A stretch of DNA of 34,420 nucleotides, taken from Acidobacteriota bacterium. GTDB lineage: Bacteria; Acidobacteriota; Vicinamibacteria; Vicinamibacterales; JAFNAJ01. Below the pieces are notes generated by a model that made no database searches, was not told where the DNA came from, and saw nothing but the letters and a program-made list of their open reading frames with translations. Of this stretch, positions 1 to 34,420 are shown one piece after another. Numbering within the stretch: position 1 is the stretch's first letter; the number at the start of each line of letters is the position of its first letter. Made by a program: the position numbers and the translations under genes. Location of the stretch: the NCBI GenBank assembly GCA_016789685.1, contig JAEUQQ010000545.1, positions 1 to 34,420 of the forward strand, given 5' to 3'.

Positions 1-1
1 G

Positions 2-181
2 CAGATGACCAAGTTGCTTCTCGGCCTCGAGGCGGTGCCGTCGCCGCACGACGCGGCCGATGCCCTGGCGATTGCGATCTGCCACGTGCACCAGGTCATG
101 CCAGCCGGTGTCGTCGCCGCGCCAGTCGCCGCCGCGGGCAAGGGACGCACGCCGCGGACGTGGCGGCAGTGGAAGCCCTGA
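2..181 (+). CDS. ruvC: RuvC Holliday junction endonuclease, C-terminal fragment
   Basis: The gene is cut by the window edge; only the last 59 codons and the TGA are present. RuvC is the endonuclease that cleaves Holliday junctions moved by RuvAB. The visible residues include [20 protein letters not shown], which matches the conserved RuvC C-terminal region where the last catalytic acidic residue lies in the DAADALA segment. A basic, alanine-rich tail of about 25 residues follows it. The ruvA and ruvB genes downstream on the same strand support the call. One small P-loop gene separates it from ruvA. Confidence 0.88.
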
Positions 182-367
182 GCCGACGGGCACCGCGGAG
201 CGCGGGAGCCGCGTCTGCGTCTTCACGCCTCCCGCATGGCATGAGACGATGGGCGTCGCGTCGTCGCCCCTCGGGTCGTGCATGGACGTGCGCCCCGAGT
301 GGTGCCGTGCGTGGAGACAGATGCCACGGGAGTCAGAGGCTCCCGACGTGAGACCCGGACACCTGCA

Positions 368-922
368 ATGAAGATTGCGTTCATCGGCACCCACGGCGTG
401 GGCAAGACCACGCTCTGCCACGACCTTGTCGCCACCGTCCGCCGGCGCGGCGTCAACGCCGACATGGTGCGCGAGGTCGCGCGCCTGTCGCCGCTGCCCA
501 TCAACCGGCAGACATCGCTCGACGCGCAGACCTGGATACTGGTGACCCAGGTGGCCGAGGAGATCCGGTCGGCCAGCCAGCACGAGCTGGTGATCTGCGA
601 CCGCAGCGCGCTCGACAACTACGCGTACCTGGCGCGGGCCTGCGGGCGGCAGCCCGCCATCGAGGCGTTCGTCGACCACTGGATGGCGTCATATGACCTG
701 CTGTTCAAGGTCCCGATCACCGGGTTTGCCCTGCCCGACGGCGTGCGCGACATCGACGAGACCTTCGTCAGGGACATCGACACCCTGGTCGACGCCCTGC
801 TGGTCGAGAAGCAGATTCCCCATCACCGGCTCGACCCCGACGGCCGCGACGGCTGGGGCGAGCAGGCCCGCGAGCTGATGCAACGGGCAGCTGCGTGGCC
901 GTCTGCGCCCGTTCGCTGCTGA
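368..922 (+). CDS. NadR/thymidylate-kinase-like P-loop ATPase (AAA_28 type)
   Basis: This is a 184-residue protein with a Walker A motif GTHGVGKTT at residues 7-15, directly after the first beta strand (MKIAFIG). A later strand, LVICDRSALDNYAYL, resembles the Walker B/DR(S/T)xxD region of NadR-type ribosylnicotinamide kinases and other small nucleoside-kinase-like proteins. I chose ATG 368 because the P-loop strand begins there; the in-frame extension up to 278 has no family-like sequence. It lies between ruvC and ruvA, an uncommon place for such a gene. The substrate cannot be assigned: a nucleoside, a nucleotide cofactor or a regulatory role are all possible. The family-level call is good. 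Confidence 0.75.
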   Translation: MKIAFIGTHGVGKTTLCHDLVATVRRRGVNADMVREVARLSPLPINRQTSLDAQTWILVTQVAEEIRSASQHELVICDRSALDNYAYLARACGRQPAIEAFVDHWMASYDLLFKVPITGFALPDGVRDIDETFVRDIDTLVDALLVEKQIPHHRLDPDGRDGWGEQARELMQRAAAWPSAPVRC

Positions 923-995
923 ACGTCCCTTCAGTGCCCGGGTTTTTGATAGGCTCTGGCGATTCACGCGGCGGCCCGGGCCGCCCCTCGAACCC

Positions 996-1601
996 ATGAT
1001 CGCGCTCCTTCGCGGCCGACTCGTCGAAAAAGCCCCGTCTCGCCTCATCGTCGATGTTGGCGGGGTGGGGTACGACGTCCAGGTGCCGGTATCGACCTTC
1101 TTCGAGACGGCCGAGCCAGGGGCAGAGGTGGAGTTGCGCATCCACACGCACGTCCGCGAAGACCAGATTTCCCTGTACGGCTTCGGGACGGCCCTCGAGC
1201 AGCAGCTGTTCGAGCACCTGATTTCGGTCAACGGCATCGGGCCCAAGCTGGCGCTCGGCGTGCTCTCGGGCATCGAGCCGCGTGAACTCGTCAGGGCGGT
1301 GCGCACGGCCGATGTCGGACGACTGACGCGCATTCCCGGCATCGGGAAGAAGACCGCAGAGCGGGTCACGCTCGAACTCAAGGACAAGCTCGGCGCGGCG
1401 ACATTCGACGCGGCCGCCCCGGCGGCTGCGCCAGTGCCGGCCACTGGCGACGCCCTCAAGACCGACGTCCTGTCGGCCCTCGTGAACCTCGGCTACCAGC
1501 GTGCCGCCGCCGAGAAGGCGGTCGAGGCGGCGATGGCGGCTTCGACGGCCCCGACCGTGGAGGGTGTGCTGCGGCACGCGCTCCGCGCGCTGGCGCGGTA
1601 G
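996..1601 (+). CDS. ruvA: Holliday junction branch migration protein RuvA
   Basis: RuvA is the tetrameric DNA-binding subunit that holds the Holliday junction and recruits the RuvB motor. The 201-residue length is normal for the family. The N-terminal OB-fold reads [12 protein letters not shown]...[11 protein letters not shown]. Two helix-hairpin-helix motifs follow ([15 protein letters not shown] and [12 protein letters not shown], roughly residues 75-125). A linker rich in Ala and Pro leads to the C-terminal RuvB-interacting domain III ([19 protein letters not shown]). The TAG stop is 6 bp before the ruvB ATG, so the two genes are almost certainly co-transcribed. A TAGGCT hexamer at 950-955 is a possible -10 element. 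Confidence 0.97.
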
Positions 1602-1607
1602 GCGGCG

Positions 1608-2630
1608 ATGAGCGACGACCGCCTGATCCAGGCCGTGCGGCAGGACGACGATGCCCAGTACGAGGCCGGCCTGCGCCCGCGCACGCTCGACGACTACATC
1701 GGGCAGGACAAGGTCCGCGAGAACCTCGCGGTGTCGATCGCGGCGGCGCGGCAGCGTGGCGAGGCGCTCGACCACGTCCTGCTCTACGGCCCCCCGGGCC
1801 TCGGCAAGACGACGCTGGCCCTCGTGATTGCCAACGAACTGGGCGTATCGGTCCGCGGCACCGCGGGGCCGGTGCTCGAGAAACCCGGCGATCTCGCGGC
1901 GATCCTGACCAACCTGCAGGATCGCGAAGTGCTGTTCATCGACGAGATCCACCGGATGGCGCCGCAGATCGAAGAGATCCTCTACCCGGCGATGGAGGAC
2001 TACGAACTCGACATCGTCATCGGGCAGGGGCCGGGGGCGCGGTCGGTCAAGGTGCCGTTGCAGAAGTTCACCCTCGTCGGCGCCACCACGCGCACCGGCC
2101 TGCTGACGTCGCCGCTGCGCAGCCGTTTCGGCATCGTCCATCGCCTCGACTTCTACGCCGAGGCCGACATGCTCGAGATCGTGCACCGATCGGCGCGCAT
2201 CCTGAACGTGCCCATCGATCACGAGGCCGCCGGCGAGATCGCGCGACGGTGCCGCGGCACCCCGCGCATCGCGAACCGCCTGCTGCGTCGCGTGCGCGAC
2301 TACGCGCAGGTGCGCGCCGACGGCCACGCGACGGGCGACGTCGCGCGCAAGGCGCTCGTGCTGCTCGACGTCGACGAGCACGGGTTCGACGAAGTCGATC
2401 GCCGGTTGCTGCGCGCGATCATCGAGAAGTTCGGCGGTGGCCCCGTGGGCCTCAACACGCTCGCGGCCGCCATCAGCGAAGAGAAAGACGCAATCGAGGA
2501 CATCTACGAGCCGTTCCTGATGCAGATCGGCTTCCTCGATCGCACGCCCAGGGGGCGTGTCGCGACGCCGCGCGCGTTCGCGTACTTCGGCCTCCCTGCA
2601 CCAGGAAAGGATCAGAAGCTGTGGGAATGA
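1608..2630 (+). CDS. ruvB: Holliday junction branch migration ATPase RuvB
   Basis: RuvB is the hexameric AAA+ motor that drives branch migration together with RuvA. The 340 residues show Walker [10 protein letters not shown] at 61-69, Walker B DEIH at 112-115, the sensor/arginine-finger region [11 protein letters not shown], and the C-terminal winged helix ending in [21 protein letters not shown]. All expected motifs are intact. Its TGA overlaps the ATG of fabH (ATGA at 2627-2630), so the downstream gene is probably translationally coupled. Confidence 0.98.
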
Positions 2631-3676
2631 TGTCGTCGTCGGCGTTCACCCGGAGCATGGCGCCTGGCCGCGCCGTGCGGCGTGCCGAGATCGCCGCGCT
2701 TGCCGCGTACGTGCCGCCGCGCCTGCTGACCAATGCCGATCTCGAGAAAATGGTCGACACGACCGACGAGTGGATCCTGCAGCGCACGGGCATCCGCGAG
2801 CGCCATGTCGTCGATCCGGGCGTCGCGACGTCAGACCTGGCGAAAGAGGCCGCCCTCATCGCCATCGAGCGGGCCGGGATCGCGGCCGACGAGATCGACC
2901 TGATCATCGTCGCGACGACGACGCCAGACACCATCTTCCCGTGCACCGCGTGCGTGCTGCAGCACAAGATCGGCGCCACGCGGGCGTGGGGCTTCGACCT
3001 GCTCGCCGCGTGTTCGGGCTTCACCTACGCGCTGTCGACGGCCGCGCAGATGATTGCCGTCGGCACGCATCGCACCGCGCTCGTGGTCGGCGCCGACGTG
3101 ATGTCGAGCATCATCGACTACACCGATCGAGCGACGTGCGTGATCTTCGGCGACGGCGCCGGCGCCGTCATCCTGCGCGCGGCCGAGGGCCCCGGGCCCG
3201 GCATCGTCGACTTCGCCCACGAAATCGACGGATCGGGAGGTCCGGCGCTGAGGATGCCCGCAGGCGGCAGCGCGATGCCCGCCTCGCACGAGACCGTTGA
3301 CAAGCGCCTGCACTACGTCAAGCAGGACGGCCAGGCGGTGTTCAAGTTCGCCGTCCGCAAGACCGAGGAAATCTGTCGGCGCATCCTCGCGCAGAACGGA
3401 CTCACCGCTGCCGACGTCGACCTGTTCGTCTCGCACCAGGCCAACCGGCGGATCATCCAGTCGGCTGCCGACAAGATCGGTCTCGCGCCCGAGAAGGTCG
3501 TGATCAACATCGAGCGGTTCGGCAACACGACGGCCGCAACGATTCCGATCGCCCTCACCGACGCGGCCAGCGAGGGGCGGTTGAAGGAAGGCGACACCGT
3601 CCTGCTGAGCGCGGTGGGTGCCGGGTTCACCGTCGGGTCGGTCCTGATCAAGTGGAGCGGCAAGGCGGGCTGGTAG
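2627..3676 (+). CDS. fabH: beta-ketoacyl-ACP synthase III (FabH)
   Basis: FabH condenses acetyl-CoA (or branched acyl-CoA) with malonyl-ACP to start type II fatty acid synthesis. The nucleophile is Cys129 in [13 protein letters not shown], and the His and Asn of the triad appear in SHQANRRI and RFGNTTAAT. The glycine-rich C-terminus [13 protein letters not shown] is present. [16 protein letters not shown] and RTGIRERH are family signatures. The 349-residue length counts from ATG 2627, which overlaps the ruvB stop; ATG 2630 and ATG 2657 are alternatives, because the family normally begins close to [13 protein letters not shown]. Upstream sequence in this frame is only a shadow of ruvB. Confidence 0.95.
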
Positions 3677-3683
3677 GCCGCGC

Positions 3684-4271
3684 CTATTCCGCCGCCGCTG
3701 GCGCCGGTGCAGGCAGGAGGCGCGCCAGGGCGTCCTGCAGGCCGCCGGCGGCTGCGTCGTTGAAGTCACCGTGGTGCATCCACCTGACGACGCCAGCCTT
3801 GTCGATCAGCACCAGCCACGCGTGTGTCCCGGTCGCATCGGTCACGCCGAGCCGCGCCTTCCAGGCGGCCGTGTTCCCGTAGACCGTGATCACCTGTTCG
3901 TGCTTCGCGACCGGCGTGTTCTTCCGCATGCCGCGATCGATGAAGAACCGGCCCAGCCTCGCGGCGCCGCCGAGCATGGGCACCTCGAAGTACGTGACGT
4001 CGCTGCGACCGGCGGTGGCCGTTGCGAACCAGCCGCCCCAGCGCTCGACGGCAAACCGCGAGTCGTAGCTGAACCCGAGCATCACGAGTGCCACCTTGCC
4101 GGAGGCTGCCGCCGGCAGGGTGGCCGTCCGTCCCGTCAGGAAGTCACCCGAGAGCGCGGGCATCGGGTCACCGACACGCAGGGGCGTCGGTTTCTCCTGT
4201 GCGGAGGGCGCCGCCACCGCTAACATCAGCAGGCACGCGCAGGCGAATCGGATCAGGGCGGTCGTCGGCAT
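3684..4271 (-). CDS. secreted thioredoxin-fold protein, ATP10-like, without active-site cysteines
   Basis: The 195-residue protein starts at ATG 4271 with a signal peptide (residues 1-24, hydrophobic core CACLLMLAVAA, likely cleavage after APSA). The mature part has a thioredoxin/peroxiredoxin-like layout: LRVGDPMPALSG, the strand VALVMLGFSYDSR where a CXXC would normally stand, TVYGNTAAWKARLGV, and the late strand HAWLVLIDKAGVVRWMHHG. No cysteine remains in the mature protein, so it cannot be a classical thiol oxidoreductase. The pattern of strand, GMR...P, TVYG...LG and LIDKxGxVRW resembles the ATP10 ATPase-assembly superfamily; that assignment is from memory of the family. A TATCCT hexamer (minus strand, 4310-4315) could be its -10 element. 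Confidence 0.6.
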   Translation of the reverse strand: MPTTALIRFACACLLMLAVAAPSAQEKPTPLRVGDPMPALSGDFLTGRTATLPAAASGKVALVMLGFSYDSRFAVERWGGWFATATAGRSDVTYFEVPMLGGAARLGRFFIDRGMRKNTPVAKHEQVITVYGNTAAWKARLGVTDATGTHAWLVLIDKAGVVRWMHHGDFNDAAAGGLQDALARLLPAPAPAAAE

Positions 4272-4417
4272 CGCGTCGTGCGACGTCCGCGGGCTCGCGG
4301 GCGTCGTCAGGATAGTGTGACCGTTCCGCGCCGGAAATGGATCCCGCGCGTGGTGCCACGCGCCAGGCCCGAATCGGCCCGTGCGGCAGCGACGGCGCTC
4401 GAAGGAACCAGGCAACG

Positions 4418-4903
4418 ATGTCGATCAGTCACGAGACTTACAGGCAGGTCCTTGCACACTGGGCCAGTGGCGTCACCGTCGTGACGTCGCGTGGCGCCGG
4501 CGGCCCCGAAGGGCTCACCGTCAGTTCATTCGCCAGCGTCAGCCTCGATCCTCCGCTCGTCCTGGTGTGCGTCCACCACGGCGCCTCGACGCTGGCGGCC
4601 ATCGACGCGTCGAATGCGTTTGCCGTGAACCTGCTCGCCGCCGACCAGGTCGAGTTGGGGCGGCGGTTCGCCGGATTGCTGCCCGGCGTCACGAATCGCT
4701 TCGATGGCATCGCGACGACACAGGCCGTGACGGGAAGCCCACTGGTGCCCGAGGCCCTGGCGGTGATCGATTGTCGCGTCTGGCGATCCCTCGACGCGGG
4801 CGATCACCGCATCGTCATCGGCGAGGTCGTGTACGCCTCTGCCCGCGAGGGTGCGCCTGTTCTCTACCACGACCGCGGCTGGCGCCGGCTGGCCCGGGAC
4901 TGA
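4418..4903 (+). CDS. flavin reductase-like FMN-binding protein
   Basis: This 161-residue protein matches the flavin reductase-like (split-barrel FMN-binding) family, which reduces FMN or FAD with NAD(P)H or forms the reductase part of two-component monooxygenases. Family features are the start HWASGVTVVTSRG, the strand GLTVSSFASVSLDPPLVLVCV that contacts the flavin phosphate, FAVNLLAADQ near the middle, and the end GDHRIVIGEVVYA...PVLYHDRGWRRL. ATG 4418 follows an AAGGA box at 4402-4406. The gene is divergent from the thioredoxin-fold gene and has no adjacent monooxygenase partner, so its physiological substrate is unknown. Confidence 0.88.
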   Translation: MSISHETYRQVLAHWASGVTVVTSRGAGGPEGLTVSSFASVSLDPPLVLVCVHHGASTLAAIDASNAFAVNLLAADQVELGRRFAGLLPGVTNRFDGIATTQAVTGSPLVPEALAVIDCRVWRSLDAGDHRIVIGEVVYASAREGAPVLYHDRGWRRLARD

Positions 4904-5082
4904 GCGCACCCGGTCGCGCCTGGCGCCCTCGCCGCTCTCGTTGGTGGAGCCACCGGCTCGCAGCATCCCGACGAGGAGGGCAGAGGCACCGGCGATGCAC
5001 TCGCGCGGCGCGGCGACCGGCACGCGAAATCGTGTGCAGCCCAGCGGCGCCTTTGCTACTGTGTTGCCAACGCCGGTCCGCA

Positions 5083-7104
5083 ATGCGCGCAGGCCACGCC
5101 CGCTACTTCTCGGCTCCCGTCCCACTCCCCGCGGCGCCACTGCTCTATCGGATCAGCATCGTCCTCGTCGCGATGGCGATGATGCTCCTGCCCGTGCTCT
5201 ACGCGGCGCTCGTCGCGGTGTTCGCGTGGGCGGTCTGGCAGTATGCGACTGGCGTGTTCCCGGCCGCACTCGACCATGTGCGTCACTGGCAGCTCATCGC
5301 CATCGTGGCGGTGCCGATCCCCGCCGGGGTCATCGCCATCGTCTTCCTGCTGAAGCCATTCCTGGGACGGCGACAGGCGCCGGAGGCGCCGCAGTCTCTC
5401 GTGCGCAACGAGGCGCCGGCGCTGTTCGACCTCGTCGAGCAGTTGTGCGATGCCCTCGGGGCGCCTCGCCCGTCGCGCATCGATGTCGACGTGCGCGTCA
5501 ACGCATCGGCGAGCCTGCGGAGCACCTGGACGGGCCTGCTCTCGAACGACCTGGTGCTCACGGTGGGGTTGCCCCTCGTCGAAGGGTTGACGCTGCGGCA
5601 ATTCGCGGGCGTCCTTGCGCACGAGTTCGGCCATTTCTCGCAGGGCGCCGGGATGCGGCTCGGGCACGTGATCCGATCCATGAACGCGTGGTTCGCGGGC
5701 GTGGTGTTCGGTCGCGACCACTGGGATCAGCGGCTCGACCAGTGGAGGCACGAGGGCCAGGCCTGGTTCATCCAGTTGCTGGGTCTCGCCGCCGCATTGT
5801 GCGTGCGGGTGTCGCGGGCCGTGTTGACGTTGCTCATGAAGGTGGCCCACGCACTCAGCATGTTGTTGTCGAGGCAGATGGAGTTCGACGCCGACCAGGC
5901 AGAAGCGCGCGCGGTGGGCAGTGCGACGTTCGTCGAGACGTCGCGTCGCCTGCACGTCCTCGACATGGCCAACCACTGGGCGCACGCCGACCTGCGGGTG
6001 GCGTGGCGATCGCGCCGGCTCGGCGACGACTTCCCGGCCCTGGTCCAGGCCAACCTGCGCCAGATTCCTCCCGCCGACGTGGAACGGATGCTCGAAGCGG
6101 CCGTCCATTCCTCGCCCGGCATGTACGACTCGCACCCTCCGACCGATCAGCGCATCGCGCGGGCGACATCACCTCCGTGGGACGGAACCTTCGTCGGGGA
6201 TGGCGACGCGCGTGCCCTGTTTGCCGACTTCAAGGCGACGTGCGTGGAAGCGTCGGCGCGCTACTACGCACAGTTGCTGCCGGGCGAGTTCTCGCCAGAC
6301 CTGCTGGAGCCCAGCGAGGATGTGGCGGCTGCGGGTGCCGAAGAAGCGGCGCGCTCGCGCGCCCGCGTCGAGTACTTCGGGCACGCGTTCGACTCGGGTT
6401 GCTGGCTGGTCTTGCCTGCGCCGAACGCGTCCGACAATCCAGAGGCGGCGTTCGCTGGCTCGCGTGCCGAAGTCGCCGCCGCGGTGGGCGCACGCACGGC
6501 GTACGACCAGGTGGTCGCGCGGTTGCTCGAACTGCAACGTGTGCGCGCCATCGTCGACGCTCAGTTGCCGCTTCGCGCCGAGGAGTTCGGGCTCGCCGAC
6601 ATGGCACCCTCGACCGTCGACGCGGCGATCGCCCGCCAGGCCCGCGAACGCACGGCGCATCGTCACGCGCTGGCGAACGCGTGTCCCTGCCTGCTCGAGC
6701 ACCTCGCGTCGGTGCTGCCGGCCGCACCGCCTGACGTCGTCTCGCTCCTCGACGTGCTCGAGCAGAACGAGCCGCAGTTCGTCGCGCTCGCCGGCGACGT
6801 CGAAGCGTTGTCGGCCCTGATGTCGTTGCGCGGACCCGATGGTGACCAGGTACTCGCGAGCGCCGAGGGGCGGGCGCACGAGCGGCTGGGCCGATCGCTG
6901 GCGACCCTCCGAGCCGCGCTCGAACGTCATCTCGACCCCGTGCCCATCCACCTCGACGTCATCGAGCGCGCACAGATCACGCTCGACCACTCTGCTGCCC
7001 TCTACGCAAACGCGCTCGCCAGCCTTGCGATGCACGCCCTCGAGTGCGCGCGACCCCAAGGGGCCGGAACGTCGGCGCCGAAGCTCCACATGGCCGGGAA
7101 CTGA
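5083..7104 (+). CDS. large membrane-bound M48-family metalloprotease
   Basis: This is a 673-residue protein with two predicted membrane segments near the N-terminus (about residues 22-55 and 68-91), then a peptidase M48 catalytic domain. The zinc motif is HEFGH (180-184), and the third ligand lies in EFDAD (267-271) after another hydrophobic stretch (about 228-263). The C-terminal 350 residues form a charged, alpha-helical region without a recognised motif. It is much longer than HtpX or Ste24-type M48 enzymes; the motif HEFGHFSQ is typical of a long bacterial M48 subgroup. ATG 5083 is the first start consistent with the membrane segments; the frame further upstream is shadow sequence. A TACTGT hexamer at 5057-5062 may be a -10 element. 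Confidence 0.85.
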   Translation: MRAGHARYFSAPVPLPAAPLLYRISIVLVAMAMMLLPVLYAALVAVFAWAVWQYATGVFPAALDHVRHWQLIAIVAVPIPAGVIAIVFLLKPFLGRRQAPEAPQSLVRNEAPALFDLVEQLCDALGAPRPSRIDVDVRVNASASLRSTWTGLLSNDLVLTVGLPLVEGLTLRQFAGVLAHEFGHFSQGAGMRLGHVIRSMNAWFAGVVFGRDHWDQRLDQWRHEGQAWFIQLLGLAAALCVRVSRAVLTLLMKVAHALSMLLSRQMEFDADQAEARAVGSATFVETSRRLHVLDMANHWAHADLRVAWRSRRLGDDFPALVQANLRQIPPADVERMLEAAVHSSPGMYDSHPPTDQRIARATSPPWDGTFVGDGDARALFADFKATCVEASARYYAQLLPGEFSPDLLEPSEDVAAAGAEEAARSRARVEYFGHAFDSGCWLVLPAPNASDNPEAAFAGSRAEVAAAVGARTAYDQVVARLLELQRVRAIVDAQLPLRAEEFGLADMAPSTVDAAIARQARERTAHRHALANACPCLLEHLASVLPAAPPDVVSLLDVLEQNEPQFVALAGDVEALSALMSLRGPDGDQVLASAEGRAHERLGRSLATLRAALERHLDPVPIHLDVIERAQITLDHSAALYANALASLAMHALECARPQGAGTSAPKLHMAGN

Positions 7105-7236
7105 TCGCACCAGAGGCGGACGGCCATCGGTCCGTCGTGCCGTCCGTCTGACATCGTGCCGACGTCCTTGACACGGGGGGCGTCCGGCGGCACCGTGCCG
7201 CCGCCGGTGCATCCTGCTACCATCACGGCCATCCAG

Positions 7237-7779
7237 ATGGCAGACTCAAGGCCCTATCGCGTCAGGGATGCGTTGCTCGGCCTCTTCGTCGGCCTGTGGC
7301 TGGTGATCCTGCCGGGATTCGGCCTCTACGCCCTTGCGACCGAGACCGTCGGGTGCCGGCGCACGTCCGGCGACGTCGTGGCCTGCTCAGTCGTGCGTCG
7401 TGTCGCGGGGATCCCGGTGCGCTCGCTCGAGATGCCGTCGGTGCGGGCGGTGACGCTCGAGCGCGAATACAGTGCTCCACGCTACGTCCTCGGCCGCCGC
7501 AACGACGGCGGCAGCACGTACAGCGTCAGGTACGTCAGCGACCACGAGGCACACGATGGCATCGGCAGGCCGGCCGCCACCGAACTCGAACCAATCGTCG
7601 CCGGCATCAGGGCACTCATCGAGCGACAGGCGGCGGGCCCCTTCGAGGCGACGGTCGGTGGTGGACCACTGTTGTGGCGTCTCGCCCTGTGGGTCTTGTT
7701 CGTCGTCGGGGTGCTCTGCCTGGTCAACATCCCGTTTGCGGCCGTCGCCGAACTGCGGGCGCGCCGCACGCGGGTGTGA
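7237..7779 (+). CDS. small two-pass membrane protein of unknown function
   Basis: I do not recognise a family. The 180-residue protein has a transmembrane segment at about residues 11-33, a soluble region of about 110 residues containing two cysteines (VGCRRTSGDVVACSVV) and beta-rich sequence, and a second transmembrane segment at about 146-168 followed by a short basic tail (RARRTRV). The layout suggests both ends in the cytoplasm and the middle outside. ATG 7237 directly precedes the first membrane segment; in-frame sequence back to 7156 looks non-coding. A TACCAT hexamer at 7218-7223 is a plausible -10 element that would give a leader of only about 7 nt. Confidence 0.65.
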   Translation: MADSRPYRVRDALLGLFVGLWLVILPGFGLYALATETVGCRRTSGDVVACSVVRRVAGIPVRSLEMPSVRAVTLEREYSAPRYVLGRRNDGGSTYSVRYVSDHEAHDGIGRPAATELEPIVAGIRALIERQAAGPFEATVGGGPLLWRLALWVLFVVGVLCLVNIPFAAVAELRARRTRV

Positions 7780-7871
7780 GTCCGTCGGTGCGTGCGCCGC
7801 ACCCGTTGACGTGACTCCGGCACCTGTTCATGATGGGCCGGTAAGCCTGCCCGGCCTTCGCCGACGCCAGG

Positions 7872-8675
7872 ATGGTCATGATGGCGATCGCACTCGCAAA
7901 CGGCATCCGCATCTACTACGAGTGGCACGGCGCCGAGTCAGCGCCCGTGCTCGTGCTCAACAACGGCATCCTCATGAACGCCGCGTCGAGCTGGGTCTAC
8001 CAGACGTCGGCGCTTGCCGCCCACTACCGCGTCCTGCAATACGACTGTCGCGGGCAGGGGCAGTCCGAGCATCCCGACGCGCCGTACAGCATGGCGCTGC
8101 ATGCCGACGACCTGGCCGCACTGCTCACGGCCCTGGGCGTTGAGCAGGCGCACATCGCTGGCATTTCGTACGGGGGCGAGGTAGCCCAGGCGTTCGCGAT
8201 CGCCCATCCATCGCGCGCCAGGAGCCTCGTGCTCGCCGACACCGTCAGCGAGGTCGGGCCGGAACTGCGGCTGACCGTGGAGTCGTGGCGCGATCGCGCG
8301 CGTGCGGGTGATGCCGATGGCCTTTTCGTGACCACGGCGGCGTGGAACTTCTCAGCCGGATACCTCGCCGCGCACCCGGACGTGGTCGCAGGCGCCCGCC
8401 AGCGCTATCGTGCGCTCGACCTGCCGTCGGTCGCCCGCCTCTGCGACGCCTTCCTCGACGTCGACTTCACCGCCAGGCTCGACGGCATCCGTGCACCGAC
8501 CTGCGTCGTCGTCGGCGAACGTGACATGCTGAAGGGCCGATCGTATGCCGACGTGCTCCACGACCGGATTGCCGGCAGTGAACTGCATGTGCTGGCCGGA
8601 GCGGGACACGCGTCCTGCATCGAGCGTCCGGCGGAGTTCAACACGGTGGTGCTGGGGTTCCTCGCGAAGCAGTGA
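7872..8675 (+). CDS. alpha/beta-fold hydrolase
   Basis: This is a 267-residue alpha/beta hydrolase resembling 3-oxoadipate enol-lactonase and related carboxylesterases. The catalytic triad is visible: Ser99 in the nucleophile elbow GISYGG, Asp218 in VVGERDML and His246 in GAGHAS. The oxyanion region is the NNGILMNA segment, and YDCRGQGQSEHP is the typical strand-turn of the family. Three in-frame ATGs lie at 7872, 7878 and 7881; the exact start is uncertain. There are no catabolic neighbours, so a true enol-lactonase role is not supported; an esterase or lactonase of unknown substrate is the safer call. Confidence 0.88.
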   Translation: MVMMAIALANGIRIYYEWHGAESAPVLVLNNGILMNAASSWVYQTSALAAHYRVLQYDCRGQGQSEHPDAPYSMALHADDLAALLTALGVEQAHIAGISYGGEVAQAFAIAHPSRARSLVLADTVSEVGPELRLTVESWRDRARAGDADGLFVTTAAWNFSAGYLAAHPDVVAGARQRYRALDLPSVARLCDAFLDVDFTARLDGIRAPTCVVVGERDMLKGRSYADVLHDRIAGSELHVLAGAGHASCIERPAEFNTVVLGFLAKQ

Positions 8676-8820
8676 CCCCGGCGTGTCCGAGACGCCGTGT
8701 CCGGCCGTCCTTCCGCGATGTCGCCGCGCCGCCCACATCGGTTCGCGATGTGCGGCACACCACGGCGGCGGCCTCGTTGCGCGTCGAGCGTGCGCGCTGG
8801 ATCATTCCGAGGGGTGAGGC

Positions 8821-9318
8821 GTGAAGTCCGCGAGACAGATCGTCGAACAGGCCGAATCAGAGGTACACCGCGGCCGGGCGTGGCGTGCCAAGGAGATCCT
8901 CCGCGGTGCGATTGCCAGTGGGCGCGTGGAGGCTGAGGTCCTCGAGTCGTACGGCAGGCTGCTCGACTCGCTGGGCGATCGCGTCGAAGCCGGACGCTAT
9001 TTGTTCGCGTCAGGCGTCCGCACGGCGGAGTATCGCGACGCCATCGATCTCTTCATCGCCCGGCATGGCAAGCGGCGAGGCCGCGACCTGCTGGCGCAAC
9101 TGCCGACCAGGTTGCGCAAGGCGCCGTTGGCGTCGCTACCGCAGTCGCTCCGCGATGACCTCAGCGCGCTGGGCGTGCCTCAGTCGCCTGCGCGTCGCCT
9201 GGGGGCGTCGAGCGTCCGCGTCGCGAGCGGGACCGGGTGCGCCGTCGCCGCGCTCGTGTTCGTCGCGATCTTCGTCGTCGGCCTCGTGGCGACCGTGAAC
9301 TGGATCCTGAGCAGGTAG
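8821..9318 (+). CDS. DUF6584-like protein with C-terminal membrane anchor
   Basis: The 165-residue protein starts with GTG 8821 behind a GAGGGGTGAGG purine-rich box. Residues 1-80 are helical repeats resembling a small TPR-like unit: AWRAKEILRGAIASG, then LESYGRLLDSLGDRVEAGRY and LFASG. This resembles what I recall of the DUF6584 family, whose function is unknown. A basic linker leads to a single transmembrane segment at about residues 140-162 (CAVAALVFVAIFVVGLVATV) and a very short tail, so it is a tail-anchored protein. It is convergent with glgX, 35 bp away. Confidence 0.6.
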   Translation: MKSARQIVEQAESEVHRGRAWRAKEILRGAIASGRVEAEVLESYGRLLDSLGDRVEAGRYLFASGVRTAEYRDAIDLFIARHGKRRGRDLLAQLPTRLRKAPLASLPQSLRDDLSALGVPQSPARRLGASSVRVASGTGCAVAALVFVAIFVVGLVATVNWILSR

Positions 9319-9353
9319 CGATCGGCGCCGTTCGCCCGCCCCGCCCGGCCGCG

Positions 9354-11474
9354 CTATCGCCGCAGCCTGAGCAGCGCCAGTGATCGCGATTCGAGCAGGT
9401 ACTGGTCACCAGACGCCAGCCGGCGGTGCTCGCGCGACACGCGGGCCGTGTCGAGGATCGCCGTCCATTCCGCCGGTTCGTCGGCGCCCGGCAGGGTGAA
9501 GGGCACGGTCGCATCGTGGGCGTTGAACAGGATCAACAACGTGTCGTCGATGATCCGCTCGCCACGTTCGTTGGTCTCGGCAATCGCATCGCCCGACAGC
9601 TTCACGCCGATGCAGCGCACGTGTTCAGATGCCCAGCCGGCGTCGGTCATCTCGACGCCTGACGGGTCGAACCACGCGATGTCCTGCACGCCCTCGCCGC
9701 GGATCTTCCGCCCGGCGAAGAACCGCCGCCGCCGCAGCACCGGGTGCGCCCGGCGCAGGGCGATGACCGCGCGCACGAACTCGAGGAACTCCTCCTGCGC
9801 CGGCGTCAGCGTCCAGTCGAGCCAGCTGAGGTCGTTGTCCTGGCAGTAGGTGTTGTTGTTGCCGCGCTTGCTCTGCGAGAGTTCGTCGCCGTGCGACAGC
9901 ATCGGCACGCCCTGCGAGAACAGCAGCGTGGCGACGAAGTTGCGCTTCTGCCGCTCGCGCAGCGCCTGGATTTCCGGGTCGGTCGACGGGCCCTCGACGC
10001 CGAAGTTGTAGCTCAGGTTGTTGTTTTCGCCGTCGCGGTTCTGTTCGCCGTTGGCCTCGTTGTGCTTGGCCGAATACGACACGAGATCGTGCAGCGAGAA
10101 ACCGTCGTGCGCGGTCACGAAGTTGATGCTGGCGTACGGCCGGCGGCCGCTCAGTTCGTAGAGGTCGCTGCTGCCGGCCAGGCGCGTGGCGAGCTCCGAC
10201 ACCTGGCGCCCGTCGCCGCGCCAGAAGCGGCGCACCGAGTCGCGGTACTTCCCGTTCCACTCGGTCCAGCCGACCGGGAAGTTGCCCACCTGGTAGCCAC
10301 CCTCGCCGAGATCCCACGGCTCGGCGATCAGCTTCACCCTCGACAGGATCGGGTCCTGGTGGATGATGTCGAAGAACGCGCCCAGCTTGTCGACGGCATG
10401 GAGTTCGCGCGCCAGTGCGCTCGCCAGGTCGAAGCGGAAGCCATCGACGTGCATCTCGAGCACCCAGTACCGCAGGCTGTCCATGATCATCTGCAGCACG
10501 CGCGGGCTGCGCATGTTGAGCGTGTTCCCGCAGCCGGTGAAGTCCTCGTAGAAGCGCTTGTTGCCCGGCGTGAGCCGGTAGTACGACACGTTGTCGATGC
10601 CGCGCAGCGAGAGCGTCGGCCCGCGCTGGTCGCCCTCGCACGTGTGGTTGTAGACGACGTCGAGGATGACCTCGAGCCCGGCCGCGTGCAGGCCGCGCAC
10701 CATCATCTTGAACTCGCGCACCGACTCCTGCGGCGACCGCGACACCGAGTACCGGATGTCGGGCGCGAAGTAGGCCAGGGTGTTGTAGCCCCAGTAGTTG
10801 ACCAGCCGCTTCTGCGCGAGATGCCACTCGTCGGTGTGATGGTGGATCGGCAGCAGTTCGACCGCGGTCACGCCGAGCGACTTCAGGTGCCGCAGGGCCG
10901 GTTCGGTCGTCAGCGCCAGGTAGGTGCCCCGCAGGTCCTCGGGGATCTCGGGCATCAGCCGCGTGAACCCCTTCACGTGCAGCTCGTAGATCACCGTCTG
11001 GTGCCACGGCGTGCGCAGGGGCTTGTCGTCGCCCCACGTGAACGAGGTGTCGCACACGGCGGCCAGCGGCGCATACGCCGCGCTGTCGCGCGTGTCGAAG
11101 GTGAGGTCGTCGGTCGTGCCGCTGACGTTGTAGCCGAACACCGAGTCGTGCCAGCGCAGCGATCGGCCCATGGCCTTGGCATAGGGATCGACGACCAGCT
11201 TGTGCGGGTTGAAGCGGTGGCCCTGCGCCGGTTCATACGGTCCGTACACGCGGTAGCCGTACAACTGGCCCGGCCGCACGTCGGGCAGGTAGCCGTGCCA
11301 GACCTGGTCGGTGCGCTCGACGAGCGGGATCCGGATCGATTCGCGTCCCGCGTACGGCGAATCGAACAGGCAGAGCTCGACGGCCGTGGCGTGCTCGGAG
11401 AAGAGCGCAAAGTTGACGCCTACGCCATCCCACGTGGCACCGAGCGGATACGGATGACCGGTCCAGACGCGCAT
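9354..11474 (-). CDS. glgX: glycogen debranching enzyme GlgX (GH13)
   Basis: GlgX hydrolyses alpha-1,6 branches in phosphorylase-trimmed glycogen. The 706-residue protein has an N-terminal CBM48-type beta domain (PYPLGATWDGVGVNFALFSE) and a GH13 barrel. Catalytic motifs are DVVYNHT, the nucleophile Asp in DGFRFDLAS (near residue 350), the acid/base Glu in IAEPWDLG (near 385) and the third Asp in TAHDGFSLHD (near 454). The segments VGNFPVGWTEWNGKYRD and NEANGEQNRDG are typical of GlgX/TreX rather than of pullulanase. It follows the FAD oxidoreductase gene by 6 bp and is probably transcribed with it. Confidence 0.96.
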   Translation of the reverse strand: MRVWTGHPYPLGATWDGVGVNFALFSEHATAVELCLFDSPYAGRESIRIPLVERTDQVWHGYLPDVRPGQLYGYRVYGPYEPAQGHRFNPHKLVVDPYAKAMGRSLRWHDSVFGYNVSGTTDDLTFDTRDSAAYAPLAAVCDTSFTWGDDKPLRTPWHQTVIYELHVKGFTRLMPEIPEDLRGTYLALTTEPALRHLKSLGVTAVELLPIHHHTDEWHLAQKRLVNYWGYNTLAYFAPDIRYSVSRSPQESVREFKMMVRGLHAAGLEVILDVVYNHTCEGDQRGPTLSLRGIDNVSYYRLTPGNKRFYEDFTGCGNTLNMRSPRVLQMIMDSLRYWVLEMHVDGFRFDLASALARELHAVDKLGAFFDIIHQDPILSRVKLIAEPWDLGEGGYQVGNFPVGWTEWNGKYRDSVRRFWRGDGRQVSELATRLAGSSDLYELSGRRPYASINFVTAHDGFSLHDLVSYSAKHNEANGEQNRDGENNNLSYNFGVEGPSTDPEIQALRERQKRNFVATLLFSQGVPMLSHGDELSQSKRGNNNTYCQDNDLSWLDWTLTPAQEEFLEFVRAVIALRRAHPVLRRRRFFAGRKIRGEGVQDIAWFDPSGVEMTDAGWASEHVRCIGVKLSGDAIAETNERGERIIDDTLLILFNAHDATVPFTLPGADEPAEWTAILDTARVSREHRRLASGDQYLLESRSLALLRLRR

Positions 11475-11480
11475 GGCGGC

Positions 11481-12791
11481 CTACGAACGCGGCGCGCCGC
11501 CAGACGCCAGATCACTGAGGATGGCTTCGGCGGCGCGTCGTCCGGCGGCAAGCGCGCCGTTGATCGACGCGTTTTCGACATGGTCGCCGCAGACGTAGAG
11601 GCCCGGCGATCGGCGCACCGGACGCGCGGCGGGCTCGAGGGTGCCCGGTGACTGGTCGAACTGCGCCCACCGGATGCGATACGTCCGCAGGTGCCGCCAC
11701 GACCGGAGTTCGTCGTCGCCGTACCACTCCTGCATCTGTGTGCGCACGGATTGCTCGAGGTCGGCGTCGCTCGCTCCGGGAGTCCCCACGACCACGGCCG
11801 AGATGAGTGCCTGGCCCTCTGGGCCGTACGTCGGCGCCACGTCGGTCATCACCGCCAGGTTCAGCACCGGCCCGCGACCGTCACCGTTGAGCACGACCAT
11901 CGGCGACGACACCGGCGAACGATCTGCCGCGAAATACACGCATGACACCGGCCGCGCGGTCGTGGTCTGTCGCGCCCCGGTCAGCGTGGCCGCCTCTTCG
12001 AAGTCCGTCGCCACGACCACGGCCGCCGCGTCGAGTTCCTCGCCCTGCTCGAGGACGACGCCCGTCACCGACTGGTCGCGCCGCCTGATCCCGCAGACCC
12101 GAGTCCGCAGCCGCAGCGATCCATCGGGCAGCGCCGACGCGAGCTGCGCCGGGATCGCGCCCATCCCCGCAGCCGGCACGACCGTGTCGCCCTCCGAGAG
12201 CATGCGATAGACGAAGTAAAGCATCCGGCTCGTCGTCACGAGGTCGGGGTCGAGGAAGATCCCGCCGAGAAACGGCGTGAAGAACCGGTCGATGATCATC
12301 GGCGAAAAGCCGATCTCGGCGAGTTCCTCGCGAATGGGCCGCTCGGGCGCGCGGAAGATCGCTTCGAGTGACTGGTTGAGGGCCCGCTGCCGCAACAGCA
12401 GCACGCGCATCTTGTCGCCGATCGTTCCGACCGGCGCCATGACGCCGCCCAGTGCCTCGATGGGTGCCCTGAAGGGGTCGATGACCTTGTGGAAGGCGCC
12501 GTCGGCCCGCACCAGTGCCCCCGGCTTGAACGGCCGGAAGTCGAGCGCGTCGTAGTCGAGGACGCGCCTGGCCTCGGGATACGCCGTGAAAAACACCTGG
12601 AAGCCGCGATCGAGGCTGAAGCCCTCGACCATGTCGGTGCGCACGCGGCCGCCGACTCCGTCGTCGGCTTCGACGACGACGACGCGATGGCCGGCCAGGT
12701 GCAGTTCGCGGGCGCAGTTGAGGCCCGCAAGGCCGGCGCCGACGATGACGATGGGCGCCGATGGAGACGAGGTCGACGAATCAGCGGTCAT
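11481..12791 (-). CDS. FAD-dependent oxidoreductase, phytoene-desaturase/amine-oxidase-like
   Basis: This 436-residue flavoprotein begins with a dinucleotide-binding motif (IVIVGAGLAGLNCAREL, about residues 14-30), then EADDGVGGRVRTD, the hallmark of the flavin-containing amine oxidase / phytoene desaturase / protoporphyrinogen oxidase superfamily. The C-terminal FAD-contacting motif is LYVCGDHVENASINGAL. The middle part (FFTPFLGGIFLDPDL, AAGMGAIPAQLA) is typical of plant- and cyanobacteria-like desaturase relatives. The substrate is not evident; its position downstream of a CarH-type regulator makes a carotenoid or lipid substrate plausible. A TACACT hexamer (minus strand, 12804-12809) 12 nt before the ATG may give it its own promoter. 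Confidence 0.85.
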   Translation of the reverse strand: MTADSSTSSPSAPIVIVGAGLAGLNCARELHLAGHRVVVVEADDGVGGRVRTDMVEGFSLDRGFQVFFTAYPEARRVLDYDALDFRPFKPGALVRADGAFHKVIDPFRAPIEALGGVMAPVGTIGDKMRVLLLRQRALNQSLEAIFRAPERPIREELAEIGFSPMIIDRFFTPFLGGIFLDPDLVTTSRMLYFVYRMLSEGDTVVPAAGMGAIPAQLASALPDGSLRLRTRVCGIRRRDQSVTGVVLEQGEELDAAAVVVATDFEEAATLTGARQTTTARPVSCVYFAADRSPVSSPMVVLNGDGRGPVLNLAVMTDVAPTYGPEGQALISAVVVGTPGASDADLEQSVRTQMQEWYGDDELRSWRHLRTYRIRWAQFDQSPGTLEPAARPVRRSPGLYVCGDHVENASINGALAAGRRAAEAILSDLASGGAPRS

Positions 12792-12896
12792 ACGCGGGGT
12801 CCAAGTGTAGTCGATCGGTTCACACCGGCGTCGCGGGGAGGAACGGCCGTTCGGCAGGTGGCTGCCCGTGCGTGGCGCGTGGCACGCGCGGGCCGG

Positions 12897-14267
12897 TCAC
12901 GGCTGGCCGAGAAGGTGGCGCAGGCAACCTTCGACTGCAGGGTGCCTGAACACGAATCCGGTCTGTACGAGGCGCTCGGGCAACACCCGCGCCGAGGCCA
13001 GCAGCAGCGGGTCGGCCATCTCGCCAAGCATCAGCCTGAGCGCAAAGGCGGGGGCCGGGACGAGTGCCGGGCGGTGGAGCACACGCCCGAGCGTGCGGGC
13101 GAACTCTCGCTGCGGCACGGGCTCGGGTGCCGTCGCGTTCATCGGTCCGGTGATGGCCTCGGTGTGGATGGCATGCACGATCGCGCCGAGCATGTCGTCG
13201 ATCCCGATCCAGCTCTGGTATTGAGTGCCTGGCCCCAGCGGGCCGCCTGCGCCGAGCCTGAACGGGAGGAGCATCTGCTGCAGGGCCCCGCCGGCCGGCG
13301 TCAGCACGATGCCGGTGCGCGCGAGCACCACGCGGATGCCCGCCTGCGCGGCGGGTGCCGTGGCCTCTTCCCATTCGACGCCGACGTCACTCAGGAACCC
13401 CGTCCCCGGCGCACTGGCCTCGGTGAGGACGTCGCTGCCGCGATCCCCGTAGTAGCCGATGGCCGACGACGACACCAGCACGCGCGGAGGCGACGGCAAC
13501 GCGGCGAGCGCGGCGCAGAGGCGTCCGGTCGGCCCGACGCGGCTGTCGCGGATCTCGCGCTTCCACGCGTCGCTCCAGCGCTGCCCGGCGATGTTCGCGC
13601 CCGCGAGGTGGACGACGGCGTCGAGGCCGTCGAGTTTCTCTCGATCGATCGCTCCGGTGGTTGGCTCCCAGTTCGCCGTGCCCGCGTCGGTCGCGGAACC
13701 GCCGCGCGCGAGGCGGATCACCTGGTGGCCCGCGGTCGTCAGGAACGGCACCAGGTGACGCCCGATCAGGCCAGAGCCGCCGGTGATGGCGATGCGCAGC
13801 GGCCGCGTCGGATAGCGCTCGTGGAATTCGATGTCGGCTTTCGTCATGGCGTGGCGGTACCTGAAGGTGCGCTCGAGGCGCGGCCGCACGAAGATGGGAT
13901 CGGCGAGCGCGCCGAGCGGTCCGAGCGGCGGCATGTAGTCGATGTCGTCGTCGAGCACCGACACGCCAGGGCTGCGCGCCGTGACGCGGTGCGTGTGGAC
14001 CCAGTGCGCGAACGGGCCGCCGCGTTGCTCGTCGCGGAACTGCTCGCCGGCGATGTAGTCGCGGTGCACGGCCGTCCAGCGAACCGGCACGGGCCCGGCG
14101 CGCATCTCGAGCACCGTGCGGGCTCCGTCCTCGATGCCGCCACGGCGTTCGATGATCTTCAACGACTCCCACGGGGGCACGAGGCGCTCGAACGCGCCGT
14201 CGCGCGCATGCCACGCAAACACGCGCGCGGCGGGGGCGCCGATGGTGACGGATGCCGTGAAGCGCAT
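12897..14267 (-). CDS. SRPBCC domain - TIGR01777 (YfcH-like) epimerase fusion
   Basis: The 456-residue protein joins two domains. Residues 1-150 are a SRPBCC/START-like lipid- or ligand-binding fold (FTASVTIGAPAARVFAWHAR, then WTAVHRDYIAGEQFRDEQ, HWVHTHRV). Residues 155-450 are a TIGR01777-type NAD(P)-binding epimerase/dehydratase: TGGSGLIGR at 162-170, VVHLAGANIAGQRWSD, SSAIGYYGDRG, and the C-terminal DUF1731-like end (GEMADPLLLASARVLPERL, GFVFRHP). E. coli YfcH has only the second part. The ATG lies 4 bp after the stop of the CarH-like gene, and the GAGG in TGAGGCGATG acts as a close ribosome site, so the two are tightly coupled. The biochemical reaction of the family is not established. 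Confidence 0.92.
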   Translation of the reverse strand: MRFTASVTIGAPAARVFAWHARDGAFERLVPPWESLKIIERRGGIEDGARTVLEMRAGPVPVRWTAVHRDYIAGEQFRDEQRGGPFAHWVHTHRVTARSPGVSVLDDDIDYMPPLGPLGALADPIFVRPRLERTFRYRHAMTKADIEFHERYPTRPLRIAITGGSGLIGRHLVPFLTTAGHQVIRLARGGSATDAGTANWEPTTGAIDREKLDGLDAVVHLAGANIAGQRWSDAWKREIRDSRVGPTGRLCAALAALPSPPRVLVSSSAIGYYGDRGSDVLTEASAPGTGFLSDVGVEWEEATAPAAQAGIRVVLARTGIVLTPAGGALQQMLLPFRLGAGGPLGPGTQYQSWIGIDDMLGAIVHAIHTEAITGPMNATAPEPVPQREFARTLGRVLHRPALVPAPAFALRLMLGEMADPLLLASARVLPERLVQTGFVFRHPAVEGCLRHLLGQP

Positions 14268-14271
14268 CGCC

Positions 14272-15282
14272 TCAGGCTGCCACGCCTGCCGCCCAGTCTG
14301 ACAACGCGGTGAGGTCGGGCAGCGGCGTCACCGCAACGGCTTCGGCCGCAGCCGCGGCCCCCGCGCCGCCAACGACGAGCGGAACCCTCCTGGGAAGCCT
14401 GGCGCGGAGCGTCTCGAGCTGTTCGTGCGTGGCGGCGCCGCTGCTGGCGACCGAGATGCTGATGGCGACCGCGCGCGCGCCGAGATCGCACGCGACGTCG
14501 GCGATCTCGGTCGCGGGCGTATCGACCCCGAGATAGAGCACCCGGCAGCGCTGCATCGCGACGACCAGGGCGGCCATCTGCAGGCCCAGGCCGTGCCGCT
14601 CGCCTGGCAGGGTCGCAAACACCACCAGCGGGCCAGAGGCGTCGGCGTCGAACGAGGCACGGAACTCACGCAGGACGTCTTCGACGCGCTGCGTGAAGAA
14701 ATGCTCGTGCCTCACGTGCAGCGTGCCGGCATGCCACGCGTCGCCGACGTGCGCGATCAGCGGGCTCATGCGTGCGCGCAGGAACTCCATCGTCCCAAGG
14801 CGGGCGGCGTCGTCGCGCAGCAGGCGTGTCAACTTGTCGCCATCGAACGCGGCGATCGCGTCGAGGTGTTCGCGCAAGGCATCGTCGTCTGGTGGTGTGC
14901 CGTCGTAGCGGGTGTCGGATGTCACCCGCGTCACATCCAGGAGCGCCGCGAGCTGTGCGTCGGTGGCGGCCACGACCGTGCTGGCGCGATGCCCCCGCGC
15001 GATGGCCTCGGCCATGCGACGCAGGCGAACAACGCACGACGGCGCGTACACGCGGTGCCCTGACGGCTTGCGTTCGGGCGACGGGAAGCCATATCGGGCT
15101 TCCCAGGTGCGGAGGGTCTCGACGGGGATGCCGGTGGCGCGCGCGAGCGCGCCGATCGAGAGGCGTGCGCCTGGGCCCTCGTCGGATTCGGCGTACGACG
15201 GTGGACCGGAACGGAACTGGGGATCGTGGGCCACGGGCGTCGAACCCGGCGGGGCGACCAGTGGCCGCCCCGCCGGTATCAC
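14272..15282 (-). CDS. CarH/LitR-type MerR-family repressor with B12-binding photoreceptor domain
   Basis: The 336-residue protein has a MerR-type winged helix at about residues 41-100 (LSIGALARATGIPVETLRTW, ARYGFPSPERKPSGHRVY) and a C-terminal cobalamin-binding module. The W-x9-EH signature of light-sensing CarH proteins is present as W183 and E193-H194. The B12-binding loop is E228-x-H230-x-x-G233, with His230 as the expected lower axial ligand. VVGGAGA near the end fits the nucleotide-tail pocket. In known CarH/LitR proteins, adenosylcobalamin keeps a DNA-binding tetramer together and light breaks it. Two GTG starts are possible, 15282 (1 bp after the fasciclin stop) and 15234; the second gives a more usual N-terminus. 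No carotenoid synthesis genes are visible, but the downstream genes fit a light-induced set. Confidence 0.9.
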   Translation of the reverse strand: MIPAGRPLVAPPGSTPVAHDPQFRSGPPSYAESDEGPGARLSIGALARATGIPVETLRTWEARYGFPSPERKPSGHRVYAPSCVVRLRRMAEAIARGHRASTVVAATDAQLAALLDVTRVTSDTRYDGTPPDDDALREHLDAIAAFDGDKLTRLLRDDAARLGTMEFLRARMSPLIAHVGDAWHAGTLHVRHEHFFTQRVEDVLREFRASFDADASGPLVVFATLPGERHGLGLQMAALVVAMQRCRVLYLGVDTPATEIADVACDLGARAVAISISVASSGAATHEQLETLRARLPRRVPLVVGGAGAAAAAEAVAVTPLPDLTALSDWAAGVAA

Positions 15283-15283
15283 T

Positions 15284-15766
15284 CTACATCTTCGGCAGGA
15301 TGACGGCGTCGATCACGTGGATCACGCCGTTTGAGGCCGCGATGTCGGTCGTGACCACGTTGGCCGCGTCAACCGTGACCTTGCCGCCCGTAACGGCGAT
15401 CTTCACCGACGAGCCCTGCACCGTCTTGGCGTCCTTGAGCTTGACGACATCGGCCGCCATGACCTTGCCCGCGACCACGTGGTAGGTCAGCACGGCCTTG
15501 AGCTTGGCCTTGTCGGCCGCGAGCGCGTCGAGCGTCGCCTTGGGCACCTTGGCAAACGCCTCGTCGGTCGGGGCGAATACCGTGAACGGCCCGGCGCCCT
15601 TCAGGGTCTCGACGAGGCCCGCGTCGGTCAGGAGCTTGGCGAGCGTCTTGAAGCTGCCGGCCTCGACAGCCGTGGTGACGATGTCCTTCTCGGCGGCCTG
15701 GGCGGGTGCGGCAATCGTGAGGGCAACGGCGAACGCAGACGTGAGGCTGAGCAAGCGCTTGAACAT
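15284..15766 (-). CDS. secreted fasciclin (FAS1) domain protein
   Basis: The 160-residue protein has a signal peptide (residues 1-24, cleavage likely at AQA/AEK) and a single FAS1 domain filling the rest. Both conserved FAS1 boxes are visible: [13 protein letters not shown] (H1) and [12 protein letters not shown] (H2) at the C-terminus, with the central YH motif in [10 protein letters not shown]. Single-domain secreted fasciclins are thought to act in adhesion or cell-surface interactions. ATG 15766 is preceded by a GAGGAG ribosome site. The stop is 1 bp before a possible GTG start of the CarH-like gene, so it may head that operon. Confidence 0.93.
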
Positions 15767-15976
15767 GACAACAACTCCTCGAGGCGGCCGTCTGGGCCGC
15801 GTGGATTCAGGCTCTGATGTAGTGTCGACGGCCCCGAAATGGCCAGGTGCGACATGTGTGCGGCACCCGGTGTCGCGCGCCGCGATCTTGCCAACGTGGG
15901 GTATGACGCCGGGATCGCGCGGAAGGTCCCGGGTAGTGCGATGCCCCTGCGACGGGTGGACTATGATCGCCGCGTC

Positions 15977-17023
15977 GTGCGTGTCGATGATTTCGATTTC
16001 GAACTGCCAGACGACCTGATCGCGCAGGCCCCGCCCGCGGAGCGCGGCACGTCGCGCCTGCTCGTGCTCGATCGGGCGACCGGGGCGACGCGCGCGCAGG
16101 TGGTTTCGGAACTCGTCGGGAGCCTCCGCGAGGGCGACCTCCTGGTGGTGAACGACACCCGCGTGTTTCCCGCGCGTCTGCTGGGCCGGCGCGATCCGAG
16201 TGGCGGGCAGGTCGAATGCCTGCTCCTCCAGCGTGACGATCACGAGCACTGGCAGGCCCTCGTGCATCCCGGCCAGAAGCTGAAGCCCGGCGCCAGGATG
16301 ATCTTCGACGGCGAGGCGGGCACCATCCACGGCGAGATCGTGGGCCGCGAGACCTTCGGCAAGCGGCGCGTGCGGCTCGTGGCGGCTGGCGGTGCCGACA
16401 TCATGCGCGTCATCGACGGCATCGGTCACATGCCCCTCCCGCCCTACATCAGGCGCGCCGATACGCTGTCGGATCGCGAGCGCTACCAGACGGTGTTCGC
16501 GCGCGAACGCGGATCGGTCGCCGCGCCGACGGCCGGCCTGCACTTCACCCCCGCGCTGCTCGAGGCGATCGCGGCGCACGGCGTCGAGCGCGTATCGGTG
16601 ACGCTGCACGTCGGGTTCGGCACCTTCAAGCCCGTGCGCGTCGAGACGGTCGAGGAACACGTCGTCGATCCCGAGGCGTTCACGATCGACGAGCACGCCG
16701 CCGACGCCATTCGGCGCGCGAAGCGCGACGGGCGTCGCGTGATCGCCGTCGGCACCACGACGACGCGTGCGCTCGAGAGCGCTGCGGCCGAGGGCCATGG
16801 CGGCGTGCAGGCGGGCAGCGGCGTGGCGCGCCTGTTCATCAGGCCCGGTCACGAGTTCCGGGTGATCGACGGCCTCTTCACCAACTTCCACGTGCCGCGC
16901 TCGTCGCTGCTGATGCTCGTCTGCGCGTTCGCCGGGCGCGAGCGCGTGCTGGCGGCGTATCGCGAGGCCGTGCGGCAGGGGTTCCGTTTCTACAGCTATG
17001 GCGACGCGATGTTCGTCGCCTGA
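15977..17023 (+). CDS. queA: S-adenosylmethionine:tRNA ribosyltransferase-isomerase QueA
   Basis: QueA transfers the ribosyl part of SAM to preQ1 in tRNA, forming epoxyqueuosine. The 348 residues counted from GTG 15977 begin [23 protein letters not shown], the family's N-terminus. Other signatures are [56 protein letters not shown], and the end [18 protein letters not shown]...[17 protein letters not shown] hexamer at 15962-15967 ends 9 nt before GTG 15977 and there is no good Shine-Dalgarno, so the mRNA may be leaderless. ATG 15941 is an in-frame alternative, but it lies upstream of that hexamer. Confidence 0.96.
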
Positions 17024-17053
17024 TGACGGTGATCGCGCGTGAAAGGTAATGGC

Positions 17054-18022
17054 ATGGTCCTGCCCTACGACGACTTCGACGTCTCTGACGTGACGACGTA
17101 TCCGTTGACCTCGCGGGCGAGCAAGGTCGACGTGAGCCAGTTCGGCGCGGCCTACGACCGCGGCAGCGGGATGCCGGGCTGGTTCGCGTCGCTGCCCGCC
17201 ATCCTCGCCGGTGCCGACCTGCGCGCCGTGGTCGAGGCCCTGTCGGCGGCCCGCGAGCGCGAGCGGCCGATCATCTGGGGCCTCGGCGGCCACGTGATCA
17301 AGACAGGCCTGGCGCCCGTGCTGATCGACCTCATGGCGCGCGGGTTCGTGTCGGCGGTGGCGATGAATGGCGCGGCCATGATCCACGACTTCGAGATCGC
17401 GATCGGCGGGCGCACGTCCGAGGATGTCGAGTCGGCGCTCGGGCCGGGCACCTTCGGGATGGCCGAGGAAACGGCGACGGGACTCAACGGGGCCATCAAC
17501 GACGGCGTGGGCCGTGGCCTCGGGATCGGGCAGGCGGTGTCGGCGTACCTGGCCGCAAGCGACGCGCCGTTCAAGGCGCTGTCGGTCGTGGCCGAGGCGG
17601 GCGCACGCGGGATCCCGGTGACGGTGCACGTGGCCGTCGGTACCGACATCATCCACATGCACCCGGCGGCGTCGGGCGCGGCCATCGGCGAAGGGTCGTT
17701 GCGCGACTTCCGGTACCTGACCTCGTCGGTGGCGCAGCTGGCCGGTGGCGCATACGTCAACTGCGGGTCGGCCGTGGTGCTGCCCGAGGTCTTCCTCAAG
17801 GCTGTCGCCCTCGCGAGGAACCGCGGCATGTCGCTCGAGGGCCTGACGACGGTGAACCTCGACTTCATCCGGCAGTATCGTCCCCAGACCAACGTGGTTC
17901 ATCGTCCGACGGTGGGGATCGGGAAGGGGTACTCGCTGGTTGGGCACCACGAGCTGCTGATTCCGCTGATTGCCGCCGGGCTGATCGAGGGGTCGGGGCC
18001 GCCAGAATCAACGGAGCCGTAG
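17054..18022 (+). CDS. deoxyhypusine synthase-like protein
   Basis: The 322-residue protein follows the deoxyhypusine synthase fold over its whole length. [20 protein letters not shown] aligns with the DHS segment that binds [20 protein letters not shown] stands where DHS has TTAGGVEEDLIK, and GTDIIHMHP with [20 protein letters not shown] lies where DHS has GSLGDMIFFH and ILGGGVVKHHI. Lys291 in VGIGKG may take the place of the catalytic lysine of DHS, but the GSDSGA substrate segment is absent. Bacteria lack eIF5A, so a different polyamine-related or unknown reaction is likely. ATG 17054 has an AAAGG box 7 nt upstream; GTG 17039 is an in-frame alternative. It follows queA by 30 bp. Confidence 0.7.
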
Positions 18023-18158
18023 CGGTCAGGGCCGGGGCGAGGCGGCTGGGCGATGCGGGCGACGCGACCGCCTGAGGCCAGCGACGGGGCTCATCCGGGT
18101 CCGGGACGCCGAGCCGCCGGCGATCGCCCTCCGGGCCGTAGCGCAGCGGCGCGAAGGC

Positions 18159-18167
18159 TGATAGAAT
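18159..18167 (+). promoter_or_regulatory. extended -10 promoter element of the CAU tRNA
   Basis: TGATAGAAT fits an extended -10 (TGn plus TAGAAT). Transcription would start near 18174, about 44 nt before the mature tRNA. No convincing -35 hexamer is seen, which fits the extended type. Confidence 0.6.
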
Positions 18168-18217
18168 CGCAGGTCGCTTCGGCGCCCGGCATGGCGGCCA
18201 GTGTTGAAGCGGCGTGT

Positions 18218-18294
18218 GCCGGAGTAGCTCAGCCGGTTAGAGCGAGCGTCTCATAAGCGCTAGGTCGGCGGTTCGAGTCCGCCCTCCGGCACCA
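18218..18294 (+). tRNA. tRNA with anticodon CAU (tRNA-Met elongator or tRNA-Ile2)
   Basis: A full cloverleaf is visible. The 7-bp acceptor stem GCCGGAG pairs with CTCCGGC. The D arm is GCTC...GAGC. The anticodon stem AGCGT/GCGCT encloses loop CTCATAA, giving anticodon CAT. The T arm is GGCGG-TTCGAGT-CCGCC, and CCA is encoded at 18292-18294. A CAU tRNA of this kind is either elongator Met or the lysidine-modified Ile2. The anticodon stem and variable loop (GCGCT AGGTC) look somewhat more like Ile2, but sequence alone does not settle it. The tilS gene, whose product acts on Ile2, starts 39 bp downstream. Confidence 0.95.
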
Positions 18295-18333
18295 CTTTCC
18301 TCATTTTTCTCCGTTTTCTGACGCGAGGTGGCC

Positions 18334-19733
18334 ATGACCGCGTTCGCGGCGCGAGTGCTTCGCACCGTCCGGGCGCAGGGCGTGGTGTCTCCGGGGGCAC
18401 GGCTGGGTGTCGCGGTGTCGGGCGGGCCCGATTCCACGGCCCTGTTGCTTGTCATGCTCGAGCTGGCGCCGACGCTCGGGGTCACGGTCGATTGCGTCAT
18501 CCACGTCAACCACGGGTTGCGCGGTCAGGTGGCCGACGACGATGAGAAGAGCGTCGAGGCCCTGTCGGCGGCTTGTGGCGTCGGGTTCGAGCGGGTCCGG
18601 GTCGATGTGGCGGCGCACGCGCGTCGTCATGGCTGTTCGGTCGAGGCGGCGGGGCACCGGTTGCGCCGGCAGGCCTTCGAGGCCGTCGGGCAGGCGAGGG
18701 GCCTCGATGCGGTGGCGACGGGACACACCCTCGACGACCAGGCCGAGACGATCCTCATGCGCCTGATCCGGGGAGCCGCGGCGCGTGGGTTGCGCGGGAT
18801 GTCGCCACGGCGGGGACTGATCATTCGCCCCTTGCTGGCCACACCGCGCAGGGCCGTCGAGGCGTATCTGGTTGCCCGGGGGGTGACCGCGCGCGACGAC
18901 GCATCGAACCGCGACCTGACGATCCCTCGTAATCGGATCAGGCACGAGTTGTTGCCGCTGCTCGAGGCCAGGTTCTCGCCAAGGATTCGGGAGTCGCTGG
19001 GCCGGATGGCGGCGCACGTTGCGGTAGACGACGACGAGTTCCTCGCGCAGGCCTCGGCCGTCACGGCGCGGTTCGAGGCGGGCGAGGGGGCGGTGAGCGT
19101 CCCGGCCGGGGCCGTTGCTGCGGTGACAAGGCCGGTCAGGCGGCGCGTGGCGCAGGCCGCGCTGGCCGCGCTCGGGGTGCCCGCGTCGGCCGGACGCATC
19201 GAGCGTCTCGAGGCGGCGATGGCGGGCTCAGGAGGCCCTTCCGTCACCATCGGGGCGATTACGGTGTCAAACCACCAGGGGCGCATGGTGGTGGCGCGCG
19301 CCGGTGGGCGGAACGGCCCGCCGCGGCGCGGCATCGTAGGCAGTGGGGCCGGGGGCGCCGAACTCCTGCCCGGGCAGGTCGCACGGCTTGGCCCGTGGGA
19401 CGTGTCGGCCGACGAAGCGGTCGTGGCATGCGCGGTGCGTCCCGCAGGTGAAGTGGCGATCGACGCCGAGCAGGTAGTGTTACCCCTGGCGGTGCGGGCA
19501 CGGCGGCCTGGCGACCGGCTCAGACCCCTCGGGGCGGCCGGGCGTCGAAAGGTGCAAGACATTTTCGTGGATCGGAAAGTGCCGCGTGCGTCACGCGACA
19601 CGACCCCGATCGTGGTCGATGCCCTGGGCCGGATCGTGTGGGTGGCCGGGCACGTGGTCGCGCATGACGCGCGGGTCACGGCAACGACAACTCGCATGTT
19701 ACTCTTGACGCTACGGCCCGCAGGAGGCGCGGT

Positions 19734-19737
<4 letters not shown>
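18334..19737 (+). CDS. tilS: tRNA(Ile)-lysidine synthase TilS
   Basis: TilS converts C34 of tRNA-Ile2(CAU) to lysidine, so that it reads AUA and is charged with Ile. The 467-residue protein has the PP-loop SGGPDS at 29-34, then [27 protein letters not shown] and [11 protein letters not shown] in the catalytic domain. A C-terminal TilS domain shows [20 protein letters not shown] and WVAGH. ATG 18334 is preferred because GAGG at 18324-18327 sits 6 nt upstream; an in-frame GTG at 18328 is too close to that box. The stop overlaps the ftsH start. Confidence 0.96.
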
Positions 19738-21635
<1,898 letters not shown>

Positions 21636-21656
21636 GCTCGACTGCGGGGGAGCCAG

Positions 21657-21691
21657 CGGCCCGGGTGTCTCGCTCAGAGGCGCCCGGGCCG
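21657..21691 (+). terminator. GC hairpin downstream of ftsH
   Basis: A 9-bp perfect stem (CGGCCCGGG at 21657-21665 pairs with CCCGGGCCG at 21683-21691) encloses a 17-nt loop, starting 22 bp after the ftsH stop. There is no T-tract, so it is a weak or non-canonical terminator, or a 3'-end stabiliser. Confidence 0.5.
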
Positions 21692-21714
21692 TCGTCTGTA
21701 CGGACGGGGCGCGG

Positions 21715-21720
21715 TATTCT
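21715..21720 (+). promoter_or_regulatory. -10 element directly before kynA (leaderless start)
   Basis: TATTCT lies 7 nt before ATG 21728, so transcription would start at or next to the start codon. No Shine-Dalgarno sequence is present in the C-rich gap. Confidence 0.6.
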
Positions 21721-21727
21721 TCCCCCC

Positions 21728-22513
21728 ATGTCGGCGCTGACCTACGGGTCCTACCTCGAGATCGAGGCACTCCTGTCGCTGCAGCATCCCCGCTCCGAGG
21801 GGCCCGAGCACGACGAGATGCTGTTCATCGTCATCCACCAGGTGTACGAGCTCTGGTTCAAGGAAGTGCTGCACGAGCTCGACCGCGTGGTCGTGCTGCT
21901 GAGCGACGGCGATGCGACGCGGGCGAGTCATACGCTGAAGCGCGTGCTGACGATCCTCAAGGTGCTGGTGTCGCAGCTCGACATCCTCGAGACGATGACG
22001 CCCCTCGAGTTCCAGTCGTTCAGGGCGAGGCTCGAGGCGGCGTCGGGCTTCCAGTCGGATCAGTTCAGGCAGATCGAGTTCCTGCTGGGGGTGAAGCGCG
22101 AGGAATCGCTGCACCGGTTTGCCGAGGGGAGCCGCGCGCGCGTGGCGCTCGAGCGGCGCTTCCACGAGCCGACGCTGTGGGATGCCTTCCTCGAGTACCT
22201 GTCGAACGAGGGGTATGCGATTCCGCCGATGCTGTTGAGCCGGGATGTGACGCACCGGGTGCCGTTGTCGGCCGAGGTCCAGGAGGTCCTGCTGCACGTC
22301 TACCGCCGCGACGCCACGAACGCGGAGCTGTGCGAGCGGCTGGTGGACCTCGACGAAGGGCTCCAGGAGTGGCGGTACCGCCACGTCAAGATGGTGGAGC
22401 GGACGATCGGCGCCAGGATGGGCACGGGCGGGTCGGCGGGTGCCGAGTATCTGCGCAGCACCCTCGGTCAGCCCCTGTTCCCCGACCTCTGGGAGATCCG
22501 CACCAAGCTGTAA
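21728..22513 (+). CDS. kynA: tryptophan 2,3-dioxygenase
   Basis: This haem enzyme opens the indole ring of L-Trp to N-formylkynurenine, the first step of kynurenine catabolism. The 261-residue protein has the substrate-pocket helix FIVIHQVYELWFKEVLHELD with His37, RLEAASGFQSDQFRQIEFLLG, and the haem-ligand helix EWRYRHVKMVERTIG with His219 as the expected axial ligand. TGGSAGAEYLRSTLG is the conserved C-terminal loop that contacts substrate. It is shorter than enzymes of about 280-300 residues but lacks no motif. No other kynurenine-pathway gene is in the window. It sits between ftsH and folP, which are often adjacent in other genomes. Confidence 0.95.
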   Translation: MSALTYGSYLEIEALLSLQHPRSEGPEHDEMLFIVIHQVYELWFKEVLHELDRVVVLLSDGDATRASHTLKRVLTILKVLVSQLDILETMTPLEFQSFRARLEAASGFQSDQFRQIEFLLGVKREESLHRFAEGSRARVALERRFHEPTLWDAFLEYLSNEGYAIPPMLLSRDVTHRVPLSAEVQEVLLHVYRRDATNAELCERLVDLDEGLQEWRYRHVKMVERTIGARMGTGGSAGAEYLRSTLGQPLFPDLWEIRTKL

Positions 22514-22521
22514 CCCCCGTC

Positions 22522-22617
22522 GGGGTCACGTCTTTCATTGCAGCATTTCTCAAGACCTGACCCCGGCTGGCTCGGGGGTCAGGTCTTGCGTTTTGCTGCA
22601 ATGAAAGACGTGACCCC
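22522..22617. repeat. nested palindromic element (REP/BIME-like) between kynA and folP
   Basis: Two inverted repeats are nested. The outer arms are perfect 24-bp inverted copies (22522-22545 and 22594-22617). The inner arms are perfect 14-bp inverted copies (22551-22564 and 22575-22588) around a 10-nt loop. Both arm types share the core GGGGTCA(C/G)GTCTT, so four copies of one core occur in the order forward, reverse, forward, reverse. The element begins 8 bp after the kynA stop and ends just before the folP -10 box. It resembles mobile REP-type sequences moved by RAYT transposases, and may also end transcription in both directions. Only one copy occurs in this window. Confidence 0.85.
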
Positions 22618-22630
22618 TTCTGAGGCGGCC

Positions 22631-22636
22631 TACAAT
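22631..22636 (+). promoter_or_regulatory. -10 element directly before folP (leaderless start)
   Basis: TACAAT lies 7 nt before ATG 22644, the usual distance from a -10 box to a transcription start. Its -35 region would overlap the right arm of the palindromic element (GTGACC at 22610-22615). Confidence 0.6.
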
Positions 22637-22643
22637 GGCGCGC

Positions 22644-23525
22644 ATGCATTCGTACCATGTGCCCCTCGCGCACGGACGCGCGCTCGTGCTGGGGCCGCGC
22701 ACCCTCGTCATGGGCATCCTCAACGTGACCCCTGACTCGTTTTCTGACGGGGGGCGCTACGCGAGTGTCGAGGCCGCTGTCGAGCGCGGGCGACGCATGC
22801 TGGCCGAGGGGGCCGACATCCTCGACATCGGGGGCGAGACGACCCGCCCGGGCGCGACACCCATCTCGGCAGACGAGGAATGGCACCGCGTTGGCCCCGT
22901 CGTCGAGGCCCTGGCCTCGACCACTGGAGCGATTCTCTCGATCGACACCTACAAGGCCGACGTGGCCAGGGCCGCGATCGACGCCGGCGCGTCGCTGATC
23001 AACGACATCAGCGGACTCCAGTACGACCCGGCACTCGCCGGCGTCGCCGCCGCGACCGGCGCGGGCCTGGTGCTGATGCACATGCGTGGGAGGTCGGGCG
23101 ACATGTACTCGGCCGCCACCTACGACGATGTGGTCGACGAGGTGGCCAGGGAACTCTGGGAGGCCCTGATGCGCGCGCACGACGCAGGCGTGCCGCGCGA
23201 AGCCATCGTGCTCGACCCAGGCATCGGCTTCGCCAAGCGCGCCGGCCACAGCCTCAGCCTGCTGGCGCACCTCGACGCAGCGCCCCTGGCGGCGCTCGAG
23301 CGCCCGTGGCTGCTCGGGCCCTCGCGCAAGTCGTTCCTCACCGCGTCGATCGGCGAGGTCGCGCCGGCCGAGCGCGACTGGGCGACCGCGGCTGCGGTCA
23401 CCGCCTCGGTGCTCTACGGCGCCCATGTCGTGCGCGTCCATCGGGTTGCGGAAATGGTGCAGGTCGTGCGGGTGGCGGATACAATCAGGGCCGCACGCGC
23501 GGGAGGTCGCCCGACGGGGGCCTAG
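22644..23525 (+). CDS. folP: dihydropteroate synthase FolP
   Basis: FolP joins para-aminobenzoate and dihydropterin pyrophosphate to make dihydropteroate in folate synthesis; it is the sulfonamide target. The 293-residue protein has all the expected TIM-barrel loops: MGILNVTPDSFSDGG, DIGGETTRPGA, SIDTYKADVARAAIDAGA, NDISGLQYD, VLMHMRG, LDPGIGFAKR, LLGPSRKSFL and the C-terminal VRVHRVAEM. ATG 22644 fits the leaderless promoter; ATG 22635 overlaps the -10 box and is unlikely. It heads a run with cdaA, cdaR and glmM. Confidence 0.97.
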   Translation: MHSYHVPLAHGRALVLGPRTLVMGILNVTPDSFSDGGRYASVEAAVERGRRMLAEGADILDIGGETTRPGATPISADEEWHRVGPVVEALASTTGAILSIDTYKADVARAAIDAGASLINDISGLQYDPALAGVAAATGAGLVLMHMRGRSGDMYSAATYDDVVDEVARELWEALMRAHDAGVPREAIVLDPGIGFAKRAGHSLSLLAHLDAAPLAALERPWLLGPSRKSFLTASIGEVAPAERDWATAAAVTASVLYGAHVVRVHRVAEMVQVVRVADTIRAARAGGRPTGA

Positions 23526-23562
23526 CCCGGCACCGTCGCCCGGCGTGCACTTCGGCAAACAC

Positions 23563-24387
23563 ATGGACGCGCTGCAGACCTACCTCAGCCAGCTCCCCCT
23601 CACGTGGTGGGATGTCGTCGACCTCCTGGTCGTCGCCGTCGTCATCTACGAGGGGTTGAAGCTGATCCGTGGCACCCGCGCCGTGCAGATGGCGATCGGG
23701 TCGCTGCTGCTCGTCCTGCTGTACTTCTTCTCGCGCTGGGCGCCGCTGCAGACGGTCAACTGGGCCATCCGCAACATCATCGGCTACGTGGTCTTCGCCG
23801 GCATCGTCCTGTTCCAGTCCGACATCCGGCGCGCCCTGGCCCACTTCGGACGCGCCCCCGTCTTCCGCTACTTCCAGCGGCGCAACGCGCCGGTCGACGA
23901 CGTGATCGAGGAACTGGTGGTGGCCGCAACGATCCTCGCCGAGAAGCGACTCGGCGCGATCATCGCCATCGAGCGTGCGATCGGCCTGCGAAACTACATC
24001 GAGTCGGGGATTCCCCTCGACGCCACCGTGACGCACGACCTGCTGATCAGCATCTTCCAGACGAGCGCCCCCCTCCACGATGGCGCGGTGATCCTGCAGG
24101 AAGATCGACTGGCTGCGGCGGCGTGCTTCCTGCCGCTGACCGTCAATCCGCAGCTGTCGCGTGAACTCGGGTCGCGCCACCGCGCCGCCATCGGCCTCAC
24201 CGAAGAGAACGACGCGATTGCGCTCGTCGTGTCTGAAGAGACCGGGAAGATCTCGCTGGCGCTCGAGGGACGCATCGAACGTGGCCTCGGCGCCGACCTG
24301 CTGCGCGCGCGGCTCACCGAACTGATCACCGAGCGCCGGCCCACGAACACCCGCGGCGAGCGACGTCGCGAGATGGGGGGGATGTGA
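23563..24387 (+). CDS. cdaA: diadenylate cyclase CdaA (c-di-AMP synthase)
   Basis: CdaA makes the second messenger c-di-AMP from two ATP. The 274-residue protein has three N-terminal membrane helices (about residues 14-32, 40-57 and 66-85) and a DAC domain. The catalytic motifs are DGA at 173-175 (LHDGAVIL) and RHR at 205-207 (GSRHRAAIG), both intact, followed by SEETGKISLA. ATG 23563 is chosen; GTG 23545 is an in-frame alternative. Its stop overlaps the ATG of the YbbR gene (TGATG), the classic cdaA-cdaR pair. Confidence 0.97.
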   Translation: MDALQTYLSQLPLTWWDVVDLLVVAVVIYEGLKLIRGTRAVQMAIGSLLLVLLYFFSRWAPLQTVNWAIRNIIGYVVFAGIVLFQSDIRRALAHFGRAPVFRYFQRRNAPVDDVIEELVVAATILAEKRLGAIIAIERAIGLRNYIESGIPLDATVTHDLLISIFQTSAPLHDGAVILQEDRLAAAACFLPLTVNPQLSRELGSRHRAAIGLTEENDAIALVVSEETGKISLALEGRIERGLGADLLRARLTELITERRPTNTRGERRREMGGM

Positions 24388-25301
24388 TGGCCTACCATCC
24401 CTTCAGGAACCCCGGTCTCAAGCTCGTCTCGGTCGTGCTGGCCACGTTGCTGTGGTTGACCGTCTCGCGCGACCAGGTCGTGGAACGCAGCGTTCGCGTG
24501 CCGCTCGAGTTCCAGAACGTGCCCGAGGGCATCGAAATCGTCGGCGACCCGCCCGGGACGGTCGACGTGCGCGTGCGCGGGGCGTCTGGGCAGGTCAGCC
24601 GCATCGAGGCGGGAGAGATCGTGGCGGTGCTCGACCTGCGCGGCGCGCGCGCCGGGCAGCGGCTCTTCCACCTCCTGACCGACCAGGTGCGGGCACCCTT
24701 CGGCGTCCAGGTCGCACAGATTTCGCCGCCCACCGTCTCGCTTGCGTTCGAACGCTCGGGGGCCAAGGTCGTCCCGATCACCCCGGCGATCGAGGGCGCG
24801 CCCGCCGCAGGCCACGTCGTCGGCAAGATCACGAGCGAGCCGGCGGTCGTCGAGGTCATCGGGCCAGAGAGCCGGCTCAAGCTGCTCACGGAGGCGACCA
24901 CCGAGCCGATAAGCATCGAGGGAGCCTCGCGGACCGTGCGCGACGTCGTGACCGTGGGCGTCGAGGATGCGGCGCTGCGACTGCGCGAAGGCCGCACCGC
25001 GAGCGTCACGGTCACCATCCCGGCGGCGCCCATCGATCGCGCGTTCACGGGAGTGGCCGTCAGGTTGCGCAATGTCGGGCAGGGGTTGCGGGGACGGGTC
25101 GAGCCCGCCGCCGTCACCGTGATGCTCCACGGGCCCGGCGACATCGTGCGGGCGATCGAGCCGCGCGGCTTCGACGTGTATGTCGACCTGGCCGACCTGC
25201 GTCCGGGTCGCCACTCGGTTCCGGTGAGGCTCGATGGCATCCCCGACGGCATCGCCGTGGCGCGGATCGAGCCCACGATGGTGCAGGTGAGGATCCAGTA
25301 G
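24387..25301 (+). CDS. cdaR: YbbR-domain protein, CdaA regulator CdaR
   Basis: The 304-residue protein has one N-terminal membrane helix (about residues 11-27, LKLVSVVLATLLWLTV) followed by about three extracytoplasmic YbbR repeats (roughly 30-118, 122-205 and 212-304), each with the pattern VxVxVPLEFxNVPEG...DVRVRG or VxVTIPA...VTVMLHG. In Firmicutes the cdaA neighbour CdaR binds and tunes the cyclase. Here the ATG overlaps the cdaA stop. A GTG at 24384 is also possible. The regulatory role is inferred from context. Confidence 0.92.
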   Translation: MAYHPFRNPGLKLVSVVLATLLWLTVSRDQVVERSVRVPLEFQNVPEGIEIVGDPPGTVDVRVRGASGQVSRIEAGEIVAVLDLRGARAGQRLFHLLTDQVRAPFGVQVAQISPPTVSLAFERSGAKVVPITPAIEGAPAAGHVVGKITSEPAVVEVIGPESRLKLLTEATTEPISIEGASRTVRDVVTVGVEDAALRLREGRTASVTVTIPAAPIDRAFTGVAVRLRNVGQGLRGRVEPAAVTVMLHGPGDIVRAIEPRGFDVYVDLADLRPGRHSVPVRLDGIPDGIAVARIEPTMVQVRIQ

Positions 25302-25377
25302 CGGCCGCACGTCGTGCGGCCGGTAACGGTGCGACCACAATCCCGGACCGCGTTCCCCGGCGGCCCAGGCAGGACAC

Positions 25378-26718
25378 ATGGCTGAGAAACTGTTTGGCAC
25401 CGACGGCGTCCGTGGCAAGGCCGGGGAGTACCCGCTCGATCCGCCGACCGTGGCGCGGTTCGCGGCCGCCCTCGTCAAGGCGTTGCCGTATTCGTCGTCG
25501 ACGGGCGCGCGCATTCTGGTCGGGCGCGACACCCGCGAATCGGGGACCTGGATCGAGCGCGAGATCGCCCGTGGCGTGCGCGGAATGGGCGCGCGGCTGA
25601 CCTCGGCGGGCGTGCTGCCGACGCCGGCGACGGCCTACCTCACCAAGTCGATGGAGTTCGACGCTGGCATCGTGATCTCGGCGTCGCACAATCCGTTCGA
25701 AGACAACGGCATCAAGGTGTTTTCGGGCGAAGGCGAGAAGTTCGACGAAGACCTCGAAGCGCACGTCGAGTCGGTGATGGCCGACCCGTCGTGGGTCGTC
25801 GATGCCGAGCACGGGCCGCCCGTCGAGCAGCGCGACATGGTGGCCAGCTACATCACGCATGCCAGGACCGCGCTCACCGACATGTCGGCCCTGCGCCGTT
25901 CGAAGGTCGTGGTCGACTGCGCGAACGGGGCGACCGTCACCGTGGCGCCGCGGCTGTTCCGCGACCTCGGGTTCGACGTGACCCTGCTCGGTGCGACCCC
26001 CGATGGCCGCAACATCAACCTCGGGTGCGGCTCGACGCATCCCGAACACGTGGCCAACGCCGTCCGCGAGGGCGGGCACATCCTCGGCGTCTCGTTCGAC
26101 GGTGACGGCGACCGGTGCATTCTCGTCGATGGCAATGGCCAGATCATCGACGGCGACGCGATCATGCTGATCCTCGCGCGGCACATGAAGATGCACCGCG
26201 AGCTGAAGGGCAACACGGTCGTGGCCACGGTCATGAGCAACATCGGTCTCGAACTCGCGCTGGCCAGGCACGACATTGCGATGGTGCGCACGCCCGTCGG
26301 CGACAAGTACGTGGCCGACGTCATCGCCAAGAACGACTACGCCCTCGGCGGCGAGCAGTCGGGGCACATCATCCTGTCTGACTACCTCTTCACCGGCGAC
26401 GGCATCGTGACGGCCCTCGCGGTGTTGCGCGTCATGGCCGACACCGGGCGGTCGCTGGCCGACCTGGCGGCCGAGTACGTGCGCTACCCGCAGGTCCTGC
26501 TCAACGTGCGCGTCAAGGAGCGCCGCGACATCACGCAGGTGCCCGCGCTCGTCGACGTCATGCAGCGCATCGAGGCCGAACTCCACGGCAACGGCCGCCT
26601 GCTGGTGCGGTACTCGGGCACCGAGCCCCTGCTGCGGATCATGCTCGAGGGGCAGGACCAGGCGCAGATTCACGCCTGGGCCGAAGAGATCGCCTCGGTC
26701 GCGCGCGCGGCCCTCTGA
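25378..26718 (+). CDS. glmM: phosphoglucosamine mutase GlmM
   Basis: GlmM converts glucosamine-6-phosphate to glucosamine-1-phosphate for UDP-GlcNAc and peptidoglycan. The 446-residue protein has KLFGTDGVRG at the start, the phosphoserine loop SASHNP with Ser103 as the phosphorylated residue, the metal loop DGDGDR at 241-246, the sugar loop GGEQSGH and the phosphate loop RYSGTEPLLR. AGGAC precedes the ATG. The cdaA-cdaR-glmM order is conserved widely, and CdaA and GlmM interact physically in some species, so c-di-AMP and cell-wall precursor supply are probably linked. Confidence 0.98.
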   Translation: MAEKLFGTDGVRGKAGEYPLDPPTVARFAAALVKALPYSSSTGARILVGRDTRESGTWIEREIARGVRGMGARLTSAGVLPTPATAYLTKSMEFDAGIVISASHNPFEDNGIKVFSGEGEKFDEDLEAHVESVMADPSWVVDAEHGPPVEQRDMVASYITHARTALTDMSALRRSKVVVDCANGATVTVAPRLFRDLGFDVTLLGATPDGRNINLGCGSTHPEHVANAVREGGHILGVSFDGDGDRCILVDGNGQIIDGDAIMLILARHMKMHRELKGNTVVATVMSNIGLELALARHDIAMVRTPVGDKYVADVIAKNDYALGGEQSGHIILSDYLFTGDGIVTALAVLRVMADTGRSLADLAAEYVRYPQVLLNVRVKERRDITQVPALVDVMQRIEAELHGNGRLLVRYSGTEPLLRIMLEGQDQAQIHAWAEEIASVARAAL

Positions 26719-27015
26719 CCCCTCCCCGGCCCCGCTGATTTGGGTGGAATCGGCGGGCGGCGCTCCATTTTGCACACCGAGCCGAATCCTGGCGACGCCA
26801 GCGGAACGGCGAACCCCGGCTCGCCGGTGGTGGTCAACGGCCGAGGTGGGGGAGGGGGGGCTGCCGGGTGAATCCCCGCGGTATGATCCGGAATCCAATG
26901 ATCGCGGTCGGCTCTGCCGGCCGCGCCTGGCTGCCGCCGCCTCGCCCGTGAGGGCGTCAGCTATACTGAAACGTGATCTGCCGGTGTTGCCGGCACCAAC
27001 CGAGAGATACGACGA
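26719..27015. other. longest gene-free stretch, promoter region of the Fe-S carrier gene
   Basis: No convincing gene is present in this 297-bp gap; a 94-codon open frame on the plus strand has no recognisable features. Two -10-like hexamers are seen on the plus strand: TATGAT at 26882-26887 and TATACT at 26962-26967. The second would give a leader of about 42 nt for the downstream gene. No strong -35, and no clear Fur or IscR operator palindrome, could be picked out by eye. Confidence 0.5.
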
Positions 27016-27345
27016 ATGGTCAACGTGACGACACTCGCGGCCGAGAAAATCAACGAGCTTCTCGCCGATGAACAGAAGCCGGGCGCCGGCCTGCGCGTGT
27101 TCGTGCAGGGTGGCGGATGCTCGGGGTTCCAGTACGGCCTCATCATCGAGGAAAACGGCGCGTCGCCCGACGCCGACTCGGTGTTCCAGTCGAACGGCGT
27201 GACGCTCTACGTCGATCCCATCAGCGCGCGGTACCTCAAGGGCGCCGAGGTCGATTTCGTCGATAACGTCGCCGGCGGCGGGTTCACCATCCGCAACCCC
27301 AACGCGAAGTCGACCTGCGGGTGCGGGTCGTCGTTCAGCGCCTGA
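27016..27345 (+). CDS. erpA: A-type iron-sulfur cluster carrier (ErpA/IscA family)
   Basis: The 109-residue protein belongs to the HesB/IscA/ErpA family, which carries Fe-S clusters to target enzymes. The three ligand cysteines are present: Cys35 in GGGCSGFQYG, and Cys101 and Cys103 in STCGCGSSF at the C-terminus. The length and the sequence FVDNVAGGGFTIRNPNA fit ErpA better than SufA, although the subfamily cannot be certain from sequence alone. The next gene is a Fur-rubrerythrin fusion 68 bp downstream, so the pair may serve iron and oxidant homeostasis together. Confidence 0.93.
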   Translation: MVNVTTLAAEKINELLADEQKPGAGLRVFVQGGGCSGFQYGLIIEENGASPDADSVFQSNGVTLYVDPISARYLKGAEVDFVDNVAGGGFTIRNPNAKSTCGCGSSFSA

Positions 27346-27413
27346 GTTCGCGCGCACCTGGTCCCCGCGACGCCGCCCCGCCGGCCTCGCGGGGGCCCTC
27401 TGCACGGTCACCG

Positions 27414-28391
27414 ATGGACTCACCTGCCGACTTCGTCGAGAGCCGCCGGCCCGCCGGGTCGAAGCGATCGGGCAAGCGTGACTTCATCGTCGACACGTTC
27501 CTGGCGCAGACCGGCCACCTGACGGCCGACGATCTCGTTGCCCTCATCCGCAAGGCCGACAGCCGCATCAGCCGCGCCACCATCTACCGCACGCTGCAGT
27601 GGATGGTCGATGCGAAGATCGCGCAGAAGGTCGACTTCGGCGAGGGACGCTCGCGCTACGAGCGCGCCTATCGACACCCACGGCACTTCCACCTGATCTG
27701 CGAAGCCTGCCACCGGTCGTTCGAGTTCCTCAGCTCCGACATCGAGTCGATGCTCGACGAGGTCGTCGAGTCACGCGGTTTCGAGGTGCACAAGGCCACC
27801 ATCCAGGTGCACGGCACGTGCGAGCGGTGCCGCACGGGCTCATCGACCAGAGACGACGAGGGATCGACCGAGCGTCTCTTTGCGCGGGACGCGTTGCGTG
27901 TCGCGATCGCGACCGAGAAGAGCGGGCTGGCGTTCTACACGCGGGCCGCGCGGATCGTGCGCGACGCGCGCGGCAAGCAGGTGTTCCTGAAGCTTGCCGA
28001 CGAAGAGAAGACGCACCTTGCGACCCTGCAGAAGCGCTACGACGAGCTGCTCGCCGAGGATCCGCAGCTCGATTCGCGTCCGGCGTTCCTGTTCTTCAAG
28101 GGCGCGGCCAACGGCATCTTCGCATCGGGCGTCGAGGAACTCGCGGCCGGCGTCGATGACCGCAAGGCGCTGCTGATCGGCATCAGGTGCGAGCGCGGAT
28201 CGCACAAGTTCTTCAAGAAGTACGGCGACAGGTTCGAGGACTCGGAAGGCAAGCGCATCTTCCTCGAGTTTGCCGACGAAGAGAAGCAGCACATGGACCT
28301 GCTCGTCGCGGAGTTCAAGGCCCTCAACGCGCGGATCGTGTCGGCCCGCAAGCGACGTCCCAGCCAGGCGCGCTCCACGCAGGCACGGTGA
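27414..28391 (+). CDS. Fur-family repressor fused to a rubrerythrin-like diiron domain
   Basis: The 325-residue protein has two domains. Residues 20-140 are a Fur/PerR-type winged helix and dimerisation domain: ISRATIYRTLQWMVDAKIA is the recognition region, H88-x-x-H91-x-H93 lies in the metal-sensing segment, and two CxxC pairs (C96/C99 and C136/C139) form the expected structural zinc site. Residues 155-305 are a ferritin-like four-helix bundle with two symmetrical diiron half-sites: E168 with E198-K-T-H201, and E260 with E290-K-Q-H293. There is no rubredoxin domain. ATG 27414 fits the first Fur helix. The Fur part should bind DNA, while the diiron part could sense or reduce peroxide or bind iron. 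The frame is continuous, so this is a genuine fusion. Confidence 0.9.
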   Translation: MDSPADFVESRRPAGSKRSGKRDFIVDTFLAQTGHLTADDLVALIRKADSRISRATIYRTLQWMVDAKIAQKVDFGEGRSRYERAYRHPRHFHLICEACHRSFEFLSSDIESMLDEVVESRGFEVHKATIQVHGTCERCRTGSSTRDDEGSTERLFARDALRVAIATEKSGLAFYTRAARIVRDARGKQVFLKLADEEKTHLATLQKRYDELLAEDPQLDSRPAFLFFKGAANGIFASGVEELAAGVDDRKALLIGIRCERGSHKFFKKYGDRFEDSEGKRIFLEFADEEKQHMDLLVAEFKALNARIVSARKRRPSQARSTQAR

Positions 28392-28450
28392 TCGCGCCCC
28401 GGGCGGCGATCGTGCCGGCCGTCACCCCCCCCTCCTCTCCCGGCAGGCTC

Positions 28451-29179
28451 ATGACGTCTTCGCATGCAGGCGGTGTCACCGCCATCGAGATCGACGGCAT
28501 CGTCAAGGACTACCGCGGTCTCCGTCCGTTGCGCGTGACGGCGCTGCGCGTGGCGCGCCGTGAACGCGTCGCGCTCTCGGGCCTCGATGCAGCCGGCGCC
28601 GAGGTGCTCGTCAACCTGATCAACGGCGCGGGAGCCCCAGACCAGGGCGTCGTGCGCGTCAACGGCCGCTCGACAGCCGATATTCCCGATGCCGAGGCCT
28701 GGCTGGCGTCGCTCGAGCAGTTCGGCATCGTGACGACTCGTGCGGTGCTGCTCGAGGGATCGACCGTCGCGCAGAACCTCGCGATTCCCTTCACGCTGGC
28801 AATCGACGGCCTCACCGCCGACGTGCTCGAGCGCATCGCCGCGCTTGCTGAGGAAGTGGGCATCTCGACCGCGATGCTCGACCTGCCGATCGCGCAGGTG
28901 GGGGCCGACGTGCGCCTGCGCGTGCACTTCGCCAAGTCGCTGGCCCTCGGGCCAGACCTGCTCCTGCTCGAACATCCGACCCTCGGGCTCGAGCCGGCGC
29001 AGACGCCGGCGTTTGCGGCCGACGTCGTGCGGGTGTGCGAGGTGCGGGGGCTCACGGCGCTCGCCATCTCGAACGATCAGGCGTTCATCCAGGCCGTGGC
29101 AACCCGGGCCCTCTCGCTGGTGCCCGCGACCGGTGAACTCGTCGAACCACGCTGGTGGCAGCGCTGGTTCGGTTTCTAG
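28451..29179 (+). CDS. degenerate ABC-type ATPase domain protein, probably catalytically inactive
   Basis: The 242-residue protein has the overall order of an ABC ATP-binding subunit: IEIDGIVKDYRGLRPLRV, ERVALSGLDAAGAEVLVNLI, GVVRVNGRSTADIP, then LGPDLLLLEHPTLGLEP. Every catalytic motif is changed. The Walker A site (about 43-51) lacks GK(S/T), the signature LSGGQ is replaced by QVGADVRLR (about 149-157), Walker B reads LLLLEHP instead of hhhhDEP (170-176), and the switch His is replaced (ISND, 206-209). Overall it is closest to MlaF-like domains. ATG 28451 is likely; GTG 28388, overlapping the previous stop, is possible. It may act as a regulator or as a structural partner. Confidence 0.75.
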   Translation: MTSSHAGGVTAIEIDGIVKDYRGLRPLRVTALRVARRERVALSGLDAAGAEVLVNLINGAGAPDQGVVRVNGRSTADIPDAEAWLASLEQFGIVTTRAVLLEGSTVAQNLAIPFTLAIDGLTADVLERIAALAEEVGISTAMLDLPIAQVGADVRLRVHFAKSLALGPDLLLLEHPTLGLEPAQTPAFAADVVRVCEVRGLTALAISNDQAFIQAVATRALSLVPATGELVEPRWWQRWFGF

Positions 29180-29290
29180 AACGCCGCGCCGTGGCGGGGC
29201 CTCGGCACGTTGCCGGGGTGCCGATCCGGCGGCCAGGCAGGGAATCACGCGCGTGGCGCCGCGCCGACGCGCCGAAGGGGACGAGCACGC

Positions 29291-29998
29291 ATGCCGCAAC
29301 TGCTGTTGTTCGACATCGATGGCACGCTGATCCTCACCGGCCGAGCCGGGGTCAGGGCGATGAACCGGACGTTCCGCGAGACCCTGGGGATCGACGACGT
29401 CCTGGCGGGCGTCCCGCTCGCCGGCCGTACCGATCGGGCGATCCTCGGCGAGGCGCTGGCGCGTTTCGCGCCGGAGCATCCGGCCGACGATACGTGGCTG
29501 CTGGCGTTCAGGGACCGGTATCTCGAGTTGCTGACAGAAGAACTCGGCAGCGATCAGCCGGGCAAGCGGATCCTGCCCGGGATTGAGCCGCTGCTCGATG
29601 CGCTCGATGACCGGCCAGACGTGCACGTGGCGCTGCTGACGGGGAACTTCGCGCTGGGCGCCGAAGTGAAACTTCGGCACTTCGGGCTGTGGAGCCGCTT
29701 TCCGTGGGGGGCGTATGGCGATGCCGCCGTGAACCGCAACGACCTGCTGCCGGTGGCGTTCGCGCGTGCACGCGAGAACGGGCTCGGGGGCTTAAGTGCG
29801 GCGGACGTGGTGGTTATCGGCGATACGCCGCACGATGTCGCTTGCGCACACCATGGGGGTGCACGCGCCGTGGCGGTGGCGACGGGGCCATATAGTGAGG
29901 CTGCGCTCGAGGCGACCGGCGCAGAGGTGGTCGTGCCCGACCTGTCAGACACACGGGCAGTACTCTCGGCGATCGAGAGCCTGACCGCACGCGGCTGA
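29291..29998 (+). CDS. HAD-superfamily phosphatase, phosphoglycolate-phosphatase-like
   Basis: The 235-residue protein is a HAD hydrolase of the Gph type. Motif I is FDIDGTL with nucleophile Asp8 and acid/base Asp10; motif II is LLTGN; motif III/IV is VVIGDTPHDVACA. A helical cap domain follows motif I (AMNRTFRETLGIDD and onwards). The natural substrate cannot be told from sequence; 2-phosphoglycolate or other small phosphate esters are possible. ATG 29291 is preceded by a GAAGGGGA purine box. It is convergent with selC, 9 bp away. Confidence 0.9.
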   Translation: MPQLLLFDIDGTLILTGRAGVRAMNRTFRETLGIDDVLAGVPLAGRTDRAILGEALARFAPEHPADDTWLLAFRDRYLELLTEELGSDQPGKRILPGIEPLLDALDDRPDVHVALLTGNFALGAEVKLRHFGLWSRFPWGAYGDAAVNRNDLLPVAFARARENGLGGLSAADVVVIGDTPHDVACAHHGGARAVAVATGPYSEAALEATGAEVVVPDLSDTRAVLSAIESLTARG

Positions 29999-30007
29999 AA
30001 ACTGGCT

Positions 30008-30104
30008 TGGCGGAAGCGCCTGGGAGTCGAACCCAGCCCCCCCGACAGAGCGGGGGGCGACCGATTTTGAAGACCGGGAGGGCCACCGGGCCCCGTTCGC
30101 TTCC
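30008..30104 (-). tRNA. selC: tRNA-Sec (selenocysteine, anticodon UCA)
   Basis: On the minus strand the sequence folds as a selenocysteine tRNA. The anticodon loop is CTTCAAA with anticodon TCA (plus-strand tga at 30068-30070). The D stem is unusually long, 6 bp (GGGGCC/GGCCCT), with a tetraloop. The long variable arm has a 7-bp stem (CCCCCCG/CGGGGGG). The T arm is CTGGG-TTCGACT-CCCAG. The acceptor stem GGAAGCG/CGCTTCC is followed by discriminator G and encoded CCA. The length of 97 nt matches bacterial selC. The eighth acceptor pair would be an A-G mismatch. It implies that the organism makes selenoproteins, although none is recognisable in this window. Confidence 0.94.
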
Positions 30105-30120
30105 GCAGTCTCCGCACGTC

Positions 30121-30126
30121 ATTCTA
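30121..30126 (-). promoter_or_regulatory. -10 element of selC
   Basis: TAGAAT on the minus strand lies 16 nt before the mature 5' end of tRNA-Sec, giving a leader of about 10 nt. The same hexamer precedes the CAU tRNA and vapB. Confidence 0.55.
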
Positions 30127-30158
30127 CGCGCGGAGCCTGCCTGACCAGCAATCGGGGT

Positions 30159-30362
30159 CTAGTCGACGACGCGGACTTCGCCCGCCCGCGGGCCCTTCGG
30201 CGAGTCTTCCTGGACGTACTCGACGCGCTGCCCCTCGCGGAGCATCTCGAACACCGACCCACGCACCGACGAACGGTGGAAGAAATGCTCCGTCCCGCTC
30301 TCGTCGCGGATGAACCCGAAGCCCTTGTCGATGAGCAGGCGTGCAATGGTTCCCGATGGCAT
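30159..30362 (-). CDS. cold-shock domain protein (CspA family)
   Basis: This is a 67-residue cold-shock domain, a small OB-fold RNA/ssDNA-binding protein that acts as an RNA chaperone. RNP1 is KGFGFI at 13-18 and RNP2 is HFFHRS at 26-31. ATG 30362 is preceded by GGAGG. Upstream there is a strong promoter and a leader of about 150 nt, which is typical of cold-inducible csp mRNAs. A frame extending further upstream lacks family sequence and lies within that leader. Confidence 0.95.
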   Translation of the reverse strand: MPSGTIARLLIDKGFGFIRDESGTEHFFHRSSVRGSVFEMLREGQRVEYVQEDSPKGPRAGEVRVVD

Positions 30363-30390
30363 GACCCGAATCCTCCGAACGGACTCCTCC

Positions 30391-30407
30391 CCGAAACCGA
30401 TTTTCGG
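30391..30407 (-). other. small hairpin in the csp leader
   Basis: CCGAAA at 30391-30396 pairs with TTTCGG at 30402-30407 across a 5-nt loop, about 30 nt upstream of the csp start codon. It could take part in temperature-dependent folding of the leader; this is inference. Confidence 0.4.
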
Positions 30408-30517
30408 TGAGGACGAAGCGGCGGCGGGCTGATCCTCAACCCACGCGCTCCGAGCCTCGCGCTCGCGTGCACCTGACACGCGGGCGCATTGTGGCTTGTT
30501 CCAGTTAGGTTGTCGGC

Positions 30518-30546
30518 AGTCTAGGGTGTTCCCAATAGCGAGTCAA
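30518..30546 (-). promoter_or_regulatory. sigma70-type promoter of the csp gene
   Basis: On the minus strand, TTGACT (30541-30546) and TAGACT (30518-30523) are separated by exactly 17 bp. Transcription would start near 30511, giving a 5' leader of about 150 nt. This is the best consensus promoter in the window. The -35 box overlaps the end of the upstream acidic ORF. Confidence 0.8.
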
Positions 30547-30761
30547 GGCCGGAAACCGGCGGGGCCGACAATCCACTCCGGTTCCTCATCCTCATCCTCA
30601 TCCTCATCCTCATCCTCGTCATCGTCCTCGTCGTCTTCGTCGTCCTCATCCGCCTCGTCGTCGGGGGTATCCCAGGGGATGTCGGACAGCGACAGCACGC
30701 GCGCGCAGGCAGCGGCCGGCGGCGCCTGCGGTGATGACCAGGCCGGCGTGACGCGCGTCAC
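30543..30761 (-). CDS. small poly-acidic protein
   Basis: The 72-residue frame has a plain N-terminus (MTRVTPAWSSPQAPPAAA), a middle segment VLSLSDIPWDTP, an uninterrupted Asp/Glu tract of about 25 residues and the end EPEWIVGPAGFRP. GTG 30761 overlaps the TGA of the zinc-ribbon gene (GTGA), which suggests translational coupling and argues that the frame is real. No family is recognised. The acidic tract is encoded by a hexanucleotide repeat. It could be a nucleic-acid mimic or an interaction tail; no function can be assigned. Confidence 0.55.
   Translation of the reverse strand: MTRVTPAWSSPQAPPAAACARVLSLSDIPWDTPDDEADEDDEDDEDDDEDEDEDEDEDEEPEWIVGPAGFRP
30584..30613. repeat. hexanucleotide tandem repeat inside the acidic ORF
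   Basis: Five exact copies of CCTCAT run from 30584 to 30613, followed by degenerate CTC/GTC-type triplets to about 30660. Read on the minus strand they encode Asp-Glu pairs. Unit gain or loss would change tract length without shifting the frame. Confidence 0.9.
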
Positions 30762-31222
30762 GACTCGGTCCCGGGAGGGGGCGTGGATGGCGCCGGCGCG
30801 GGGGGCGCTGCCAGCGGTTCAGCCGGAGTGGCTGTGGTTGGGGCAGCCTTGGGGGCCGGTGCCGGCGGCGTCGCGGCAGGCGTGGCGTCAGCAGATGTCG
30901 CCGGCGCTGCGGTTGGTGCCGCTGCTGCCGCAGCGGGCGTCGTGGCGGCTGGGGCCGCTGGCCTGGCCGCCGCGGGCTTGGCCGGTGCCGGCTTCGCGCC
31001 TGCCGGTGCGGCCGGCTTGGGCGGGGCCACCGTTGCCGCCGGGTGCGTCGTCCAGAAATGGCGTGCGCAACGCGGACAGACCCAGAACTGCTGCGGAGCC
31101 CACGGCGTGCCCGGCGCGGGGTCGCGCAGATCCATCGCGGTGCCGCAGCGTTGGCACGTCAGCGAGTGCGGTTTGGCAGGAACTTCGGGGGCAGCGGGAG
31201 TTGCGAGCGCGTCGTCGGCCAC
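30758..31222 (-). CDS. zinc-ribbon protein with long Ala/Pro-rich tail
   Basis: The 154-residue protein has a four-cysteine zinc ribbon near the N-terminus (LTCQRCGTAMDL, then WVCPRCARHFW) and a tail of about 90 residues made almost only of Ala, Pro, Thr and Lys. The ribbon resembles small MJ0042-like or transcription-factor-type ribbons. The tail is low-complexity and may be a disordered linker. I chose GTG 31222 because a TATCAT hexamer lies 7 nt upstream and no Shine-Dalgarno is present; a longer frame from TTG 31270 would run through that promoter. Its TGA overlaps the start of the acidic ORF. Confidence 0.65.
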   Translation of the reverse strand: MADDALATPAAPEVPAKPHSLTCQRCGTAMDLRDPAPGTPWAPQQFWVCPRCARHFWTTHPAATVAPPKPAAPAGAKPAPAKPAAARPAAPAATTPAAAAAAPTAAPATSADATPAATPPAPAPKAAPTTATPAEPLAAPPAPAPSTPPPGTES

Positions 31223-31229
31223 GATGGGG

Positions 31230-31235
31230 ATGATA
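31230..31235 (-). promoter_or_regulatory. -10 element directly before the zinc-ribbon gene
   Basis: TATCAT on the minus strand is 7 nt before GTG 31222, the spacing expected of a leaderless mRNA. The divergent nucleotidyltransferase gene starts only about 30 bp away. Confidence 0.5.
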
Positions 31236-31263
31236 CGCCCGTTGACAGCCGATGGGGAGGCGG

Positions 31264-31923
31264 ATGACAACTGCTCCTGTCATGGTCGCCGCCATCGTCC
31301 TGTCGGGGGGCGCCTCGCGCCGGATGGGCCGCCCCAAGGCCCTGCTCACGCTCGCGGGCGAGACGTTCGTGTCGCGCATCGTGCGCGTCGTGCGCGACAG
31401 TGGCGCGAGCGACGTCACGGTCGTCACCGGCCCGCATCACGACGCCATCGAGGCTCACCTGCGCGGCACGGGGGCGCTCGACGGGCTCCGCCTGCTCAGG
31501 AATCCGCAGGCGGTCGCGGATCAGCTGTCGTCGTTGCGCATCGGGCTTGCCGCCGTGGACGACGATCCGACGATCGATGCGGTGGTGGTCGCGCTGATCG
31601 ATCACCCACTGATCGACGCTGGCACCGTGCGCGCGTTGATCGCAACGCGCGACGCGACGGGCGCGCCCGTCGTGCGGCCCATCTGCGATGGCCGGCACGG
31701 GCATCCGGTGATCTTCTCGCGCGAGACGTTCGCGATGTTGCGGTTCGGCGACCTGCCCGATGGCGCAAAGGGCGTGCTGCGGGCGTTTGCGTCGCGCGAG
31801 GTGCTGATGCCGACCGTGGACCGCGGCGTGCTCGTGGACGTCGATACGCCAGACGACTATCGGGCGCTGAACCCTGGGGGCCCTGACCGCGATGCGGGCC
31901 CATCCGCGCTGACGCCTTGGTGA
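31264..31923 (+). CDS. MobA/MocA-like nucleotidyltransferase
   Basis: The 219-residue protein has the signature LSGGASRRMGRPKALL at residues 13-28, the nucleotide- and metal-binding loop of the MobA/MocA family (LAGGxSxRMGxxK). Later motifs are VADQLSSLRIGLAAV, VVALIDHPLID for the metal-binding acidic region, GHPVIFSRE and VDVDTPDDYRAL at the C-terminus, which are closest to CTP:molybdopterin cytidylyltransferase (MocA) and related enzymes. No molybdenum enzyme genes are adjacent, so the substrate is open. GGAGG at 31256-31260 supports ATG 31264; ATG 31252 and ATG 31282 are in frame. Confidence 0.88.
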   Translation: MTTAPVMVAAIVLSGGASRRMGRPKALLTLAGETFVSRIVRVVRDSGASDVTVVTGPHHDAIEAHLRGTGALDGLRLLRNPQAVADQLSSLRIGLAAVDDDPTIDAVVVALIDHPLIDAGTVRALIATRDATGAPVVRPICDGRHGHPVIFSRETFAMLRFGDLPDGAKGVLRAFASREVLMPTVDRGVLVDVDTPDDYRALNPGGPDRDAGPSALTPW

Positions 31924-32022
31924 CAGGCCCCGCGGAGCCATCTCGCCAGCCTGGTGGCGCCGGCCTCGGCCCCGGCATCGCGCAAGAGAGTGAGCACGCC
32001 CCGCCCGTTTCGTCGCCACGCG

Positions 32023-32541
32023 TCATCGAGCGGTCGCAACCTCGTTCCGCGACCCCCGCGCATTCATCGCCATGGCGGCGTCATCTGACACGAGCGGTCG
32101 CCACCAGTCGAATGCGAGGTGGAACGCGTAGCCGTAGCACACGTAGGCCACGGTGAGGCCGATGTCGGCCGTCAGGGCCTCACGCCACCCGAGGTCGGTC
32201 ACGGCGACGAGCATCGGCCACGTGAACAGCGTCAGCGAGAGTTCGAGTCCGCACGCGTGCAGCCATCGGCAGGTGTGCGACCGAGCGCTCGCACGCTGGC
32301 CGCGGATGCGCCATTCGAGCCGGTCGCACCATTCGTTGTACGCGCCGGTCCAGGTCATCGCCACGAGCGACAGCACGACGAGGGCCATGGCCGATTCGTC
32401 GACCGACAGGCCGGCGTACCAGGCGAGGCCCGGGCTGACGATGGCGACGCCGAGCACTTCGTAGGCGACGACCTGGGCCAGCCGTTCGCGGGGCGTGCGA
32501 AGCGTCCGCGGCGCGTTGGCGGGGACGGGCATGTTGCTCAT
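32023..32541 (-). CDS. PACE-family multidrug efflux protein (AceI-like)
   Basis: The 172-residue protein has four predicted membrane helices in two repeats, as in the proteobacterial antimicrobial compound efflux (PACE) family. It shows RERLAQVVAYEVLG with Glu28, matching the essential membrane glutamate of AceI. Other matches are WTGAYNEWCDRLEW after helix 2, RWLHACGLELSL in the second repeat, and DIGLTVAYVCYGYAFHLAFDWW at the end. PACE proteins export cationic biocides such as chlorhexidine, and probably polyamines, using the proton gradient. ATG 32541 is preferred; ATG 32532 is an alternative. It is divergent from the SDR gene. Confidence 0.85.
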   Translation of the reverse strand: MSNMPVPANAPRTLRTPRERLAQVVAYEVLGVAIVSPGLAWYAGLSVDESAMALVVLSLVAMTWTGAYNEWCDRLEWRIRGQRASARSHTCRWLHACGLELSLTLFTWPMLVAVTDLGWREALTADIGLTVAYVCYGYAFHLAFDWWRPLVSDDAAMAMNARGSRNEVATAR

Positions 32542-32658
32542 CGTTGTCGCTCGACCGCGATGGCGGGGAGCCGCTTTCGCTGTTGGTCTACGCTCGTCAC
32601 TACGGAAGCAGGCACGGAATCCGGCCACGACGCTGGCGGGCCGCCGCGAGGGATGCAC

Positions 32659-33462
32659 ATGAGCTACGCAGGCAAGACGATCGTCATCACCGGCGCTTCA
32701 GAGGGGATCGGTGCCGAGCTGGCCCTCCAGCTGGCCGCCGACCGGCCCAACCTGGTCATCGCCGCCAGGCGTCTCGACCGGCTCGAGGCTGTTGCCGAGG
32801 CGTGCCGCGCACGCGGGGCCGCGGTGGTCGCCATCGCAGCCGACGTGGCGGACGACCACGACTGCCGGGCACTGATCGATGGTGCGCTGGCGGCGTTTGG
32901 CGACATCGACGTCCTGGTGAACAACGCCGGCGTCTCGATGCACGCACGGTTCGACGAGATCACGGACTTCTCGACCTTCGAGCGGCTGTGGCGCTTCAAC
33001 TGCCTGGGGACGGTGCAGTGCACGCGGCATGCGTATCCGTCGCTGAAGCGGCGGCGAGGCCTCATCGTTGGCGTGTCGTCGCTGGCCGGGAAGACGGGCG
33101 TGCCCGAGCGGACCACCTACTGCGCCAGCAAGTTCGCGCAGACGGGCTTCCTCGAGGCCCTGCGCGTCGAAGCCGAGGAACACGGTGTTGCGGTGCTCAT
33201 TGCGTGCCCAGGGGTCGTGGCGACCGAGATTCGCCGCCGTGGCCTGGACGCCCGCGGCGAAGTGGCCGGGGTCTCTGGGCTCGAGGAGCGCGCCGCGATG
33301 CCGGTCGAGGAGTGTGTGCGGCAGATTGTCGTGGCGATGCGCGCCCGCCGACGCGACCTGATCATGACGACTCAGGGCAAGGTCGGGATGTGGCTCAAGC
33401 TCATCGCGCCGCGTCTCGTGGATCGAATGGCCCGATCGGCCCTGGCGCGCACGCGCACCTGA
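32659..33462 (+). CDS. short-chain dehydrogenase/reductase (SDR)
   Basis: The 267-residue protein is a classical SDR: cofactor motif TGASEGIG at 11-18, NNAG after strand 4, the active-site Ser in VSSLAG, and Tyr154-x-x-x-Lys158 (YCASK). After strand 6 it has CPGVVATEIRRRG, and the hydrophobic C-terminus resembles membrane-associated DHRS7/YqjQ-like SDRs. ATG 32659 has GAGGG 6 nt upstream; ATG 32653 overlaps that box. The substrate is unknown. Confidence 0.93.
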   Translation: MSYAGKTIVITGASEGIGAELALQLAADRPNLVIAARRLDRLEAVAEACRARGAAVVAIAADVADDHDCRALIDGALAAFGDIDVLVNNAGVSMHARFDEITDFSTFERLWRFNCLGTVQCTRHAYPSLKRRRGLIVGVSSLAGKTGVPERTTYCASKFAQTGFLEALRVEAEEHGVAVLIACPGVVATEIRRRGLDARGEVAGVSGLEERAAMPVEECVRQIVVAMRARRRDLIMTTQGKVGMWLKLIAPRLVDRMARSALARTRT

Positions 33463-33527
33463 TGGGGCTGGGAGTCCCCCCCTGCGCCTGGATGCGAACG
33501 CGCGCGGCGATGGATTCCACAATCGTC

Positions 33528-33533
33528 TAGAAT
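33528..33533 (+). promoter_or_regulatory. -10 element directly before vapB
   Basis: TAGAAT lies 6 nt before ATG 33540. Transcription would start at the start codon, and no ribosome site is visible. Confidence 0.55.
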
Positions 33534-33539
33534 GGAATC

Positions 33540-33743
33540 ATGAAGACAACCGTCGATATTCCAGACGACGAGCTCGAGGATGCCATGCGGTTCAGCAAGG
33601 CACGCACGAAGCGCGAGGCCATCGTGACCGCGATCACCGAGTTCAACCAGCGTCGGAGGATGGCCGAGCTCACCAGGCAGGCCGGGTCGTGCCAGGACCT
33701 GATGACGCCGGCCGAACTCAAGCAACTCCGGCGACAGGGCTGA
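33540..33743 (+). CDS. vapB: VapB-type antitoxin
   Basis: The 67-residue protein starts MKTTVDIPDDELEDAMRFSKARTKREAIVTAI, the ribbon-helix-helix DNA-binding pattern of one VapB class. The C-terminal part (about 40-67) is the expected toxin-binding tail. The stop is 2 bp before the GTG of the PIN-domain toxin, the normal antitoxin-first order. The antitoxin, alone or with VapC, should repress this promoter. Confidence 0.88.
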   Translation: MKTTVDIPDDELEDAMRFSKARTKREAIVTAITEFNQRRRMAELTRQAGSCQDLMTPAELKQLRRQG

Positions 33744-33745
33744 GC

Positions 33746-34135
33746 GTGATCCTCATCGATACCTCGTCGTGGATCCACTTCCTGCGCGCCGATGGCGACG
33801 CCATCGTGCGCCAGCGGGTGGACGCGGCATTGCGTTCGGGAGCCGCGTGCTGGTGCCCCGTCGTTCGCCTCGAATTGTGGAACGGTGCAGCCGGAGCCCG
33901 CGAGAAGAAGGTCATGCGCGAGTTCGAACGGGTCATTCCCGAGCTTGCCATTTCCGCCATCACCTGGCGTCTTGCCTGCGAACTGGCCCGCCTGTGTCGA
34001 GCGGCCGCCGTCACCGTGCCGGCTACCGACGTCCTGATCGCCGCCTGCGCCCGCGAGCACGGGGCACGCCTCGAGCACGCCGATCACGACTTCGACCTGA
34101 TCCGGTCGGTGGTCGGTGACGAGGCCCCGCTGTGA
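33746..34135 (+). CDS. vapC: VapC-type PIN-domain ribonuclease toxin
   Basis: The 129-residue PIN-domain protein has the four acidic positions of the metal site: Asp5 (ILIDTSSW), Glu43 (RLELWNG), Asp95 (VPATDVLIAACA) and the acidic cluster around Asp113-Asp117 (HADHDFDLI). VapC toxins cut tRNAs or rRNA. GTG 33746 begins directly after the vapB stop; frames starting further upstream overlap vapB and lack family sequence. All catalytic residues are kept, so the toxin is probably active. Confidence 0.92.
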   Translation: MILIDTSSWIHFLRADGDAIVRQRVDAALRSGAACWCPVVRLELWNGAAGAREKKVMREFERVIPELAISAITWRLACELARLCRAAAVTVPATDVLIAACAREHGARLEHADHDFDLIRSVVGDEAPL

Positions 34136-34257
34136 CGGCCTCTGCAGGGCTGACGCACTGACCTTCGCCCGCCGCCAGGCCCGGCGTCACGCGCGGCTGG
34201 CGTGCGGACGCGTGCGTGGCGGTCCATCGCGGCCGGGCCGTGCGCGGCGCACCGCCA

Positions 34258-34420
34258 CTACTGGATCGGCGTCGCCAACCCATTCGCACCCGCGGCCCAG
34301 AACTGCCCGCCCGCATCCTGGTAGATCGCCCACTCGACGACAACGGGGCTGCCGTGGCTCGAAACGGTGGCACTGAAGGTGTAGTCGACAGGCGCACGCC
34401 ACACCAGGCCGAACGCCGCC
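34258..34420 (-). CDS. C-terminal fragment of an unknown protein
   Basis: On the minus strand an open frame enters from the window edge and ends with TAG at 34258-34260. The last 53 codons end VEWAIYQDAGGQFWAAGANG followed by LATPIQ. The residue mix (beta-rich, Trp and Gly near the end) looks like the end of a secreted or repeat-containing protein, but no family is recognised. It is convergent with vapC. The 122 bp between the two genes hold nothing that I recognise. Confidence 0.5.
   Translation of the reverse strand, partial: AAFGLVWRAPVDYTFSATVSSHGSPVVVEWAIYQDAGGQFWAAGANGLATPIQ

Follow-up and report, generated by a model that had tools for sequence, protein, structure and literature searches.

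What does a Fur-type repressor gain from a ferritin-like domain carried on the same chain, and would such a protein read iron, peroxide or both? Few bacterial regulators have been studied as much as Fur, and ferritin-like diiron proteins are likewise well known, but a gene of an acidobacterium, here named fur-rbr, joins the two. The gene lies in a stretch of 34,420 nucleotides of a draft genome (hereafter the window) from a member of an order that we take to be the Vicinamibacterales. Neither a Fur protein fused to a diiron domain nor its operator was reported in the open-access papers searched.

Domain architecture of the fusion

The sequence-only reading described a single frame that joins a Fur repressor to a four-helix bundle, and this description holds. 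The open frame of fur-rbr (Table 1) encodes 325 amino acids followed by a stop codon, and both Pfam families were found above their cut-offs in the one protein, a full Fur domain being followed by a four-helix ferritin-like (rubrerythrin/erythrin) domain. FUR (PF01475) matched residues 14-132 (E 6e-25; 88.2 bits against a cut-off of 23.1), and Rubrerythrin (PF02915) matched in two stretches, with a whole-protein E of 9e-13 and 49.2 bits against a cut-off of 22.8. The latter family was also matched at E <= 0.01 in all 12 fused members scanned, and the best NCBIfam match of the fur-rbr protein was Fur. An AlphaFold2 model of the chain, built with 58 homologs, had a mean pLDDT of 92.9 and a pTM of 0.86 and was confident over nearly the entire chain. 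Its N-terminal part resembled Fur structures (TM up to 0.85), while the folds nearest to the C-terminal bundle in Foldseek were those of erythrin-like proteins, Dps and bacterioferritin; among the matches listed for this part, all had E above 0.001 and most a probability of 0.9-1.0. The erythrin-like proteins 1vjx and 2fzf were sequence-profile matches to the C-terminal domain as well (E about 1e-11).

Within the order, residues 249-303 are the most conserved part of the protein (80% mean identity), so that helices C and D are on a par with the DNA-binding domain (76%). Residues 213-248 are 69% conserved, and identity falls to 35% in the linker region (residues 142-155) as against 70-80% on its flanks.

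Table 1. Positions in the window of the fur-rbr gene, its domains and the upstream elements
Feature	Position	Strand	Basis or remark
-10-like hexamer TATACT, presumed erpA-fur-rbr promoter	26962..26967	+	conserved TATAAT-like hexamer
erpA, A-type Fe-S cluster carrier, first gene of presumed operon	27016..27345	+	NCBIfam ErpA equivalog
erpA to fur-rbr gap, 68 bp	27346..27413	+	terminator-like site absent on this strand
fur-rbr, whole fusion gene, 325 aa + stop	27414..28391	+	open frame, Pfam, AlphaFold2 model
Fur domain, aa 14-141, winged helix with R59	27453..27836	+	Pfam, ligands, fold match
Variable linker, aa 142-151	27837..27866	+	low conservation
Ferritin-like helices A and B, aa 152-215	27867..28058	+	half-site E168/E198/H201; helices 152-181 and 185-215 in model
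Helix B-C crossover, aa 216-248	28059..28157	+	AlphaFold2 model
Ferritin-like helices C and D, aa 249-314	28158..28355	+	half-site E260/E290/H293; helices 249-273 and 278-314 in model

Distribution and authenticity of the fusion

Of 40 genomes from the order, 37 carry the full-length fusion, at 55-68% identity, and one more (38 in total) has it split by contig ends. Among them is the single contig, 7,480,314 bp in length, of a finished relative that we take to be Luteitalea pratensis HEG_-6_39, in which the fusion is intact. The genome of HEG_-6_39, a subdivision-6 acidobacterium, was finished with PacBio and Illumina sequencing (PMC4882960). As the window belongs to a draft assembly of 777 contigs, one might ask whether a sequencing or assembly error had fused a fur gene to a rubrerythrin gene. 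The same single frame in dozens of genomes, the finished one among them, rules out a joining error as the origin of the fusion and makes its probability negligible.

In a sample of 247 genomes from the phylum, every member of the order carried the fusion, as did 22 of the 223 others, which fall in nine families; one of these 22 has its Fur part masked by a run of Ns. A scan of one genome per species, whose profile drew on non-order fused proteins only and which is a poor guide to other phyla, returned additional fused relatives in Acidobacteriota MAGs, one match in a MAG labelled Acidimicrobiia and one in a MAG labelled Aminicenantes. A search for proteins with both domains, as the sequence-only reading had advised, thus found them across the order and in a minority of other sampled Acidobacteriota. 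The expectation that the fusion would be uncommon is borne out overall, and the fusion was found only in Acidobacteriota save for one Acidimicrobiia-labelled MAG, but the expectation fails within the order, where the fusion is near-universal.

A single origin of the fusion is compatible with the tree (p-AU 0.27, or 0.50 without long branches). A mobile origin was rejected, as close relatives of fur-rbr were absent from viral contigs and no match was found in plasmids, and a split ancestral state was likewise rejected, since none of 22 unfused fur genes had a ferritin-like gene within about 3 kb.

Metal sites and class of the Fur part

The Fur S2 iron site (H35/E83/H91/H93/E104) and the zinc site (C96/C99/C136/C139) are invariant in all 69 aligned fused proteins. 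The third Fur metal site is gone in the order, which has R90, F92 and no His at position 128; this position is His in most fused members outside the order. Fur and PerR can be told apart by an Arg and a Glu in Fur, which are Asn and Asp in PerR (PMC8638851). The fusion possesses R59 in helix H4 and E104 in the iron site, both in the Fur state and invariant in the 69 proteins, in place of the helix H4 Asn and regulatory-site Asp of PerR. By these residues fur-rbr is a Fur-type regulator, and because residue 104 is Glu rather than Asp, the Fur site itself is unlikely to read peroxide. The fusion is the sole Fur-family protein in 10 of the 20 order genomes searched. The order's remaining Fur-family proteins are mostly PerR-like, with PerR as the best NCBIfam match of the paralogs; in the window genome, the second Fur-family gene is PerR-like and stands directly before katG.

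The predicted diiron site and ligand loss in one family

The two half-sites picked out in the sequence-only reading (Table 1) are indeed present and invariant in the 37 order proteins, and 61 of the 69 fused proteins have the full set of six ligands (four Glu, two His). Such invariance makes it likely that the site is filled with metal. The eight ligand-deficient proteins, each short of at least one ligand, all group in one family, f41, where they make up eight of nine members, and they retain the Fur sites and the fold; the ferritin-like domain can therefore persist when the diiron site is incomplete. The ferritin-like part of f41 diverged faster than the DNA-binding part (47-53% identity vs 88%), which is what a relaxation of constraint after the loss of ligands would produce. 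This family may mark either a loss of diiron input or a point in favor of a structural role, and it offers natural ligand-loss variants for probing the role of the site. The proteins concerned (L046, L049-L053, L063 and L083) apparently represent several independent losses.

True rubrerythrins carry an extra helix-C Glu (ExxE), which swaps with a His on redox change. This seventh ligand is absent here: position 263 is never Glu in the 69 proteins, being Ser in the order and Ala, Ser, Asn or Thr in the other fused proteins. The fur-rbr protein lacks a rubredoxin domain by Pfam, and rubredoxin was undetected in 20 of 20 order genomes, a control search being positive in 7 of 14. Because single-domain rubrerythrins exist (PMC5114695), the absence of rubredoxin alone does not exclude membership of that family; its absence from the 20 genomes counts against a rubrerythrin-type peroxidase. 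With the helix-C Glu never present and rubredoxin undetected, the predicted site appears closer to the bacterioferritin-like 4-Glu/2-His type than to that of a working rubrerythrin. The same evidence weakens the earlier suggestion that the regulator might destroy the signal that it senses.

Apart from fur-rbr, the window genome encodes a single rubrerythrin-family protein, which stands alone and is 192 amino acids long (L155:3325-3903, minus strand). A gene for an Rrf2-like regulator, as judged from reading its sequence, lies nearby at 4776-5345.

A predicted operator before iron-uptake genes

A conserved 7-1-7 palindrome, TGAGACTNAGTCTCA, was first found upstream of feoB in relatives. At up to one mismatch it occurs at 19 sites in 24 order genomes, compared with one for the reversed control, and it is likely an operator. 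The sites examined lie 20-230 bp before genes for TonB-dependent receptors and FTR1 iron permeases and before feoAB; one precedes a TonB-dependent receptor in the window's own genome (L265; C27:805-819), and a few precede the gene for a CbiX protein or for an outer-membrane protein to which Pfam assigns no family. In other parts of the phylum, the palindrome stands immediately before unfused fur genes or fur-feoB operons, and the unfused Fur proteins L291, L293 and L294 share with the order's fusion the recognition helix ISRATVYRTL or ISRATIYRTL. Because the box precedes both iron-uptake genes and unfused fur genes, some with the same helix, it is firmly tied to acidobacterial Fur by sequence comparison.

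We infer that the fusion protein itself reads TGAGACTNAGTCTCA. In five genomes with such sites (G009, G010, G014, G016 and G019), the fusion is the only Fur-family protein. In genomes with two such proteins, the other one could be the reader, and no site at up to one mismatch was seen in the fusion-bearing G001, G003, G005, G007, G012 and G017. Outside the order, the fused proteins carry another recognition helix, and the box that they read may be a different one. The predicted operator provides an immediate basis for a binding assay.

In three genomes (L272, L273 and L276), the gene behind the predicted Fur box encodes the outer-membrane protein that lacks a Pfam family, which may be an iron porin that has escaped recognition. 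A box close to the classic PerR sequence, CGATAATCGTTATCA, is located about 120 bp before a PerR-like gene of a relative (G004:C51:4724-4738), as distinct from the TGAGACTNAGTCTCA used by the order's iron-uptake genes.

The erpA-fur-rbr locus

The Fe-S carrier gene that had been noted 68 bp before fur-rbr was confirmed at that distance and is erpA by its NCBIfam equivalog (133 bits vs a cut-off of 117). In each of the 37 order loci it immediately precedes fur-rbr in the same orientation, 3-235 bp apart from it, so the two genes probably form one co-transcribed operon. A TATAAT-like hexamer occurs within 120 bp of erpA at all 37 loci, and because a strict sigma-70 scan gave zero matches, the presumed promoter rests on this -10 conservation. 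Beyond the two genes the loci differ; class I fumarase, an Fe-S enzyme, is encoded upstream of erpA in 14 of the 37.

The proposal that erpA is a likely target of the regulator fared poorly. The classic Fur/PerR box was absent from the window at up to three mismatches and from the window genome at up to two. Upstream of erpA there was no excess of palindromes, and TGAGACTNAGTCTCA matched no better there than in shuffled sequence. As no Fur box was found upstream of erpA in 37 genomes and the predicted operators stand before iron-uptake genes instead, erpA lacks support as a target, and erpA and fur-rbr look co-transcribed rather than autoregulated. Outside the order, the fused genes have varied neighbors; in one clade of five, a TonB-dependent receptor gene adjoins the fusion.

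Discussion

By a little more than an even chance in our judgment, fur-rbr encodes the order's Fur repressor of iron uptake, equipped with a second, diiron-based sensory domain in its C-terminal, ferritin-like part. Binding of Fe(II) in the S2 site would cause the dimer to occupy TGAGACTNAGTCTCA and to repress the genes for TonB-dependent receptors, FTR1 permeases and FeoAB. The four-helix bundle that follows would hold two irons between its two E-ExxH half-sites, and the loading of this center or its oxidation by O2/H2O2 would serve as a second input that alters the grip of the Fur part on DNA, so that iron uptake would respond to the redox state of iron as well as to free Fe(II). Because the protein would be made together with ErpA from a promoter lacking a Fur box, an ample supply of iron should not lower its level. 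Direct sensing by the predicted diiron center is plausible; signaling from this center to the Fur part is the least certain step of the proposal. More tentatively, and at somewhat below even confidence, the chain may combine two dissimilar iron sensors, with free Fe(II) read at the mononuclear Fur site and iron redox state or O2/H2O2 at the ferritin-like diiron site, the two together setting the repression of iron uptake throughout the order.

Other roles for the appended domain deserve to be weighed against a sensory one. It could have a catalytic role, as a peroxidase or ferroxidase that clears H2O2 or Fe(II) beside the Fur site and thereby protects the regulator or destroys its signal, as the Rubrerythrin family match, the complete 4-Glu/2-His site and the erythrin-like, Dps and bacterioferritin folds would allow. 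We consider this unlikely, given the missing helix-C Glu and rubredoxin, the poor bulk enzyme that a low-copy regulator would make, and the separate peroxide defense of the window genome, with its PerR-like gene and katG. Quite unlikely, too, is a purely structural part, in which the domain aids dimer folding or larger assemblies and its metal has no signaling role. The f41 proteins, whose ligands have decayed while fold and Fur sites remain, are consistent with this, as is a model that packs both domains as one unit; however, all six ligands are fixed throughout the order and kept by nearly all fused proteins elsewhere, which argues for a role of the metal, as does the faster divergence of the f41 domain. 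A PerR-type peroxide sensor with an accessory domain is far less probable than either. Fur and PerR share a fold and the diiron domain resembles peroxide-reactive proteins, but R59 and E104, the contrast in NCBIfam matches between the fusion (Fur) and its paralogs (PerR), and the placing of the predicted operator before iron-uptake genes all speak for Fur.

Compared with the Fur proteins of Bacillus, E. coli and Magnetospirillum, the fusion has the same complete domain, Zn(Cys)4 site, S2 iron site and R and E discriminators, and it is predicted to have the same 7-1-7 operator layout and iron-uptake targets. It differs in its 17 kDa ferritin-like domain, in the third metal site lost from the order's fusion, in an operator that reads TGAGACTNAGTCTCA rather than the TGATAATNATTATCA of known Fur, and in its presumed co-transcription with erpA from a promoter of its own without a Fur box. 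The closest solved relatives of the C-terminal domain, in both sequence and fold, are erythrin-like proteins (TM1526/1vjx, 2fzf and COG1633/2oh3), which stand alone and are uncharacterised, whereas in fur-rbr the domain is joined to a DNA-binding regulator. Rubrerythrin has in common with it the Pfam family, two ExxH motifs and the long B-C crossover, and differs in the rubredoxin domain and seventh ligand discussed above. A ferritin-like diiron module is likewise attached to another function in the DJ-1/PfpI fusion 3fse, the iron exporter MbfA and the trifunctional protein PRK12775, but none of these contains a DNA-binding regulator domain. Hemerythrin-based diiron sensors, such as FBXL5, DcrH and the hemerythrin-diguanylate cyclases, use a diiron domain to report iron or oxygen to an output domain. 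They are work-alikes only, with a hemerythrin fold, unrelated output domains and no homology to fur-rbr.

Our analysis suggests an order-wide fusion that reads iron, and perhaps oxygen, in two ways at once. The fusion is the standard, and often the only, Fur of an abundant soil lineage, and if its diiron site signals, one protein would integrate iron level and iron oxidation.

Other features of the window

Upstream of erpA, positions 22635-26718 encode in a row dihydropteroate synthase, a diadenylate cyclase with a DAC domain, YbbR and GlmM, a c-di-AMP (cdaA-cdaR-glmM) cluster; among the loci compared, glmM abuts erpA only in the window genome. Downstream of fur-rbr, positions 28451-29179 encode an ABC-ATPase-like protein whose Walker A region reads GLDAAGAE, without GK(S/T), possibly a pseudo-ATPase, and a homolog with a similarly degenerate motif is found near fur-rbr in several relatives. 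Farther on, positions 30496-31233 contain a low-complexity open frame with a long serine run, the opposite strand of which encodes an acidic Asp/Glu run.
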